Shown piece after piece: positions 1 to 64,000 of a DNA stretch of 64,000 bases (position 1 is its first letter; each line of letters opens with the position of its first letter). Below the pieces are notes generated by a model, which saw only the letters and a list, made by a program, of their open reading frames with translations, had not been told where the DNA came from and ran no database searches. The translations under genes and the position numbers were made by a program. The stretch spans positions 901,716 to 965,715 of the forward strand of contig NZ_LT629969.1 of assembly GCF_900104665.1 (NCBI RefSeq), read 5' to 3'. The stretch is from Traorella massiliensis. Lineage in GTDB: Bacteria; Bacillota_I; Bacilli_A; Erysipelotrichales; Erysipelotrichaceae.

Positions 1-3000
1 ACCAGGAAGCTTATGAAAATCAAAAATTATTATTTGAGTCTGATCCATTAGCTGATGGAGAACACGTTATAACGGTAAAAATGACACATACAAAAAATGA
101 AGCTTCAAATGCTTATGACGGACATTTTGATTTTGCAAAAGTATATGTTCAAGGTGAAACACCAAAAAATGTTACGATTGCAGAAGGAGATACATCTATA
201 GAAATAGAGGATCAAATACAATTAACATTAAAAGTCGATCCTGAAGATGCAATCGTTAATTCAGATATTTTATGGAGTTCAAGTAATCCTAAAATTGCAA
301 GTGTTGATCAGAATGGCACTGTTACGGCTCACAAAGTTGGAAAAACCAGAATAACTGTAACTCTCGATAATTATCAACTAACTTCAGAAATAATTTTAGA
401 AGTTTTACCAAAACATAATGCAGCATATTCTAAAATTTTAGATGATATGGATGAAAAATTTCAATATGTAGGAAGTTGGGGTGTTGATGAAAACTTTGAT
501 TTATTCTATAGTGGTACAAATCACTGGACAACGACACCCAATGACTATGCAATATTGAATTTTGAAGGAACGGGTGTTGAATTATATGGAAGAGTTCAGC
601 CAGGATTAGGAATATTTGATATTTATATAGATGATGTTTTTATTACTAGCATCGATGGTTATTCTCCAGATATGATTTATCACTATAAATTTTTTGAAAA
701 ATATGATCTTGAAGATGGAAAGCATTTACTAAAGATTATCAACACAGAAAATAAAAATCCAAGTTCTGGAGGAACTCAATGTTCAATTGATTTTGCAAAG
801 ATATATCACAATACGATAACCCCGGCTGCGGATTTTGAAATAGGTTTTGATACAATGCAATTACAATTAGGAGATCGATTGATTATTGATCCTATACTAG
901 AGCCTGTTGACTCTAATGAAGAAGTTATTTGGAAGAGCACATCCCCAGAAATTGTATCTATTGATGCATATGGTGAAGTTACTGCAAATTCTTTGGGTAC
1001 TGCGACTATTATTGGAACAATCCAAAATGGGATTTCTCATGAAATAAATGTTACAGTTGTCGAAGAAAGCAATCTGTATGCAATGTTTGGTAATTCAAAT
1101 ATACATTATCTTCAAAAGGATTATGATGAAATAGTAAATAAATATAGAACCGAATTCAACTTGTATAATTCTGATTTTGGATGGAAAAATGATCAAATAA
1201 ATGCATTAATTGTTTTATTTACGAAACAATCAGAAATTAATCATGTTGAAGTTAAAGCTACAGACTTTAAGAATGAAAATGGATCGATTATCTCCAATGA
1301 ACAGATTCAATTAAATTTTTTAAGGGAAAATTCGGTTGCAATAGGACAAGCAAGTCCGTTTAATATTCATTATGATATTCCAGATATTTTATCAGATGAT
1401 ACAAGCATCAATTTAGAAAAAGAAAGAGTTCGATCTGTCTGGATGAAAGTTATGATTCCAGAAAATGCAGACCCTGGATATTATACAGGAAATATTCAGA
1501 TAACTTCTGATGATGCCTCTGTTTTATTACCTTATTCATTTGAGGTGATAAATTTGACACAACCATCCGTAGATGATTATCAAGGAAATTTAGAATTGTG
1601 GCAGTATCCAAATTCTGTAGCAAAATATTACAATATCGATGATTCAGAATTATATGGAGAGAAACATTTAGAATTATTATCTCAAAATATAAAAGAATAC
1701 CGTTCAGCTGGAGGAAACACAATTACAGCTTCTATTACGGAGTATCCATGGGGTAAGGGACCACGCCCATATCTGTATCCATCAGAAGTAAAATGGATAC
1801 AAAATGAAGATGGAACATTTAGTTTTGATTTTACTCACTTTGATAAGTGGGTTGAATTAAATATTTCATTGGGAGTAGATCAGCGAATTAAATGTTTCAG
1901 TATGTCTCCATATCATGAAATGGTTTACAGAGATGCTCTGACGGGTGAAGAAATATATGAAAGTTTGGAAGTTGGTTCAGAACGATGGAAAGAAGTTTGG
2001 GGCCAGTTTTTAGAAGTGTTTATCCCTCATCTTGATGAAAAAGGATGGTTTGATATGACCTATACGGCCACAGATGAAGTCGGTGAAAGTCATATTAACG
2101 CAATTTATGAATTGATTCAGAATTATCCAAATAAAGATGGAAAAACTTTGAAATTAGCTGCTGCTGTTAATTATGGAAATTTATCACAGACTACGTTGGA
2201 CCGTATTGATGATATCTCAATATCATTAAATCATGTAGATTTAAGTGGGGATACAACTCGGCAAATTACTGAGGATAGACGTTCTAAAGGGTTAACGACC
2301 TCATTCTATACTTGTACCGGTATATATCCTAATAGTTTTGGATACAGCAATCCAGGAGAAAGTGCATGGACAATGTGGTTTAATGCTTCTCAAAAAATGG
2401 ATGGTTTCTTAAGATGGGCTTATGATTGCTGGTTACAGAATCCTTATGAAAGCTTGGATTTTGAGGCATTTGAATCAGGCGATACCATGATTATTTATCC
2501 AGATGAAGACCATAACGCCGAATTACCACAAATTCACTCTACGCCACGATGGGAAAAATTAAAAGAAGGAAAACGTGATATTGAGAAAATTTATTATTTA
2601 GAAGAAAATTATCCAGAATTAGTAGATGAAATTGAACAAATGCTTCATTCACTAAAAGGTAGTTATACAGAAAATGATTCATCAAAAGAATTGATTAATC
2701 AGGAAGTAATGCGTATGAGGTATGAATTAAGAAGAATTTCTAAATTAGTAGAAACAGATAAGGGTGATTTAAAAGAAGTCATTGAGCTAGCTAATTCACT
2801 AAAAAAAGAACTTTATACCGATACCTCTTACGAAACTGTTCAGGATGAATTGAAATTAGCATTAGAAGTATACAATGATGAATTTGCTGATCAAGATACA
2901 ATCAACGATCAAACACTTCGTTTGCAAAATGCTATCAATGCACTTGAATACAAGGATGCAGATTATACAACATTAAATGCAGCGATTTTAAAAGCAAGCA

Positions 3001-3560
3001 ATTTAGATAAAACGTTATATAAAGACTTCTCAGAAGTGGAAAAAGCATTAGAAGCAGTAGTTCCCGATCTGGACATCACTCATCAGGAAGAAGTCGATTC
3101 GATGGCAAAAGCTATCGAAGATGCACTCAGTGCTCTTGAGTATAAAGATGCTGATTACAGTGCGGTAGAGAAGGCAAAGGAAAAAGTACCGGCTGATCTA
3201 AGCATCTATACAGAAGAATCTGTAAAAGCATTGAATGATGCACTAGCAGGTGTTGCAGAAGGCAAGGACATTACCGAACAGGAAGAAGTGGATGCCATGG
3301 CTAAAGCAATTGAGAATGCAATCAATGGACTTGTGAAGAAGGATACAGGAAAACCTGAGGATCCATCTGAACCAACAGATCCAGCAATTCCGGTTGAACC
3401 AGAGAATCCAACAACACCAAGTGAACCAGAAACACCAACAGATCCAGAAGGACCAAATACAAGTGACAATTATCAAGTTGCAGTATTTGCAGGATTGATG
3501 ATTCTAAGCGCAGGAGTACTTGCTTTAATGTTTATCAGAAGAAAAAGAAATGTTAATTAA
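1..3560 (+). CDS. Cell-wall anchored GH123/DUF4091-like glycoside hydrolase (5' end outside window)
   Basis: The reading frame is open from base 3 without a stop, so the first ATG at 81 is internal and the gene starts left of the window. Visible in order: the tail of a carbohydrate-binding-like domain, a bacterial Ig-like (BIG2) domain (about 170-410), a second copy of the binding-like domain (to about 820), a second BIG2 domain (to about 1070), a GH123/DUF4091-like catalytic region (about 1400-2550), FIVAR-type helical repeats (about 2760-3340), a Pro/Glu/Thr-rich linker, and an anchor made of PNTSD, a hydrophobic helix and RRKRN. The Asp-Glu pair at 2073-2078 fits the GH123 substrate-assisted catalytic pair. 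Known GH123 enzymes release beta-N-acetylgalactosamine, so host or microbial glycans are a likely substrate (inference). It was probably exported by Sec and linked by sortase. A terminator follows. Confidence 0.8.
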   Translation, partial: QEAYENQKLLFESDPLADGEHVITVKMTHTKNEASNAYDGHFDFAKVYVQGETPKNVTIAEGDTSIEIEDQIQLTLKVDPEDAIVNSDILWSSSNPKIASVDQNGTVTAHKVGKTRITVTLDNYQLTSEIILEVLPKHNAAYSKILDDMDEKFQYVGSWGVDENFDLFYSGTNHWTTTPNDYAILNFEGTGVELYGRVQPGLGIFDIYIDDVFITSIDGYSPDMIYHYKFFEKYDLEDGKHLLKIINTENKNPSSGGTQCSIDFAKIYHNTITPAADFEIGFDTMQLQLGDRLIIDPILEPVDSNEEVIWKSTSPEIVSIDAYGEVTANSLGTATIIGTIQNGISHEINVTVVEESNLYAMFGNSNIHYLQKDYDEIVNKYRTEFNLYNSDFGWKNDQINALIVLFTKQSEINHVEVKATDFKNENGSIISNEQIQLNFLRENSVAIGQASPFNIHYDIPDILSDDTSINLEKERVRSVWMKVMIPENADPGYYTGNIQITSDDASVLLPYSFEVINLTQPSVDDYQGNLELWQYPNSVAKYYNIDDSELYGEKHLELLSQNIKEYRSAGGNTITASITEYPWGKGPRPYLYPSEVKWIQNEDGTFSFDFTHFDKWVELNISLGVDQRIKCFSMSPYHEMVYRDALTGEEIYESLEVGSERWKEVWGQFLEVFIPHLDEKGWFDMTYTATDEVGESHINAIYELIQNYPNKDGKTLKLAAAVNYGNLSQTTLDRIDDISISLNHVDLSGDTTRQITEDRRSKGLTTSFYTCTGIYPNSFGYSNPGESAWTMWFNASQKMDGFLRWAYDCWLQNPYESLDFEAFESGDTMIIYPDEDHNAELPQIHSTPRWEKLKEGKRDIEKIYYLEENYPELVDEIEQMLHSLKGSYTENDSSKELINQEVMRMRYELRRISKLVETDKGDLKEVIELANSLKKELYTDTSYETVQDELKLALEVYNDEFADQDTINDQTLRLQNAINALEYKDADYTTLNAAILKASNLDKTLYKDFSEVEKALEAVVPDLDITHQEEVDSMAKAIEDALSALEYKDADYSAVEKAKEKVPADLSIYTEESVKALNDALAGVAEGKDITEQEEVDAMAKAIENAINGLVKKDTGKPEDPSEPTDPAIPVEPENPTTPSEPETPTDPEGPNTSDNYQVAVFAGLMILSAGVLALMFIRRKRNVN

Positions 3561-3594
3561 AGACTTGTAGTCTGTTGAACATTTTTTAATAAGA

Positions 3595-3628
3595 AGAGGT
3601 GGCCAATTTAATTTGTCATCTCTTTTTT
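3595..3628 (+). terminator. Rho-independent terminator after the surface glycosidase
   Basis: A 9-bp stem with two G-U pairs (3595-3603 with 3615-3623) is followed by a run of T. It separates the glycosidase from the GH13 gene. Confidence 0.7.
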
Positions 3629-3690
3629 AAGTTATGAATGATTTTAAGATGTTCGTGAAAAACTATATATGAATCATTTTAAAAATAAGC

Positions 3691-3696
3691 TATAAT
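3691..3696 (+). promoter_or_regulatory. Perfect -10 box 6 bases upstream of the GH13 start codon
   Basis: TATAAT ends six bases before ATG 3703, so transcription would begin at or next to the start codon. No Shine-Dalgarno site is visible. No good -35 box is seen at 17 bp. This predicts a leaderless or nearly leaderless mRNA. Confidence 0.5.
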
Positions 3697-3702
3697 ACAA
3701 TT

Positions 3703-5523
3703 ATGAAAAAACTAACATTAGAAAGCAAGATCAAAGACTTATATCAAAATCCAGTAGGGCATGATGCTTTATATAAAGTATTGATGCAATTAGGATTGAG
3801 TGAAAAACTTATTACAAATGCATTTGTGTCTAACTTAAAGCTAAAAACAGTCGCTAAAGTAACTCGTAAGCAATTAGGTGATTCCTTTTTTGATGCGTTG
3901 CTGCATTTGGTGAATATGGAAAAGGATATTCCATTTGTATCAAAGGGTGAAATTAAAAAAAAATGGTGGAAAGAAGCAGTTTTCTATCAAATTTACCCAA
4001 GAAGTTTTTATGATAGTAATAACGATGGTATTGGTGATTTAAGGGGCATTATCGAAAAACTGGATTATTTAGCGGATCTTGGAGTAGATGCGATATGGTT
4101 ATCTCCGATCTATGATTCTCCAAATGATGATAATGGTTATGATATTCGAGATTATCATAAAATCATGAAAGAATTTGGAACGATGGAAGACTTTGATGAA
4201 TTGCTTAATAAGGTTCATCAAAAAGGAATGAAACTAATCATGGATCTTGTAGTAAATCATACTTCAGATGAACATGAATGGTTTCAAAAAGCTTTACATG
4301 ATCCTCAAAGCAAGTATCGTGATTATTATTTCCTTAGAGAGCAGGATACATTGCCAAATAATTGGACTTCTTTCTTTTCTGGATCTGCCTGGAATCATTA
4401 TGAGAAGGAAAACTTATGGGTCTTACACTTATTCTCAAAAAAACAGATGGATCTAAACTGGGACAATCCTCATGTTCGGGAAGATATCATTGCGATGATC
4501 AATTGGTGGTTAGATAAAGGTGTCGATGGATTCCGTATGGATGTCATTAACTATATATCCAAAGAAAATGGTCTGCCATCTGGAAATGAAACCATTGGAA
4601 AAATGATGGGCTATACAGGTATTGAACATTACTATTATGGGCCTCATCTACATGAATACTTACATGAGATCCATAAAAATGCTTTCGCAAAACATGATGC
4701 CTTTTCTGTAGGTGAGACACCGGGTTTAGGAATGAAGATGGCACAGTTAGTAACTGGCGAAGAAAGGGAAGAGTTAGATATGATCTTTTCCTTTGATCAT
4801 TTAGAAACACCAGGTCATATACGTTTTGAGGATTATGCTTATGACCTAAATTATTTTCGGGATTATATGATTGAATGGATCGAAAATTATGGCAATAACT
4901 GCTGGATGTCCATTTTCTACAATAATCATGATAATCCTCGAATGATCTCTAAGATTTCTAGTAAAAAAGAATATCATGAATCAATTGCTATTTTACTAGC
5001 CGTCATGCAAATGACTTTAAAAGGAACTCCTTTTATCTTCCAAGGAGATGAAATGGGTTTAGTTAATTATCCATTTTCATCTATGGCACAAATCAGTGAT
5101 GTCGAATCAAAAGGTTATTATGAAGAGCATATTCAAACACAGTCTCATGAAGAAGTCTTTAAAACAATTCTTGCAGGGACTCGTGAACATACACGTGTTT
5201 TGTTGCCATGGAATAAGAAATTTCCAGATCATCATCAAGGACTGAATCAGACAATGAATGAGAATGTATACAAGGCTTATAAAGAATTGATTTGTTTAAG
5301 AAAAAGTGATATACAATTAATATATGGTGATTTTAACGTATTAAATAAAAAGAAAAATCGTTTTACTTACCAAAGGAATGATTATCTTATCGATTGTAAC
5401 TTAGGTGAAAAACAACAAAAGGCTTATCCTGTAGATGAAAGCTATGAATGTATCTTTCCTAAAAAAGTTGTTTCAGATAAGTTACAGGCTTATGAAGCTA
5501 GAATTTTTAGAAAGAGGGGTTGA
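3703..5523 (+). CDS. GH13 alpha-glucosidase (oligo-1,6-glucosidase/trehalose hydrolase type)
   Basis: 606 residues. Residues 1-85 form a helical N-terminal extension; the (beta/alpha)8 GH13 domain begins at [15 protein letters not shown]. Catalytic residues are visible: nucleophile Asp280 in GVDGFRMD, acid/base Glu338 in SVGETPG, and Asp410 in [19 protein letters not shown] is typical of the oligo-1,6-glucosidase subfamily (GH13_31 type), which cleaves short alpha-glucosides in the cytoplasm; there is no signal peptide. The stop codon is next to the start of the flavin reductase gene, so the two are probably cotranscribed. The exact substrate cannot be told. The ATG at 3703 is kept because the N-terminal extension is well-formed protein, although it implies a leaderless message. 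Confidence 0.85.
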
Positions 5524-5525
5524 AA

Positions 5526-6143
5526 ATGAAAGTATTATTGATCAATGGAAGTCCAAGAGTCAATGGTAATACGGCTATTGCTCTTAATGAAATGGTGAAG
5601 GTGTTTCAAGAAGAAGGAATTGAAAGCGAAGTTATACAGATCGGACAAAAGGATATCCGTGGATGTATTGCTTGTGGCAGCTGTTATAAGACTGGAAAGT
5701 GTGTTTTCAATGATATCGTAAATGAGTGTGCTGCGAAATTTGAAGAAAGTGATGGTTTGGTTATCGCAAGTCCTGTTTATTATGCCTCCGCAAATGGTAC
5801 TTTGATTTCATTTTTAGATCGTTTATTTTATAGCTCTCATTTTGACAAATGTATGAAAGTAGGTGCCAGTGTTACGATTGCCAGACGTGGTGGATGCTCA
5901 GCTACTTTTGATGAGTTGAATAAATATTTTACGATCAATAGTATGCCAGTTGCATCCAGTCAGTATTGGAATAGTGTTCACGGAGCTAAGACTGGTGAAG
6001 CGAATGAAGATTTAGAAGGTCTGCAAACAATGCGTACACTTGCAAGAAATGTGTCCTTTTTAATGAAGAGCATTGCTTTAGGTAAAGAAAAATATGGTTT
6101 GCCTGAAAAAGAAGCTCGTCAGTCAACAAATTTTATTCGCTAA
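5526..6143 (+). CDS. NADPH-dependent FMN reductase / flavodoxin-fold oxidoreductase
   Basis: 205 residues. It opens with MKVLLINGSPRVNGNT, the FMN phosphate-binding loop of the NADPH-dependent FMN reductase family, followed by GCIACGSCYKTGKC, a Cys cluster typical of the iron-sulfur-flavoprotein-like branch, and SPVYYASANGTLISFLDR around the flavin. ATG 5526 is chosen over the in-frame TTG at 5520 because AGAGGGG lies 7 bases ahead of it. It follows the GH13 stop by 2 bases. The physiological electron acceptor cannot be read from the sequence. Confidence 0.8.
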   Translation: MKVLLINGSPRVNGNTAIALNEMVKVFQEEGIESEVIQIGQKDIRGCIACGSCYKTGKCVFNDIVNECAAKFEESDGLVIASPVYYASANGTLISFLDRLFYSSHFDKCMKVGASVTIARRGGCSATFDELNKYFTINSMPVASSQYWNSVHGAKTGEANEDLEGLQTMRTLARNVSFLMKSIALGKEKYGLPEKEARQSTNFIR

Positions 6144-6189
6144 AAATACTACAATTATGTATAAGTAAAAAATAAAAATCAGTATGACT

Positions 6190-6232
6190 AAAAAGGTTTT
6201 TACATCATGTAGAAACCTTTTTATAATTTTTT
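6190..6232 (+). terminator. Rho-independent terminator
   Basis: AAAAAGGTTT pairs with AAACCTTTTT around a short loop at 6190-6222, followed by T-rich sequence. It closes the GH13-flavin reductase unit. Confidence 0.75.
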
Positions 6233-6378
6233 CTTCAAAATGTAGACATTTTGAGAAACTTTGAAAAGACTTTAAAAATCTCTAATAATCCACTTTATTG
6301 CTTCTTTTTCATTATAATACCTTTGAAAGAAATTGTCTGCTTTATCGTTCGCTATCTTTGAATGGAAAGGAGACAGAA

Positions 6379-8229
6379 ATGAAATTCAAGAAGTTATGCA
6401 GTTTAGTGCTTTCGGCATTTATGGCACTAACGCTAGGAAGCTATACACTCTCTGCTACTGAGACGAGTGATAGCGATGCCGACAAGTGGGACGTTTCTAA
6501 ATCAAAAAGTGCTGAAAGAATTGATGAAGACAAATGGGAAGTAACTTTATCATTACCTTCAAAAGAATATGTCCCTACGAGTGATGTTGTATTTGTTTTA
6601 GACAGATCAAGCAGCTCTGTGATGACAGATGTAAAAGCAAAGGCTAACGAATTACTTGCTCAGCTTGCTTCTAAAACAGGCGAAGGAAAAGGTACGATCA
6701 ATGTAGCTGTAGTAAATTTTGATTATGAAGCTCATGTTGACCTAGAATTAACTGAATTGACCGAAGATAGTCTTGAAACAATTCAAAATGCTATAAATTC
6801 TACAACAAAGAGCGGAACAAACCTTGAAGCAGGTATCTTAGCAGGTACTAAGATCTTAGATGAAGATACAGATGTTCCTGCAGAAAATAAATATCTTGTT
6901 TTAGTATCAGATGGTATCACGCATTCATGGAATGAAAACCACGTAGCTGGTGGTCAGACAATGACAACGTATTGGAAAACCAATAACGATGGTACGATCA
7001 ATTCCTATGATGGAACGACACCTTATTTATATTTCAGAGGTGAAAATAAGATTACTTCCTATGAAAGTCTAATTTCTACGATGCAGAATGATCCTTCGGT
7101 ATTTACTGACGAATATGATCGCCCATATGGATTAAAGCTTGATGATCTAGGTGAAGGTGACTGCATAGTATCAAATGGTTTAACTATACAAAATGCACCA
7201 TTCCCTAATGTTTATTCACAGGTTGAATTAGCTACATATTATGCAGCTTCGGCTTGGCAGAATTTAAATGATTCCTATCATACAGTTAGCCTATACTGGG
7301 AAGTGAATAATGAAGAATATCCTCTAAGTGTTGATTTGATGAAAAATGTGCTTGGAGCATCTTCAGTTGAAGAGAACATTGATCAGGTATTTACTGAATT
7401 ACAGAATGAAATCATTTACTTGCTTGATAGCGGTAGTGTCACAGATGTGATTGGTGAAGATTTTGTTTTAGATGAAAGTGTTCCTTTCAGTGTAACTGTA
7501 AATGGTGAAGAAGTTGATTTAAGTACAACAGAGGATTATGCTGTTTCTCATTCAAATGGAGTTATTACTTGGGATATCAATGTTCCAGTGAAAAAGGATG
7601 AGCCTGTTCAGTTAAAATATACAGTAAAATTAAAAGACAGTGCAAAGGCAGAAGCAGGTTCTTTTACTACGCCAACCAATGAGTCAGCTGTCTTAGATTA
7701 TAAAGATTCAAATGGAAATAGTGGTAATGAAGCATTTGAAAAACCACAGGCATCTTATGAAATTGGAATTCTAGAAGTAACACATCGCTATGATGAAAGT
7801 GTTGGAGAAAAGGATCAGACATTGTCACTTCCGGAAAAATTCACTTCTGAACCATTGATCGTTGATTGGACAGAAAAGCATTTTGCTAAGGAAGATGCTG
7901 CTAATACTGTCTCATACGATGGATTTGAAGTTGAAGTAAACGTAACATATCCAGATACAGAAACTGTCACAATGTCTATTGATGAGTTTAATCAATTAAA
8001 TGAAAATGGACTTTTAGCAAAAGCGGGTGTTACAAGCGTAGAATATGTTTATACAACTGTACAGAATCCGGTGATTGATGATAACACACCTGATGATACA
8101 GATGACACAGAAACAAACACTCCAAATACGGGTGATACACTTCATATGTATTTGATAGCTGCTGCATGCGCTATGTTAATTTTATGTGCAATTGCTTTTT
8201 TAGATTTTAAAAAGGAATTTACAAATTAA
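6379..8229 (+). CDS. Surface protein with von Willebrand factor A domain and LPxTG-like anchor
   Basis: 616 residues from ATG 6379, which has GGAAAGGAG upstream; the longer frame from 6298 would put residues before an obvious signal peptide (MKFKKLCSLVLSAFMALTLG, ending near SATE). A vWA domain starts near residue 68. The metal-binding MIDAS motif D75-R-S77-S-S79 is intact, and TKSGTNLEAGI supplies the conserved Thr. Further domains resemble Cna-B/isopeptide surface modules. The C-terminus is TPNTGD, a hydrophobic helix and FKKEF, a variant sortase signal. The likely role is an adhesin or pilus-type surface protein; the ligand is unknown. A small HTH gene follows after 5 bases. Confidence 0.8.
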   Translation: MKFKKLCSLVLSAFMALTLGSYTLSATETSDSDADKWDVSKSKSAERIDEDKWEVTLSLPSKEYVPTSDVVFVLDRSSSSVMTDVKAKANELLAQLASKTGEGKGTINVAVVNFDYEAHVDLELTELTEDSLETIQNAINSTTKSGTNLEAGILAGTKILDEDTDVPAENKYLVLVSDGITHSWNENHVAGGQTMTTYWKTNNDGTINSYDGTTPYLYFRGENKITSYESLISTMQNDPSVFTDEYDRPYGLKLDDLGEGDCIVSNGLTIQNAPFPNVYSQVELATYYAASAWQNLNDSYHTVSLYWEVNNEEYPLSVDLMKNVLGASSVEENIDQVFTELQNEIIYLLDSGSVTDVIGEDFVLDESVPFSVTVNGEEVDLSTTEDYAVSHSNGVITWDINVPVKKDEPVQLKYTVKLKDSAKAEAGSFTTPTNESAVLDYKDSNGNSGNEAFEKPQASYEIGILEVTHRYDESVGEKDQTLSLPEKFTSEPLIVDWTEKHFAKEDAANTVSYDGFEVEVNVTYPDTETVTMSIDEFNQLNENGLLAKAGVTSVEYVYTTVQNPVIDDNTPDDTDDTETNTPNTGDTLHMYLIAAACAMLILCAIAFLDFKKEFTN

Positions 8230-8234
8230 ATAGC

Positions 8235-8549
8235 ATGAACATTGTAAAACTGCGGCAGGAGATATCTCAAATCATACAGGATGAAGTGAAAACAGAAAAT
8301 GTCATGGAAGCTGTATTGAAATATAAAAAAGAAGAGGAAGAAGAACGTAAAGAAAAGATCGTGAATGGTATAAGGGCTGCTCAGGATAAGGGAATCGTTT
8401 TTGGCAGACCAAGAAAAAAGATTCCTGCTCAGTTTGAAGTCGTATATGAAATGTATGTCAGTCATCGTCTTTCAAGTCGTTCTGCAGCAAAAATGTTGAA
8501 TGTTGCGCAAAGTACTTTTCTAAAATGGTGCAGCGAACATGTAAATTAA
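8235..8549 (+). CDS. Small helix-turn-helix protein resembling the C-terminal domain of serine resolvases
   Basis: 104 residues. The first half is charged coiled-coil-like sequence rich in Glu and Lys. The second half (GIVFGRPRKKIPAQFEVVYEMY...SSRSAAKMLNVAQSTFLKW) looks like the GRP-linker plus HTH of Hin/resolvase-type serine recombinases. The catalytic N-terminal domain with its Ser is absent, so it should bind DNA but not recombine it. It lies 5 bases after the vWA gene and is probably cotranscribed with it. It may regulate the surface protein or be a relic; the sequence does not decide. Confidence 0.6.
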   Translation: MNIVKLRQEISQIIQDEVKTENVMEAVLKYKKEEEEERKEKIVNGIRAAQDKGIVFGRPRKKIPAQFEVVYEMYVSHRLSSRSAAKMLNVAQSTFLKWCSEHVN

Positions 8550-8574
8550 GAAACAGCTAAATGCTGTTTCTTTT
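8549..8574 (+). terminator. Rho-independent terminator
   Basis: AGAAACAGC pairs with GCTGTTTCT around a 5-base loop and is followed by TTT. The left arm begins in the stop codon of the HTH gene. Confidence 0.8.
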
Positions 8575-8584
8575 ATGTAAAATA

Positions 8585-8611
8585 TTGAAAAAAAATTAAA
8601 TCTGTGATAAT
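8585..8611 (+). promoter_or_regulatory. Candidate promoter of the purine permease
   Basis: TTGAAA at 8585-8590 and an extended -10 (TGTGATAAT, hexamer 8606-8611) are separated by 15 bp. No purine riboswitch fold was recognised in the short leader. Confidence 0.4.
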
Positions 8612-8651
8612 GTCTTTATATTCTTGATTTATTTCAAGAGGGAGGTAAAAT

Positions 8652-10007
8652 ATGGAGAAGTTTTTTAAACTGAAGGAAAACGGAACCAACGTATCTACTG
8701 AAGTCGTAGCCGGTATTACAACGTTTTTTGCGATGGCCTATATTATTGCTGTCAATCCGAATACGTTAAGTCAGGCAGGTATGGAATGGGGCGCTGTTTT
8801 CTTAGCAACGATTATTTCTGCTGTAGTGGGTACGCTGATCATGGGATTAGTGGCCAATGTTCCTTATGCGCAAGCACCTGGAATGGGGTTAAACGCTTTT
8901 TTTGTTTATACGGTTTGCTTTCAATTAGGGTTTAGCTGGCAGCAGGCATTATCGATGGTGTTTATTTGTGGATTGATCAATATCTTTATTACAGTTACTA
9001 AAGTAAGAAAAGTAATTATCAAAGCAATTCCAAAATCTCTTCAGAATGCCATTGGTGGTGGAATCGGTGTTTTTATTGCTTATTTAGGTTTCTTAAATGT
9101 TGGCTTTATTAATTTTGATAGTGGAGTTCCTGCTATTTCGACATTAAATCAGCCAGTATTATGGGTTTTCTTGATTGGGCTTTTATTAGCAGTCGTATTG
9201 ACTTTAAAAAATGTTAAGGGTGGCATTTTGATTGCAATCGTGGTTACAACTCTTTTGGGAATTCCATTTGGGGTTACGACAACTGCAAATACGGTAAGTT
9301 TTATGGATGCTGTAAATGCATTGCCATCTACATTTGGTGTCATCTTCACTTCTGCTGGTCTGCCTTCATTGTTTACTGATCCAGCGAAAATTCCATTGGT
9401 GATCATCACTATTTTCGCATTCAGTATGTCAGATACGTTTGATACGATCGGTACATTTATTGGAACCGGAAAAAGAAGTGGAATTTTCTCTGATGAAGAT
9501 GAAAAGGCACTTGAGAGTGGTAGCGGATTTAGTTCTAAGATGGATAAAGCATTGTTTGCCGATGCAACAGCAACTTCTATCGGAGCTATTTTTGGTACTT
9601 CTAATACAACAACTTATGTAGAAAGTGCAGCTGGTATTGGTGCTGGAGGAAGAACGGGATTAACTTCTGTAGTAACAGCTATTTGCTTTGCATTAAGTGC
9701 TTTTTTAGCTACTTTTGTAAGTGCAATTCCTTCTGCAGCAACAGCACCTGCTTTGATCATTGTTGGATGTATGATGGTTTCTTCATTTGCTCAGATCAAC
9801 TGGGCTGACTTAGAAGAAGCAGTTCCTGCATTCTTTGCTGGATTATTCATGGCTCTGTGCTACAGTATTTCATATGGTATTGCCAGTGGCTTTATCTTTT
9901 ACTGCATCGTTAAGATCGTTAAAAAGCAGGCAAAAGAAATTCATCCAATTATTGCGGTAGTTGCTCTTTTATTCATTTTAAACTTTGTCTTGCTTGCTAT
10001 TATATAA
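8652..10007 (+). CDS. NCS2-family purine permease (AzgA/PbuG-like)
   Basis: 451 residues, with 12 or more hydrophobic segments. It opens with FFKLKENGTNVSTEVVAGITTFFAMAYIIAVNP, the hallmark of the guanine/hypoxanthine (AzgA/PbuG) branch, and has PGMGLNAFF, SMSDTFDTIGTFIG and TTTYVESAAGI, conserved transport motifs. It should import hypoxanthine, guanine or adenine across the cytoplasmic membrane by proton symport. GAGGGAGG lies 7 bases ahead of the ATG. The gene stands alone between two terminators. Confidence 0.88.
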   Translation: MEKFFKLKENGTNVSTEVVAGITTFFAMAYIIAVNPNTLSQAGMEWGAVFLATIISAVVGTLIMGLVANVPYAQAPGMGLNAFFVYTVCFQLGFSWQQALSMVFICGLINIFITVTKVRKVIIKAIPKSLQNAIGGGIGVFIAYLGFLNVGFINFDSGVPAISTLNQPVLWVFLIGLLLAVVLTLKNVKGGILIAIVVTTLLGIPFGVTTTANTVSFMDAVNALPSTFGVIFTSAGLPSLFTDPAKIPLVIITIFAFSMSDTFDTIGTFIGTGKRSGIFSDEDEKALESGSGFSSKMDKALFADATATSIGAIFGTSNTTTYVESAAGIGAGGRTGLTSVVTAICFALSAFLATFVSAIPSAATAPALIIVGCMMVSSFAQINWADLEEAVPAFFAGLFMALCYSISYGIASGFIFYCIVKIVKKQAKEIHPIIAVVALLFILNFVLLAII

Positions 10008-10026
10008 ATTTATATATAAATGAAAT

Positions 10027-10077
10027 AAGACTGTTAAACAGTTTATCGTTGATAGCTGATTAACAGTCTTTTGTTTT
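10027..10077 (+). terminator. Rho-independent terminator after the purine permease
   Basis: AAGACTGTTAA (10027-10037) pairs perfectly with TTAACAGTCTT (10060-10070), followed by TTGTTTT. Confidence 0.75.
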
Positions 10078-10105
10078 AACCTTTAGGTAATAACAAAAGA
10101 ACTAA

Positions 10106-11197
<1,092 letters not shown>

Positions 11198-11198
11198 A

Positions 11199-11894
11199 AT
11201 GAAATATCCAAAAGTGATTTGTCATATGTTAACTTCCATGAATGGAAAGATTGATGGCGATTATATGTCAAACAAAGAATGTACAGGTGCATTGAAAGCT
11301 TATAATCAAATTAGAACAGAATATGATGCACAGGCGGTTGTTTATGGACAGGTTACTATGAAAGAAGGATATGCATCAGGAGAGTGGGTTTCTTCTAACA
11401 CAGTGATCTTAAATGATCATCGAGAAGATCATATCGCTTTGCATACGAGTTATTATATTGTCTCTTTGGACCCTAAAGGAACTCTTGCTTTTGACTCGAA
11501 TTTTATCGAGCGTAAGGGCAGACCCTCAGCTCATATTATTCAGGTAGTAAGTAGTTCAGTATCAGATGCTTATTTAAGTTATTTACGTGATAAAAATATT
11601 TCTTATATCATCAGTGAGAGTGAAAAAATTGATTGCTGTGTTTTGCTGGAAAAGTTAAGAACTTACTTTAATATAGAAAAAGTAATGATTGCTGGAGGAG
11701 GATTATGCAATGATTCCTTTTTACAACAAGATCTAATTGACGAAATCAGTCTGGTGATTGCACCACTTAGTGAATCTGAAAAGTCAGCGACTTCCTTTGA
11801 AGCGATGGATCATCATTCTATGCCTAAATCATTTCATCTAGCCGATGTAAAAAGACTTGATGGGGATGCTGCATGGCTTGTTTATAAAAAATAA
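11199..11894 (+). CDS. RibD C-terminal/dihydrofolate-reductase-fold protein
   Basis: 231 residues. The N-terminus PKVICHMLTSMNGKIDGDY matches the RibD_C fold of bacterial deaminase-reductase domains, and VMIAGGGLCNDSFLQQDLIDEISLVIAP is the conserved NADPH-binding end. It has no deaminase domain, so it is not a complete riboflavin enzyme; it is likely an NADPH-dependent reductase of unknown substrate. It starts one base after the broken aldo/keto reductase and shares its transcript. Confidence 0.75.
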   Translation: MKYPKVICHMLTSMNGKIDGDYMSNKECTGALKAYNQIRTEYDAQAVVYGQVTMKEGYASGEWVSSNTVILNDHREDHIALHTSYYIVSLDPKGTLAFDSNFIERKGRPSAHIIQVVSSSVSDAYLSYLRDKNISYIISESEKIDCCVLLEKLRTYFNIEKVMIAGGGLCNDSFLQQDLIDEISLVIAPLSESEKSATSFEAMDHHSMPKSFHLADVKRLDGDAAWLVYKK

Positions 11895-11905
11895 TGGAAA
11901 TGAAT

Positions 11906-11933
11906 GGGTAAAGATCAAAGCTTTATCCTTTTT
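11906..11933 (+). terminator. Rho-independent terminator
   Basis: GGGTAAAG (11906-11913) pairs with CTTTATCC (11921-11928) with one G-U pair, followed by TTTTT. Confidence 0.7.
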
Positions 11934-11992
11934 CTTTTTCATTGACTTCAAATTGTTTTCTATTTAAAATATTTCTTAGAAAGGAGCCTTTT

Positions 11993-12892
11993 ATGTACAA
12001 TCCACAGCTTGAAACATTCATCATGGTTGCTGATGCTGGAAGCTTTAATAAAGCTGCTGAGCAGATCTTTATTACACCTACAGCGGTCATTAAACAGATT
12101 AATTTATTGGAAGCGAATCTAGGTGTAAAACTGTTTGATCGTACACATCGTGGATTAAAGCTTACCAAAGCAGGGATTTCGTTATACAAAGATGCGAAAT
12201 ATATCATACAATACTGCAAAGATTCTGTTATCCGTGCTCAAAATTCCATGCAGGAAGATACACAGATATTACGCATTGGAACTTCACCTCTGACACCTGC
12301 TCAAGTATTGGTAGAATTATGGCCAAAGATACAAAATTATTGCTCAGATATCAAATTTCAGATCGTTCCTTTTGAAAATACAGAGGAAAATGCTCGTGAG
12401 ATTTTAAAGAATCTGGGAGATCATATTGATGTTGTGGCAGGTATTTTTGATGATACGATGCTGAATTTAAGAAATTGTGATGGCTTTGAACTTAAAAAAG
12501 TGCCACTATGTGTGGCTGTATCGATCCATCATCCTTTAGCTGCTAAAAGAAAACTGGCTATTTCAGATTTATATGGACAATCATTATTACTAATGCATCG
12601 TGGCTGGAGCCGATATGTCGATGATCTTCGTGATGATATCTGGCAGCACCATTCACAGATAGCTATTAAAGATTTTGATTTTTATGATGTAAATATTTTT
12701 AATCGCTGTGAAAATGGAAATGAGATCCTGATGGCTGTTGATGCATGGAGCGTTGTACATCCGCTTCTAAAGATCATACCTGTTGAATGGGAACATTCGA
12801 TTCCTTATGGACTTCTTCATTCGCCTCATCCATCACCTACAGTAAAAAAATTTCTTGATGCCATCCAAAAAGTGATTCAGCAGGAAAAATAA
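11993..12892 (+). CDS. LysR-family transcriptional regulator
   Basis: 299 residues from ATG 11993 with AAAGGAG ahead; the longer frame from 11942 adds 17 residues without a ribosome site. The N-terminal winged HTH is clear (LETFIMVADAGSFNKAAEQIFITPTAVIKQINLLEANLGVKLFDRTHRGLKLTKAG), followed by a periplasmic-binding-protein-like effector domain. LysR proteins usually control a neighbouring gene in response to a small molecule; here the candidate targets are the downstream alcohol dehydrogenase, flavodoxin and reductase genes. Confidence 0.85.
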   Translation: MYNPQLETFIMVADAGSFNKAAEQIFITPTAVIKQINLLEANLGVKLFDRTHRGLKLTKAGISLYKDAKYIIQYCKDSVIRAQNSMQEDTQILRIGTSPLTPAQVLVELWPKIQNYCSDIKFQIVPFENTEENAREILKNLGDHIDVVAGIFDDTMLNLRNCDGFELKKVPLCVAVSIHHPLAAKRKLAISDLYGQSLLLMHRGWSRYVDDLRDDIWQHHSQIAIKDFDFYDVNIFNRCENGNEILMAVDAWSVVHPLLKIIPVEWEHSIPYGLLHSPHPSPTVKKFLDAIQKVIQQEK

Positions 12893-12924
12893 GAGTTATA
12901 ACTTTTTGGTATATATTCATGAAC

Positions 12925-12958
12925 AAACCGAGACTTCAAAAGAAGTCCTGGTTTTTTT
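12925..12958 (+). terminator. Rho-independent terminator after the LysR gene
   Basis: AAACCGAGACTTC pairs with GAAGTCCTGGTTT around AAAA with one mismatch, and ends in seven T. Confidence 0.75.
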
Positions 12959-13017
12959 ATAATGACCCTGTAAAGGAGGAAATGTTCATAAAGTCGTTAT
13001 AAAAAAGGAGGGAAATC

Positions 13018-14187
13018 ATGAACAACTTTATTTTTGAAAATAAAACAAAAGTATTTTTTGGAAAAGGATGTGTATCCGAATATTTAGGATGTCTAAGTAA
13101 AAAGTATCAAACGATTATGTTGGCTTATGGAGGAGGATCTATCAAAAAAAATGGGATTTATGATGAAATCATGGAAATTTTAAATTCTCAAGAAAAAAAA
13201 GTCATAGAATTTCCAAATATCATGGCAAATCCTACTTACACCAAAGTCATGGAAGGTGCAAGACTTGCAAGAGAAAATCATGTTGATATGATCTTAGCAA
13301 TCGGTGGTGGTTCAGTTATGGACTGCTGTAAGGCGATTTCCTTAGCGGCTTGCTATGAAGGAGATGTTTGGAATGATTTTTGGGCTCATAAAGGAATCAT
13401 TGATTTTGATGTCTTGCCATTAGGGGTCATTGTTACCGTAACGGGAACGGGTAGTGAAATGAATGGTGGGGCAGTGATTACAAATGAAGATCTAAAAGTA
13501 AAAACAGGACGTGATTATCCAGCTTGTAATCCAATATTTGCCCTACTTGATCCTACTTATACTTTCACAGTTTCTAAAAGACAGATGGTATCTGGTGGAT
13601 TTGATATTCTTTCACATATCATGGAAACTTATTTTGGAGAACCCAATGAAAATAACGTATCGGATGAAATTTCAATTGCTTTAATGAAAAATGTGATTCA
13701 CAATTTAGAAATTGCTCTTAAAAATCCTTTAGATTATAATGCACGAAGTAATTTGATGTGGGATGCTGCAATGGCAGAGAATAGAATTATAAAATTAGGA
13801 AAAAATACTGATTTTGAAGTTCATCAGATGGAACATCAATTAGGGGCATTTACCAATTGTAACCATGGAGAAGGGTTAGCGGTATTACATCCAACATATT
13901 ATCGTCATATCTATAAGTATGGTTTACCAAAATTCAAACAGTTTGCGATTGAAATATGGCAGGTAAATGATGCTGGTAAAAGTGATGAAGAAATAGCTTT
14001 AGAAGGAATTGATGCTCTTGAATCATTTATTAAAAAGATCGGTTTACCTACGACATTAAAACAACTAGGTATCCAGGATGATATTGATCTTAAAGCAATC
14101 GCTGATTCATGTAACATCATTCCAACCAGTTATAAACCAATGACTCATGAAGAAATCTTAGAAATTTTTAAAGAATGCTGGAACTAG
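13018..14187 (+). CDS. Iron-containing alcohol dehydrogenase (butanol dehydrogenase type)
   Basis: 389 residues. The N-terminal NAD(P)-binding part has GKGCV, YGGGSIKKNG and AIGGGSVMDCCKAI; the C-terminal metal domain has Asp196, His200, His269 and His283 in the spacing of Fe-ADH ligands (D-x3-H and H-x13-H), with His273 between them. It should interconvert aldehydes and alcohols using NAD(P)H, likely as an electron sink or for detoxification. GGAGGG lies 7 bases ahead of the ATG. It heads an operon with flavodoxin, flavin reductase-like protein and an aldo/keto reductase. Confidence 0.87.
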   Translation: MNNFIFENKTKVFFGKGCVSEYLGCLSKKYQTIMLAYGGGSIKKNGIYDEIMEILNSQEKKVIEFPNIMANPTYTKVMEGARLARENHVDMILAIGGGSVMDCCKAISLAACYEGDVWNDFWAHKGIIDFDVLPLGVIVTVTGTGSEMNGGAVITNEDLKVKTGRDYPACNPIFALLDPTYTFTVSKRQMVSGGFDILSHIMETYFGEPNENNVSDEISIALMKNVIHNLEIALKNPLDYNARSNLMWDAAMAENRIIKLGKNTDFEVHQMEHQLGAFTNCNHGEGLAVLHPTYYRHIYKYGLPKFKQFAIEIWQVNDAGKSDEEIALEGIDALESFIKKIGLPTTLKQLGIQDDIDLKAIADSCNIIPTSYKPMTHEEILEIFKECWN

Positions 14188-14199
14188 GAGGTAAAGAAA

Positions 14200-14814
14200 A
14201 TGAAAAAATTAACAGCTCTATTATTAAGCTTAACATGTGGATTCTCTTTGGCAGCCTGTACACCACAGGAAGAAAATCCAAGTAGTAATACTACTACGGG
14301 TGATGAAGCTGGAACAGAAAGTCAAGGAAAGACGCTGGTTGTTTATTTTAGCGCAACTGGAAATACTGAAAGAATAGCGAATTTTATCGCAGAAACAACT
14401 GAGGGTGATATTTTTGTAATTGAACCAGCCGAGCCTTATACAGATGAAGATTTAAATTGGACAGATGAAAACAGTCGTGTTACTTATGAATATGAGAATG
14501 AAGAAGCCCGTAATGTTGAATTAGTTCATGAGACTGTAGATAACTGGGATTCCTATGATACGGTATTTATTGGATATCCGATCTGGTGGGGAATCGCTGC
14601 ATGGCCGGTAAGCAGTTTTGTCGCAGCCAATGATTTTAGTGGAAAGACAGTGATTCCATTTGCAACTTCCGCAAGTTCTGGATTAGGAGAAAGCGGTAAT
14701 CTTTTGGCAGAAACAGCTCAAAGTGGAGAATGGCTTGAAGGTCAAAGATTTACATCAGGAACATCAGAGGAAGAAGTAGTGGAATGGATCGATGGACTTG
14801 AATTAGCTGAGTAA
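14200..14814 (+). CDS. Lipoprotein flavodoxin
   Basis: 204 residues. A lipoprotein signal (MKKLTALLLSLTCGFSLAAC, lipobox Cys20) is followed by an acidic linker and a flavodoxin fold opening with TLVVYFSATGNTERIA, the FMN phosphate loop, then IGYPIWWGIAAWPVSSF near the isoalloxazine. Flavodoxin-like lipoproteins of this kind are common in gut Firmicutes; tethering outside the membrane suggests extracytoplasmic electron transfer (inference). It lies 12 bases after the alcohol dehydrogenase gene. Confidence 0.85.
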   Translation: MKKLTALLLSLTCGFSLAACTPQEENPSSNTTTGDEAGTESQGKTLVVYFSATGNTERIANFIAETTEGDIFVIEPAEPYTDEDLNWTDENSRVTYEYENEEARNVELVHETVDNWDSYDTVFIGYPIWWGIAAWPVSSFVAANDFSGKTVIPFATSASSGLGESGNLLAETAQSGEWLEGQRFTSGTSEEEVVEWIDGLELAE

Positions 14815-14851
14815 TTATGTACTAATTTTAATGATAAAGGAGTGAAGGGTT

Positions 14852-15412
14852 ATGATGAGAAAAAATTTTGGTGTTAAATCGTACTTTTATCCATTGCCGG
14901 TATTAATGATCGCTACTTATGATGAAGAAGGAAGAGCCGATTGCATGAATGCTGCATGGGGAGGACTTTATGATGCGAATCAGGTAATTTTATGTTTAAG
15001 TGCTTCTCATAAAACAACAAAAAACATTCATTTGAAAAAAGCATTTACAGTAAGTTTCGCAGATGCGAAACATGTGGTCGAAGCTGATTATCTTGGTTTA
15101 GTAAGTGGAAATCAGGTACATGATAAACTTGAGAAAGCAAATTTACATGTGACAAAAAGTGAATTCGTTGAGGCTCCTCTTATTGATGAATTTCCATTAA
15201 CGCTTGAATGCCGTTATATCAAAGACACAGAAGATGGCAATATCATTGGTGAGATCGTCAATGTGAGTGCAGATGAATCCATTTTAGGTGAAGATGGTAA
15301 AATAGATGTCAATCGTTTAGAAGCGATTTCCTTTGATCCATCTCATAACACTTATGTAAAAGTACAAGGACATATCGGCAATGCTTTTCAGGATGGCAAT
15401 GCATTCAAATAA
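14852..15412 (+). CDS. Flavin reductase-like FMN-binding split-barrel protein
   Basis: 186 residues. The sequence YPLPVLMIATYDEEGRADCMNAAWGGLYD and KTTKNIHLKKAFTVSFAD belong to the flavin reductase-like/FMN-binding split-barrel family; members carry FMN and reduce flavin or act as small flavoproteins. AAAGGAGTGAAGG lies ahead of the double ATG at 14852/14855. It sits between flavodoxin and aldo/keto reductase genes on one transcript. Confidence 0.8.
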   Translation: MMRKNFGVKSYFYPLPVLMIATYDEEGRADCMNAAWGGLYDANQVILCLSASHKTTKNIHLKKAFTVSFADAKHVVEADYLGLVSGNQVHDKLEKANLHVTKSEFVEAPLIDEFPLTLECRYIKDTEDGNIIGEIVNVSADESILGEDGKIDVNRLEAISFDPSHNTYVKVQGHIGNAFQDGNAFK

Positions 15413-15426
15413 AGAGGTGAAAGATC

Positions 15427-16269
15427 ATGGAATATGTAACATTAAATAATGGTATTCAGATGCCAATATTAGGATATGGTGTATATCAGGTAAAAAATGA
15501 AGAGTGCGAAAGATGTGTGTTAGATGCTATTGATACAGGTTATCGTTTAATTGATACAGCTCAGTCATATGGCAATGAAGAGGCAGTAGGCAATGCGATA
15601 AAGAAATGTGGTGTCGCACGTGAAAACTTATTTATTACGACAAAGGTATGGATCAGTAATGGAGGGTATGAAAAAGCAAAGGCTTCTTTGCAGGAATCAC
15701 TAAAAAAACTACAAAGCGAGTATATCGATCTTGTATTGATCCATCAGCCATTTAATGACTATTATGGCACTTATAGAGCAATGGAAGAAGCATATAAAGA
15801 AGGCTGGATCCGTGCGATCGGTGTATCGAATTTCTATGTGGATCGACTCATTGATCTATATAGCTTTGTAGAAGTAAAACCTGCTGTCAATCAGATTGAA
15901 ACACATGTCTTCCATCAGCAGAAAACCGCTCATGAATATATGGAAAAATACAATGTCCAGCATGAATCATGGGGCCCTTTTGCGGAAGGCAGAAAAGATT
16001 TCTTTACAAATCCTGTTTTAGTAAAGATTGGTGAAAAGTATTCAAAAAGTGCTGCTCAGGTTGCTTTAAGATATCTGATTCAGAATCATGTTGTTGTGAT
16101 TCCAAAATCGACACATAAAGAAAGAATGATTGAAAATATAAATGTATTTGATTTTAAACTGAATGATGAGGATATGAAACTTATTTCTGCTTTAGATGAA
16201 AAAGAAAGTTTATTTTTCTCTCATTATGATCCAAAAACAGTAGAAATGATGGTGAATTTAAAACGTTAA
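15427..16269 (+). CDS. Aldo/keto reductase (2,5-diketogluconate reductase type)
   Basis: 280 residues. NNGIQMPILGYGVYQ at the N-terminus, DTGYRLIDTAQSYGNEEAVG with the catalytic Asp and Tyr, TKVWISNGGYEKA, DLVLIHQPF with the catalytic His, and IPKSTHKERMIEN for NADP binding place it in the AKR5-like group. It reduces small carbonyl compounds with NADPH in the cytoplasm. AAAGAGGTGA lies ahead of the start, and it is the last gene of the redox operon. Unlike the aldo/keto reductase at 10190 it is intact. Confidence 0.87.
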   Translation: MEYVTLNNGIQMPILGYGVYQVKNEECERCVLDAIDTGYRLIDTAQSYGNEEAVGNAIKKCGVARENLFITTKVWISNGGYEKAKASLQESLKKLQSEYIDLVLIHQPFNDYYGTYRAMEEAYKEGWIRAIGVSNFYVDRLIDLYSFVEVKPAVNQIETHVFHQQKTAHEYMEKYNVQHESWGPFAEGRKDFFTNPVLVKIGEKYSKSAAQVALRYLIQNHVVVIPKSTHKERMIENINVFDFKLNDEDMKLISALDEKESLFFSHYDPKTVEMMVNLKR

Positions 16270-16292
16270 GAGCAAGTCAGCTTGCTCTTTTA
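16269..16292 (+). terminator. Rho-independent terminator closing the redox operon
   Basis: AGAGCAAG and CTTGCTCT form a perfect stem around TCAG, ending in TTT. The 165 bases from here to the polysaccharide locus hold a TAGAAT box (16423-16428) but no clear -35 at normal spacing. Confidence 0.8.
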
Positions 16293-16457
16293 TTATGTTT
16301 GCGATCATACAGAAGAAGATAAAAAGGGTTAAAAAGAGAGGTCATGAACATTTTGATTGTGAAGTTTATCTGAAAATGTCTTAAGAATATAAAATTGGAA
16401 TGATTTTTTATATGAAACGTGATAGAATGTAGCTGGTAAATTTAATGAGGAAATGTT

Positions 16458-16922
16458 ATGAAAAAGGTTATGTTTATTTCGAGTATGGGAGGCCATCTAA
16501 ATGAACTGCTCCAGTTAAAGCCTCTTTTTTCTAAATATAAAAGTGTTTTTGTGTCAGAAAAGACACCTTCGACATTATTTTTAAAAGATCAGTATGAAAC
16601 ACATTATCTTGTTTATGCCACTAAGCATGAAATGTGGAAATATATTTTTGTATTTCCTTTTAATTGTTTAAGAAGTCTTTATCTGTTTTTAAAAGAGAAA
16701 CCGGATGTCATTGTTTCTACGGGAAGTCACACTGCTGTACCGATGTGCTATATTGCTCATTTGTTTGGGAAAAAGGTGATTTATATTGAAACATTTGCTA
16801 ATATTTATACAAAAAGCATGGCAGGGAAGCTGGTTTATCCGATTGCAGATTATTTTGTGGTACAGTGGGAAAGTATGCTGGAATTATATCCGAATGCTGT
16901 TTATGGGGGATGGATCTTCTAA
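16458..16922 (+). CDS. Alg14-like subunit of a two-protein glycosyltransferase (Cps14F/EpsE type)
   Basis: 154 residues. MFISSMGGHLNELLQL is the Alg14-like phosphate-binding N-terminus; DVIVSTGSHTAVPMCYIA and KVIYIETFANI complete the family pattern. In streptococcal capsule loci such a protein works with an Alg13-like partner to add the second sugar onto a lipid-linked sugar at the inner membrane face. The partner gene overlaps its stop codon (TAATG at 16920-16924). First gene of the polysaccharide locus. Confidence 0.82.
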   Translation: MKKVMFISSMGGHLNELLQLKPLFSKYKSVFVSEKTPSTLFLKDQYETHYLVYATKHEMWKYIFVFPFNCLRSLYLFLKEKPDVIVSTGSHTAVPMCYIAHLFGKKVIYIETFANIYTKSMAGKLVYPIADYFVVQWESMLELYPNAVYGGWIF

Positions 16923-17401
16923 TGATATTTGTAACTTTAGGAACACAGGATAAGACGTTTAAACGTCTTTTAATAAAAATAGATGAATTGATTGATAAAG
17001 GTATTATTCAGGGCGAGGTAATCGTTCAGGCAGGTAAGACGAGCTATCAGAGCAATCATATGATGCTGTTTACTTTCTGTAGTCAGGAACAGTTGAATCA
17101 ATATGTTGAAGAATGTGATTATATGATTACACATGCAGGTGTTGGCTCGATCATCAATGGAATCAACCACCAAAAGAAAGTTATAGCTGTTGCAAGAAGA
17201 GCCAAGTATGGTGAACATGAAAATGATCATCAGGTTGAAATTACGACGAAATTTGCCGGATTTGGGTATATTTTAGGTTGCATTGAGGTAGATGAGCTTG
17301 AAGAAAAGATCTCTGAATTGAAAGATTTTCAAACAAAGCCTTATGAATCAAATAATGAGAATTTTTGTAATTTGATTGGAAAGCTGATTGAGGGTAATTA
17401 A
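16922..17401 (+). CDS. Alg13-like catalytic subunit of a two-protein glycosyltransferase (Cps14G/EpsF type)
   Basis: 159 residues from ATG 16922 (overlapping the previous stop); the frame from 16865 has no ribosome site. MIFVTLGTQDKTFKRLL and ITHAGVGSIINGI are typical of the GT28 C-terminal half that binds the UDP-sugar. It needs the Alg14-like partner upstream for membrane attachment and acceptor binding. The sugar is likely galactose or glucose as in Cps14FG, but this is not shown by sequence. Confidence 0.82.
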   Translation: MIFVTLGTQDKTFKRLLIKIDELIDKGIIQGEVIVQAGKTSYQSNHMMLFTFCSQEQLNQYVEECDYMITHAGVGSIINGINHQKKVIAVARRAKYGEHENDHQVEITTKFAGFGYILGCIEVDELEEKISELKDFQTKPYESNNENFCNLIGKLIEGN

Positions 17402-17433
17402 AATTTTGTTATATGAAAATCAGAAAGGATTTT

Positions 17434-18342
17434 ATGAAAAAATATGAAATTGTATTTTTGATTTTGCATTACCAGGTTATCGATGAAACACTGCGATGTA
17501 TAAAATCTATTAAAAGAAAAATAGATACGCAACATTATCATATCGTTTTGGTTGATAATGCTTCTCCTAATAATAGCGGTAATGTTTTAAAAGAGAAATT
17601 TAAAAATGATGAAGATGTGACTGTTTTACTTAATAAAGAAAATTTAGGATTTTCTGGAGGAAATAACATAGGTTTTCAGTATGCTAAAAAACAACTAGGG
17701 TGTGATTTTATTTGCATGATGAATAATGATACTGAAATCATACAAGATAATTTTTTTTCTATAATCAAAAATGAGTATGAAAAGAGTCACTTTGCTGTAT
17801 TAGGTCCAGAAATTCATTTAAAAGATGGTTCGATTTGTAAATATCCTAAACATATTTTAAAACTCAATGAAATCGATAATGATCGGAAACGTGTAAAAAA
17901 ATTACTGATTAAAAATAAATTATTTATAGAATCAATTTATTTATTTTTATATAAATATATTGGTAAACTGATACATTGGAAACAAATAAGACATCATTTT
18001 AGAGAAGAAATCATTCCTGATCCAAGAATGGAAAATGTTCGTTTGCATGGCTGCTGTATGATTTTTTCTCCAGTCTATATCAATAAATTTGATGGATTGG
18101 ATAACAGAACACATTTTTATGGTGAAGAAGATATATTATTTGTACAGTTGATTCGCAATCACATGAAAAGTGTCTATGATCCTAGTTTGAAAATATTTCA
18201 TTGTGAAGAAGCTGCTACAGGTGCAGCTATGGGAAAAGATTATAAAAAACGTCGATTTATCTATGAGAAACATTTAGAAACGCTTGAAATGCTTGAAAAG
18301 CTATATCAAGAAGATTTAAAGAGTCTGAAAGGTTATATATAG
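17434..18342 (+). CDS. GT2 glycosyltransferase (rhamnosyltransferase-like)
   Basis: 302 residues from ATG 17434, which has AGAAAGGA at good distance; the upstream ATG 17413 has none. ILHYQVIDETLRCIKSI, VLVDNASPNNSG, NLGFSGGNNIGFQYA and MNNDTEI (metal-binding acidic motif) are typical of the WbbL-like rhamnosyltransferase branch of GT2, and GEEDILF gives a second conserved acidic site. Given the rml genes downstream, L-rhamnose transfer is a good guess (inference). Confidence 0.8.
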   Translation: MKKYEIVFLILHYQVIDETLRCIKSIKRKIDTQHYHIVLVDNASPNNSGNVLKEKFKNDEDVTVLLNKENLGFSGGNNIGFQYAKKQLGCDFICMMNNDTEIIQDNFFSIIKNEYEKSHFAVLGPEIHLKDGSICKYPKHILKLNEIDNDRKRVKKLLIKNKLFIESIYLFLYKYIGKLIHWKQIRHHFREEIIPDPRMENVRLHGCCMIFSPVYINKFDGLDNRTHFYGEEDILFVQLIRNHMKSVYDPSLKIFHCEEAATGAAMGKDYKKRRFIYEKHLETLEMLEKLYQEDLKSLKGYI

Positions 18343-18350
18343 GTGATGAT

Positions 18351-19307
18351 ATGCCAAAAGTAAGTGTTATAGTTCCTGTTTATAATGCTGAAAACTACAT
18401 TGAAGATTGCTGTGAGAATCTGTTGAATCAAAGTTATGAAGATTATGAGGTAATTTTTGTTAATGATGGATCTACAGATAACAGTCAAAAAATGCTTGAA
18501 AATTTAGCGTCTAAATACGATAAGATACAAATAATCACTCAAGAAAACCAAGGACAGGCCATAGCTCGAAATGCTGGAATAAAACAGTCAAAAGGCGAGT
18601 TTATTTGTTTTGTTGATATTGATGATGGTATTAGCAAAGAAATGTTAGAAAAGATGATGGAAGCACAGAAGGAAAGTGATGCTGATCTTGTATGGTGTAA
18701 TGCTTATATCAAAAAAAATGATGAGATATTAGGTACCTTGGATGAAACTTATCCAAATGCAGATGATTCGCAAAAAAATTATGTATTGCATAATGCAAGT
18801 CCATGGAGAAAATGCATTCGTCGTTCATTGCTGGAGAATCATAGTTTATATTTTCCAAAGCTTCGTTTTTATGAGGATTTGGCAGTAGTGCCATCCTATG
18901 GGTTATATACAAATAAAATTTATTATCTAAACGAACCCTTGTACACATATGTCTTACATGAAGGATCGACAATGCATCAAAAGTCATATCATCAAAAATT
19001 GGAAGATATTTTTGAGTCAATAGATATCTTAAGCAATTTTATCGAACATTCATTTTATAAAGATAACATAAAAGATGAATTAGAATATTTATATATCGAT
19101 CATTTACTTCATGCAGCATCTTTACGTTTTTTTGAATTTGAGAATACGGAGATACAATTAGATAAAATTGTAGAAATCATGAAGTTAAAGTATCCATTAT
19201 GGAAAAAGAATAAATATTTTAAACAAAAAGATTGGAAATATAAATTGATTTGTTATTTGTTCTATAAGAAGAAGAGAAATTTGTTAGGATATATTTTAAA
19301 AAGATAG
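18351..19307 (+). CDS. GT2 glycosyltransferase
   Basis: 318 residues. VSVIVPVYNAENYIEDCCENLLNQSYEDYEVIFVNDGSTDNS is the classic GT-A nucleotide-sugar site; GQAIARNAGIKQSKGEFICFVDIDDG carries the DxD-like motif, here DID. It is cytoplasmic with a Lys-rich end that may touch the membrane. It starts 8 bases after the preceding GT2 gene. Donor and acceptor sugars are not deducible. Confidence 0.83.
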   Translation: MPKVSVIVPVYNAENYIEDCCENLLNQSYEDYEVIFVNDGSTDNSQKMLENLASKYDKIQIITQENQGQAIARNAGIKQSKGEFICFVDIDDGISKEMLEKMMEAQKESDADLVWCNAYIKKNDEILGTLDETYPNADDSQKNYVLHNASPWRKCIRRSLLENHSLYFPKLRFYEDLAVVPSYGLYTNKIYYLNEPLYTYVLHEGSTMHQKSYHQKLEDIFESIDILSNFIEHSFYKDNIKDELEYLYIDHLLHAASLRFFEFENTEIQLDKIVEIMKLKYPLWKKNKYFKQKDWKYKLICYLFYKKKRNLLGYILKR

Positions 19308-19315
19308 GAGAATAC

Positions 19316-20494
19316 ATGAAGAAAAATATTTTATTTGTTGTGGATGAAAGAGAAATGGGCGGTGTTTCCGTTGTTTTAAATGACCTTGTTCATACACTTG
19401 ATTCCAATAAATATAATATTGATATTTTGGTCTTACATAATAAAGGGAATATGTTGAATGATCTTCCTGATCACGTAGATATATTTTATGGAACACCTTA
19501 TTTTGAAGCGATAGATTATACGATTTCAGAAGTTATCAAAATGAAGAAATTTCCTTTATTGATGAAAAAAGTACGTATCGTTTTTGATTTAAAAACAGGA
19601 TTTATTAAACAAAGTATTCAAAGAGAAAGAAAGAAATTGATTCATAAACAATATGATGTAGAAGTTGCCTTTAAGGATGGCTTTACAGCATTATTTGTTG
19701 GTTATGGTAATTGTATGAATAAAATACATTGGCTGCACTGTTCCTATAAAACATTTAATCCAAATGCAAAATATGAAAACTTGTTTAAGAAAGTATTGCC
19801 TCTTTTTGATCATATCGTAGGTGTTAGTGTCAATGTGGTAAAGGAATTCAATGAAATTTATCATTTAGAGAAGATAACAGAAACAATTCCTGTTGTTATG
19901 GATGTTGAACGCATAAAGAAGCTTTCACAGGAATCACCTATTTTTAGTGTGAATGAAGATAAGTTAAATATTGTCTTAATTGGACGATGTCATCCTGTTA
20001 AAGGTTATGACCGGTTTTTTGATGTGATTATACGATTAAAAAATGAAAATATGCTTGGCAATGCACATTTTACTATTTTTGGCGATGGTCCATTATTTAC
20101 ACATTTAAAGGAACGCATAAGTAATGAAAAATTAAATGGTGTAATCTCAATGAAAGGTGCAATATCAAACCCTTATGCAGAACTGAAGTGCTATTCTTTA
20201 TTGTTGCTTCCATCTTTTTCAGAAGCTTTTGGAACGGTGATTAGTGAAGCATTTATATTGGGCATTCCCGTGTTAGCGACAGAAACAAGTGCTTCACTCA
20301 TGTCTGTCAAAAAAGGTGTAAATGGTGAAATCTGTGAAAATAGCGATGAAGGGCTCTATCAGTCGTTAAAACAGCTGATTCAGCATCCAGATGCAATTGA
20401 TCAATGGAAAAATAATTTAAAGAATTTTAATTATGATAATTCTAAAATATTGAAAAGAATTGAAACTATCTTTGATGAGGGGGGAAAGATATGA
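19316..20494 (+). CDS. GT4-family glycosyltransferase
   Basis: 392 residues with a GT-B fold: N-terminal part with FVVDEREMGGVSVVLNDLVHTL, C-terminal part with NIVLIGRCHPVKGYDRFFDVI and the EX7E donor motif in SFSEAFGTVISEAFILGIPVLATE. Retaining transferases of this group use nucleoside diphospho sugars. Its last four bases overlap the start of the next GT2 gene, showing translational coupling. Confidence 0.85.
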   Translation: MKKNILFVVDEREMGGVSVVLNDLVHTLDSNKYNIDILVLHNKGNMLNDLPDHVDIFYGTPYFEAIDYTISEVIKMKKFPLLMKKVRIVFDLKTGFIKQSIQRERKKLIHKQYDVEVAFKDGFTALFVGYGNCMNKIHWLHCSYKTFNPNAKYENLFKKVLPLFDHIVGVSVNVVKEFNEIYHLEKITETIPVVMDVERIKKLSQESPIFSVNEDKLNIVLIGRCHPVKGYDRFFDVIIRLKNENMLGNAHFTIFGDGPLFTHLKERISNEKLNGVISMKGAISNPYAELKCYSLLLLPSFSEAFGTVISEAFILGIPVLATETSASLMSVKKGVNGEICENSDEGLYQSLKQLIQHPDAIDQWKNNLKNFNYDNSKILKRIETIFDEGGKI

Positions 20495-21456
20495 TAAAAG
20501 TAAGTGTCATCGTCCCTGTATATAATGTAGAAAAGTATTTGCGTAAATGCTTAGATTCTTTAGTTAATCAAACATTGAATGATATTGAAATAATCATAGT
20601 AAATGATGGTACTAAAGATCACTCTGATATCATTATTGAAGAATATAGTAATAAATATCGTCAAATCAAAGCTTTTAAAAAAGAAAATGGTGGTCTTAGC
20701 AGTGCCCGTAATTTTGGTATTGAACATGCACAAGGCGAGTATATTGCTTTTGTTGATTCAGATGATTGGGTTGAGTCTGAGATGTATGAAAAGATGTATC
20801 TAAAAGCAAAAGAGCATGATTTTGATTTAGTCATGTGTGATTTTAAAGAAATCCATGAAAATGAAATGAAAGTTTATACATGTCATTTAGATCATGATTT
20901 ATTCGCATTGGAGGATATTCAAAAACATATGATTGATTACTATCCTTCAGCATGGAATAAACTGTATAAACGGAGTTTATTCGATGAGTTTAGATTTAAA
21001 GAAGGTGTGTGGTTTGAAGATGTTGAATTGGGTTACCGCTTGCTTCCTTATGTTCATTCTATAGGTGTTGTAAATCAGCCTTTTTATAATTATTTGATTC
21101 GTAAGGGTTCTATTACTTCTACTGTAGATCCAAGAATTTATCATTATATTGATAATTGGAATGGAATTCTTGATTTTTATAAGCTTCATCATCTTTATGA
21201 TCAATATAAAGATGAGCTTGAATATAGTTATATTCGATATTTATTAGCAACTTTCGTTAAAACAGCTGCAAAATATGATAAGAAAGAATATGAAAGTGCT
21301 GTTAAGAAGGCCATTGATCAAGTAAATCAGCATTTTCCAGATTATAAAAAGAATAAGTATTTGAAGAACAATAACTTAAAAAATATTTATTTAAGAAATT
21401 TTTCTCCATTTATAGGGAATATTGTTTATATACTTTATAAGCTTTTCATTAAATAA
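20491..21456 (+). CDS. GT2 glycosyltransferase
   Basis: 321 residues. KVSVIVPVYNVEKYLRKCLDSLVNQTLNDIEIIIVNDGTKDHS and GGLSSARNFGIEHAQGEYIAFVDSDDW (DSD metal motif) define a GT-A GT2 enzyme. It resembles the GT2 at 18351 in layout (YPSAWNKLYKRSLF; YHYIDN), so the pair may derive from a duplication. GAGGGGGGAAAG lies ahead of the ATG. Sugar specificity unknown. Confidence 0.83.
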   Translation: MIKVSVIVPVYNVEKYLRKCLDSLVNQTLNDIEIIIVNDGTKDHSDIIIEEYSNKYRQIKAFKKENGGLSSARNFGIEHAQGEYIAFVDSDDWVESEMYEKMYLKAKEHDFDLVMCDFKEIHENEMKVYTCHLDHDLFALEDIQKHMIDYYPSAWNKLYKRSLFDEFRFKEGVWFEDVELGYRLLPYVHSIGVVNQPFYNYLIRKGSITSTVDPRIYHYIDNWNGILDFYKLHHLYDQYKDELEYSYIRYLLATFVKTAAKYDKKEYESAVKKAIDQVNQHFPDYKKNKYLKNNNLKNIYLRNFSPFIGNIVYILYKLFIK

Positions 21457-21485
21457 ATGACAAAGTATATATTTTTTGCTATAAT
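21457..21485 (+). promoter_or_regulatory. Promoter ahead of the ABC exporter genes
   Basis: ATGACA (21457-21462) and TATAAT (21480-21485) with a 17-bp spacer make a near-consensus sigma-A promoter directly after the GT2 stop codon. It could drive the exporter and following genes independently of the upstream GT genes. Confidence 0.65.
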
Positions 21486-21508
21486 TCTATCTGAGTTAGA
21501 GGGAGTAA

Positions 21509-22633
21509 ATGATGCAGAATATTGAAAATGCAATTGAAATAAGAAATTTATATAAAAATTTTAAGGTAGTTTATGATAAACCACAAACATTAAAAGAAAG
21601 ACTCATTTCTATTGGAAATAGAAATAAAATTGAAAGAAGAGAAATTTTAAAAGATATTACATTAGATATCAAAAAGGGTGAAACAGTTGCGTTAATAGGC
21701 ACAAATGGGAGTGGTAAATCTACATTGTTAAAGCTTATGACAAAAATCCTTTATCCAAATAAAGGAACTTTAGAAACAAATGGTAAACTCACTTCTCTTT
21801 TAGAATTGGGAGCAGGTTTTCATCAGGATTTTACAGGAAGAGAAAATATATATTTTAATGCTTCCATCTTTGGGTTGACTAGAGCTGAAATTGATGAGAG
21901 AATTGATGATATCATAGAATTTTCAGAATTGGGAGATTTTATTGATAATCCAGTACGTACCTATTCTTCTGGGATGTATATGCGTTTAGCTTTTTCAGTT
22001 GCTATCAATGTTGATGCTGAAATACTTTTGATAGATGAAATTCTTGGCGTAGGGGATCAACATTTTCAGGAGAAATGTTATAAGAGACTAGAAGAGTTAA
22101 GAGATAGCGATAAAACAGTTGTTATTGTTTCTCATAGTTTAGAAGTAGTCAAAAAGCTTTGTAATAGAGCAATTTGGATTTATAAAGGAAAAATAAAGAT
22201 GGATGGCGAACCACAAGATGTAATTGATTCATATTTAGATCAGATAACAACTGATTATAGTATAGATACGATTGATAAAAATGATAATTATGAAGGCTAT
22301 ATCAATGTTGATTCACCAGTTTCTTTTTCTAGAATAAGCAGGAATTCTATTTTAGATGCTTTCGGATGGGAACTTAGTGAATGTTTTGATTCGCAAATTA
22401 GAATATTTATCGACGGAAAAGAAATTCATGATATTGTAAGGGCTCGTCGAATGGATGTGATTAATTATTATGAAAATCAATTTGGTGGATTAGCTAGAAA
22501 CCCGCAGCCTGGTTGGGGTGTTAAAATAGATATTTCTGATTTGCGAGAAGGGGCTCATGAATTTTGTGCAATTGTATTTGATAATAAGGGAAAGGAACTC
22601 TCCAGAAAAGAAATAACATTCTATGTGGAGTAA
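21509..22633 (+). CDS. Polysaccharide ABC exporter ATP-binding protein (Wzt/RgpD/GacE-like)
   Basis: 374 residues. Walker A GTNGSGKST, signature YSSGMYMRLAFSVA, Walker B ILLIDEILGVGD and the H-loop SHSLE define the Wzt/TagH group of polysaccharide exporters. After about residue 250 a separate C-terminal domain of about 120 residues follows; its place matches the cargo-recognition domain of some Wzt proteins, but I do not recognise its fold. With the permease that follows it should export a lipid-linked glycan from the cytoplasm to the outer leaflet. Confidence 0.87.
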   Translation: MMQNIENAIEIRNLYKNFKVVYDKPQTLKERLISIGNRNKIERREILKDITLDIKKGETVALIGTNGSGKSTLLKLMTKILYPNKGTLETNGKLTSLLELGAGFHQDFTGRENIYFNASIFGLTRAEIDERIDDIIEFSELGDFIDNPVRTYSSGMYMRLAFSVAINVDAEILLIDEILGVGDQHFQEKCYKRLEELRDSDKTVVIVSHSLEVVKKLCNRAIWIYKGKIKMDGEPQDVIDSYLDQITTDYSIDTIDKNDNYEGYINVDSPVSFSRISRNSILDAFGWELSECFDSQIRIFIDGKEIHDIVRARRMDVINYYENQFGGLARNPQPGWGVKIDISDLREGAHEFCAIVFDNKGKELSRKEITFYVE

Positions 22634-22645
22634 TAGGTGACATAT

Positions 22646-23431
22646 ATGACTTTGTTTAAAAATCTTTATACATATAGAGAGTTGTTAAAAACAAATATAA
22701 AAAAAGAGATCCGTGGAAAATATAAAGGCTCCTTTCTAGGAGTTTTATGGTCCTTTATAAATCCTTTACTTACTACTTTGGTTTATGCAATTGTATTTCC
22801 ATATTTATTAAGAGGCGGAGATATTGATAATTATCTTATTTATTTGATTGTAACCATTATTCCATGGAATTTCTTTACTGTTGTTATATCGCAAGGAGGA
22901 TCTTGTGTAAGAAATGAAGCAGGAATTATAAAAAAAGTATATTTTCCTAGAGAAATACTTCCTATATCAGTAGTGATAAGCGGGTTAATCAATTTTTTAA
23001 TTTCTTGTGTAATAATAGTTGCGTTTTTAATTGGAAGTGGTGTGGGATTAAGTATGTATTTTTTATTGCTTCCTATTGTAGCCATCGTTCAGACATTATT
23101 TTCATTAGGATTAGTTTTTATTATTTCTTCAATAAATGTATATATAAAAGATATCGAATATATTGTTAATTTTATTGTTCAGATGCTGTTTTACGGAACT
23201 CCTATTCTTTATGGTCTTGATACCATTAAAGGTGCACCAGTATGGATTGTAAGTTTAGTTCAGCTTAATCCACTAACAACTATTATGAATTCTTATAGAG
23301 ATATTTTGTATTATAAAAGAATGTTTAATATCCCAGCTTTAAGTATAATTCTTATTATTAGTGTTATATTATTGATTGTAGGTTATTTTATATTTAAGAA
23401 ACTTGAAAAAGGTTTTGTTGAAGAACTATAA
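22646..23431 (+). CDS. Polysaccharide ABC exporter permease (Wzm/RgpC/GacD-like)
   Basis: 261 residues with six hydrophobic segments. LLKTNIKKEIRGKYKGSFLGVLWSFINPLLTTLVYAIVF is the conserved N-terminus of ABC-2 polysaccharide permeases. It forms the membrane channel with the ATPase encoded 12 bases upstream. Two starts are possible, GTG 22637 and ATG 22646; each has a plausible ribosome site and the choice changes only three residues. Confidence 0.87.
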   Translation: MTLFKNLYTYRELLKTNIKKEIRGKYKGSFLGVLWSFINPLLTTLVYAIVFPYLLRGGDIDNYLIYLIVTIIPWNFFTVVISQGGSCVRNEAGIIKKVYFPREILPISVVISGLINFLISCVIIVAFLIGSGVGLSMYFLLLPIVAIVQTLFSLGLVFIISSINVYIKDIEYIVNFIVQMLFYGTPILYGLDTIKGAPVWIVSLVQLNPLTTIMNSYRDILYYKRMFNIPALSIILIISVILLIVGYFIFKKLEKGFVEEL

Positions 23432-23448
23432 AAGGAGTTAATTCAAAT

Positions 23449-25158
23449 ATGAAATTAGATATAGTATTTGTAACATTCAATTCAGAAAAATGGATTGACA
23501 ACTGTTTAAAAAGTATATTAAATTCGGATTATGATTTATCAAATATTTCTTTGTTATTTTGTGATAATCATTCTTCCGATAATACGTTAAAAATATTATC
23601 TAATTATAAAGATAATTATGAAAATAAATTTAATCAATTTGAAATTGTTGAATCTATGTCTAATCTTGGATTTGGAAGAGGCAACAATAAAGCTGCTAAA
23701 CTTGGAAACTCTGAATACATATTGTTTTTAAATATCGACACTGAAGTTGATCAAGATACTTTTAAAAAATTAAGTGAAGAATTGAATAAATGCGATCAGA
23801 ATATAGGTGCTTGGGAACTGAGGCAAAAGCCATATGAACATCCTAAATATTATGATCCTATTACTGGAATTACAAGTTGGGCAAGTGGAGCTTGTCTTGT
23901 TATAAAAAGAGAGATATTTGAAAAAATTCATGGATTTGATCCTTTGATTTTTATGTATGCAGAAGATGTGGAAATAAGTTGGAATATTAGAAAAAGAGGT
24001 TATAAGATAAAATATTTACCTCATGTTTCTATTACTCACTATTCGTATAAAAATCCGAATGAATTTAAAAAAACACAATATATTTATAGTTTGATCAATA
24101 ATCTATATCTAAGGTATAAATATGGGAATATAAAAAATATGATTAAAGGAAATCTTTTAGTAATTAAGAGATGTTTAAAAAATTATTTAAGCCCAATTGT
24201 ATCAGTTGAAGAGGATAAGGAAATAAGAAAAATTATTTTTAAGGAATATATAAAAGTTCAATTTAAGGGTATTGTTGCTGTAATGAAAAATATATTTTCT
24301 CATCGCAGCTCGGCTTTTAAGCCTAAATTCATTTTAGGTTTTGATTACGAAAAATCAAAATTAGATCCTTTTTATAATGTAAATGATTTGGTAAATGATG
24401 GACCGCTTGTAAGTATTATAGTTAGAACCTGTAATCGTCCCAAAATGTTAAGAGAGGCATTGATTAGCATTAGAAATCAATATTACAAAAATATTGAAAT
24501 TATTGTTGTTGAAGATGGACCAGAGATGGCAAAGAAAATGATTGAAAATGAATTTTCTGATTTAAATATTCATTATTATTGCATGGGAACAAATCAAGGA
24601 AGATCAGTTGCAGGAAATCTTGGATTAGAAAAAGCTAATGGAGAATATCTAAACTTTTTGGATGATGATGATTTATTTTATCCTGATCATGTATCTGTTT
24701 TAGTGAAAGAACTACTAGAACAGAAAAGTATGATTGCTTATACAACTGCTTTTGAAGCTGCAACCGATGTGTATTCTAGAGATCCTTATAGGTATTCGGT
24801 GAAAAATGTTGATGTTGTACATAGTGGGAAATTTAGTAGAATGAAACTATTTTCTAAGAATATTACACCTATTCAAGCAGTGATGTTTCATAAAGATGTA
24901 TATAAAAAATGTGGTGGATTTGATACCACAATAGATGCTTTAGAGGATTGGGATTTATGGCTGCGTTTTGCGTTGGAATATGATTGGAAATATATAGAAA
25001 AAACGACTTCTTTATATAGAGTTCCTTGCAAGAGAGAAGATAATTTAGCAAGAGATCAATTTTTAGTTTCTACTTTAGATTATGTTGTAAATAAATATAG
25101 TAATAAAGAAATTAAAATGACAGTAAAAGATATTTATAATTTGAAAAATGGTTATTAA
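23449..25158 (+). CDS. Two-domain GT2 glycosyltransferase
   Basis: 569 residues with two GT-A domains. Domain 1 (about 1-250): DIVFVTFNSEKWIDNCLKSIL, NLGFGRGNNKAAKLG, LNIDTEV, WASGACLVIKREIFEKI and FMYAEDVE, typical of rhamnosyltransferase-like GT2. Domain 2 (about 310-569): VSIIVRTCNRPKMLREALISIRNQ, LEKANGEYLNFLDDDDLFY, and ALEDWDLWLRFAL. Two active sites in one chain suggest alternate addition of sugars, as proposed for large enzymes of rhamnan clusters. It lies directly after the ABC exporter. Confidence 0.82.
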   Translation: MKLDIVFVTFNSEKWIDNCLKSILNSDYDLSNISLLFCDNHSSDNTLKILSNYKDNYENKFNQFEIVESMSNLGFGRGNNKAAKLGNSEYILFLNIDTEVDQDTFKKLSEELNKCDQNIGAWELRQKPYEHPKYYDPITGITSWASGACLVIKREIFEKIHGFDPLIFMYAEDVEISWNIRKRGYKIKYLPHVSITHYSYKNPNEFKKTQYIYSLINNLYLRYKYGNIKNMIKGNLLVIKRCLKNYLSPIVSVEEDKEIRKIIFKEYIKVQFKGIVAVMKNIFSHRSSAFKPKFILGFDYEKSKLDPFYNVNDLVNDGPLVSIIVRTCNRPKMLREALISIRNQYYKNIEIIVVEDGPEMAKKMIENEFSDLNIHYYCMGTNQGRSVAGNLGLEKANGEYLNFLDDDDLFYPDHVSVLVKELLEQKSMIAYTTAFEAATDVYSRDPYRYSVKNVDVVHSGKFSRMKLFSKNITPIQAVMFHKDVYKKCGGFDTTIDALEDWDLWLRFALEYDWKYIEKTTSLYRVPCKREDNLARDQFLVSTLDYVVNKYSNKEIKMTVKDIYNLKNGY

Positions 25159-25179
25159 CACTTAAGAAAGGGATATTGT

Positions 25180-27024
25180 ATGGGAATTTTATATTTATTT
25201 AGTTGCTTAATATTAATTATTAGTTTTATTTTGATTAGAAAAAAAGAAAAGACAGCAGATTTTTTAGTTTGGTTTTCTATCACCTTAGTTTTGAAATTGT
25301 GTTATAACAGTTTTATTTGTTATATATTTGACTTATTTCATATACCAATCGAATTAATCTATTTAATGTTATTAAATCTAGCAATATCTGGAATTATGAT
25401 TTTTCATATCAAAAATAAAGGAATTCAAAAATATGAATTTAATAAACAATCCTTTATTGTTTGTAGTATTTTGCTAATTGCTGTATTAAGCATATCCTTA
25501 GTAAGATTTAACTTTTTCAACAATATTTCTTATGAAACAACAGATCCGGCTCTTCATTATAGCATGGCATTTGATTTTTACAAATCGAATAGTCTTTTAA
25601 CAGAAAATACATTGTTTCCTTCTTTTGGGGATTTTGAAGGAACAATGATTATTTCTTATGTAAATATAGGACTCTTATTTAAATCTATGACAGGAATCAT
25701 TCCTGAAATGTATTATTACAAATTATTTACTTTTTTTGATGCATTGATGTTTGCTGTATCTTGTTTATCATTTATCAGTTCTATTTCTTTTATAATGAAA
25801 GAAAAGCATAAGCTAACGTTCTTTATTTTAATTGTTGCATTCTTTTATATCTTTGGATATCCGCTAAATAATATGCTTTTTGGTTTCTTTTATTTGGGTA
25901 TCACCATAATGGTAATTAATACGATAATAACTGTAATTGAACAATATAAAGATGAAGAATTAAATAAATATGATGAGCTCATTTTTCTCATTATATTGTT
26001 TTTATTAAATTTCTCTGTATTTTTTGGGTATTATTTATTTGTTCCAGTTGTTTATGCCTCAGAATTTATATATTTCTTTATCGAAAATGTGTATTCTGAT
26101 AAAAAGCTATATCTTAAAAACATTTTTGAAAAACGATATGTTCTTATGAATTGTATCTGTTTATTTTTACCTTTTATTTTAGGTTTCATATTCTTTTTAT
26201 TTCCTTCATCTGGCGGCGAAACAGGAAGTGCCATATCACCTTTTGCTAATGAAGGTTATATTTATCGAGACTTATATTCGAATTTTATTATTTTTATACC
26301 TTTTATTTTATACCAAATTTATTCAAATATAAAAAGTAAGAAATATGATTTTTCTATAATATTTTTTATAATTCAAGCAATATTTACATTAGGTATATTT
26401 ATTTTTGTACTTAAAGGAATGGCTGCAACATATTATTTTTATAAAAATTATTTTGTATTATCATTATTATGTTTTTATATATTTTTAAACACAATAAATA
26501 GTTTAGTTGCTGATAAAAATATTGCATTTATAAATTGTTGTGGTATAACAATTGTTTTACTGTTTTCGGCTTTTATCTTGAATCTTGAAAATAAATTATA
26601 CAATATAAATATTCTGATAAATCCTACTCCAAAGATTACAAGCTACTTTGATATTTACGCAAATAATAGAAATTATTTGATCAATTCTCCTATTCTTGAT
26701 GAGAAAGATATACAAACAATTATTTATTATGAGAATAATAAAGAAAAATTACCATTATACAATGACGCAATACCTGTCATTGGATCTACTCAAATGCGTA
26801 TGTGGTTTTATTGCCTTACTTTAGATAATCCTAATTTTAATAGTCAAGGGATTTATAATGAATTTAATGAGGAATCGTTTACTTTTGAAGAATTTAAGGG
26901 AAGTAATTATGAGCATTTTATAAGTCTTTATTCATTTGAAGAATTAGGTATTGATAGAAATGATTTATCTGAATTTGAGATAATTTTTGAAAATAGTTCA
27001 TCTTTTATATTAAAGAGAAAGTAA
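25180..27024 (+). CDS. Large polytopic membrane protein, possible GT-C glycosyltransferase
   Basis: 614 residues, at least 11 hydrophobic helices, followed by a soluble C-terminal tail of about 130 residues. The first large loop (SYETTDPALHYSMAFDFYKSN) has acidic and aromatic residues where GT-C enzymes that use lipid-phosphate sugars carry their catalytic Asp. Its place next to a lipid-phosphate-sugar synthase pair supports a role adding side groups on the outer face, as GacL does; a Wzy-like polymerase is the alternative. The assignment is by position and topology only. Very AT-rich coding sequence. Confidence 0.5.
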   Translation: MGILYLFSCLILIISFILIRKKEKTADFLVWFSITLVLKLCYNSFICYIFDLFHIPIELIYLMLLNLAISGIMIFHIKNKGIQKYEFNKQSFIVCSILLIAVLSISLVRFNFFNNISYETTDPALHYSMAFDFYKSNSLLTENTLFPSFGDFEGTMIISYVNIGLLFKSMTGIIPEMYYYKLFTFFDALMFAVSCLSFISSISFIMKEKHKLTFFILIVAFFYIFGYPLNNMLFGFFYLGITIMVINTIITVIEQYKDEELNKYDELIFLIILFLLNFSVFFGYYLFVPVVYASEFIYFFIENVYSDKKLYLKNIFEKRYVLMNCICLFLPFILGFIFFLFPSSGGETGSAISPFANEGYIYRDLYSNFIIFIPFILYQIYSNIKSKKYDFSIIFFIIQAIFTLGIFIFVLKGMAATYYFYKNYFVLSLLCFYIFLNTINSLVADKNIAFINCCGITIVLLFSAFILNLENKLYNINILINPTPKITSYFDIYANNRNYLINSPILDEKDIQTIIYYENNKEKLPLYNDAIPVIGSTQMRMWFYCLTLDNPNFNSQGIYNEFNEESFTFEEFKGSNYEHFISLYSFEELGIDRNDLSEFEIIFENSSSFILKRK

Positions 27025-27036
27025 TTAGCAAATTTA

Positions 27037-27066
27037 TTGAATTATTATGTGAACCTGTAATAATAT
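27037..27066 (+). promoter_or_regulatory. Candidate promoter ahead of the GacI-like gene
   Basis: TTGAAT (27037-27042) and TAATAT (27061-27066) are 18 bp apart in the short gap between genes. Confidence 0.4.
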
Positions 27067-27086
27067 TTATTTGAGAGGAAATGTTT

Positions 27087-27809
27087 ATGAGAATATTATT
27101 GATTATACCAGCCTATAATGAAGAGAAGAATATTTTATCTGTTTATCGTTCAATTGTTAAATACAATGAAGAACATCAAACAAATTATGATGTTATAGTG
27201 ATAAATGATTGTTCAAAAGATTCAACTTCAGAAATTTTAAATATGAATAATATACCTCATATTGATTTAATACATAACCTTGGAATTGGTGGGGCTGTTC
27301 AGACAGGGTATAAATATGCTTTAGCGCATGGATATGATATAGCTGTTCAATATGATGGAGATGGCCAGCATGATATTAATTATGTAAAAAATATCATTCT
27401 TCCAATTTGTGATGGAAAAGCTGACTTTGTGATTGGTTCAAGATTTATTGATGATAAAACTAGTTCATTTAAATCATCTATTTTTCGCAGAGCTGGTATC
27501 ACTCTGATTTCTGTTCTAATCAAACTTGTTACAGGTAAGACTGTTAAAGATACTACTTCAGGTTTTAGAGCTGTAAATAAAACAATCATTCAATTGTTTT
27601 CAGAATCATATCCAGTAGAGTATCCTGAACCAATTACAACTACAGAACTATTAAGAAAGAATTTTATTTTAGAAGAAGTTCCAGTTGCGATGCATGAAAG
27701 AACAGGCGGGAAGTCTTCTATAACACCTTTCAAATCTTTTTATTACATGATTAATGTAATTCTTAATATTTTAGTGGTTCGTTTTAGGAGGTATCCACAT
27801 GCCAGATAA
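27087..27809 (+). CDS. DPM1/GacI-like GT2 polyprenyl-phosphate sugar synthase
   Basis: 240 residues from ATG 27087, which has GAGAGG 8 bases ahead; the ATG at 27081 is too close. LLIIPAYNEEKNILSVYRSI, VINDCSKDST, NLGIGGAVQTGYKYAL, QYDGDGQHD (metal motif DGD) and VIGSRFIDD are typical of the dolichol-phosphate-mannose synthase branch. In streptococci the relative GacI makes undecaprenyl-phosphate-GlcNAc. The DUF2304 gene that follows overlaps it by 11 bases, matching the GacI-GacJ pair. Confidence 0.82.
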   Translation: MRILLIIPAYNEEKNILSVYRSIVKYNEEHQTNYDVIVINDCSKDSTSEILNMNNIPHIDLIHNLGIGGAVQTGYKYALAHGYDIAVQYDGDGQHDINYVKNIILPICDGKADFVIGSRFIDDKTSSFKSSIFRRAGITLISVLIKLVTGKTVKDTTSGFRAVNKTIIQLFSESYPVEYPEPITTTELLRKNFILEEVPVAMHERTGGKSSITPFKSFYYMINVILNILVVRFRRYPHAR

Positions 27810-28161
27810 TCTTCGTTTAGCTGTATTCTTAATTTCAATTTTATTATTTGTTGTGATATTTGTAATTTTAATTAAAGGGAGGATGCCTTTAAAATTTGCT
27901 TTAGTATGGTTGATTCCGGCTTTTCTCATTCTATTGGTTTCAGTTCTTCCAAATTGGTTGATGCATATGACTGAATTTCTTGGTTTTCAGACATTATCAA
28001 ATATGATTATAGGAATGCTTTTTGTTTTTGTTATATTTGTCTGTATTTCCCTTACTATCATTATTTCTGGTCAAAAGATAAAAATTACCTTATTGATTCA
28101 GGAACTTTCTATTTTGAAAAATAAGATTGAAGATCTTGAAAAAAAAGAAAGAGGTGAATAG
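27799..28161 (+). CDS. DUF2304 small membrane protein (GacJ-like)
   Basis: 120 residues: three hydrophobic helices and a charged C-terminal coiled coil (QELSILKNKIEDLEKKER). Size, topology and overlap with the DPM1-like gene match the DUF2304 partner that stimulates the GT2 in group A carbohydrate synthesis. GGAGG is ahead of the ATG within the upstream gene. Confidence 0.78.
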   Translation: MPDNLRLAVFLISILLFVVIFVILIKGRMPLKFALVWLIPAFLILLVSVLPNWLMHMTEFLGFQTLSNMIIGMLFVFVIFVCISLTIIISGQKIKITLLIQELSILKNKIEDLEKKERGE

Positions 28162-28162
28162 G

Positions 28163-28960
28163 ATGACAAGCCATTGTTTTGTTGTTCTTGCTTATAAAGA
28201 AAGTCAATATCTTGAAAATTGTATTCAGTCGGTTTTGAATCAAACTTATAAAAGTCATGTTGTGATAGCTACATCTACACCAAATGATTTCATTAATGAT
28301 ATGGCTAATAAGTATCAGCTTGAATTGATTGTGAATAAAAGTCAAAAAAAAGGTATCGGATATGATTTTGATTTCGCAAAAAATTGTACTGATTATGATT
28401 TAGTGACGATTGCTCATCAGGATGATCAGTATGATGGCAATTATGCAGAAGAAATAATGAAACGGTATGATCAAAAGAAAGATTCTTTGATCTTGTTTAC
28501 AGATTATTATGAAATAAGAAATCAGAAAAGGGTTTATACAAATACTAATTTAAAAATTAAAAGAATTTTATTGCTTCCTTTGAAAATAAAATGTTTATCT
28601 AAATATCGATTTATAAAGAGATGTGCATTAAGGCTTGGGTGTGCTATTTGTTGCCCAGCTGTGACTTTTGTAAATAAAAATATAAAAATGAAAAATGTTT
28701 TTTCCTGTGATATGAAATGTAATATAGACTGGTATGCTTGGGAACAGCTTTCAAATATGACTGGATCATTTTCATATATATCTAAACCTCTTATGGGGCA
28801 TCGTGTACACGAAGAATCAACGACTTCAGAGATTATAAAAGATAATCAAAGAACTGTGGAAGATTATAAAATGTTTTGTAAGTTTTGGCCTGAAGCAATA
28901 GCAAAATTATTAACAAAAATTTACGCAAATTCAGAAAAGAGCAATGAAGTAAAAGAATGA
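28163..28960 (+). CDS. GT2-like glycosyltransferase
   Basis: 265 residues from ATG 28163 (AGAGGTGAATAGG ahead), one base after the DUF2304 stop; the frame open from 28127 lies inside the previous gene. SHCFVVLAYKESQYLENCIQSVLNQTYKSHVVIATSTPN is a GT-A start, and TIAHQDDQYDGNYAEEI carries the acidic metal motif as QDD. The family has a diverged donor site, so donor is unknown. Its last four bases overlap the MerR fusion gene (ATGA). Confidence 0.72.
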   Translation: MTSHCFVVLAYKESQYLENCIQSVLNQTYKSHVVIATSTPNDFINDMANKYQLELIVNKSQKKGIGYDFDFAKNCTDYDLVTIAHQDDQYDGNYAEEIMKRYDQKKDSLILFTDYYEIRNQKRVYTNTNLKIKRILLLPLKIKCLSKYRFIKRCALRLGCAICCPAVTFVNKNIKMKNVFSCDMKCNIDWYAWEQLSNMTGSFSYISKPLMGHRVHEESTTSEIIKDNQRTVEDYKMFCKFWPEAIAKLLTKIYANSEKSNEVKE

Positions 28961-30117
28961 ATACTTACTCAACCGGAAAATTCGCAAAATTAGCGAACGT
29001 AACAGAAAGAACGATTCGCTACTATGATAAAATAGGGTTGTTGAAACCCTCTTTTGTTATGAAAAACGGATATCGCTATTATACAGATGAAGATCTTTTA
29101 AAGTTACAAAGAATTATTTCATTAAAAAATCTAGGTTTTTCTTTAGAAGAAATTTATCCGATGACCTTAAAAAATGATAAACAAAGCTTAGAAGATTCCT
29201 TGAAATTACAGATTGAACTTGTGAATAAGAAAATCCATTCATTAGAAAACCTTAAAGAAACCCTGAAAAATACTTCTAGATTAGTGAGAGAAGATCATGT
29301 AGAATGGGATAAGATTATTACACTCTTACAATTGTCTAAATATGATGAAGAAATTATCGAACAATATCGAACAAGCAAAAATTTAGATGTTCGCATTCAG
29401 CTTCATGAAAAATATTCGCATAATAAACTTGGATGGTTTAATTGGCTCTATTCACAACTTGATTTTTCACATGCTAATCGTATCTTGGAAATTGGCTGTG
29501 GTGATGGAAAACTATGGGAAAATAAAACATTGGATTTCAGAAACAGGGAAGTGTTTTTAAGTGATGCTTCGAGTGGAATGATTGAAGAAGTAAAGAAAAA
29601 ATTAGGTGATGATTTTAGCTTTATGGTTTTTGAATGTGAACAGATACCTTTTAAAAAGAATTATTTTGACATTGTGATTGCAAATCATGTCTTATTTTAT
29701 CTGAAAGATTTAAATTTAGGATTAAAAGAAATTGAACGTGTCCTAGTAGAGGGTGGTTCATTTTATTGTAGTACTTATGGAAAAAATCATATGAAAGAGA
29801 TCACTGAATTAGTTAAGGAGTTTGATTCAAGGATCGTCTTGTCTAGAAATTGTTTGTATGACCAATTTGGAATAGAAAATGGAAAAGATATCTTAAATTC
29901 TTATTTTGAGAATGTTGATTTGGTCATGTATGATGATTATCTTGAAGTCGATGATTCTGAACCTTTGATAGATTATATTATGAGCTGTCATGGGAATCAG
30001 AATGAAATTTTAAAAAATCAGTTACATCAATTTAAATTATTCTTAGATCAAAAAATTATGGAAAAAGGCCATATTCGAATCACAAAGCAGGCAGGAGTAT
30101 TTAAATGTAAGAAATGA
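28957..30117 (+). CDS. MerR-type HTH fused to a class I SAM-dependent methyltransferase
   Basis: 386 residues. Residues 1-75 are a clear MerR DNA-binding domain ([29 protein letters not shown]...[17 protein letters not shown]). A coiled-coil linker follows to about 115. From about residue 165 lies a methyltransferase: motif [14 protein letters not shown], motif [14 protein letters not shown], then [15 protein letters not shown] and [17 protein letters not shown]. The methyltransferase takes the place of an effector domain, so SAM or a glycan or nucleotide-sugar ligand may be sensed (inference). It is translationally coupled to the glycosyltransferase operon. Directly after its stop is a promoter with MerR geometry in front of rmlA. 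Confidence 0.85.
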
Positions 30118-30118
30118 C

Positions 30119-30149
30119 TTGACATTGACGTTACGTCATGGTTTATATT
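30119..30149 (+). promoter_or_regulatory. MerR-type promoter/operator controlling the rml operon
   Basis: A perfect -35 TTGACA (30119-30124) and TATATT (30144-30149) are 19 bp apart, the long spacer that MerR proteins act on. The spacer contains the palindrome TGACGT-T-ACGTCA (30126-30138) near its centre. The site starts 2 bases after the MerR-methyltransferase stop codon. Confidence 0.75.
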
Positions 30150-30172
30150 ATGGGGGTACAGGAGGAATTCTA

Positions 30173-31060
30173 ATGAAAGGAATTATTTTAGCTGGCGGAA
30201 GCGGAACACGTTTATATCCGCTGACAAAAGTAACAAGCAAACAGTTACTACCTATTTATGACAAACCTATGATTTACTATCCGATGAGCATTTTGATGAG
30301 TGCTGGTATTCGTGAGATTTTAATTATTTCAACACCGGATGATACTCCAAGATTTCAGGAGTTATTAGGTGATGGACATCAGTTTGGTATTTCTTTAAGT
30401 TATAAAGTACAGCCGTCACCTGATGGATTGGCTCAAGCTTTTATTTTAGGTGAAGAGTTTATTGGTGATGATCATGTTGCGATGATCTTAGGTGATAATA
30501 TTTTCCATGGTCACGGACTTACAAAACGTTTGAGAGCTGCGGCAGCGAAAAAAAGCGGTGCAACGGTATTTGGTTATTATGTAGAAGATCCTGAGAGATT
30601 TGGTGTCGTAGAATTTGATGAAGAAGGGAAGGCTGTTTCATTAGAGGAAAAACCTGCTCTTCCAAAATCAAATTATGCTGTTACTGGTCTTTATTTCTAT
30701 GATAATAAAGTTGTGGAATATGCGAAGAATTTAAAACCAAGTGCTCGCGGTGAGTTAGAAATTACGGATCTGAACCGTATTTATCTAGAAGATAATGCAT
30801 TGTCCGTAACTCTTTTGGGTGATGGTTTTACATGGCTGGATACAGGTACTCATGAATCTTTAGTAGATGCTACTAATTTTGTGAAGACGATTGAAGAACA
30901 TCAGCATCGTAAAATTGCCTGTCTGGAAGAAATTGCTTTTAATAATGGCTGGATTGGTCTTGACCAGCTTGAAAAGACGTATGAAATTTATAAAAAGAAC
31001 CAGTATGGTACATATTTAAAGAAGATCATGGAACGTAAATATATTGATAAAAGGAGTTAG
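30173..31060 (+). CDS. rmlA: Glucose-1-phosphate thymidylyltransferase
   Basis: 295 residues from ATG 30173 with AGGAGG ahead; the in-frame start at 30119 would lie in the promoter. [41 protein letters not shown] is the RmlA signature, with ILGDNIFHG and [12 protein letters not shown]. It makes dTDP-glucose from dTTP and glucose-1-phosphate, the first step to dTDP-L-rhamnose. First gene of rmlACBD; feedback inhibition by dTDP-rhamnose is known for the family. Confidence 0.95.
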
Positions 31061-31061
31061 T

Positions 31062-31640
31062 ATGAAAGTAACAGAAACAAAGATCAAAGGTGTTTTAATT
31101 ATTGATCCTGATGTTCATGGTGATCACCGTGGCTATTTCATGGAAACTTATTCTAAGAAAAAATATCAGGAATTAGGTATCGATGTAGAGTTTGTACAGG
31201 ATAATATGTCTTTCTCAGCTCAAAAAGGGACACTGAGAGGCTTGCATTGGCAAAATGCACCTATGGCCCAGTCTAAACTTGTTAGCTGCACCAGTGGGGC
31301 TGTTATCGACGTAGCAGTAGATATCCGCAAAGGAAGTCCTACTTATGGTGAATGGGTGAGTGTTGAATTAAGTGAAGAAAACAAACGTCAGTTCTTTATT
31401 CCACAGGGATTTGCTCATGGCTTTTTGACATTGACTGATAATGTTGAATTTAGATATAAGGTAGATAACTTTTATTCAAAAGAACATGATCGTGGTATTC
31501 GTTATGATGATCCGACAGCTAATGTTGATTGGGGAGCTCTTTTGAATGGGATTGAACCAGTATTGTCTGAAAAAGACAAAAATGGTCCAACTTTAGATAA
31601 AGCTGATTGTAATTTTATTTATGAAGGAGAAAACAAATAA
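31062..31640 (+). CDS. rmlC: dTDP-4-dehydrorhamnose 3,5-epimerase
   Basis: 192 residues from ATG 31062 (AAAAGGAG ahead), one base after rmlA. It has DHRGYFMETY, FVQDNMSFSAQKGTLRGLHWQ with the catalytic His, and FIPQGFAHGFLTL, all RmlC motifs. It epimerises dTDP-4-keto-6-deoxyglucose at C3 and C5. Its stop codon overlaps the rmlB start by one base. Confidence 0.94.
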   Translation: MKVTETKIKGVLIIDPDVHGDHRGYFMETYSKKKYQELGIDVEFVQDNMSFSAQKGTLRGLHWQNAPMAQSKLVSCTSGAVIDVAVDIRKGSPTYGEWVSVELSEENKRQFFIPQGFAHGFLTLTDNVEFRYKVDNFYSKEHDRGIRYDDPTANVDWGALLNGIEPVLSEKDKNGPTLDKADCNFIYEGENK

Positions 31641-32668
31641 TGAAAATTTTAGTAACAGGTGGTGCAGGATTTATTGGAGGTAATTTTGTTCACTATATGG
31701 TGAATAAATACCCTGAAGATATGATCGTAAACTTAGATAAATTGACTTACGCAGGAAACCTGGAAACATGTAAACCTGTTGAAGATAAGCCAAACTATAA
31801 ATTTTATAAGGGAGATATTGCGGATCGTGCTTTTATCTTTGATTTATTTGAAAAAGAAAAGTTTGATGTAGTCGTAAATTTTGCGGCTGAAAGCCATGTC
31901 GACCGAAGCATTGAAGATCCTGAAGTATTTGTCAGAACAAATGTTGTTGGAACAACAACATTATTAGATGCTTGTGTGAAATATGGTATCAAACGATATC
32001 ATCAAGTATCAACAGATGAAGTATATGGTGATTTACCATTAGACAGACCTGATTTATTCTTTACAGAAACAACGCCATTACATACATCAAGTCCATATTC
32101 TAGCGCTAAAGCAAGTGCTGATTTATTCGTATTGGCATATCACAGAACTTATGGTCTTCCAGTAACGATCAGCCGTTGTTCAAATAACTATGGACCTTAT
32201 CACTTCCCAGAAAAATTAATTCCATTGATGATTTCAAGAGCTTTAGCTGATGAATCATTACCCGTTTATGGAACAGGTGAAAACGTACGTGACTGGCTGC
32301 ATGTGTATGACCACTGTGTAGCTATTGATCTAATTATTCGCAAGGGACGTGAAGGCGAAGTTTATAATGTTGGCGGCCATAATGAAAGAACAAATCTTGA
32401 AGTTGTGAAAACAATCTTAAAGGCTTTAAATAAACCAGAATCATTAATTAAATATGTAGAAGATCGCAAAGGTCATGACCTTCGTTATGCCATTGATCCA
32501 ACAAAACTTGAAACAGAGCTTGGATGGAAACCAAAATATAACTTTGATACAGGCATTCAGCAGACGATCCAGTGGTATCTAGATAACAAAGAATGGTGGC
32601 AAAATATCTTAAGTGGTGAATATCAGAATTATTTTGAAAAGATGTATAAGGAAAAAGGAAGAGTTTAA
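31640..32668 (+). CDS. rmlB: dTDP-glucose 4,6-dehydratase
   Basis: 342 residues. Rossmann start KILVTGGAGFIGGNFVHYM, NFAAESHVDRSIEDP, STDEVYGDL with the catalytic Asp-Glu pair, and YSSAKASAD with the Tyr-x3-Lys-like site (Tyr-Ser-Ser-Ala-Lys) identify the short-chain dehydrogenase RmlB. It makes dTDP-4-keto-6-deoxyglucose using bound NAD. Coupled to rmlC by a one-base overlap. Confidence 0.95.
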   Translation: MKILVTGGAGFIGGNFVHYMVNKYPEDMIVNLDKLTYAGNLETCKPVEDKPNYKFYKGDIADRAFIFDLFEKEKFDVVVNFAAESHVDRSIEDPEVFVRTNVVGTTTLLDACVKYGIKRYHQVSTDEVYGDLPLDRPDLFFTETTPLHTSSPYSSAKASADLFVLAYHRTYGLPVTISRCSNNYGPYHFPEKLIPLMISRALADESLPVYGTGENVRDWLHVYDHCVAIDLIIRKGREGEVYNVGGHNERTNLEVVKTILKALNKPESLIKYVEDRKGHDLRYAIDPTKLETELGWKPKYNFDTGIQQTIQWYLDNKEWWQNILSGEYQNYFEKMYKEKGRV

Positions 32669-32688
32669 AAGCAACGTAAGTTGCTTTT
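32667..32688 (+). terminator. Hairpin between rmlB and rmlD
   Basis: AAAAGCAAC and GTTGCTTTT form a perfect 9-bp stem around a 4-base loop, beginning in the rmlB stop codon. The short T run makes it a weak terminator or an attenuation/processing site inside the operon. Confidence 0.55.
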
Positions 32689-32707
32689 ATATAAGAGAGG
32701 AGACATT

Positions 32708-33553
32708 ATGAGACTTTTAGTTACTGGCTATAATGGTCAACTAGGCTATGATGTAGTAAATGAAGCTCATTTGCGAGGAATAGAAGCAGATGGTGTCGAT
32801 ATTCGGGAAATGGATATTACTGATCAAAATCAAGTAAATCACGTAATTAAGTCAGGAAATTATGATGCAGTGATTCATTGTGCTGCATGGACTGCTGTTG
32901 ACAAAGCGGAAGAGATGCCTAAGGCATGCTATAAAGTGAATGTAGAAGGAACCCAAAACATTGTGAATGTTTGTAAAGAGTTGAATATTCCTATCATGTA
33001 TTTTTCAACAGATTATGTTTTCAGTGGTGAGGGAAGTGAACCATGGAATGAATATGATCAAAGAACACCATTAAATGTATATGGTCAAACAAAATATGAA
33101 GGGGAACTAGCTGTTGAATCATATGATAAGCACTTTATAATTCGAATTGCATGGGTTTTTGGAAAAAATGGACATAACTTTATTAAAACGATGCTTCGTT
33201 TAGGAAAAGAAAAAGGCGCAGTGAGTGTCGTAAATGATCAGATTGGTTCACCAACATATACGTATGATCTGGCGAAACTGGTCATAGATATGATTCAGAC
33301 AGATAAATATGGCACGTATCATGCAACTAATGAAGGACTATGCAGCTGGTATGAATTTGCTTGCGAAATATTCAAGCAAGCAAATATGAAGGTAGATGTT
33401 ACACCTGTGGATTCTGATGCTTTTCCCGCTAAGGCAAAACGTCCAAAAAATTCGCGTATGAATAAAAATGAGCTAGATAAAAATGGATTTAGTAGACTTC
33501 CTAGCTGGCAGGATGCTTTAGGAAGATATTTGAAGGAAATCAGCAGTGAATAA
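32708..33553 (+). CDS. rmlD: dTDP-4-dehydrorhamnose reductase
   Basis: 281 residues from ATG 32708 (AGAGGAG ahead). RLLVTGYNGQLGYDVV binds NADPH; CAAWTAVDKAEEMP, YFSTDYVFSGEG and NVYGQTKYEGE (Tyr-x3-Lys) are RmlD motifs. It performs the last step to dTDP-L-rhamnose, the donor for the GT2 rhamnosyltransferases upstream. GacA of streptococci is the same enzyme. Confidence 0.94.
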   Translation: MRLLVTGYNGQLGYDVVNEAHLRGIEADGVDIREMDITDQNQVNHVIKSGNYDAVIHCAAWTAVDKAEEMPKACYKVNVEGTQNIVNVCKELNIPIMYFSTDYVFSGEGSEPWNEYDQRTPLNVYGQTKYEGELAVESYDKHFIIRIAWVFGKNGHNFIKTMLRLGKEKGAVSVVNDQIGSPTYTYDLAKLVIDMIQTDKYGTYHATNEGLCSWYEFACEIFKQANMKVDVTPVDSDAFPAKAKRPKNSRMNKNELDKNGFSRLPSWQDALGRYLKEISSE

Positions 33554-33570
33554 AATTCACTGCTTTTTAT
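33542..33570 (+). terminator. Rho-independent terminator after rmlD
   Basis: AGCAGTGAA and TTCACTGCT form a perfect 9-bp stem across the rmlD stop codon, followed by TTTTATTT. Confidence 0.82.
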
Positions 33571-33577
33571 TTAGAAT

Positions 33578-33606
33578 TTGATTTGAGTAAATTAGAATGC
33601 TATAAT
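33578..33606 (+). promoter_or_regulatory. Promoter of licD-like and flippase genes
   Basis: TTGATT (33578-33583) and a perfect TATAAT (33601-33606) with 17-bp spacing. The leader to the start at 33675 is about 60 bases. Confidence 0.65.
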
Positions 33607-33674
33607 CAAATGGCGATGATCAATTAGAATCGCAGAGATAAAATAAATGTATCAGGAGATTGGAGTTATAGGAT

Positions 33675-34535
33675 ATGGCTAAAGAATATGATGATATTAC
33701 TTTGCATAAAGTTCAAAGATTGGAATTAGAAATATTGAAAGATTTTATGTCAGTTTGCGATGAATATGATTTGAAGTATTTTGGCTTAGCAGGTACCGGA
33801 ATTGGAGCTATTCGCCATCAAGGGTTTATTCCTTGGGATGATGATATTGATATCGCTTTGCCAAGAAAGGACTTTGATAGATTTCTTGAACTTGTCCAGC
33901 AAAAATTTCCAGAAAAATACGAAGTTTTAAATACGAAAACAAATGTTAATTATCCTTTGATGACTACAAGACTTGTATTAAAAGGTACAAAATTTAGAGA
34001 ATATGCATTAAAAAATATTGATTGTGATTTTGGAATATTTCTTGATTTGTACCCTTTTGACAATCTTTGCGATGATGAAAAACAATTTAAAAAACAAGCA
34101 AGAAATGCTTGGTTTTGGTCTAAAATATTAATACTAAGAAGTGTGCCTCATCCTGTTCTAGGCTTTAAAGGCTTTAGAGCACATCTTGTACAATTTATAT
34201 GTGCATGTGTGCATTATTCTATGAGAATATTACATATAAATAAGTTTTGGATATATAAAAAATGTTTGAATGCATGTACAAAGTACAACCATCAGCCAAC
34301 AAAACGAATTGGTTTTTTATGTGATACCAATCCTTATTCGAATATGTTTGATTTAGATGATTTATATCCATTAAAAAAATTAAAATTTGAAGATATAGAG
34401 TTAAATTTTCCAAAAAGTCTTGAAAAACATCTTGAATATACCTTTGGTGACTATATGCAATTACCACCTGTTGAGAAAAGAAAAAATCATTTTCCTTTTG
34501 AATTAGATTTTGGAGATTATTATGAAAACAATTAA
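33675..34535 (+). CDS. LicD-family phosphotransferase
   Basis: 286 residues. LGLAGTGIGAIRHQGFIPWDDDIDIALPRKDFDRF is the LicD nucleotidyltransferase-fold signature with the metal-binding DDDID, and DLYPFDN follows. LicD-type enzymes transfer phosphocholine or sugar/polyol phosphates onto surface glycans; no choline uptake or activation genes are seen here, so the group transferred is unknown. It overlaps the flippase gene by 14 bases. It could supply the phosphate decoration that GacH gives in streptococci (inference). Confidence 0.82.
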   Translation: MAKEYDDITLHKVQRLELEILKDFMSVCDEYDLKYFGLAGTGIGAIRHQGFIPWDDDIDIALPRKDFDRFLELVQQKFPEKYEVLNTKTNVNYPLMTTRLVLKGTKFREYALKNIDCDFGIFLDLYPFDNLCDDEKQFKKQARNAWFWSKILILRSVPHPVLGFKGFRAHLVQFICACVHYSMRILHINKFWIYKKCLNACTKYNHQPTKRIGFLCDTNPYSNMFDLDDLYPLKKLKFEDIELNFPKSLEKHLEYTFGDYMQLPPVEKRKNHFPFELDFGDYYENN

Positions 34536-35781
34536 AAATTGGTTAATGACAGAACCAGAAAAAAAGATGGCTAATAACTATATTTGGAATATGTTAGGAA
34601 GCCTTTCGATGGCCCTTTCTACGATGGTATTAACGATTGCAGCCAATCGTATCATGGGTGATTTTGCGGGCGGAGATTTTGCGATGGCATTAGCTGCCGG
34701 GCAACTGATGGCAACGATTGGCTATTTTGAAACAAGAGTTTATCAAGTAACAGATACACAAGAGAGATATGATTTTTCTGATTATTGTTTTAGTAAAATT
34801 GTTACTAGCATTATCATGATCATTTCCTCAATTATTTATATTTTAATCAAGGGATTTACTATTGAAAAATCATTTCTTGTTTTTTTGCTATGTGTTTATA
34901 AGCTTATGGATGTATATGCTGATGTATTTGAAGGTGAATTTCAGCTACGAGAAAGATTAGATATATCTGGAAAGTCAATGACTTTACGCATCGTACTTTC
35001 TACAGTTGTTTTAATTGTTATTTTATATATAACAAGAAATCTTTATATTTCCAGTTTAGCAGCAATTATTATTAGTATAGTAATTATTTATTACACAAAT
35101 ATTTGTATCATACCAGAATTTTATTCTAGAAAATACATTTTTAAGTTTAATAAAATTAAAAATATCATAATTGATTGTTTTCCTTTGTTCATTAGTACAT
35201 TTATGTCTACATATATATTGAATGCATCAAGATATGCTATCGAAGGTATCATGCCATCAAATTATCATAGCAGCTATACAGCGATTTTTTTACCTGTTTC
35301 AGTGATTAATCTATGCGTTGGCTTTCTTTTTAAGCCTATGCTGACAGATATGGCAAGAAAATGGAATTATTGTTATTATGAAGAATTTATAAAGACAATC
35401 ATGATGTTGTTAGGTGGGGTTTTAGGAGTTACACTTTTAGTGCTTTTTTGTGGTTATTACTTAGGAATTCCTGTCTTATCCTTTTTATATGCGACAGATT
35501 TAAATGGATATAAGTTACCATTCATGATTCTTCTTATAGGGGGAGGATTGAACTCAGCGAATGTGATCTTATATTATACGCTGTCAGTCATGAGAAAACA
35601 GAGATATGTTTTGTTTGCTTATGTTTTAACATTTATCTTTTCACTGATTGTTCCAAATGTTTTAACACAACAGTATGAGGTGTTAGGGGCTTCTTTTTCC
35701 TTCACTCTAACAATGTTAGTTTTAGGAGTTATTTTGTTCCTACTGGTTGCAATTCAGTTTTTTAAGGCTATAAGAAGATAA
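34522..35781 (+). CDS. Wzx-like polysaccharide/lipid-linked sugar flippase
   Basis: 419 residues from ATG 34522 (TGGAG 6 bases ahead, within the licD-like gene). It has about 12 hydrophobic helices and the MOP/Wzx-like start KKMANNYIWNMLGSLSMALSTMVLTIAANRIMGDFAGGDFAMA. It should flip a lipid-linked saccharide across the membrane. Since the main chain already has an ABC exporter, this protein more likely flips a lipid-phosphate monosaccharide, as GacK is thought to do. Last gene of the surface glycan locus. Confidence 0.8.
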   Translation: MKTIKNWLMTEPEKKMANNYIWNMLGSLSMALSTMVLTIAANRIMGDFAGGDFAMALAAGQLMATIGYFETRVYQVTDTQERYDFSDYCFSKIVTSIIMIISSIIYILIKGFTIEKSFLVFLLCVYKLMDVYADVFEGEFQLRERLDISGKSMTLRIVLSTVVLIVILYITRNLYISSLAAIIISIVIIYYTNICIIPEFYSRKYIFKFNKIKNIIIDCFPLFISTFMSTYILNASRYAIEGIMPSNYHSSYTAIFLPVSVINLCVGFLFKPMLTDMARKWNYCYYEEFIKTIMMLLGGVLGVTLLVLFCGYYLGIPVLSFLYATDLNGYKLPFMILLIGGGLNSANVILYYTLSVMRKQRYVLFAYVLTFIFSLIVPNVLTQQYEVLGASFSFTLTMLVLGVILFLLVAIQFFKAIRR

Positions 35782-35805
35782 ATCTTTTTTCTGCTCAACC
35801 TACTA

Positions 35806-35834
35806 TTGACAATGTTCAATATATGAAGTATTCT
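35806..35834 (+). promoter_or_regulatory. Promoter of the ABC importer operon
   Basis: A perfect TTGACA (35806-35811) and TATTCT (35829-35834) with 17-bp spacing lie in the gap before the binding-protein gene. Confidence 0.65.
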
Positions 35835-35859
35835 TACTAAGAATGAACGGAGAATATGA

Positions 35860-36834
35860 ATGAAAAAAATTTTAAAAGTTTTGCTTACCATCATATCTGG
35901 AATAATGCTCACATCCTGCAGTAGCGATCATCGTCCAAGTGTCATGATTTATTCAACTGCTGAGAGTTTTAGAAATGAAATGTTTCAGGAAGAATTAGAT
36001 AAAAAATTTCCTGAATATAATATTACGGTACAATATATACCTACTGGAAACTGTGCAGCACGATTAAAAGCTGAGGGTACTGATATAGAAGCTGATATTA
36101 TATTTGAAAGCGAATATACATACGCTGAAGAATTAAAAGATTTTTTTTATGATTTAAGTGATTATGATTTTTCAAAATATTTAGATGAAATGGTTCCTAA
36201 ACATAAAAAATATGCTACTTCTATTCGTTATAGTGGTGCAATCATTGTAAATGAAGACGTATTAAGAGAAAAGGGTTTAGATGAACCAACATCATATGAA
36301 GATTTACTGGATCCGAAATATAAAGGCTTGATTTCTATGCCAAGTCCGAAAGCTTCAGGAACAGGCTATATGTTTTTAAAAAATCTAGTAAATGAAATGG
36401 GTGAAAAGGAAGCTTTTGCTTATTTTGATAAACTTACGAATAATATTCTTCAATATACTTCAAGTGGATCAGGTCCTGTCAATGCACTTGTACAAGGTGA
36501 AGTAGCAATTGGACTGGGCATGACATTTCAAGCTGTCCAAGAAATCAATAAAGGTGCTAATTTAAAAATATTATTTTTTGAAGAGGGTGCACCTTGGACA
36601 ACAAGTGTTTTTGCGATAGTGGATGGGCATCAAGATAAAGAAGGAGTTCAAGAAGTATTCCGTTACTTTTTTGATGAATTAGTTCAAAAAGATAAAGAAA
36701 TGTTTCTTCCTGAACAAATTTATAAAGATCAAAATACGACGATCAAAAATTATCCGGCAAACATTATTTATGGTGATATGAGTAATAATACTGCTGAAGA
36801 AAGACTAAAGCTGCTGAGACAATGGATATATTAG
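35860..36834 (+). CDS. ABC importer substrate-binding lipoprotein (Fe3+/2-aminoethylphosphonate type)
   Basis: 324 residues. A lipoprotein signal with lipobox LTSC (Cys20) is followed by a periplasmic-binding-protein type 2 fold: VMIYSTAESFRNEMFQEELDKKFPEY, ADIIFESEYTYAEEL, SIRYSGAIIVNEDVLREKGLDEPTSYEDLLDPKYKGLISMPSP. This pattern is shared by iron(III), phosphonate and polyamine binding proteins; the iron-binding Tyr pair is not certain. It heads an operon with an ATPase and a permease gene cut by the ICE. Confidence 0.82.
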   Translation: MKKILKVLLTIISGIMLTSCSSDHRPSVMIYSTAESFRNEMFQEELDKKFPEYNITVQYIPTGNCAARLKAEGTDIEADIIFESEYTYAEELKDFFYDLSDYDFSKYLDEMVPKHKKYATSIRYSGAIIVNEDVLREKGLDEPTSYEDLLDPKYKGLISMPSPKASGTGYMFLKNLVNEMGEKEAFAYFDKLTNNILQYTSSGSGPVNALVQGEVAIGLGMTFQAVQEINKGANLKILFFEEGAPWTTSVFAIVDGHQDKEGVQEVFRYFFDELVQKDKEMFLPEQIYKDQNTTIKNYPANIIYGDMSNNTAEERLKLLRQWIY

Positions 36835-36859
36835 TGATTCAGATGAATGAGGAGGGAAT

Positions 36860-37633
36860 ATGAATTCATTTTTAAAAGTAAATGATTTATGTAAAGTTTA
36901 TAATTCAAAGGTTGTTTTAAATAAAATAAGCTTTGAAGTACAAAAAGGAGAGTTTCTTTCAGTTTTAGGCCCTAGTGGCTGTGGTAAAACAACTCTTTTG
37001 AGGCTTCTTATCGGAATTGAACGGCCAACATCCGGTTCGATTTATTTAGACGGGAAAGATATTTCATACGAAGATTCATCTAAAAGAAATATGGGGATTG
37101 TTTTTCAAAATTATGCTTTGTTTCCCAATATGACAGTTTTGCAAAATGTAGAATATGCTTTAACATTTAAGAAAGAATTTAAAAATAAGTCAAGAGAAAT
37201 TGCATTACAAACTCTTGAAAAAGTAGGACTCAAAGAACATTTAGATAAAAAAATTGGTTTTTTGTCAGGTGGACAACAGCAACGTGTAGCAATTGCAAGA
37301 ACACTTGCGCTTCGACCTGATATTATCCTTTTTGATGAACCTCTTTCTGCATTAGATGCAGCAAATCGATTAACGATGAGAGAAGAAATTAAAAGAATTC
37401 AAAGAGAATATGGTTCAACCATCATTTATATTACACATGACCAAGAAGAAGCATTTACGATGTCGGATCGTATCATGGTCATGAGTGAAGGAAATATTGA
37501 ACAGTTGGATACTCCCATCCATATTTACAATCATCCTAGCAATAAATATGTCAATGATTTCTTTGTAACTCATCTTGATAAGAAGTTAAATGCTTTAATA
37601 AAATGTATAAAGGAAGATGACAATGAAAATTAG
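36860..37633 (+). CDS. ABC importer ATP-binding protein (FbpC/PotA type)
   Basis: 257 residues. Walker A GPSGCGKTT, Q-loop VFQNYALFPNMTV, signature LSGGQQQRVAIARTLA, Walker B IILFDEPLSALD and H-loop THDQEE are complete. It should power uptake with the neighbouring binding protein. It lacks the long C-terminal regulatory domain of PotA. GAGGAGGG is ahead of the start. It overlaps the permease start by 11 bases. Transport can hardly work while the permease is truncated. Confidence 0.88.
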   Translation: MNSFLKVNDLCKVYNSKVVLNKISFEVQKGEFLSVLGPSGCGKTTLLRLLIGIERPTSGSIYLDGKDISYEDSSKRNMGIVFQNYALFPNMTVLQNVEYALTFKKEFKNKSREIALQTLEKVGLKEHLDKKIGFLSGGQQQRVAIARTLALRPDIILFDEPLSALDAANRLTMREEIKRIQREYGSTIIYITHDQEEAFTMSDRIMVMSEGNIEQLDTPIHIYNHPSNKYVNDFFVTHLDKKLNALIKCIKEDDNEN

Positions 37634-38609
37634 AAATTTTTATATCAAGTCATTCATTTTACTATTTCTCTTTGTTTCACTTGTATGTCCGCTATTTGCG
37701 ATGTTTTTAAATTTAGGTCAAGTAGATGTTGCTAGAATTTTTTCTTCTCCTTATTTTATTACCATTATAATAAATACGATTACTGTAACATTAACTGCAA
37801 CCATTATTAGTGTTTTACTTGCTTTTATATCTGCATGGTTTGTAGCAAGAAGCAATATAAAACATAAAAGTCTTTTAGTAGCTTTATTTACGATACCCAT
37901 GTTGATTCCTTCAATTTCTCATGGTACAGGATTAGTTGTGCTTTTTGGAAATAATGGTGTTATTACTAACCTTTTAAATGTAAATTTTAGTATATATGGA
38001 TTTTGGGGAATTGTTATTGGTTCACTTTATTATTCATTTCCTGTAGCATTTTTAATGTTCTATGATAGCCTTCAATATGAAGATGGAACAGTATATTTAG
38101 CTGCTAATGTCTTAGGTATACCTAGATATAGTCAATTATTACAGATTACCTTGCCATATCTTCGTAAAACGATGATTGCTGCTTTTTTTAGTGTTTTTAC
38201 GCTTGTATTTACTGATTACGGAATTCCATTGATGATAGGTGGAAAATATACAACGCTTCCTTTGTATATGTATAATGAAGTAATTGGATTATTAGATTTT
38301 GGGAAAGGGGCATTAATTGGATGTTTGTTAATGATCCCGGCTTTTATTGCCTTTCTTGTTGATATTTTTAATAAAGAAAATGTCATTATTAATTTTCATA
38401 CTTATCCTTATATACCTTCTGTAAATAAGTGGAGAGATATTATTGCGAAAAGCTGGTCTACGTTATTGATTGCAACGGTGTACAAAGGGAACATAATAAA
38501 AAACTTAATAATGGACTGCCAATCTTACACAAAGTACCGCCCAAACGAGACTACGGGCGGTATTTTTGTATCATGGCGGAGAAAGGAGGAACTTCCCACG
38601 GGGGCTTGA
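37623..38609 (+). pseudogene. ABC importer permease truncated by the ICE insertion
   Basis: From ATG 37623 (AAAGGAAG ahead). Residues 1-285 are a normal inner-membrane permease half (six helices; EAA-like loop YLAANVLGIPRYSQLLQITLPYLRKT), plus the start of the linker to a second half. Permeases of this type are about 550 residues with two such halves. After about 38480 the reading frame enters GC-rich element DNA and adds 43 unrelated residues before a chance stop at 38607-38609. The missing half should lie beyond the other end of the element, outside the window. Confidence 0.78.
38535..38567 (+). terminator. Rho-independent terminator at the left ICE end
   Basis: TACCGCCC (38535-38542) and GGGCGGTA (38555-38562) pair perfectly and TTTTT follows. 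It would stop transcripts entering from the disrupted host operon. Confidence 0.8.
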
Positions 38610-38632
38610 CTGAAAAGTTGAGCCCCTTTTTT
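38601..38632 (+). terminator. Second terminator ahead of the ParB-like gene
   Basis: GGGGCTTGAC pairs with GTTGAGCCCC using two G-U pairs, followed by six T. A 32-codon frame (ATG 38573) crosses it but has no ribosome site, so a leader-peptide attenuator is possible only weakly. Confidence 0.7.
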
Positions 38633-38660
38633 CATGCCAAAAAACAGGAGGTAAATGCTT

Positions 38661-40034
38661 ATGGCAGATGATAAAACCACAAAAACGCCGGAACAGCCGG
38701 TAACGGATACCGGACCGGGCAAGGAAACGCCGCCCACTCCCCCAAAAGAGCCAGAGAAGGTTTCCGTTTCCCCGGAGCCGGAAAAAAAGACGGAACCGGA
38801 GGTAAAGAACCCACAGGTTTCTGTCTATAACTTCGCTGAAATTATGAAGGAAAAGAAGGTCGAGGAACGGGCGGCAGCTCCCAGCGGGGAAAAGCCTGCC
38901 CCGGCAAAAACGGAAAAACCGGAAAAGCAGCCGGAGGCTCCGAAGAAAGCGGAGGAAAAACCCAAAGAGCCGGAACAGCCAAAGCGCCGGGGCCGTCCCC
39001 CGAAAGCAGATAAGGACAAGGCCGCAGCCCCGAAGCCCAAAGCTCCTGCACAGAAACCGGAAAATGCGGTCAAAAAGGAACCGGAGAAAAAAACGGCTCC
39101 AACGGTACAGGCCGCTCCCGCTCCGAAGGAACCCGAGAAGCCGAAGGATGCACCACGCCGGGGCAAGGAGCAGATCGTCTATATCAAGCTGAACGAGCTT
39201 CACGCCTTCAAGAACCATCCCTTTGAGGTTCGGGATGATGAAGAAATGCGGGCTATGGTGTCCAGCGTCAAGGACAAGGGCGTGACCCAGCCCGCTATCG
39301 TCCGTCCCCGTGAGGATGGCGGCTATGAGATCGTGTCCGGCCACCGCCGCCAGAAGGCCAGCGAGCTTGCCGGATATGCGGATATGCCCTGTATTGTTCG
39401 CAATCTGACGGACGATGAAGCCATCACGCAGATGGTCGAGGACAATCTCAACCAGCGTGAAGAAATCCTCCCCAGTGAGCGGGCCAAAGCCTTGAAAATG
39501 CAGCTTGAGGCCATCAAGCACCAGGGCTCCCGCACTTCGGGCCAGATTGACCCGAAGGACGCAGGAAAACGCTCCAACGAAATTGTAGCCGAGCGCAATA
39601 AGATGGCGGTCAAGCAGGTGCAGCGGTATATCCGGCTCAATGAGCTGGTTCCCGACCTGATGAAGCTGATGGATGAAAAAAAGCTGGGCTTTACTACGGC
39701 GGTGGAGCTTTCCTATATCGGCAAGAAGAACCAGAACTATATCGCCGTCGCCATTGACAGCCAGCAGTCCTCGCCTTCACAGGCGCAGGCAAAGCGTATG
39801 CGTGAGCTGGACGAAAAGAAGCTGCTCAACGGGGATGTGATCGACGGCATTATGATGGAGGACAAAAAGGAGGTAGACAAAGTGATTTTGACAGGTGCGG
39901 AACTGAGCAAGTATTTCGGCAAGGAAACTACGCCGAGGGAAATGAAGGACCAGATCGTCAAGCTGCTGGACGACTGGAAGGGTCAGCAGAAGGAACATGA
40001 AAAGCCGGAGAAGAAAACCGAACAGGAAAAGTAA
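38661..40034 (+). CDS. ParB-like partition/nucleoid protein
   Basis: 457 residues from ATG 38661, with AGGAGG 9 bases ahead (ATG 38655 is too close). Residues 1-165 are low-complexity Pro/Glu/Lys sequence with an AT-hook-like RRGRPPK. The ParB N-terminal domain starts at VYIKLNELHAFKNHPFEVRDDEEM, with VSGHRRQKASELAG and the box LTDDEAITQMVEDNLNQRE, followed by an HTH region. No ParA gene is adjacent. In such ICEs it may aid maintenance of the circular form or act as a regulator; which DNA site it binds is unknown, and the dispersed palindromes of this element are a candidate. One palindrome copy lies inside the gene (39535). Confidence 0.85.
   Translation: MADDKTTKTPEQPVTDTGPGKETPPTPPKEPEKVSVSPEPEKKTEPEVKNPQVSVYNFAEIMKEKKVEERAAAPSGEKPAPAKTEKPEKQPEAPKKAEEKPKEPEQPKRRGRPPKADKDKAAAPKPKAPAQKPENAVKKEPEKKTAPTVQAAPAPKEPEKPKDAPRRGKEQIVYIKLNELHAFKNHPFEVRDDEEMRAMVSSVKDKGVTQPAIVRPREDGGYEIVSGHRRQKASELAGYADMPCIVRNLTDDEAITQMVEDNLNQREEILPSERAKALKMQLEAIKHQGSRTSGQIDPKDAGKRSNEIVAERNKMAVKQVQRYIRLNELVPDLMKLMDEKKLGFTTAVELSYIGKKNQNYIAVAIDSQQSSPSQAQAKRMRELDEKKLLNGDVIDGIMMEDKKEVDKVILTGAELSKYFGKETTPREMKDQIVKLLDDWKGQQKEHEKPEKKTEQEK
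39535..39557. repeat. ICE palindrome copy 1 (inside the ParB-like gene)
   Basis: Arms CTTCGGGCCA and TGACCCGAAG around GAT; one C-A mismatch between arms. Read in frame as TSGQIDPK, just after the ParB box region. Confidence 0.8.
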
Positions 40035-40041
40035 GCCCAAA

Positions 40042-40064
40042 CTTCGGGTCAGCATGGCCCGAGG
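40042..40064. repeat. ICE palindrome copy 2 (after parB)
   Basis: Arms CTTCGGGTCA and TGGCCCGAGG around GCA; both deviations are T-G wobbles. It begins 7 bases after the parB stop codon and precedes the large inverted-repeat region. Confidence 0.85.
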
Positions 40065-40067
40065 ATT

Positions 40068-40282
40068 GCGGGGCTCTGCCCCGCGCCCCGAAGCTCTGGA
40101 GATATAAATTATTCCCCGTCGCCAGTTATTCCGTAGCATAGCCGGGAAAATCAGTCAAGGGCAGCGCCGCCGCAGGCGGTGCCAGAGGCACCCTTGACGG
40201 ATTTCTCCCGGTTATGCTTTTTCCCGGTCAAGCGACGGGGATATAAATTCTCCAGAGCCGTTCCCCTTCCCGGGGGAAGGGG
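40068..40282. other. Large nested inverted-repeat region between parB and the DUF7768-like gene
   Basis: Four structures follow one another. A perfect 7-bp hairpin GCGGGGC (40068-40084) comes first. Then outer arms GCTCTGGAGA (40093) and TCTCCAGAGC (to 40258) pair, followed inward by CCCCGTCGC and GCGACGGGG; between them both sides carry the direct repeat GATATAAATT (40101, 40240). Inside, 40135-40161 and 40191-40218 form a second long imperfect stem, and the centre is a GC hairpin (40164-40182). Last comes CCCCTTCC/GGAAGGGG (40263-40282). No ORF fits. An origin of transfer or single-strand origin, or a structured RNA, are the main possibilities. Confidence 0.75.
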
Positions 40283-40343
40283 CGGAGGGGTTGGGCGAAC
40301 TCTTGCTTTTCCCTAAACCAAAACAGAAATGGAGGCTCAACCA

Positions 40344-40700
40344 ATGAAACGACCTTTAGCATACCTGACCGCCGCATGGAGCGGCGAGCCGGATGTTGAT
40401 ATGGAGCTGGCGGCCCACTACTGCCGTCTTGCTTATGAGGCGGGCTTTTCCCCGATCTGCCCGCTCTTGTATCTGCCGCTGTTTTTGAATGACAGCGTTC
40501 CCGAGGAACACAAGGCCGGGATTGATATGCGCCGGGATATGCTGCGGCGCTCCCACACCCTGATTGTCTGCGGCAGCGCTGTGGACGAGGATGTAAAAAA
40601 TGATATTGCGGTTGCCGGGCGGCTGGGCATTGCGGCGACCACACTGGAAGGGGTGCTTGCCGTGAAGGGACACGGCACCCCGGGCCATGCCGGACATTAA
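40344..40700 (+). CDS. DUF4406/DUF7768-like protein (nucleoside deoxyribosyltransferase fold)
   Basis: 118 residues from ATG 40344 with TGGAGG ahead. PLAYLTAAWSGEPDVDMELAAHYCRLAYEAGFSPICPLLYLPLFL and RRSHTLIVCGSAVDEDVKNDIAVAGRLGIAATTLEGV resemble small deoxyribosyltransferase-like proteins found in phages and ICEs. The family may act on nucleotides, but no activity is established to my knowledge. It overlaps the methyltransferase gene by 14 bases. Confidence 0.65.
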   Translation: MKRPLAYLTAAWSGEPDVDMELAAHYCRLAYEAGFSPICPLLYLPLFLNDSVPEEHKAGIDMRRDMLRRSHTLIVCGSAVDEDVKNDIAVAGRLGIAATTLEGVLAVKGHGTPGHAGH

Positions 40701-41772
40701 GCTGGGAAGCCTTTTCGACGGGATTGGCGTGTTCCCTCTGGCTGCTTCTCGGTGCGGTATCCGTCCGGTATGGGCCAGTGAGATTGAAAAAGCGCCCATC
40801 TCCATAACCAAAAGGCACTTTCCCGACATGGTGCATTTGGGGGATATTACGAAGGTGGACGGCGGGAAAATCCCGCCGGTTCATGTAATTACCTTCGGTT
40901 CCCCCTGTCAGAACCTTTCTCTGATCGGCAACCGCTCCGGCCTTGCCGGGGCAAAATCAAGCCTGTTCTATCAGGCGTTTCGTATCATACAGGAAATGAG
41001 GGATGCTACTGATAACCTATATCCAGCTATCGCTGTTTGGGAAAACGTCATGGGAGCGTTTTCTACAAATGACCGGATGGACTTTAGAGCCGTCTTATCC
41101 GCCTTCTCGGACACCGAAGTTCCAATGCCTCCTTCGGGAAGATGGGGAAACGCCGGAATGGTGCGAGGGGGAACGCCTGATGTGTGCTGGCGACTCATGG
41201 ACGCCCAGTATTGGGCAGGCTCCCGAAGGCTGGCACGAAGGCAGCGGATTTTCGTCGTGGCGGATTTTGGAGGCAGACGTGCCGCAGACATACTATTTAA
41301 GCCCCGTCCAATGCTCCCACTTCCTCCGCCTTGCGGAGAGGGCGGGTGGGCCGCCGCCGAAGGAGATCGAACAGCTTCTTTTGAAACAGGGCGGCAGATA
41401 CCAGTCATCCACCCCTTTCAGTGCTTCCGTATGCGGGGAGCGGCAAAAAGGCAGGAAGAAACGGCCTTCCGAAACAGCTTCGGATTACCAACTGACCCTT
41501 TTCCCACTCTTTTAGCCAGTGATGTAACGCCCTTTGCCTTCTGGTATGAGGGCGACCCGGAGGGCGGCTGTATCCGTTTTCTGACGGAAACGGAAAGCGA
41601 ACGGCTGATGGGGCTGCCAGAGGGCTGGACAAAGTACGGGGCGGACGGCGTGGAGATCCGGCCTCTGCAACGCTACAAGGCACTGGGAAACGCGATTGCC
41701 CTCCCTTGCGCCGATTACATTATGGCCGGGATTTATGAGGTGCTGGCTGACCGGGCCGGAAAGGAGGAATGA
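40687..41772 (+). CDS. Orphan DNA (cytosine-5) methyltransferase
   Basis: 361 residues. Motif I LGSLFDGIGVFPLAA, motif IV with catalytic Cys74 in GSPCQNLS, motif VI WENVMGAFS, motif VIII-like RRLARRQRIFVVADF, and motif X ALGNAIALPCADYI are present. No restriction gene accompanies it. Methylation of the element's DNA would protect it from host restriction on entry, in concert with the ArdA protein. The centre and variable region (41003-41515) are also open in another frame. Recognition sequence unknown. Confidence 0.87.
   Translation: MPDIKLGSLFDGIGVFPLAASRCGIRPVWASEIEKAPISITKRHFPDMVHLGDITKVDGGKIPPVHVITFGSPCQNLSLIGNRSGLAGAKSSLFYQAFRIIQEMRDATDNLYPAIAVWENVMGAFSTNDRMDFRAVLSAFSDTEVPMPPSGRWGNAGMVRGGTPDVCWRLMDAQYWAGSRRLARRQRIFVVADFGGRRAADILFKPRPMLPLPPPCGEGGWAAAEGDRTASFETGRQIPVIHPFQCFRMRGAAKRQEETAFRNSFGLPTDPFPTLLASDVTPFAFWYEGDPEGGCIRFLTETESERLMGLPEGWTKYGADGVEIRPLQRYKALGNAIALPCADYIMAGIYEVLADRAGKEE
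41003..41515 (+). CDS. Candidate overlapping gene inside the methyltransferase gene
   Basis: 170 residues in the +1 frame relative to the methyltransferase. The start TYIQLSLFGKTSWERF and the segment LEADVPQTYYLSPVQCSHFLRLAERAG look like a real protein family that I recall from phages and ICEs near or inside such methyltransferase genes (memory, not searched). GAGGG stands directly before ATG 41003, and a CTG two codons later has better spacing. It ends in a tidy LTLFPLF. Function unknown. The alternative is a chance open frame in GC-rich DNA. Confidence 0.45.
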   Translation: MLLITYIQLSLFGKTSWERFLQMTGWTLEPSYPPSRTPKFQCLLREDGETPEWCEGERLMCAGDSWTPSIGQAPEGWHEGSGFSSWRILEADVPQTYYLSPVQCSHFLRLAERAGGPPPKEIEQLLLKQGGRYQSSTPFSASVCGERQKGRKKRPSETASDYQLTLFPLF

Positions 41773-41776
41773 GCCC

Positions 41777-42490
41777 ATGTTTGAAGCCTATATAACCAAT
41801 ACAGCCCTATACCCCTTAATGGGGATTGAGGTAGGGACAACGGTACATTTCCCCATGACGACACAGGAGTTGCAGGCCGCCCTTGCCAAAATCGGGATAG
41901 ACGGGAAACGGTACAGCGAAGTGTTCTTTACCAGCTTTGACAGTGATGTGCTGGGGCTCTACGATTATCTCTACGAATGTGAGAACATCGACGAGCTGAA
42001 CGAGCTGGGCCACGCCCTGCTGGAAGTACGGGATAAGGGCGGACTGGAAACCTTTGAAGCCGCTCTTGTCTTGGGAAACCACACAAGGAGCGTGAAGGAT
42101 TTGATAAACCTGACGCAGAACCTTGACCTTTACCGCTTTTACCCGGATATTTCCGATGATGAAGGGCTGGGCCGTCTTTACGCCGACGAGCTTGGGACTA
42201 TCGACATACCGGAGCACATTCAGAACTACTTCGATTATGAGGCATACGGGCGGGATGTGCGTATCAACGAGGGCGGCGTATTCGCTCCCGGTGGGTATGT
42301 GTCGGCAGTCCCGGAGGGCTTCAAGGAGTATTACCACGGGCCGCAGGACATTCCGCCGGAACACCGGATATTTGCCTATCCTGAAAAGGCCGAGCCTGTC
42401 CACTCCATTCTCGCTACACTCAAACGGTTTCAAGAAGCCCCACCCGCTCCGAAAAAGGACAAGGCGGGGCCTTCCCATGAAGAACGGTAA
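41777..42490 (+). CDS. ardA: ArdA-like antirestriction protein
   Basis: 237 residues from ATG 41777 (AAAGGAGG of the preceding gene end lies ahead). FEAYITNTALYPLMGIEVGTTVHFPMTTQELQAAL, FFTSFDSDVLGLYDYLYE, LNELGHAL, and the acidic stretch around LYRFYPDISDDEGLGRLYADELG match the ArdA family. ArdA mimics B-form DNA with acidic residues and blocks type I restriction enzymes, protecting the incoming element. A Pro/Lys-rich tail is extra. A palindrome copy follows 2 bases after the stop. Confidence 0.87.
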   Translation: MFEAYITNTALYPLMGIEVGTTVHFPMTTQELQAALAKIGIDGKRYSEVFFTSFDSDVLGLYDYLYECENIDELNELGHALLEVRDKGGLETFEAALVLGNHTRSVKDLINLTQNLDLYRFYPDISDDEGLGRLYADELGTIDIPEHIQNYFDYEAYGRDVRINEGGVFAPGGYVSAVPEGFKEYYHGPQDIPPEHRIFAYPEKAEPVHSILATLKRFQEAPPAPKKDKAGPSHEER

Positions 42491-42492
42491 GA

Positions 42493-42515
42493 CTTCGGGC
42501 CAGCATGGCCCGAAG
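42493..42515. repeat. ICE palindrome copy 3 (after ardA)
   Basis: Perfect arms CTTCGGGCCA/TGGCCCGAAG around GCA. Its second half contains an ATG (42505) that opens a false longer frame for the next gene. Confidence 0.9.
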
Positions 42516-42534
42516 CATAAAGGAGGTGCATACC

Positions 42535-43554
42535 ATCAACTATTACCCTATCAATGAAGGAGCCGCCCGCCGGGCAAAAGAAATGAACAGCTTTTCCGAC
42601 TACAAGGAAGGGAGCGCAACGGCGGAATACCGGGCAATGGTGGACAAGGCCGCCGCCATAGCGGAAAAGCAGAAATCCCGGGTGGACCCCATGTACCATG
42701 AGAAGATCGACCATCTGTTAGACACCTACGCCCGCAAGCTGGCCGAAAACATGAACCAAGGCTTTGCCATTGACGCGAGGGTTCCCTCTGTGCTGATCGC
42801 CGGGCCTTCCAATTTCCCGGTGGGAAAGAAGGAAAAACAGAACCGGGCGCGGGACAGCAACATGGAGGAATGGCGGCATATTCAAGGGCTGCTGGATAAG
42901 ATACGCAGCACCGGCATGGGCGGGATCAGCGCCGATGACCCGGCAGCGATTGAAAAGCTCCAGAAGAAGCTGGACGGGCTGGAACGCTCCCAGCTCATTA
43001 TGAAGGAGGTCAACGCCTATTACCGCAAGCATGGCAAGCTGGACGGCTGTGCGCTGCTGTCGCCGGACCAGATCGAAAAGCTGAAAGCAAGCATGGCGTC
43101 AAGTTGGCGAAGCGACCCGAGGCCCTTTGAAAGTTACCAGCTAACCAACAACAATGCGGAGATCCGCCGGGTAAAGGCCCGTATCGAACAGCTTTCCAAA
43201 CAGGCACAGCAGGAATTTTCCGGCTGGGAGTTCGATGGGGGTCGTGTGGAAATGAACCGGGAGGACAACCGCTTGCAGGTGTTCTTTGACGGAAAGCCTG
43301 ACGCGGACACCCGGGCCGAGCTGAAAAGCAGCGGCTTTCGTTGGGCTCCCAGCGTGGGCGCATGGCAGAGGCAGCTCACGGACAACGCCATCCGGGCGGC
43401 TGACCGTCTGGAATGTATCAAGCCGCTGTCCGGCGAAAAGCCCTCCCAACTTCAAAAGAAGCCCTCTATCTTGCAGACCATGCGGGAACAGGACGAAAAA
43501 GTCCAGACGGAGCCGGAAAAGAAAGCTCCGTCCGGCAGAGATGCCGAGCGGTAA
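42535..43554 (+). CDS. Conserved ICE protein of unknown function, probable ATC start
   Basis: 339 residues if started at ATC 42535, which lies 8 bases after AGGAGG (42521-42526). The only canonical starts in frame are an ATG inside the palindrome (42505), ahead of the ribosome site, and a GTG that overlaps that site. The protein begins NYYPINEGAARRAKEMNSFSDYKEGSATAEYR, a stretch I recall as the usual beginning of homologs after Met. Middle part: coiled coil; C-terminal part ELKSSGFRWAPSVGAWQRQLTDNAIRAADR, shared by many phage and ICE proteins. Function unknown; it lies between antirestriction and transfer genes. Confidence 0.7.
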   Translation: MNYYPINEGAARRAKEMNSFSDYKEGSATAEYRAMVDKAAAIAEKQKSRVDPMYHEKIDHLLDTYARKLAENMNQGFAIDARVPSVLIAGPSNFPVGKKEKQNRARDSNMEEWRHIQGLLDKIRSTGMGGISADDPAAIEKLQKKLDGLERSQLIMKEVNAYYRKHGKLDGCALLSPDQIEKLKASMASSWRSDPRPFESYQLTNNNAEIRRVKARIEQLSKQAQQEFSGWEFDGGRVEMNREDNRLQVFFDGKPDADTRAELKSSGFRWAPSVGAWQRQLTDNAIRAADRLECIKPLSGEKPSQLQKKPSILQTMREQDEKVQTEPEKKAPSGRDAER

Positions 43555-43555
43555 G

Positions 43556-43578
43556 CCTCGGGCCACATTGGCCCGAGG
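43556..43578. repeat. ICE palindrome copy 4
   Basis: Arms CCTCGGGCCA/TGGCCCGAGG around CAT. Both arms carry the C/G change at the second position, so the dyad is perfect. It starts one base after the stop codon. Confidence 0.9.
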
Positions 43579-43645
43579 TTTTCTGTTCCCCGAGATTGTA
43601 CGGGGGCCTCCCGGATAGCGGGAACCCCGACGGAAAGGAGGTTTT

Positions 43646-44116
43646 ATGCAGGAAGAAGTAAACCAAAAAACGGTTGCCCTTTCGATCAGGACAACGAAGC
43701 TCACAGGAAAAGTGCTGGCTGCCGCTCTTGGCAAGGTGGTTCGGGCGCTGCAAAAGCACCACCAGAAGGCGCTGACCCCGCAGGGACGCCAGAGCGTAAA
43801 AAAGCTGATGAACCACTATGGCGGCAAAAGTGCCATGCCCTATGTGGGAGCTCCAAAGGATTTTGACCGGATCGCGAAGGAGTTCCATGTGGACTACGCT
43901 TTCCATAAAGTGAGCCCCGGTCATTACCTGCTGTTTTTCAAAGCCAATCAGGCGGACGCTATCACGGCGGCCTTCCAGAAGTACAGCGCAAAGGTGCTGA
44001 ACAAAGAGCAGGACAAGGCTTCCATCCTCGGTCAGCTTCGGAAATTCACGGAGCAAATCAGGACGCAGGCAAAGGAAAAGCAGCGGACCAGAGAGGCGGT
44101 GAAGGACGGACGTTGA
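43646..44116 (+). CDS. PcfB/DUF3801-like conjugation protein
   Basis: 156 residues. LSIRTTKLTGKVLAAALGKVVRALQKHHQKALTPQGRQSVKKLMNHYG resembles DUF3801, the PcfB group that works beside the coupling protein in Gram-positive conjugation. AAAGGAGG is ahead of the ATG. The VirD4 gene overlaps its end by 4 bases (TTG within CGTTGA), a usual arrangement for PcfB and PcfC. Likely cytoplasmic; may link relaxosome and coupling protein. Confidence 0.78.
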   Translation: MQEEVNQKTVALSIRTTKLTGKVLAAALGKVVRALQKHHQKALTPQGRQSVKKLMNHYGGKSAMPYVGAPKDFDRIAKEFHVDYAFHKVSPGHYLLFFKANQADAITAAFQKYSAKVLNKEQDKASILGQLRKFTEQIRTQAKEKQRTREAVKDGR

Positions 44117-45936
44117 GTGACAAGATCAGAAAATATGTGCTCCCAAACCTGCCGTACCTCTTTGTGTTCTGGTTTTTCTCCAAAATCGGGACGGCCTACC
44201 GGATCGCCCCCGGCACAGACTTCGGGACAAAGCTCATGGGGATGCTTGATACCTTCCCCAAAGCCTTTGAAACCTACTGGCCGGGGCTGGGAGGTATTGA
44301 CCTGCTGGTGGGCCTTGCCGGTGCGGCTGGGATGTATCTGCTGATACAGTCAAAGATCAGGCAGGCGAAAAAATTCCGGCGGGATGCGGAGTACGGCACC
44401 GCCCGCTTTGGAACAAAGGAAGATATAAAGCCATTTGTTGACCCTAAATTTCAGAACAATGTCATTCTGACCGGGACGGAGTTCCTTACCATGAACACCC
44501 GTCCGAAGATACCCGCCAATGCCCGGAACCTAAACGCCTGTGTCATCGGATCGTCCGGCTCGGGAAAGACAAGGTTCTGGTTGACCCCGCAGCTCCTTCA
44601 AGCCCATTCCTCGTATGTGGTGGTAGACCCGAAGGGCGGCACTCTCGACCAGTGCGGGCAGTTTCTGCAACGGGAGAAATACAGGGTGCGGGTGTTCAAC
44701 AGTATCGACTTTTCAAAATCCATGCACTACAATCCGCTGGCCTATATCAAGACAGAAAGCGATGTTTTGAAATTTGTTACCGCCCTGATTGCCAACACCA
44801 AAGGCGACGGCAAGGAGGGCGACGAGTTCTGGACAAAAGCAGAAACCCTCTTGTACTGCGCCCTTGTGTCCTACATCGTCTTTGAGGGGCCGGAGGAAGA
44901 ACGCAACATGAATACGCTGGTGGAAATGATAAACAGCATGGAAGTCCGGGAGGATGACGAAACCTTCAAAAACGCGGTGGACTATATGTTTGACGGGCTG
45001 GAACGCCGCAGCCCCCAGCACTTCGCCGTGAGGCAGTATAAGAAATACAAGCTCGCCAGCGGCAAGACAGCCAAAAGCATTTTGATTTCCTGCGGTGCAA
45101 GACTGGCTCCCTTTGATATTCCCCAACTTCGGGAGATCATGTCTTATGACGAACTGGAGCTGGATAAGCTGGGGGATGAAAAATCAGCGCTGTTCTTTCT
45201 TATCAGCGACACGGACACCACCTACAACTTTTTGGTTGCCCTCGCTTTTTCGCAGATGTTCAACCTTCTGTGTGAACGGGCTGATAACACCTATGGCGGG
45301 CGTCTGCCCTACCATGTGCGGGTGCTGTGGGACGAGGCAGCCAACACCGGACAGGTGCCGGGGCTGGAAAAGATCGTGGCCGTCATCCGCTCCCGTGAGA
45401 TCAGCCTGACGCTTTTTTATCAGGCAATGAGCCAGTGCAAGGCATTGTACAAAGACCATTCCGAAACCATCATGGGCAACATGGACAGTATCGTATTCCT
45501 CGGAGGCCGGGAGGCTTCCACCCTAAAGGATATTTCGGAAAACTGGCTGGGCAAGGCCACCATCTCTATGCAGACCGAGGGCCGAAGCCGTGGGCAGTCT
45601 GAAAGTTACAGCCAGAATATGCAGCGGCTTGGCCGGGAGCTGATGACCACCAGCGAGATCACCACCATGCCCGGGGATAAATGTATCTTGCAGCTTCGGG
45701 GGCTCCCGCCCTTCCTGTCTCCGAAGTATGACTTGAAAAAGCACCCGAATTACAAGTACACAGCCGAATTTGATAAAAAGAAAAACGCCTTCCGCTTGGA
45801 AAGCCTGTTCCGCCACCGGCCATTGAGACTAAAGCCGGAGGACGAATACACGGTGTACGAAGTGGACGGCTCCGACACGGACGAAGAAGCTGACCTGTTG
45901 AATTTCGATGATCTGGACAGCGACGAGTTTGTGTAA
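44113..45936 (+). CDS. VirD4/TraG-like type IV coupling protein
   Basis: 607 residues from TTG 44113, in overlap with the previous gene. Two N-terminal hydrophobic segments (about 10-25 and 60-80) precede a soluble ATPase: Walker A GSSGSGKTRF at Gly146, YVVVDPKGGTLD, Walker B-like VRVLWDEAANTGQVPGLE, and the motif LFYQAMSQCKALY. It brings the relaxase-DNA complex to the secretion channel. Length is normal. A palindrome copy follows its stop immediately. Confidence 0.92.
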   Translation: MSDKIRKYVLPNLPYLFVFWFFSKIGTAYRIAPGTDFGTKLMGMLDTFPKAFETYWPGLGGIDLLVGLAGAAGMYLLIQSKIRQAKKFRRDAEYGTARFGTKEDIKPFVDPKFQNNVILTGTEFLTMNTRPKIPANARNLNACVIGSSGSGKTRFWLTPQLLQAHSSYVVVDPKGGTLDQCGQFLQREKYRVRVFNSIDFSKSMHYNPLAYIKTESDVLKFVTALIANTKGDGKEGDEFWTKAETLLYCALVSYIVFEGPEEERNMNTLVEMINSMEVREDDETFKNAVDYMFDGLERRSPQHFAVRQYKKYKLASGKTAKSILISCGARLAPFDIPQLREIMSYDELELDKLGDEKSALFFLISDTDTTYNFLVALAFSQMFNLLCERADNTYGGRLPYHVRVLWDEAANTGQVPGLEKIVAVIRSREISLTLFYQAMSQCKALYKDHSETIMGNMDSIVFLGGREASTLKDISENWLGKATISMQTEGRSRGQSESYSQNMQRLGRELMTTSEITTMPGDKCILQLRGLPPFLSPKYDLKKHPNYKYTAEFDKKKNAFRLESLFRHRPLRLKPEDEYTVYEVDGSDTDEEADLLNFDDLDSDEFV

Positions 45937-45959
45937 CTTCGGGCCATGTTGACCCGAAG
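45937..45959. repeat. ICE palindrome copy 5 (after virD4)
   Basis: Arms CTTCGGGCCA/TGACCCGAAG around TGT, with one C-A mismatch. It begins at the base next to the TAA stop. Confidence 0.85.
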
Positions 45960-46025
45960 CGCCGCCGATGTGGGCGGCTTTTTTTGTACCCAAAATCATC
46001 AAACAAACAAAATGGAGGAACGTAT

Positions 46026-46241
46026 ATGGAATTTTTCAATCAGGCAATCGACATTCTCAAAATTCTGGTCATGGCTCTTGGCGCCGGTCTGGCGGTATGG
46101 GGCGTCATCAACCTTCTGGAAGGTTACGGGTCGGACAACCCTGCGGCAAAAAGCCAGGGCATTAAGCAGCTGATGGCGGGCGGCGGTGTCGTTCTGATCG
46201 GTCTTCAGCTTATCCCTCTGCTGTCCGGGCTGTTCAGCTAA
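46026..46241 (+). CDS. Maff2-family small membrane protein
   Basis: 71 residues from ATG 46026 (TGGAGGAA ahead). Two hydrophobic segments with a short loop (LMALGAGLAVWGVINLLEGYGSDNPAAKSQGIKQLMAGGGVVLIGLQLIPLLSGLF). It fits the Maff2 family always found next to VirB6-like genes in these ICEs. Size and topology resemble VirB2 pilin-like subunits, so it may be the channel pilin (inference). Confidence 0.82.
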   Translation: MEFFNQAIDILKILVMALGAGLAVWGVINLLEGYGSDNPAAKSQGIKQLMAGGGVVLIGLQLIPLLSGLFS

Positions 46242-46282
46242 ATGTCACCCGTTGTCCCTTTTTCCAGAAAAGGAGCTGATGT

Positions 46283-47149
46283 ATGGACTTTATCATCGAC
46301 GCAATCGTTGAATGGCTGAAAGGTCTGCTCGTCGATGGTATCATGGGAAATCTGGACGGCCTTTTCGATAACGTCAATCAGAGCGTTGGCGAAATCGCCA
46401 CACAGGTAGGCACGACCCCGGCGGACTGGAACGCCGGGGTCTTTTCCATGATACGACAGATCTCTGAAACTGCCATCCTGCCAATCGCCGGGGTCATCCT
46501 CACTTTTGTAATGACTTATGAGCTGATACAGATGCTCATAGAACGCAACAACCTCCATGAAGTTGACACATGGATGTTTTTTAAGTGGGTGTTCAAAACC
46601 TTTGTGGCTGTGATGATCCTGACGAACACCTTCAATATCGTGCTGGCGGTCTTTGATGTGAGCCAGCATGTGATACAGCAGTCAGCGGGCATTATCCAGA
46701 ACGGGACAGAGATCACGCCGGATGTGCTGGACAGTTTGCGGACAGAGCTTGAGGCGATGGAGTTAGGTCCTCTGTTCGGACTCTGGCTACAATCCTTCCT
46801 GATCCAGCTTACCATGATTGCCTTAAACATCGTGATCTTCGTCATCGTATATGGCCGTATGATTGAAATTTATTTGCTCACAAGTTTAGCGCCTATCCCG
46901 TTTGCCACAGTCCCCAACAGGGAAACCGGACACATGGGGCAGAACTATTTCCGCTCCCTCTTTGCAGTAGGCTTTCAAGGCCTATTGATTTTAGTCTGTG
47001 TCGCCATCTATGCGGTGCTGATCCAGAGTATCGCCACCGACGGCGACCCCATCGGGGCAATCTGGGGCTGTGTGGGATATACGGTGCTGCTGTGTTTTAC
47101 CTTATTCAAAACAGGCAGTCTTGCAAAATCCATCTTCGGCTGCCATTAA
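46283..47149 (+). CDS. VirB6/TrbL-like channel protein
   Basis: 288 residues with about six membrane helices. The start DFIIDAIVEWLKGLLVDGIMGNLDGLFDNVNQSVGEIA and the segment VYGRMIEIYLLTSLAPIPFATVPNRE identify the TrbL/VirB6-like protein of this ICE group. It forms part of the membrane channel through which DNA passes. AAAGGAGCTG is ahead of the ATG. Confidence 0.85.
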   Translation: MDFIIDAIVEWLKGLLVDGIMGNLDGLFDNVNQSVGEIATQVGTTPADWNAGVFSMIRQISETAILPIAGVILTFVMTYELIQMLIERNNLHEVDTWMFFKWVFKTFVAVMILTNTFNIVLAVFDVSQHVIQQSAGIIQNGTEITPDVLDSLRTELEAMELGPLFGLWLQSFLIQLTMIALNIVIFVIVYGRMIEIYLLTSLAPIPFATVPNRETGHMGQNYFRSLFAVGFQGLLILVCVAIYAVLIQSIATDGDPIGAIWGCVGYTVLLCFTLFKTGSLAKSIFGCH

Positions 47150-47153
47150 GAGA

Positions 47154-47176
47154 CTTCGGGCCATGCTGACCCGAAG
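47154..47176. repeat. ICE palindrome copy 6
   Basis: Arms CTTCGGGCCA/TGACCCGAAG around TGC, one C-A mismatch; 4 bases after the virB6-like stop and just ahead of the next ribosome site. Confidence 0.85.
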
Positions 47177-47191
47177 CGGAAAGGAGGCGGT

Positions 47192-47833
47192 ATGCCCCGG
47201 CGTTACAAACAGGGTGCGGACGGACAGCCGCACCCGGCTTTCTACGGAAAGCTCCCCGAAGAATTTTCTAAAGCAGACACCATGCGCTTTATGGTGGAAA
47301 CCGATCTGAAACTGTCCGGGTGCGTATCGGCGGACACGCTGGCGGCACTCCGGGCGGAAGGCTATGACTACAAGGACGGGAACCTTGTTCCCGCCGGAAA
47401 GGAGGAAACCATGCAGGAAAAGGTTGCAAACACCACCCCGGCCGCACCGTTGAAGCTGGATGTAAGCGTGCGGGTCATCGAACCTGTGAAAAATCTGATG
47501 GGCTTTGCCAGCGTGAAATTCAATGACTGCTTTGTGGTGGAAAATCTGAAAATCGTACAGGGCAGCAAGGGCCTTTTCGTGGGGATGCCCAGCCAGCCGG
47601 ACGGCAAAGGCGGCTACCGGGATATGGCCTACCCTGTCACAAAGGAGTTCCGGGAACAGCTCAACACCGCTGTTCTGCAAGCCTATGAGGCAAAGCTGGA
47701 ACAGATGGCGGAGCGCGGCTCTGTGGGGCGTGCGTCCATCAGCGACCAGCTCAAAGCCGGGAAAGCGGCTGCCGAACGGGCAAAGGCGGAACGGCCTCCG
47801 AAGGAAAAGCCCAGCCGTGGGGCAGAGCGTTGA
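47192..47833 (+). CDS. SpoVG-domain protein with an N-terminal extension
   Basis: 213 residues. Residues 1-70 are a small domain I do not recognise (YKQGADGQPHPAFYGKLPEEFSKADTMRFMVETD). Residues 85-175 are a SpoVG domain: DVSVRVIEPVKNLMGFASVKFNDCFVVENLKIVQGSKGLFVGMPSQPD. The end is Lys/Glu-rich. SpoVG proteins bind nucleic acid and regulate gene expression; here a role in element regulation is likely. A full Shine-Dalgarno AAAGGAGG (47398-47405) and ATG 47411 inside the gene could produce the SpoVG part alone (140 residues). Confidence 0.82.
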   Translation: MPRRYKQGADGQPHPAFYGKLPEEFSKADTMRFMVETDLKLSGCVSADTLAALRAEGYDYKDGNLVPAGKEETMQEKVANTTPAAPLKLDVSVRVIEPVKNLMGFASVKFNDCFVVENLKIVQGSKGLFVGMPSQPDGKGGYRDMAYPVTKEFREQLNTAVLQAYEAKLEQMAERGSVGRASISDQLKAGKAAAERAKAERPPKEKPSRGAER

Positions 47834-47856
47834 CCTCGGGCCATAATGGCCCGAAG
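47834..47856. repeat. ICE palindrome copy 7
   Basis: Arms CCTCGGGCCA/TGGCCCGAAG around TAA; one C-A mismatch at the second pair. Starts at the base after the stop codon. An ATG inside it (47846) opens a false start for the next gene. Confidence 0.85.
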
Positions 47857-47875
47857 CAGAAAGGAGGCGGGAATC

Positions 47876-48496
47876 ATGCCACGCAAACGGACGGGCTATG
47901 ACGCGGCCTGCTATTACGACGGAAAACTGCTGGGGCGCTGTACCAAAGCGGACAGCGACGCCTATACCCTGTTGATGAACGCCTGCGGCGGGGAGGCCGC
48001 CCGTGTCCTTCGGGAATATGCCTATTTTTCCCCGGAACTGAAAGCCATCTTGGAAAAGGCGGCGCTCATGCAGGCAGACCGGAGCCGGACGGGCGGAATG
48101 TTCCATGGGCCGAAAAGCTCCCCGTGGGGCGAGGTGCAGAGCTGTGAAACCCTCTGTCCGGGGGTGTTTTTGGTATCTACCGCCAGCCACGGCGGAACGA
48201 TGGTGGCAAACGAGGTAGCCGCCGTTCTCTCCCCGGCGGCCAAAAAATGCGGCTTCAAGGACAAGGGCTATATTTGCTATGAGGAGGACGCACAGGAAAG
48301 CGTAGTGCTCCGGGAGCTGCTGGACAAAAAGCTGTGGAAAATCCCTGACCGCATTAAGGACAAAGGACAGTTTGAAGAAAAACTCAATCAGTCCATCCGG
48401 CAGTATCACCCCGAATACTGGCGGGCAAGGCAGAGCGGACGAGAGGCCGCCGAAGCTGCCCGCAGCACAGCCCCGGCCAAAGAGGCCGCAAGATAA
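47876..48496 (+). CDS. DUF7007-like ICE protein
   Basis: 206 residues from ATG 47876 with AAAGGAGG 8 bases ahead. PRKRTGYDAACYYDGKLLGRCTKADSDAY, SPWGEVQSCETLCPGVFLVSTASHGGTMVANEVAAVLSPAAKKCGFKDKGYICYEEDAQESVVLRELLDKKLW fits the DUF7007 pattern of mobile elements: conserved Cys, His and acidic residues but no known activity. Located between SpoVG-domain and PrgI genes. Confidence 0.65.
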   Translation: MPRKRTGYDAACYYDGKLLGRCTKADSDAYTLLMNACGGEAARVLREYAYFSPELKAILEKAALMQADRSRTGGMFHGPKSSPWGEVQSCETLCPGVFLVSTASHGGTMVANEVAAVLSPAAKKCGFKDKGYICYEEDAQESVVLRELLDKKLWKIPDRIKDKGQFEEKLNQSIRQYHPEYWRARQSGREAAEAARSTAPAKEAAR

Positions 48497-48519
48497 CCTC
48501 GGGCCATGCTGGCCCGAAG
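48497..48519. repeat. ICE palindrome copy 8
   Basis: Arms CCTCGGGCCA/TGGCCCGAAG around TGC; one C-A mismatch. It begins at the base after the stop codon. Confidence 0.85.
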
Positions 48520-48540
48520 CAATAAAGGAGGTGTACCAAA

Positions 48541-48927
48541 ATGGCCTATGTGCCAGTACCAAAAGACCTTTCCAAAATCAAGACAAAGCTGGCCTTCAAC
48601 CTAACGAAGCGCCAGCTTGTTTGTTTTTCCAGCGCGGCGGCGGTGGGCCTCCCGGCTTACCTGTTTTCCCGTGGCAGTATCGGGAACAGTGCCGCCATGT
48701 TCCTGATGATCGGCCTCATGCTCCCGTTCTTCTTTCTGGCTATGTATGAACGAGACGGCCTGCCGCTGGAAAAAGTGCTGAAAAATATCATCCGCACCCG
48801 GTTCCTCTATCCCCGTGTGCGGCCTTACAAAACCGAAAACTTCTATGCGCTGCTTAGCGCCAGAAAGGAGGCGCAGCCGATTGCGAAACAGCAGAAGGGC
48901 CGGAAAGCCCGCAGGCAGAAAGCCTGA
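48541..48927 (+). CDS. PrgI-family protein (VirB3-like)
   Basis: 128 residues. MAYVPVPKDLSKIKTKLAFNLTKRQLVCFSSAAAVGLPAYLFSRG and the two hydrophobic stretches that follow match PrgI, the small membrane protein placed before VirB4 in Gram-positive type IV systems. It may anchor VirB4 to the membrane. Its last 47 bases overlap the virB4 gene in another frame; its own Arg/Lys-rich C-terminus contains the virB4 ribosome site. Confidence 0.87.
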   Translation: MAYVPVPKDLSKIKTKLAFNLTKRQLVCFSSAAAVGLPAYLFSRGSIGNSAAMFLMIGLMLPFFFLAMYERDGLPLEKVLKNIIRTRFLYPRVRPYKTENFYALLSARKEAQPIAKQQKGRKARRQKA

Positions 48928-51274
48928 AAAGCAGGGCCTTACCGGCCTGTTTACAAAAGGAAAGAACATTCCCACCACCGCCCAGCAGACCCTCCCTTAC
49001 CGGGAAATGTACCGGGACGGGGTGTGCCGGGTAGCGGACCGCTATTACACCAAGACCATTGAATACGAGGACATCAACTACCAGCTCGCACAGTCCGAAG
49101 ATCAGGCAGCCATCTTTGATGGGTGGAGCGCCTGCCTCAACTACTTTGACAGCAGCCTTCCGTTCCAGCTTTCCTTCCTCAACCACCGAAGCCGCCCGGG
49201 CAGCCGGTACAGCGTGAACATCCCCATGCAGGATGACGATTACAACAGCGTCCGGTGTGAGTATGTGGAAATGCTGGAAAACCAGATCGCCAAAAGCAAC
49301 AACGGCATTGTTCGCACAAAGCTCCTGACCTTCGGCGTGAACGTGGACGACCTTTCCACCGCCAGGGCAAGGCTGGAACGTGTAGAGGCGGACATTTGCG
49401 GGAACTTCAAAAAGCTGGGCGTCAAGTGCCGCTCCCTTTCGGGGCTGGAACGGCTGGAGCTTCTTCACGGGCAGCTTCACCCCGGCAGCGGCTCCCCCTT
49501 CCGGTTTTCATGGGATATGATCCCCAAAACCGGGCTTTCCACCAAAGACTTTATCGCCCCGGACAGTTTCGATTTTCGTTTCAGCCGTCTGTTCCGGGTG
49601 GGGACGACTTGGGGCGCTGCCTCCTACTTGCAGATTTTGGCCTCGGAGCTCTCGGACAAGCTGCTGGCGGAGCTTTTGGAAATGGACGCGGAAATGACCA
49701 TCACTCTCCATATCCAAACCGTCGATCAGGCCGCCGCCGTAAAATCTATCAAGGCCAAAGTCTCCGACATTGACAAGATGAAGGTGGAGGAACAAAAGAA
49801 GGCAGCTCGGTCAGGGTACGACATGGACATACTTCCGCCCGACCTTGTAACGTACAGCAACGACGCAAAGACCCTTCTGGAAGATTTACAGAGCCGGAAT
49901 GAAAGAATGTTCCTGCTGACCTTCCTTGTGGTAAACATGGCCCCGACCCGCCGGGAGCTGGACAATGACCTGTTCACGGTGTCGGGTATCGTCCAGAAAT
50001 ACAACTGCACCTTGAAGCGGCTGGACTTCCAGCAGGAGGACGGTTTTCTTTCCAGCCTTCCGCTGGGTCATAACGGCATTGAGATCAAGCGTGGCATGAC
50101 GACCAGCTCCACGGCCATTTTCGTTCCCTTTATGACGCAGGAGCTCCGCATGGATGGCGAAGCCGTCTATTACGGGCTCAACACACTTTCCCATAACGTC
50201 ATCATGGCAAACCGGAAAAAGCTCAAAAACCCCAACGGCCTGTTCCTCGGCGTGCCGGGCTCCGGCAAATCCTTTGCCGCAAAGCGGGAGCTTGTGAACG
50301 TGTTCCTTGCCACCCGTGACCGGATCATTGTGGTGGACCCGATGGGCGAATACTCGCCCCTTATCAAGCGGCTGGGCGGACAGGTCATCGAGATCGCCCC
50401 GGACAGCCCCCACCACATCAACCCGATGGACATTGACCTGAGCTTTGACGAGGAAAACCCGATGGCGCTGAAAGCCGACTTTATCCTGTCGCTGATGGAG
50501 CTGATCGTCGGCGGCAAGGATGGCTTGCAGCCGGTGGAGCGGACCGTCATTGACCGCTGTGTACGCCAGATGTACCGGGAACACTTGCAGGACCCGGAAA
50601 CAAGCAAAATGCCGACCCTCCAAACCCTGTATGACCTGCTCTGTTCCCAGCCGGAGGGCGAGGCGGTACGGCTGGCAACTGCCCTTGAAATTTATGTGTC
50701 GGGTTCCCTTAACGTATTCAACCATGAAACCAATGTGGACTTGAACCGCCGTCTGGTATGCCTTGACTTAAAAAAGCTGGGGGCCGGGCTTCGGACGATT
50801 GCCATGCTCATTATGCAGGACTTGGTAAACTCGCAGGTGTCCATGAATTTCCTGCGTGGTATCGCTACATGGTGCTACTTCGACGAGTTCCATGTGCTGC
50901 TCCGCGACCGGCTGACGGCAAGCTATTGTGTGGCGATCTGGAAAATGCTGCGAAAAAAAGGGTGCGTTCCGAGTGCTTTAACGCAGAACGTAAAGGATTT
51001 TCTGGCAAGCCCGGAGATTGAGAACATCTTTGAAAACTCGGACTTCCTTGTGCTGCTCTCGCAGGCACAGGGGGACCGGCAGATTTTAGCCAAACAGCTT
51101 GGGATCAGCCCCCACCAGCTTTCCTATGTGACCCATACCAATTCCGGCGAAGGGCTGCTGTTCTTCGGGAATACCACCATCCCGTTTGTTGACCGCTTCC
51201 CGCAGAATACCGAGCTGTACGCCATTATGACCACCCGCCCGGAGGACAAAAAACAGGAAATGAACCGGGCATAA
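48881..51274 (+). CDS. VirB4/TraE-like conjugation ATPase
   Basis: 797 residues from TTG 48881, with AAAGGAGG 9 bases ahead; the ATG in frame at 48815 has no ribosome site. KQGLTGLFTKGKNIPTTAQQTLPYREMYRDGVCRVADRYYTKTIEYEDINYQ is the family start. Walker A GVPGSGKSFAAKRE at about residue 457, RIIVVDPMGEYSPLIKRLGG, Walker B TWCYFDEFHVLL and QNVKDFLASPEIENIFENSDFLVLLSQ are complete. It energises assembly of the transfer channel and is membrane-associated through PrgI. Confidence 0.92.
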   Translation: MRNSRRAGKPAGRKPEKQGLTGLFTKGKNIPTTAQQTLPYREMYRDGVCRVADRYYTKTIEYEDINYQLAQSEDQAAIFDGWSACLNYFDSSLPFQLSFLNHRSRPGSRYSVNIPMQDDDYNSVRCEYVEMLENQIAKSNNGIVRTKLLTFGVNVDDLSTARARLERVEADICGNFKKLGVKCRSLSGLERLELLHGQLHPGSGSPFRFSWDMIPKTGLSTKDFIAPDSFDFRFSRLFRVGTTWGAASYLQILASELSDKLLAELLEMDAEMTITLHIQTVDQAAAVKSIKAKVSDIDKMKVEEQKKAARSGYDMDILPPDLVTYSNDAKTLLEDLQSRNERMFLLTFLVVNMAPTRRELDNDLFTVSGIVQKYNCTLKRLDFQQEDGFLSSLPLGHNGIEIKRGMTTSSTAIFVPFMTQELRMDGEAVYYGLNTLSHNVIMANRKKLKNPNGLFLGVPGSGKSFAAKRELVNVFLATRDRIIVVDPMGEYSPLIKRLGGQVIEIAPDSPHHINPMDIDLSFDEENPMALKADFILSLMELIVGGKDGLQPVERTVIDRCVRQMYREHLQDPETSKMPTLQTLYDLLCSQPEGEAVRLATALEIYVSGSLNVFNHETNVDLNRRLVCLDLKKLGAGLRTIAMLIMQDLVNSQVSMNFLRGIATWCYFDEFHVLLRDRLTASYCVAIWKMLRKKGCVPSALTQNVKDFLASPEIENIFENSDFLVLLSQAQGDRQILAKQLGISPHQLSYVTHTNSGEGLLFFGNTTIPFVDRFPQNTELYAIMTTRPEDKKQEMNRA

Positions 51275-51278
51275 CACA

Positions 51279-51301
51279 CTTCGGGCCATGTTGGCCCGAG
51301 G
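51279..51301. repeat. ICE palindrome copy 9 (after virB4)
   Basis: Arms CTTCGGGCCA/TGGCCCGAGG around TGT, one wobble; 4 bases after the stop codon and 6 bases before the next Shine-Dalgarno sequence. Confidence 0.87.
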
Positions 51302-51322
51302 TTTGGAAAGGAGGGATACGTC

Positions 51323-53221
51323 ATCGGAAAGAAACCGGACAAACGGAATTTTCAGAGGCCGGGGCCGACGGAGGATACCGGGGGCAATCGCCCCGGACCG
51401 GCTGAACGGGAAGGGCCTTCCCCCGCACCATCCCGACGCCTGCGGTTTGAGGACGAGGATACCGGACAGGACAGCCCTTCGGGCCATGATGGCCCGAAGT
51501 CCAAAAGCGGCAAGTTTCAAGAGGACAGCCGGAAAAGCCGTCCCTCTGACCGCATGAGGAAGGAGGATGAAGCGGGCGGGCCGCAGGATACCGGCAAGGC
51601 ACAGGAGCCGGAGGGCTCTGCCGAGAAGGCCGGGAGCAAAAAGGATAAGTACCAGAAAGCACAGGCAAAAGCGGAACACGCCGGGGAAAAGCTGGGAAAG
51701 GCTCGGGAGAAACTGGACAAGACCGAGGCAAAACGGGCAGCGAAGAAACCGCCGGGGCTTGCGAAGAAAGCTGTCCGGGGAGCCCGCACCGAAGCGTGGT
51801 TTTATCTCCACAACAAAATTCACGAAGTTGAGCATGAAAATGTGGGTGTGGAAGGAGCCCATAAGTCGGAACTTGTGGCCGAGGCCGGAGCCCGGAAACT
51901 GACCCGGTATGCCAAACGCCGCTGGCAGGAGCACCCGGCCCGGAAGGTGGCAAAATGGGAACGGAAGGACATAAAAGCCCGGGCCAATGTGGATTTTCAA
52001 AAGATGGCCTCCGAGCACCCGGAGCTTACCAGCAATCCGCTTTCCCGTGTGCAGCAGAAATGGAAACTGAAACGCCGGTATTCCAAAGAAGCAAAGGCGG
52101 CTGCAAAACAGGGCGCAAAGGCCGCAAAGAAAACCGCTGCCGCTTCGGGAACTGCGACCCGTCGGGCGGCGCAGTTTGTGACCCGTCATCCCGTGGCGGT
52201 GCTGGTCCTGCTCCTGCTGTTGCTGCTCTGTTTTCTTGTGTCGGCAGTAAGCTCTATCTTTCCCACGCTTGGCAGCGGCCTTGCCAATGCGTTATCCGGC
52301 ACCTCCTACGCCTCGGAGGATACGGACCTGCTGGGCGTGGACGAGGACTACACGGCACTGGAAAACGAGCTGGCGCAGACGGTAGCGAACATCGAAAGCA
52401 CCCATCCCGGCTATGACGAGTACCGCTATTCCGTGGACGAGATCGGCCATAACCCCTATGAGCTGGCGTCCTATTTCTCGGCAAAGTACCATGTGTATTT
52501 CCGGGAACAGGTGCAGGACGAACTGCGGGAGATCTTCGAGGCACAGTATGAGCTGACCTTGACGGAGAAAGTCGAGATACGCTACCGCACCGAAACCAGC
52601 ACCGACCCGGAGACCGGGGAAACCACCACCGAGGAAGTCCCCTATGAGTATTACATTCTCAATGTGACCCTCACAAACAAGACGCTGCCCGCCGTGATCC
52701 TGCCGAGGCTTAACGAACAGCAGCGGGAAATCTACACCGTTATGCAGCAGCTCAAAGGCAACAAACCCTATCTGTGGGAAGGGATTTACAACAGCGGCGA
52801 AGATACCGGCCCCAGCTATGAGATACCCGGCGAGGCGCTGGATGACCCGGCTTTTGCGGCGCTCATGGAAGAAGCCACAAAGTACATCGGCTGGCCCTAT
52901 GTGTGGGGCGGCTCCAGCCCGTCCACCTCCTTTGACTGTTCGGGCTTTGTCTGCTGGGTGTACACGGCCAGCGGCGTCCACAACCTGCCCCGTACCACGG
53001 CGCAGGGCATTTACAACCAGTGTGCTATCATTTCCCCCTCCGAGGCAAAGCCCGGCGATATTATCTTTTTCACGGGAACCTATGACAGCCCCGGCCCTGT
53101 GTCCCATGTGGGGATTTATGTGGGCGACGGGATGATGCTTCATTGTGGTTCGCCCATCCAATACGCAAACATCAATTCAAGCTACTGGCAGACACATTTC
53201 TATGCCTTCGGGCGTTTGTGA
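51323..53221 (+). CDS. NlpC/P60 cell-wall hydrolase of the transfer system, probable ATC start
   Basis: 632 residues if started at ATC 51323, 8 bases after AAGGAGG; between the virB4 stop and Met at 51554 the frame has no ATG, GTG or TTG. The first 75 residues (GKKPDKRNFQRPGPTED...) are charged and would be lost if 51554 were used. Next are a long Lys/Ala coiled region, one membrane helix (HPVAVLVLLLLLLLCFLVSAVSSIF), an extracellular stalk, and an NlpC/P60 domain with catalytic Cys in FDCSGFVCW and His in SHVGIYVGD. It opens peptidoglycan for channel assembly, like CwlT or VirB1 in role. Confidence 0.87.
   Translation: MGKKPDKRNFQRPGPTEDTGGNRPGPAEREGPSPAPSRRLRFEDEDTGQDSPSGHDGPKSKSGKFQEDSRKSRPSDRMRKEDEAGGPQDTGKAQEPEGSAEKAGSKKDKYQKAQAKAEHAGEKLGKAREKLDKTEAKRAAKKPPGLAKKAVRGARTEAWFYLHNKIHEVEHENVGVEGAHKSELVAEAGARKLTRYAKRRWQEHPARKVAKWERKDIKARANVDFQKMASEHPELTSNPLSRVQQKWKLKRRYSKEAKAAAKQGAKAAKKTAAASGTATRRAAQFVTRHPVAVLVLLLLLLLCFLVSAVSSIFPTLGSGLANALSGTSYASEDTDLLGVDEDYTALENELAQTVANIESTHPGYDEYRYSVDEIGHNPYELASYFSAKYHVYFREQVQDELREIFEAQYELTLTEKVEIRYRTETSTDPETGETTTEEVPYEYYILNVTLTNKTLPAVILPRLNEQQREIYTVMQQLKGNKPYLWEGIYNSGEDTGPSYEIPGEALDDPAFAALMEEATKYIGWPYVWGGSSPSTSFDCSGFVCWVYTASGVHNLPRTTAQGIYNQCAIISPSEAKPGDIIFFTGTYDSPGPVSHVGIYVGDGMMLHCGSPIQYANINSSYWQTHFYAFGRL
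51477..51499. repeat. ICE palindrome copy 10 (inside the NlpC/P60 gene)
   Basis: Perfect arms CTTCGGGCCA/TGGCCCGAAG around TGA. It is read in frame as SGHDGPK within the charged N-terminal region; this frame is open only if translation begins upstream of 51554. Confidence 0.88.
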
Positions 53222-53243
53222 GCCAGAGGAAAGGAGTCCTTGC

Positions 53244-53510
53244 ATGAACAAGATCGACAAGCTCGATAAGGAACTGGAAAAAGCCCGGGAGAAGGCTGCC
53301 GAGTGGCAGGCCAAAATCCGGGAGCTGGAAAAGCAGAAACAGGAGGAAGAAAACAGCCAGATCGTGCAGGCGGTGCGCTCCCTCAAACTGACGCCCGCCC
53401 AGCTTATGGCTTTTCTGAACGACCCCAAAAACAGCCTTACCGCTTCGGGCCATACTGACCCGAAGCCGGAGGCACCCGAAAAGGAGGACACAGCCCATGA
53501 AGAAAACTAA
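53244..53510 (+). CDS. DUF4315-like coiled-coil protein
   Basis: 88 residues from ATG 53244 (AAAGGAG ahead). IDKLDKELEKAREKAAEWQAKIRELEKQKQEEENSQIVQAVRSLKLTPAQLMAFL matches the DUF4315 family of conjugative elements: an N-terminal coiled coil and a short helical end. A palindrome copy lies inside its 3' part. It overlaps the DUF4366 gene by 14 bases. Role in transfer unknown. Confidence 0.78.
   Translation: MNKIDKLDKELEKAREKAAEWQAKIRELEKQKQEEENSQIVQAVRSLKLTPAQLMAFLNDPKNSLTASGHTDPKPEAPEKEDTAHEEN
53443..53465. repeat. ICE palindrome copy 11 (inside the DUF4315-like gene)
   Basis: Arms CTTCGGGCCA/TGACCCGAAG around TAC, one C-A mismatch; read in frame as SGHTDPK near the C-terminus. Confidence 0.82.
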
Positions 53511-54144
53511 ATACCGCAGGCTGGCGGCGATGGCTGCCAGCCTTTTGTGTTGCCTGATCTTTACGGTCCCGGCCTACGCCCAGAGCAGCGAGCCGCAGCC
53601 GGAGACAGCTCCCTCCCCGGCAGAAACCGAAGCAGAGCCGGAAACCCAGAACCCCTTTACCCCGGACGGGACGGGAACCGTGGTGGACAACGCCACCGAC
53701 GAGGACGGTAAAGAGTTCTACACCATCACCACAGCAGACGAGAGCGTGTTTTATCTGGTGATCGACAAACAGAAAACCAGCGAGAACGTCTATTTCCTCA
53801 ATACCGTTACCACAGACGACCTTCTGCCTCTTGCTGAACAGGGTAAGGAACCGCCCAAAGAAGTGACCCCTGAGCCAGAGCCAAAGCCCACCGAACCGGT
53901 GGAGGAAGTACCGGAACCCGAGCCGGAGAAAAAGGACAGCCCCCTTCTCTCTCTGCTCCTGATCGGTGCGGTGGTGCTGGCCGGCGGTGGGATTGGTTAC
54001 TATTTCAAGATTTACAAGCCGAAGCATGAGGCCCCGGATTTGGAAGATGATTACTGCGAATATGAGGACGGGGAGCTGGAGGAGATCGCAGAGGAACCCG
54101 AGGACGAAGATACCCCGCCGTGGGAGGAAGATACGGAGGAATGA
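53497..54144 (+). CDS. DUF4366-family membrane-anchored surface protein
   Basis: 215 residues. Signal peptide MKKTKYRRLAAMAASLLCCLIFTVPAYA, then an acidic Pro-rich linker, a compact domain NPFTPDGTGTVVDNATDEDGKEFYTITTADESVFYLVIDKQKTSENVYFLNTVTTDDLL, a Pro/Glu-repeat stalk, a membrane helix (LLSLLLIGAVVLAGGGIGYYF) and an acidic cytoplasmic tail. This fits the DUF4366 (CD1107-type) family found in ICE transfer operons. Probably part of the surface side of the channel; mechanism unknown. Confidence 0.82.
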   Translation: MKKTKYRRLAAMAASLLCCLIFTVPAYAQSSEPQPETAPSPAETEAEPETQNPFTPDGTGTVVDNATDEDGKEFYTITTADESVFYLVIDKQKTSENVYFLNTVTTDDLLPLAEQGKEPPKEVTPEPEPKPTEPVEEVPEPEPEKKDSPLLSLLLIGAVVLAGGGIGYYFKIYKPKHEAPDLEDDYCEYEDGELEEIAEEPEDEDTPPWEEDTEE

Positions 54145-54146
54145 GA

Positions 54147-54338
54147 ATGAATTTTACAAGCAGCCCTTTTGAACGAATGATGAAGGAAGTACCGCACCCC
54201 GGCTGGGACAATGACGATCCTTGTAAGGGATGCCGTTACTACAAGGAGTGCAAAGGAAAGAAAAAACAGTGCCGGAAGAAGTTCCGGGCGCTGATCGTGG
54301 AGCCCCGCCCTTCGGGCCATCGTGGCCCGAAGTCATAA
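54147..54338 (+). CDS. Small Cys-rich ICE protein
   Basis: 63 residues from ATG 54147 (ACGGAGGA 6 bases ahead). It carries CKGCRYYKECKGKKKQC, a four-Cys cluster likely to bind zinc. The last codons are supplied by a palindrome copy (read as SGHRGPK). Followed directly by another Cys-rich gene. Function unknown. Confidence 0.65.
   Translation: MNFTSSPFERMMKEVPHPGWDNDDPCKGCRYYKECKGKKKQCRKKFRALIVEPRPSGHRGPKS
54310..54332. repeat. ICE palindrome copy 12 (3' end of the small Cys-rich gene)
   Basis: Perfect arms CTTCGGGCCA/TGGCCCGAAG around TCG; the stop codon follows 3 bases later, so here the palindrome became part of the coding end. Confidence 0.88.
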
Positions 54339-54740
54339 ATGAACGCCCGGGAGCTGACCCGTGACGAGAAGAAGAAAATCCGCACTCTGGTCACGGGGAT
54401 GTGCGCCAACTATGACCGGGAAAGCGGCCTATGCCTTCCTCTTGACTGTGCCTGCTATATGCTGCACAAGTGCTGGACAGGGGCGTACTGCCGTTACTTC
54501 CGTGAGGCTGTCCTGCCCCTTAACCTGGAGCTTCAAGCGTCGCTGACAACGGAAGGCATCTCCCCGAAGCTGCGGGCCTGTGCGGTCTGCGGAAAGGCGT
54601 TTTTGCCCGAGGGGCGTCAAGCCTACTGTTCCGACGCCTGCAAGGCCGAAGGGAACCGCCGAAAAAGCCGGGAACGCATGAGGAAAATGCGGGAGAAAAG
54701 GCCGGGCGGCTGTTACGATTTGCCGCCTCCAAAGGCTTGA
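54339..54740 (+). CDS. Cysteine-rich VLP-domain protein
   Basis: 133 residues, starting right after the preceding stop. CANYDRESGLCLPLDCACYMLHKCWTGAYCRYFREAVLPLNLELQASL matches the cysteine-rich VLP domain. The second part has a zinc-finger-like CAVCGKAFLPEGRQAYCSDACKAEG with a basic end. Both parts should bind metal. The family is frequent in ICEs of gut Clostridiales; function is not known to me. Confidence 0.78.
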   Translation: MNARELTRDEKKKIRTLVTGMCANYDRESGLCLPLDCACYMLHKCWTGAYCRYFREAVLPLNLELQASLTTEGISPKLRACAVCGKAFLPEGRQAYCSDACKAEGNRRKSRERMRKMREKRPGGCYDLPPPKA

Positions 54741-54830
54741 CATTCTGGGCTTTTTTGAGGGTGTTTCCGGGGTGGGAATATCTTATTACATTTCTCCCCG
54801 GTCTGCCCTCTTATTTCGTAACATCCAGCA

Positions 54831-54853
54831 CTTCGGGTCATGTTAGCCCGAGG
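54831..54853. repeat. ICE palindrome copy 13
   Basis: The most diverged copy: arms CTTCGGGTCA and TAGCCCGAGG around TGT, with two wobbles and one C-A mismatch. It stands 90 bases after the stop and just ahead of the next Shine-Dalgarno site. Confidence 0.75.
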
Positions 54854-54872
54854 CACAGAAAGGAGGTATCTC

Positions 54873-55463
54873 TTGGAGACAGTACAAGGATATGTGATTT
54901 TGAAAGCTGCCACCTTTGAAACCGGACACGGCTTTGCGCTGGGGCATAATCCGGGAGCGCCGAGCCCCTTTGTGACCTGGCAGTTTACCGAGGGGGAAAA
55001 CGGCCATCGGGATTACTACTGGGGCCGCTATGGAACCAGTCAGGCGTGGGCGCAGAGGGACTTTGACCGCCGGGTGGACGACTATCAGCAGTTTTACCAT
55101 GCGGCGGTCAAGCATACCGAGCTGGGACCGGAGGGCGTTTACCGCTATTATTCCACCCAGCGGCCCGTGGACATAGGAACTTACCCGAAGCCGCCGGATA
55201 ACCAGCCTCTTTCCATCGTCAACTACGATGATGACAGGCGGCGTCCTGTGGCAGACGGCAGGCTGATGGCATGGGGCGAACTGACCTACGCAAAGCCGCT
55301 GACCGAAAAGCAGATGGAGGATTATGAGCTGAAACCAGCACCGGGCAATCCTGACCGGGTGCGCCCATCCATTACTGCCCGGCTCAAAGATGAAACCAGA
55401 GGGCAGGAACCCCCGAAGGAACCCGGCCAGAAGCGAAACCATAAAAACCATGAGGAACGATAA
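54873..55463 (+). CDS. Conserved ICE protein of unknown function
   Basis: 196 residues from TTG 54873, with AAAGGAGG 7 bases ahead; ATG 54840 lies in the palindrome. The body (VILKAATFETGHGFALGHNPGAPSPFVTWQFTEGENGHRDYYWGRYGTSQAWAQRDFDRRVDDYQ) is rich in aromatic residues and looks like a compact globular domain, followed by a Lys/Pro-rich tail. I recognise it only as a recurrent gene before the mobilisation genes. No catalytic motif is evident. Confidence 0.62.
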   Translation: METVQGYVILKAATFETGHGFALGHNPGAPSPFVTWQFTEGENGHRDYYWGRYGTSQAWAQRDFDRRVDDYQQFYHAAVKHTELGPEGVYRYYSTQRPVDIGTYPKPPDNQPLSIVNYDDDRRRPVADGRLMAWGELTYAKPLTEKQMEDYELKPAPGNPDRVRPSITARLKDETRGQEPPKEPGQKRNHKNHEER

Positions 55464-55475
55464 AGGAGGATCGCC

Positions 55476-55658
55476 ATGCACGAAAAAGACAACTATCTGA
55501 AAACCGCCGAGCTCTCCACAGAGCAGAACTGCAACATGATCGACGGCGTACCCAACAACACGCCCATCCCGCCCACGCCCCCGGAGCTGGACGCAAAACC
55601 GCTGGATAAGGTAAAGGAGCCCAAAGAACGCCGGAAAGGCCGGGAGCTGGAACGCTGA
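55476..55658 (+). CDS. Small DUF4316-like protein
   Basis: 60 residues; AAAGGAGG ahead of the ATG. HEKDNYLKTAELSTEQNCNMIDGVPNNTPIP resembles the short N-terminal part of DUF4316 proteins, then a Pro/Lys-rich end. Its stop codon overlaps the MobC-like start (TGATGG). Function unknown. Confidence 0.6.
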   Translation: MHEKDNYLKTAELSTEQNCNMIDGVPNNTPIPPTPPELDAKPLDKVKEPKERRKGRELER

Positions 55659-55999
55659 TGGAGAACCGCAAGCGGAATGTCCATCTGCACGTCATGGTAA
55701 CGCCGGACGAGCTGGCGGCCATCCATGAGCGGATGGCCGAGGCGGGCATTTCCAACGCCGGGGCTTATGTACGGAAAATGGCTCTGAATGGGTATATCCT
55801 GCACATCGACCTTGCGCCCGTAAAAGAGCTGATCTCTCTGCAACGGCGCTGTTCTAACAATCTCAATCAGGTTGCCATACACGCACATACCTATGGCGTG
55901 TACCCGGAGGAAATCGACGGATTGAAGCGGGACTATGAAAAGCTGTGGGGCGAGGTGTCAAAGGTGTTGCGGGAGCTCTCCGAGCTGGTGGCAAAGTAA
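55658..55999 (+). CDS. MobC-like relaxosome accessory protein
   Basis: 113 residues. The N-terminus (RKRNVHLHVMVTPDELAAIHERMAEAGISNAGAYVRKMALNGYI) is a ribbon-helix-helix DNA-binding domain of the MobC type; the C-terminus (LISLQRRCSNNLNQVAIHAHTYGVYPEEI) is the conserved MobC part. It should bind at the transfer origin and help the relaxase open the DNA. The relaxase gene lies 550 bases downstream. Confidence 0.85.
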   Translation: MENRKRNVHLHVMVTPDELAAIHERMAEAGISNAGAYVRKMALNGYILHIDLAPVKELISLQRRCSNNLNQVAIHAHTYGVYPEEIDGLKRDYEKLWGEVSKVLRELSELVAK

Positions 56000-56054
56000 G
56001 ACGAGGGCGGCAGGCTTCCGTTACGGGGCTTGCCGCCCTGCTCTTTTTTTACCA

Positions 56055-56077
56055 CTTCGGGCCAGTATGACCCGAAG
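56055..56077. repeat. ICE palindrome copy 14
   Basis: Arms CTTCGGGCCA/TGACCCGAAG around GTA, one C-A mismatch; 56 bases after the MobC-like stop. Confidence 0.85.
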
Positions 56078-56174
56078 GTTTGGGACAGGATTTACTAATC
56101 TTTCGCAACATTTATGTCCCCGGGCAGGCATGATAAAATAGAGGTAGGAAGGATAGATAAAGGAGGTTTTGAAG

Positions 56175-56465
56175 ATGAAGATACTGCTGAAAATATTGGT
56201 TGCTCCCTTTGCTTTAGCGTTGTGCCTTCTGGCGGCTCTGCTGGTGTTCCTGTTTGATATTTGTGCCGTCCTGCTGACGATTGCCTCTGTGATCCTGGCG
56301 GTGCTGGGTGTCGCTCTCTTTTTCACGCCGACGCCCATAGGCGGGATTGTATTTCTGTTTCTTGCCTTCCTTCTTTCGCCGTATGGACTGCAAGCGGCGG
56401 CGGGCTCCCTTCTTTGGGCGCTGGACGGAGGCAAATCCGCTCTGTACCGGTTTCTGGCAAGTTAA
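56175..56465 (+). CDS. Small membrane protein of the mobilisation region
   Basis: 96 residues from ATG 56175 with AAAGGAGG 8 bases ahead. Two or three hydrophobic helices cover most of the protein (LLKILVAPFALALCLLAALLVFLFDICAVLLTIASVILAVLGVALFF). It recurs between mobC and relaxase genes in this ICE type, so a role in transfer is likely; no function is known to me. A TAAAAT box stands about 40 bases upstream without a clear -35. Confidence 0.65.
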   Translation: MKILLKILVAPFALALCLLAALLVFLFDICAVLLTIASVILAVLGVALFFTPTPIGGIVFLFLAFLLSPYGLQAAAGSLLWALDGGKSALYRFLAS

Positions 56466-56469
56466 GCAG

Positions 56470-56492
56470 CCTCGGGCCATACTGGCCCGAAG
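56470..56492. repeat. ICE palindrome copy 15
   Basis: Arms CCTCGGGCCA/TGGCCCGAAG around TAC, one C-A mismatch; 4 bases after the stop of the small membrane protein. Confidence 0.85.
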
Positions 56493-56544
56493 TCGGGGCG
56501 GTCTGAATGGGCCGCCCCTTTCTCATGGAAAGGAGGAATGATTT

Positions 56545-57960
56545 TTGGCTACCACAACTTTGTTACAGCGCCATGCGGGCGAAGGCGAAACGATTGCTGA
56601 GGCTATCCGGGATTGTCTGGACTATGGCAAGGACCCGGAGAAAACAGAAAGCGGAAAGTATATCTCCGCTTATGAATGTGATCCGGCCACCGTGGCGGAC
56701 GAGTTCCTTTTGGCAAAGGCCAGCTATGCCGCTATGACGGGCCGGGAACAGAAGAAAGAAAATAATGTGCTGTGCTATCAGATACGACAATCCTTCTATC
56801 CGGGCGAGATCACCCCGAAGGAGGCGAACCGTATCGGCTATGAGCTGGCTATGCGCTGGACAAAGGGGCGGCACGCTTTTATCGTTACCACGCACACCGA
56901 TAAGCAGCACATCCATTGTCACATTTATTACAACTCCACCACCCTTGACTGCAGCCGGAAATTCCGAAATTTTTGGGGCTCCAGCTTCGCCCTTCGGCGG
57001 CTCTCTGACAGGCTGTGCCTTGAAAACGGGCTGTCCATCGTGGAGAACCCGAAGCCCCGGAGCAAGAGCAAGTATCGGAACTATGGGGAGTGGCAGAAAG
57101 ACCGGAAAGGACCGCTTTCCTATCAGGACCGACTGCGCCTTGCTATTGATACTGCGCTGGCGGAACGCCCCGCTGATCTGGACGAATTTCTCAATTTGAT
57201 GAAGCAGGCCGAGTATGAGGTCAAGACGGTTCGGGGCGGCGGTATCAGCTTCCGGCTGACCGGGCAGGGACAGGAACGCTTCACCCGTCTGCGTGCCTCC
57301 ACGCTGGGGGACGGCTACGACTTGCAAGATGTTCTGTCCGCCATTGAGGGCAAAGAAAAACGCCCCGGGCGCTCGGAGCGGAAAATCAGTCTGGCGGTGG
57401 ATATTCAAGCAAAGCTGGCTGCCGGTAAGGGGCCGGGATATGAACGCTGGGCGAAGGTATTTAACATTAAGCAGATGGCTGCTGCCCTTGCTTATATACA
57501 GGACAATGGCCTGACCGATTATGAGCAGTTGGCACAGAAAGCCACCGAGGCAGCAGACCGTTTTCATGCCATTTCCGAGCAGATCAAGCAGACGGAACAG
57601 GCCATGAAAACCAATGCCGGGCTAAAGGCCGCAACGGTTCAGTATGCCAAAACCCGTCCAGTCTTTGAGCAGTATAAGGCGACGAAGTACAGCCGGAAAT
57701 TCCTCGCGGAGCATGAGGCCGACCTTGAACTGTACCGGGCTGCACAAACGGAAATGCGCTCTCTGCTGGGTGGGGCGAAGCTCCCCAAAATGGATGTGCT
57801 GAAGGAAGAAGGCCGTAAGCTCACAGCAAAGAAAAAACAGCTCTATGGAGAATATCAAAAGGCACGACGGGATATGCAGGAGATCGTCACGATCAAAGCG
57901 AACATTGACACTCTGATGGGCTACACCGAACCGGGAAGAAAGCAGGAAAAGGAGCGTTAA
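56545..57960 (+). CDS. MobP-type relaxase
   Basis: 471 residues from TTG 56545, with AGGAGG 8 bases ahead. The start (ATTTLLQRHAGEGETIAEAIRDCLDYGKDPEKTESGKYISAYECDP) and the metal-binding triad in HTDKQHIHCH (His117 to His126) define the relaxase/mobilisation nuclease of Tn1549-like ICEs; the nicking Tyr probably lies in the N-terminal third. The C-terminal half is coiled coil. It nicks one strand at oriT and leads it to VirD4. The oriT is not identified with certainty. Confidence 0.9.
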   Translation: MATTTLLQRHAGEGETIAEAIRDCLDYGKDPEKTESGKYISAYECDPATVADEFLLAKASYAAMTGREQKKENNVLCYQIRQSFYPGEITPKEANRIGYELAMRWTKGRHAFIVTTHTDKQHIHCHIYYNSTTLDCSRKFRNFWGSSFALRRLSDRLCLENGLSIVENPKPRSKSKYRNYGEWQKDRKGPLSYQDRLRLAIDTALAERPADLDEFLNLMKQAEYEVKTVRGGGISFRLTGQGQERFTRLRASTLGDGYDLQDVLSAIEGKEKRPGRSERKISLAVDIQAKLAAGKGPGYERWAKVFNIKQMAAALAYIQDNGLTDYEQLAQKATEAADRFHAISEQIKQTEQAMKTNAGLKAATVQYAKTRPVFEQYKATKYSRKFLAEHEADLELYRAAQTEMRSLLGGAKLPKMDVLKEEGRKLTAKKKQLYGEYQKARRDMQEIVTIKANIDTLMGYTEPGRKQEKER

Positions 57961-57994
57961 GGTTATGAAAACAAGGAGCAAAGCGACGCTGACA

Positions 57995-58017
57995 CTTCGG
58001 GCCATGTTGGCCCGAAG
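57995..58017. repeat. ICE palindrome copy 16 (after relaxase)
   Basis: Perfect arms CTTCGGGCCA/TGGCCCGAAG around TGT. It is the last copy before the cargo segment; a second hairpin (TTGGGGC/GCCCCAA) follows at about 58026. Confidence 0.9.
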
Positions 58018-58129
58018 ATACGGGTTTGGGGCGAGCCCCAACAAGCCGCCTTTGTGCCACTTGTGGCCACAGAGGCATTGCTTGCCACTTAGCGGCATCC
58101 CCTAAAATGGCGCAAAAAAACAGAGGCCC

Positions 58130-58495
58130 TTATTCTGGAACCTCCGTTTCTCTGGCTTTCTTAATGCCCTCGGCTGTGGCTTCTATCACGACAAGCTCTT
58201 TTTCGTTCATGGAGTTTAGAAGAACATCAATGTGCTTTCTGCAAGAACTTGACCTTGCCCCTCCGTCCGCATGAATAAACTGGTCAACTGAAACGTCAAA
58301 CATAGTAATGAGTTTAACAAAAAGGTCGAAGCTGGGATACTGACCTTTGTTCTCAATATTCATAATGGTACGGGAGTCACGGTCTACTAATTCCGCAACA
58401 TAGGCTTGTGTCCAGCCCTTTTCTTCTCTGGCTCGTTTGAGAGCTGCCCCGAGGCCGTGAAAGTCAAATCTTCTTTCATCTTGGTTCATTCTCAT
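58130..58495 (-). CDS. XRE-family transcriptional repressor
   Basis: 121 residues on the minus strand. The HTH is at residues 13-68 (LGAALKRAREEKGWTQAYVAELVDRDSRTIMNIENKGQYPSFDLFVKLITMF), followed by a C-terminal part with Cys and Lys/Glu-rich helices. It is the only gene on this strand in the ICE part and is divergent from the small DNA-binding gene at 58643; the 147 bases between hold repeated TACATT/AATGTA sites. Likely controls cargo or transfer genes. Confidence 0.85.
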   Translation of the reverse strand: MRMNQDERRFDFHGLGAALKRAREEKGWTQAYVAELVDRDSRTIMNIENKGQYPSFDLFVKLITMFDVSVDQFIHADGGARSSSCRKHIDVLLNSMNEKELVVIEATAEGIKKARETEVPE

Positions 58496-58512
58496 ATCAC
58501 CCTATATCATTC

Positions 58513-58584
58513 TACATTTCGGGTTGAATTATGAGAATGTAATGAGATTTTACATTAAGTAGTATTTTGTTTCGCATCAATGTA
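58513..58584. promoter_or_regulatory. Candidate repressor operators (TACATT/AATGTA repeats)
   Basis: TACATT at 58513 and 58551 and the inverse AATGTA at 58536 and 58579 lie between the divergent XRE and HTH genes. The placement suggests binding of the XRE protein; spacing is irregular. Confidence 0.4.
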
Positions 58585-58593
58585 GGCTCCAAC

Positions 58594-58622
58594 TTGTATT
58601 ATTCGAGATAAAGAACTATAAT
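58594..58622 (+). promoter_or_regulatory. Promoter of the two-component cargo operon
   Basis: TTGTAT (58594-58599) and TATAAT (58617-58622) with an ideal 17-bp spacer, ahead of the HTH gene at 58643. Confidence 0.7.
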
Positions 58623-58642
58623 GTATTCTGTGGAGGTGCGAA

Positions 58643-58831
58643 ATGGACTACATGGCATTAAAAGAGGCCGCCGAGAAATGGGGCGTGACACCTCGTAGGG
58701 TAAATTATTATTGCGCCGGAGGGCGTATCCCCGGCGCTGTAAAGATGGCTGGTGTTTGGCTGATCCCAAAGAACGCAGAAAAGCCGATTGACGGAAGGAC
58801 AAAACAAGGGAAGGGGTTGCGCCATGAATAA
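58643..58831 (+). CDS. Small excisionase-like HTH protein
   Basis: 62 residues; TGGAGG ahead of the ATG. MALKEAAEKWGVTPRRVNYYCAGGRIPGAVKMAGVWLIPKNAEKP is a MerR/excisionase-type winged HTH of minimum size. It overlaps the response regulator gene by 8 bases, so the two are made together. It could be a regulator of the cargo rather than the true excisionase, which should lie near the integrase outside the window. Confidence 0.75.
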   Translation: MDYMALKEAAEKWGVTPRRVNYYCAGGRIPGAVKMAGVWLIPKNAEKPIDGRTKQGKGLRHE

Positions 58832-59516
58832 AATCCTGATTATAGATGATGACAGAGAACTGTGCGCTTTGATTAAACGTAGCGTACAAGCAGAAAACAT
58901 AGAAGCTGATTTTTGTAATACCGGAAAAGAGGGCTTACAAAAATTAAGAGAGCAGGAGTATCAGCTTGTGGTGCTGGATGTGATGATGCCTGGTATGGAT
59001 GGCTTTGAAACGCTGGAAGAAATCCGCAAAGAGAACAGTCTGCCGATTTTGATGTTCACATCTAAAAATGACAGCATTTCTAAAGTACGGGGCTTACGGG
59101 CCGGCGCGGACGATTATCTGACAAAACCGTTTGATATGGATGAACTGATTGCCCGCATTGCGTCCCTCATTCGCCGCTACACCCGTTTTAATCATCAAGC
59201 CGGAGCTGTGCAAAAACTGGATTTTGATGGATTGCAGATTGACCTTGAAAATCGTTCTGTTACTACATCAAACGGCACTTTTGAACTGCCCCCAAAGGAA
59301 TTTGATTTGCTCCTGTACTGTGCAAAACATCAAGGGAAAATTTTGACCAAACAGCAGATTTATGAGGAAGTATGGGGCGAAGAATATTTCTATGATGACA
59401 GTAATATTATGGCGATTATCAGCCGACTTCGTAAAAAATTAGAAGTCAATCCTTCAAGCCCAAAGTATATACAAACGGTCAAAGGGATTGGCTACCGGTT
59501 TAATAAGGAGGTGTAG
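58824..59516 (+). CDS. OmpR/PhoB-family response regulator
   Basis: 230 residues from ATG 58824. Receiver domain: acidic pair in LIIDDDREL, phosphoacceptor Asp52 in VVLDVMMPG, conserved Lys in DDYLTKPF. The winged-helix DNA-binding domain covers about 130-230 (LPPKEFDLLLYCAKHQGKILTKQQIYEEVWG...IQTVKGIGYRF). It acts with the kinase encoded 5 bases downstream. Four phased GCAAGGTT repeats ahead of the ABC genes are the probable binding sites. Confidence 0.9.
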   Translation: MNKILIIDDDRELCALIKRSVQAENIEADFCNTGKEGLQKLREQEYQLVVLDVMMPGMDGFETLEEIRKENSLPILMFTSKNDSISKVRGLRAGADDYLTKPFDMDELIARIASLIRRYTRFNHQAGAVQKLDFDGLQIDLENRSVTTSNGTFELPPKEFDLLLYCAKHQGKILTKQQIYEEVWGEEYFYDDSNIMAIISRLRKKLEVNPSSPKYIQTVKGIGYRFNKEV

Positions 59517-59521
59517 TCAGT

Positions 59522-60439
59522 ATGGAAATCATTGTATTCTTGTCCATTGTGATTGCTGTTGGGGCTGTATTGACTTCCATCGTTCTCGTTCGGCGTGTAA
59601 AAAAACAAATAGCAGAAATGACCGATGTGCTGGTTGATGTGAAAAACGGAAATGGCAACCGGCGTATTCTGTCTGCAACAAATGAACTGACAGCACCTCT
59701 TGCCTATGAAATCAATGAGATCGTTGTGGCCTATGAAAGCAGACTTTCAACTGTACGGCAGACAGAAGAAACCAACCGCCAACTTATGACGAGCCTTTCC
59801 CATGACGTGCGAACGCCCCTTACTACTCTGCTTGGGTATCTTGACGCTGCACACAAAGGACTGGTCACAGGAAAAGACCGGGATGATTATATTGAAACCG
59901 CCCGTCGGAAAGCCCATGATCTGAAAGAATACATTGATGTACTCTTTGACTGGTTCAAGTTAAATTCAAACGAGTTTGCTTTGGAGATCCAGAGCGTTGA
60001 GGTTGCAGAGCTGACAAGAAATATTCTGATCGACTGGATACCGATTTTTGAGGATAAACAGGTTGATTATGACATTGATATTCCTGAACAGCCTGTCCGG
60101 GTAAGATTGGATATGGATAGCTATATGAGGATCATCAATAACCTTATTCAAAATGTAATCGCTCACAGCCATGCGGACAAAATCAAAATTTCCCTATCGA
60201 AGAAGGAAAATAACATGGAGCTGCTGCTGGCGGATAATGGAGTGGGAATTGAGAAAGAAGATTTGAAACACATATTTGAACGGCTTTATAAGTGTGATAA
60301 AGGACGCTCTGAAAAAGGCAGCGGACTTGGTCTTTCTATTGTCCATCAGCTTGTAGAAAAGATGGGTGGAAGTATAACAGTTGAAAGTTTGCCGGGAAAA
60401 GGAACTGAATTTATGTTGCTTTTTCCTTTGGAGAGTTAA
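59522..60439 (+). CDS. Sensor histidine kinase
   Basis: 305 residues. One N-terminal membrane helix (IIVFLSIVIAVGAVLTSIVLV) and no sizeable extracellular domain; then HisKA with His94 in SLSHDVRTPLTTLLGYLDA, and HATPase motifs NLIQNVIAHS, DNGVGI and GSGLGLSIV. Kinases without an outer sensor domain that sit beside ABC transporters often sense through the transporter (as for BceS); this fits the operon downstream. Confidence 0.9.
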   Translation: MEIIVFLSIVIAVGAVLTSIVLVRRVKKQIAEMTDVLVDVKNGNGNRRILSATNELTAPLAYEINEIVVAYESRLSTVRQTEETNRQLMTSLSHDVRTPLTTLLGYLDAAHKGLVTGKDRDDYIETARRKAHDLKEYIDVLFDWFKLNSNEFALEIQSVEVAELTRNILIDWIPIFEDKQVDYDIDIPEQPVRVRLDMDSYMRIINNLIQNVIAHSHADKIKISLSKKENNMELLLADNGVGIEKEDLKHIFERLYKCDKGRSEKGSGLGLSIVHQLVEKMGGSITVESLPGKGTEFMLLFPLES

Positions 60440-60442
60440 GCG

Positions 60443-60470
60443 GGTTCCCGTCTTTATGGCGGGAGCCTTT
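60443..60470 (+). terminator. Terminator-like hairpin after the kinase gene
   Basis: GGTTCCCGTC and GGCGGGAGCC pair over 10 bp with two G-U pairs; the following T-rich tract is short (TTTGTCATTTT). Confidence 0.55.
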
Positions 60471-60493
60471 GTCATTTTACTGGATTTCAAATT

Positions 60494-60547
60494 GCAAGGT
60501 TAATGCAAGGTTGCGGCAAGGTTAATGCAAGGTTGGCATGATAGAAT
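60494..60547 (+). promoter_or_regulatory. Four phased GCAAGGTT repeats and -10 box of the ABC transporter promoter
   Basis: GCAAGGTT occurs at 60494, 60505, 60516 and 60527, each exactly 11 bp apart, with AAT, GCG and AAT between. TAGAAT (60542-60547) follows with the last repeat covering the -35 position. This is the layout of an OmpR-type activated promoter. Confidence 0.8.
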
Positions 60548-60573
60548 ACCTTACAGAACAGGAGGTTTTGAAT

Positions 60574-61500
60574 ATGGATACAAATTATATCATTGAAACA
60601 AAAAATCTGACAAAGCAATACGGCTCACAAAAGAGTGTGGCTGACTTAAATATCCATGTCAAGCGTGGGAGAATTTATGGTCTGTTGGGTAGAAACGGAG
60701 CCGGAAAAACCACAACTATGAAAATGCTGTTGGGTTTAACGAAGCCTACTTCCGGTGAGGTCAAAATCTGGGGAAAGTCTTTGCAAGGAAATGAAAAGAA
60801 GTTGCTGCCCCGTATCGGAAGCCTGATTGAGTCCCCCGGTTTTTATCCCAATCTGACCGGCACAGAGAACCTGCGTATCTTTGCTACTCTGCGGGGCGTA
60901 CCAAACAATCATGCCATCAAAGATGCTCTGGATCTGGTAGGACTGCCCTACAAAGATAAAAAGCTCTTTTCGCAGTATTCTCTTGGTATGAAGCAGCGGC
61001 TTGCCATCGCCCTTGCCGTTATGCACGATCCGGAGCTTTTGATTTTGGATGAGCCGATCAACGGCCTCGATCCCATCGGTATTGCAGAAGTACGCTCCTT
61101 TATTCGGGAGCTTTGCGACGCAAGAGGAAAAACTATTTTGATTTCCAGTCACATTCTTTCGGAGATTTCCTTGCTGGCTGACGATATTGGAATTATCGAC
61201 CACGGCGCATTGCTGGAAGAAGAAAGCCTTGCTGAGCTGGAGCAAAAAAGCAGTAAACATATCCGATTTACGCTCTCTGATACTGCACAGGCGGCAAGAA
61301 TTTTGGAACGCAATTTCCATGAAAACCATTTCTCCATACAGGACGACCACAATCTGCGCCTGCACAACCTTGATCTGCCTGTGGGGAAAATTGTAACTGC
61401 CTTTGTAGAAAACGGATTGGAGGTATCGGAGGCGCATACTTGTGAAGAAAGTCTTGAAGATTACTTCAAGCGTGTGACAGGGGGAGAAGGAATTGCTTAA
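60574..61500 (+). CDS. Lantibiotic/bacitracin-type ABC transporter ATP-binding protein
   Basis: 308 residues from ATG 60574 (AGGAGG ahead). Walker A GRNGAGKTT, Q-loop LIESPGFYPNLTGTENL, signature YSLGMKQRLAIALAV, Walker B LLILDEPINGLDP and SSHILSEI are complete. The BcrA/LanF branch exports or expels antimicrobial peptides from the membrane. The C-terminal 90 residues are the extra domain of this branch. Overlaps the first permease gene by 8 bases. Confidence 0.87.
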   Translation: MDTNYIIETKNLTKQYGSQKSVADLNIHVKRGRIYGLLGRNGAGKTTTMKMLLGLTKPTSGEVKIWGKSLQGNEKKLLPRIGSLIESPGFYPNLTGTENLRIFATLRGVPNNHAIKDALDLVGLPYKDKKLFSQYSLGMKQRLAIALAVMHDPELLILDEPINGLDPIGIAEVRSFIRELCDARGKTILISSHILSEISLLADDIGIIDHGALLEEESLAELEQKSSKHIRFTLSDTAQAARILERNFHENHFSIQDDHNLRLHNLDLPVGKIVTAFVENGLEVSEAHTCEESLEDYFKRVTGGEGIA

Positions 61501-62278
61501 ACTAATCAAATGCGAATTTTTGAAATTGAAACGGAAGAAATTTATTCCGCTTATTATTCTGGCTGCTTTCCTGTTTCCAATCCCGCTGACTTATCTGATG
61601 ACAACGCCCTCTATGATGGAGCGATATACAGATCGGGCAGATGCTTTTGACGGACTATTTAACATGGTGTTGGGATATGGTATCCAGTTTTTACTGCCCT
61701 GCATTATTGGAGTGATTGCCGCTATCCTGTTCTTTATGGAACGCGACAACGATACATTCAAAAATCTGCGTACAATTCCCGTAACCAGCACACAAATGGT
61801 GCTTGCAAAGATTATTGTCCTCTTTCTTTTTGGAATTGTTTTTTGCGTGGCTTCTACCATTGCAACAATTCTTTGCGGAATTGGAACATTAGAAGTTTAT
61901 GGAATTGGTTATAAGCTGTTTTTGGCGGTTGAAACGGGGATCTTCATTACGGCAGGAACACTCCCGTTGATTGTCCTTGTTGTCTTTTTCAGTAAGACCT
62001 ATGTTTTTTCCATTTTGTTGTGTGTCTTTTACAGCGTTCTGAACATGAGTGCTACGGCATTGTTTGACACACTGCCTAAAACTATGTTATGGCTTCTGCC
62101 CACGCCACTGACTACATTTTGGAGTGCGGGAGATATGGCGACTCATGGAATAAAAATGGACTTGGAGCAAATGACAGGGCTAATTCCCTCAACATTTCAA
62201 GTTGTATTCATTCTTGGGATCATGGCATTGGTTTCGTTCTTACTGATTGACAGATTATATAAGCAGAGGGGGGAATAA
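61493..62278 (+). CDS. ABC transporter permease 1 (LanE/BcrB type)
   Basis: 261 residues from TTG 61493 with GGGGGAG ahead. Start LKLIKCEFLKLKRKKFIPLIILAAFLFPIPLTYLM and six hydrophobic helices, with FFMERDNDTFKNLRTIPVTSTQMVLAKIIV, are typical of the ABC-2 permeases in lantibiotic immunity transporters. Works with permease 2 and the ATPase, probably as a heteromeric pump. Confidence 0.84.
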   Translation: MLKLIKCEFLKLKRKKFIPLIILAAFLFPIPLTYLMTTPSMMERYTDRADAFDGLFNMVLGYGIQFLLPCIIGVIAAILFFMERDNDTFKNLRTIPVTSTQMVLAKIIVLFLFGIVFCVASTIATILCGIGTLEVYGIGYKLFLAVETGIFITAGTLPLIVLVVFFSKTYVFSILLCVFYSVLNMSATALFDTLPKTMLWLLPTPLTTFWSAGDMATHGIKMDLEQMTGLIPSTFQVVFILGIMALVSFLLIDRLYKQRGE

Positions 62279-62280
62279 AC

Positions 62281-63060
62281 ATGGTTCGCATTGTAAAAAC
62301 AGAATTTTATAAATTGAAAAGGTATCATATCCTTTGGGCGGGCGTTGCACTCATGCTCCTATCCGTCCTGCTGACCTTGTTTACCTCTATGGCGAATGAT
62401 GGTTCCGTTTGGGATTTTGCCTATCTTACAGAACAGGTCATCAAAAACAATATGTCCATGATTTTTCCGATGTGTATCAGCCTAATTGCTGGATATATGA
62501 TTTCTCGTGAGCAGACGGATGATACATTGAAAAATATTCTGACTGTGCCGATCTCTTTTAAGAAACTGTTGACCGGAAAATTGATTGTGTGCGGCGTATT
62601 GTCTATTATTTTCGGGCTGATATGCAGTCTGTTTACAATCATAGCAGAAATGATTGTGGGATTTCCCGGCTTTGAGATTTCCTTAGCTCTAAAAGCAGCT
62701 TTGCAGATTACTGCGGTTAATTTCTTTTTATATCTTGCGGTTCTGCCGATTATCGCTCTTACTTGTCGGAGGGCAGGCAGCTTTTTAGTCGGTGTAATCA
62801 TTGCTTTTGTCTATGGATATGGAGGGATGTTTGCCGCAGGAAATATGACATTAGCAAACCTTTATCCGATTACCGCAAGTCTTGGAATGGTAGGCTACCG
62901 CAGCTATGATACCGCAGTCAACTGGAATATCGGAACCTGTTCTTGCAGTCTTGCGCTTGCTGTCGTTATTTCTGCCATCTTGATTTTGTGCATGAAAGAA
63001 CGAGAAGCAACCCAAACAAAGAAAAAGGCCAAAAAGGTAGCTCCAAAGAAAGGCTGGTGA
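62281..63060 (+). CDS. ABC transporter permease 2 (LanG/BcrB type)
   Basis: 259 residues, 2 bases after permease 1. VRIVKTEFYKLKRYHILWAGVALMLLSVLLTLF and ISREQTDDTLKNILTVPISFKKLLTGKLIV show the same family as permease 1, so the two are ancient paralogs. Six membrane helices; the Lys-rich end lies in the cytoplasm. Second membrane subunit of the pump. Confidence 0.84.
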   Translation: MVRIVKTEFYKLKRYHILWAGVALMLLSVLLTLFTSMANDGSVWDFAYLTEQVIKNNMSMIFPMCISLIAGYMISREQTDDTLKNILTVPISFKKLLTGKLIVCGVLSIIFGLICSLFTIIAEMIVGFPGFEISLALKAALQITAVNFFLYLAVLPIIALTCRRAGSFLVGVIIAFVYGYGGMFAAGNMTLANLYPITASLGMVGYRSYDTAVNWNIGTCSCSLALAVVISAILILCMKEREATQTKKKAKKVAPKKGW

Positions 63061-63067
63061 TGATTTT

Positions 63068-63529
63068 ATGAAGAAAATAGTTTTAGCTTTAACATTCGTC
63101 CTTGTGGGAAGTTTTATGCTTGCTGGCTGTTCAAAAGATGAAATTCTCAATCATTACAATAACATTGTTCAATCTGCGGGCTCCATAGAACTGACAGGGA
63201 AATCGTCACTGCAAGGGGAAAAAGAAAAAGGAATTGATGATTATACAGGGACTTATACGGCTGATTATGCGAACTTTTCAGGTACAGAGTATTTGTTCGG
63301 AGGAACTTCCATAAAGAGAGAAGCTGGTAAGGAGCTGTCCATTGATTGCACCTTGGAGATTACGGAAGGTACTGCAAAAGTATTTTGGATTTCTGGATCT
63401 GATGAAGCAGTCACGTTGATTGAAGCAACCGGGACTTATAGTGACACAATCACACTTCCTGATGGTGGAAATTATATTGGCATTGAATGTGAGAATTTCA
63501 CTGGAAACATTGAATTAAATATTGAATAA
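63068..63529 (+). CDS. Small lipoprotein of the ABC cargo operon
   Basis: 153 residues. Lipoprotein signal with lipobox LAGC (Cys21). The mature part is a beta-rich domain (SIELTGKSSLQGEKEKGIDDYTGTYTADYANFSGTEYLFGGTSI...LEITEGTAKVFWISGSDEAVTLIEATGTYSDTITLPDGGNYIGIECENFTG). Position after a LanFEG-like transporter recalls LanI immunity lipoproteins, which bind the peptide outside; sequence similarity to those is not evident. It could equally be a sensor for the kinase. Confidence 0.72.
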   Translation: MKKIVLALTFVLVGSFMLAGCSKDEILNHYNNIVQSAGSIELTGKSSLQGEKEKGIDDYTGTYTADYANFSGTEYLFGGTSIKREAGKELSIDCTLEITEGTAKVFWISGSDEAVTLIEATGTYSDTITLPDGGNYIGIECENFTGNIELNIE

Positions 63530-63540
63530 TACTCTGCCGG

Positions 63541-63568
63541 ACGACGGCAAAAGAAAAAAAGCCGTCGT
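63541..63568. other. Hairpin after the cargo lipoprotein gene
   Basis: ACGACGGC and GCCGTCGT form a perfect 8-bp stem around an A-rich loop of 12 bases. No T run follows, so termination is uncertain. Confidence 0.5.
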
Positions 63569-63595
63569 AGAGCAGACAATTTGACACGCCCATTT

Positions 63596-63633
63596 GAAAC
63601 GGCGACTTTGATTTTCAGAGCCGCCGTTTCTTT
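63596..63633 (+). terminator. Terminator-like hairpin downstream of the cargo
   Basis: GAAACGGCG (63596-63604) pairs perfectly with CGCCGTTTC (63622-63630), followed by TTT. Confidence 0.6.
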
Positions 63634-63665
63634 GCGTTTACACAAACCTATGAGACGACTTGCAG

Positions 63666-63712
63666 GGACACGGTAGCCGATTGGAGGTTGATTTACCGTG
63701 TCCTTCTTTTTA
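63666..63712 (+). terminator. Rho-independent terminator closing the cargo
   Basis: GGACACGGTA (63666-63675) pairs with TACCGTGTCC (63694-63703), followed by TTCTTTTTAT. The 440-base gap from 63530 to 63971 holds this, two further hairpins and a palindrome copy, but no credible gene. Confidence 0.75.
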
Positions 63713-63875
63713 TTTCGCAGTATCCATGATCTGCACCAGTTAAAAAAAGCGTAGCTCCCCCTCCGGGACAGTCTGGTTATGAATGTGAAATTAGACAACA
63801 CATAAATGAATATGTAACTTCATGCGTTCGTGTGGCTTCATGCCGCCCGGGCGCTTTTGTGTTCTTATGGGGCTG

Positions 63876-63898
63876 CTTCGGGTCATGTTGGCCCGAAG
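63876..63898. repeat. ICE palindrome copy 17
   Basis: Arms CTTCGGGTCA/TGGCCCGAAG around TGT, one wobble. It reappears only after the cargo segment, 74 bases before the sigma-like gene. Confidence 0.87.
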
Positions 63899-63928
63899 TC
63901 ATTCCCCGGTGCCGCTCCCCGCCGCCTT

Positions 63929-63962
63929 CGTTTCGGTCACTCGTCAACCAACAACCGAAACG
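63929..63962 (+). promoter_or_regulatory. Hairpin touching the ribosome site of the sigma-like gene
   Basis: CGTTTCGGT (63929-63937) pairs perfectly with ACCGAAACG (63954-63962). The right arm runs into the Shine-Dalgarno sequence CGGAGG (63961-63966), so folding may limit translation. Confidence 0.5.
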
Positions 63963-63971
63963 GAGGTCAAT

Positions 63972-64000
63972 ATGGCTATTATCAATTTGCGGGACTATTA
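63972..64000 (+). CDS. Sigma-70-like ICE regulator (5' end only)
   Basis: Only MAIINLRDY and the following Tyr codon are in the window; CGGAGG lies ahead of the ATG. The start MAIINLRDYYP is, from memory, typical of small sigma-70 region 4-like proteins between relaxase and integrase genes of Tn1549-type ICEs. The identification rests on about ten residues plus position. Confidence 0.5.

Follow-up and report, generated by a model that had tools for sequence, protein, structure and literature searches.

The locus and its host element

The window, by which we mean the whole 64,000-nucleotide stretch of Traorella massiliensis DNA that was analysed, holds most of an integrative conjugative element (ICE) of about 28.5 kb, which we take from its gene content to be of the Tn1549 kind. 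Its left end lies near 38470, where homology to related loci starts, and its first gene is a parB-like gene with a ParB_N domain (38655..40034, + strand). This gene is followed by the noncoding structure studied here, by a DUF7768 gene (40329..40700, +), by genes for a C-5 cytosine methyltransferase (40687..41772, +) and the antirestriction protein ArdA (41696..42490, +), and by a DUF3801 gene and a gene for a VirD4-type coupling protein. TrbL, VirB4, an NlpC protein and DarA_C come next, and then the mobilisation gene nikA/mobC (55658..55999, +) and the MobA/VirD2 relaxase gene (PF03432; 56545..57960, +). Past the window there is a small ORF and a recombinase gene, judged by eye to be of the serine type, that ends at about 67013 in window coordinates. 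The structure, hereafter element A, thus lies within the ICE, about 1.7 kb from its left end, between the parB-like gene and the DUF7768-methyltransferase-ArdA group; the relaxase gene starts 16.3 kb away, in agreement with the distance of 16 kb given in a preliminary description of this DNA.

Two intrinsic terminators lie in tandem at the left end on the + strand, at 38535..38567 and, just before parB, at 38600..38632, and both are conserved in related ICEs. This arrangement recalls the insulating terminator of Tn916 (PMC11658703). Terminator-like sites on the sense strand are also found downstream of the element, for example at 45961-45978 and 56004-56039.

Immediately left of the element is an operator-like palindrome, CTTCGGGYCANNNTGRCCCGARG (40042..40064), one of 17 copies in the window. 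Copies of the palindrome, CTTCGGGYCANNNTGRCCCGAAG, lie between 39535 and 63876, within the ICE only and mostly in the gaps between genes, and none was expected from shuffled sequence. Its sequence varies by ICE clade (GGGACA..TGTCCC in one, CTTCTGG..CCAGAAG in another), as if it tracked a binding protein, and the repeat resembles the dispersed KorB operators of RK2. Separately, a promoter-like stretch with GGGACARGATT is located at 56055-56160, before a small ORF and the relaxase gene, and the cargo directly upstream of it differs between ICEs.

A nested structure between parB and DUF7768

Positions 40068-40284 contain three nested stems, the innermost capped by a GC hairpin, and one perfect hairpin on each side. 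The preliminary description had reported two concentric long stems around such a tip; the nesting and the GC hairpin hold, while the number of stems is three. The outer stem is a perfect 10-bp helix (left arm 40093-40102, right arm 40249-40258). The middle stem is likewise perfect and 10 bp long, with arms CCCCGTCGC (40113-40122) and GCGACGGGG (40232-40241), and the inner stem is an imperfect helix of about 26 bp (40135-40161 and 40191-40218). Between the middle and inner stems an internal loop takes up 12 bases on the left (40123-40134) and 13 on the right (40219-40231). The two flanking hairpins noted earlier were located at 40068-40084 and 40263-40282, and the direct repeat said to occupy the AT-rich loop of the outer stem is indeed present on both sides of it, as GATATAAATT (40101-40110 and 40240-40249, + strand). 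For comparison between genomes the nested structure was modelled as R1, a stretch of about 205 bases (40086..40290, listed on the + strand); the strand predicted to fold may be either + or -.

When region 40030-40320 was folded, its stability corresponded to z = -8.85 as DNA and -8.10 as RNA, and in each case none of 200 shuffled sequences was equally stable. Together with the covariation described below, this rules out an ordinary chance repeat. Rfam gave no match in the window at the gathering threshold, and only weak hits below the gathering score. As for an intrinsic terminator, no T run follows any hairpin of the element on the + strand, and the terminator scan lists none in the element on that strand.

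The structure is conserved and its pairs covary

A scan with the ParB-like protein yielded 60 loci, which with the window, its duplicate (L001) and two further loci (L002 and L003) made 64 records; after removal of the duplicate and of 12 records that did not match both parB and DUF7768, 51 gaps between these two genes were left. Element A is present in 44 of the 51 and absent from six (L040-L043, L047 and L048), and one locus (L061) has the outer stem only. Because these six related ICE loci do without it, the element is not universally required.

In an alignment of 20 sequences (A1), compensatory change was found in 21 of 82 predicted pairs. A second alignment of 17 sequences (A3) gave change on both sides in 17 of 66 pairs, a value that none of 500 shuffles reached, while controls in which the pairing was slid gave 1-6. 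Both-sided change affects 4 of the 10 pairs of the outer stem and 4 of the 11 helix pairs of the right flanking hairpin. These counts indicate that the base pairing is under selection. The structure is kept at about 61-64% ParB identity, and the size of the internal loop is nearly constant over the 44 sequences: its left side has 12 bases in 39 of them and 13 in five, and its right side 11-13 in all. The preliminary description had named a lack of conservation in related elements and of covariation among its grounds for refutation; the structure recurs in related ICEs with covarying pairs, so that neither of these grounds applies.

Searches with R1, a covariance model, found matches in 5 of 395 genomes of the class and in all 37 genomes picked for carrying such a parB locus. 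When plasmid and phage DNA were searched with the region, 1 of 72,556 and 2 of 50,697 records matched, respectively, none over more than 80% of the query. Among the distant R1 matches, parB lies directly upstream in L165, L166, L168, L169, L172, L173, L174, L176, L178 and L179, and nikA lies downstream in L167, L170, L171 and L182; L175 and L177 show neither parB upstream nor nikA downstream. R1-like hairpins also turn up at four further loci (L188, L190, L194 and L196), where they coincide with the 3' end of an HTH gene. Next to this gene is one for a replication-initiation factor, which Enterococcus and Agathobacter plasmids carry with about 95% identity.

The element is retained in minimal mobilisable elements

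Extension of L167, L171 and L182 (as L232, L233 and L234) revealed mobilisable elements of about 6 kb. Each has an ICE-like left end with a terminator, an operator-like palindrome, the element, nikA, cargo, a small sigma-like ORF and an ICE-like recombinase gene, and no relaxase or transfer genes were present in their ORF lists. They appear to be satellites of these ICEs.

Comparison of ICEs with these relaxase-less elements uncovered a conserved noncoding block common to both, which in the ICE follows immediately on the 3' side of the relaxase gene (about 57995-58100 in the window) and which we regard as the candidate origin of transfer (oriT). It comprises a GGGTTTGGGG...CCCCAACAAGC hairpin, GTGTGGCCACAC and GCTTGCC. 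All three elements that lack relaxase and tra genes retain element A, nikA and this candidate oriT, although the inner stem has been lost from one of them (L182/L234), and at L175, where nikA was not matched, the element and the block are both kept. A nic site between nikA and the relaxase gene (ATCCTG, minus strand), in a stretch that resembles the promoter of the relaxase operon and is only partly conserved, was set aside in favour of this block. The motif AAGGGTTTCC, which lies downstream of the element in mobilisable elements, was also discarded; it was absent from the helper-type ICE stretches that were read.

One of the three functions first suggested for the structure, an origin of transfer, is weakened by the existence of this separate block, and on sequence grounds element A is probably a cis site that travels with the candidate oriT rather than the oriT. 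That element A is itself the oriT of the ICE seems highly improbable to us: it does lie directly upstream of nikA in some mobilisable elements, but the better candidate is the block that follows the relaxase gene, which both the ICEs and the relaxase-less elements have conserved, and six ICE loci lack the element, which counts against it on the assumption that these can transfer.

The inner stem and internal loop have a promoter-like geometry

At its tip (GTCAAGGG/CCCTTGAC) the inner stem is nearly invariant over the 44 sequences, while the middle and spacer pairs vary and covary. On either side of this covarying spacer, at a distance of 17-18 bases, stand the conserved blocks TTGAC and TGC-T of the stem. 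In the window, the complement of the left inner arm reads TTGACT-N17(TGC)-TA and the right inner arm, on the + strand, TTGACG-N18(TGC)-TT. When a 25-base arm was reshuffled at random, both blocks fell in register in 2 of 20,000 trials.

Arms were scored in 30 rows. In the window's clade, the minus-strand arm, read from tip to base, has TTGACW-N17-TGC-TA in 24 of 24 scored sequences, always with a spacing of 17 and with A at -11, arms having been labelled minus strand by this same pattern. Besides two stray rows (L052+9291 and L052-30), the 24 leave out L178, which has the other orientation, and L053, L054 and L165, unscored on the minus-strand arm as they have CG for TG; by eye, these three have lost TG on that arm but show TATACA in it. 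The plus-strand arm of the window's clade is mostly TTGAC[AG]-N18-TGC-TT with a bulged base. In the clade of L168, inspected by eye, it is the plus-strand arm that has the spacing of 17 and TA, and the minus-strand arm is mostly without them, so that the better promoter arm lies on the minus strand in one clade and on the plus strand in the other. Positions 3-6 of the -10 box are not conserved.

The inner stem ends at -12 and is succeeded by the internal loop and then by a 10-bp GC duplex. With 11-13 bases per side and 10 bp, respectively, loop and duplex are as long as a transcription bubble and the duplex that lies downstream of it. In the modelled fold, the layout of stem, loop and duplex is thus like that of an opened promoter.

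The evidence on the folding strand is divided

The alignments were examined for G-T and A-C deviations from pairing. At pairs with a Watson-Crick majority, the + strand shows G-T in 72 cells at 25 pairs vs A-C in 17 cells at 11 pairs, in an alignment that was fitted to the model and may lean this way. For the inner stem alone the figures are 45 and 2 cells. A previous count, which covered 37 sequences and used a structure derived with no G-U pairs allowed, gave G-T in 16 cells at 11 pairs and A-C in 8 cells at 7 pairs. This excess points to a folded + strand, as RNA or as DNA, and does not fit a minus-strand DNA, whereas in the window's clade the position of the promoter arm that has A at -11 argues for the minus strand.

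The relaxase gene usually enters the recipient last. If this is the case here, the transferred strand would be the + strand and the element would be a primer site; genes on the + strand could then not be transcribed from it before conversion. The element lies about 10.7 or 17.9 kb from the candidate oriT, so that its early entry is a supposition.

A second family of hairpins shares the promoter-like blocks

Among the low-scoring R1 matches we recognised another family of hairpins, family B (model R2; L181 3018-3145, L183, L198, L201-L212 and L245-L274), with matches in 10 of 395 genomes of the class and in 25 of 28 parB-locus genomes. Both blocks, TTGAC and TGC-TA, recur in it, and 27 of 32 left arms conform to TTGAC-N17-TG-N-TA. 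These hairpins occur in the same genomes as element A, mostly 0-21 bases past stop codons and co-directional with the gene. With genes named by eye, they directly follow orf8-like genes of Tn916-type modules or other stop codons, and they adjoin further cargo genes, an adenylyltransferase-like one among them. The family is repetitive, is also found beside IS genes and often forms inverted pairs around a gene. Its G-T and A-C counts are mixed. R2 scores the window's element at 38.9 bits, a kind of score that hairpins alone raise.

A and B might be two branches of an undescribed class of hairpins that imitate promoters and are widespread among the ICEs and mobilisable elements of gut Firmicutes, a proposal that we consider unlikely. 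Such hairpins, when single-stranded, would present to RNA polymerase a -35 box, an extended -10 box, a ready bubble and, in A, a downstream duplex, and would provide the first transcript or primer for anti-restriction and cargo genes on entry.

Proposed function and alternative explanations

Taking into consideration that the element is kept in stripped-down mobile elements and that it has the shape of an opened promoter, we hypothesize that it probably helps newly transferred single-stranded DNA to start in its new host. More specifically, we favour, tentatively, a hairpin that is active as single-stranded DNA and recruits RNA polymerase to prime or transcribe the transferred DNA, in the manner of sso, ssi and Frpo sites, a reading that falls somewhat short of being probable. 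Of the functions first suggested, the single-strand origin is the one that the retention in minimal elements and the promoter-mimic geometry support best. Element A would act in cis on ICE DNA in its single-stranded state, while conjugative transfer or rolling-circle replication is in progress or has just ended. A long hairpin would form from one strand, and its inner stem would expose to sigma-A RNA polymerase, in double-stranded form, a -35 box (TTGAC) and, 17-18 bases from it, an extended -10 box (TGC-T); the internal loop, with 11-13 bases per side, would stand in for a pre-melted bubble, and the middle stem for the downstream duplex. RNA polymerase would then start an RNA at the element, and this RNA would prime the complementary strand, in the way of a single-strand origin. 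In addition or instead, should it be the minus strand that is transferred, the RNA would serve as the earliest mRNA for the DUF7768, methyltransferase and ArdA genes. We infer the binding of RNA polymerase, the activity as a single strand and the strand used. The blocks shared with family B also speak for this reading. Against it count the six loci without the element, the locus with the outer stem only and the mobilisable element without the inner stem, the change of the better arm between clades, the unconserved -10 positions, the plus-strand G-T excess, and the lack of R1 and R2 matches in F and in the sso plasmids.

The main rival, a structured RNA that is transcribed with the ICE operon and acts in cis, appears somewhat unlikely; its most likely role would be processive antitermination, by which RNA polymerase could read through the terminators of the long transfer operon. 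It would account for the plus-strand G-T excess, for the placement of the element behind the gene that opens a long + strand operon with terminator-like sites further down, and for the co-directional position of family B behind stop codons; the tandem left-end terminators, similar to the Tn916 insulator, also suit it, and antiterminator RNAs do exist in Tn916 and pLS20 (PMC11658703, PMC8955417). However, the left-end terminators lie upstream of the element and so beyond its action, the element is retained where operon genes are few or absent, neither R1 nor R2 gives a match in the canT region of the Tn916-like element of pCF10, and the TTGAC and TGC blocks at a spacing of 17-18 are left unexplained. 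We think it quite improbable that the interior is a mobile, MITE-like hairpin inserted in an older one, with GATATAAATT as its target-site duplication and no function of its own. The locus that has the outer stem without the interior, the direct repeats that flank that interior and the repetitive, inverted-pair habit of family B would all agree with such an insertion, but covariation over the whole structure and conservation at such ParB divergence are not expected of a dead one. It is extremely improbable that the hairpin is a by-product of symmetric half sites in duplex DNA bound by an ICE protein such as the ParB-like protein: the adjacent operator-like palindrome and its copies across the ICE could suggest this, but it is the palindrome and not the 205-base structure that is repeated, and covariation and constant loop sizes call for base pairing.

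Comparison with known systems

By analogy, element A would work like an sso or Frpo site; we claim this likeness and not membership, because no match was found in known sso plasmids or in the F leading region. The Frpo and ssi sites of F and other plasmids (PMC9849209, PMC11541004) are noncoding stem-loops with -35 and -10 boxes. The element is likewise a noncoding stem-loop and has -35-like and extended -10-like blocks at a fixed spacing, with the -10 hexamer unconserved beyond these, and the gene set of the F leading region described there (ParB-like protein, SSB, antirestriction, methylase) resembles the element's neighbours. Element A differs from them in its layout of bubble and downstream duplex and in residing in a Gram-positive ICE. 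The F leading region gave no R1 match at E<=1 and no R2 match at E<=1e-5 and, folded as a positive control, showed no clear bubble layout. The sso sites (sso1 of ICEBs1, PMC4595007; ssoA and ssoU of rolling-circle plasmids) are likewise structured noncoding DNA on mobile elements; they depend on orientation, and RNA polymerase is recruited by some of them. Neither R1 nor R2 matched the sso-bearing plasmids pUB110, pE194 and pTA1060.

Tn916 is likewise an ICE that ends in an insulating terminator, and its antiterminator RNA, canT, is another structured cis element (PMC11658703), but canT precedes the terminator in the circular form, while element A lies past the left-end terminators. Identity with canT was not supported: the pCF10 copy contains no A or B hairpin, and the best score in the canT-bearing stretch, 14.0 bits, falls outside canT. 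The conAn system of pLS20 (ConAn1 protein and conAn2 RNA; PMC8955417) includes an RNA element whose place, like that of element A, is close to the beginning of a long conjugation operon. In the accessible text of the literature on single-stranded DNA promoters with ICEs, or on hairpins near parB in Tn1549-like elements, we found no description of the element.

How single-stranded DNA is converted was, as of 2015, a subject on which virtually nothing was known for any ICE, according to PMC4595007, and the conversion and first expression of single-stranded ICE DNA in recipients are poorly known. If the element instead acts as RNA, it would constitute a new antiterminator-like class for a large family of ICEs. 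As a conserved, covarying site that is kept in minimal mobilisable elements, element A makes single-stranded DNA conversion and first expression directly testable in ICEs that move between gut Firmicutes.
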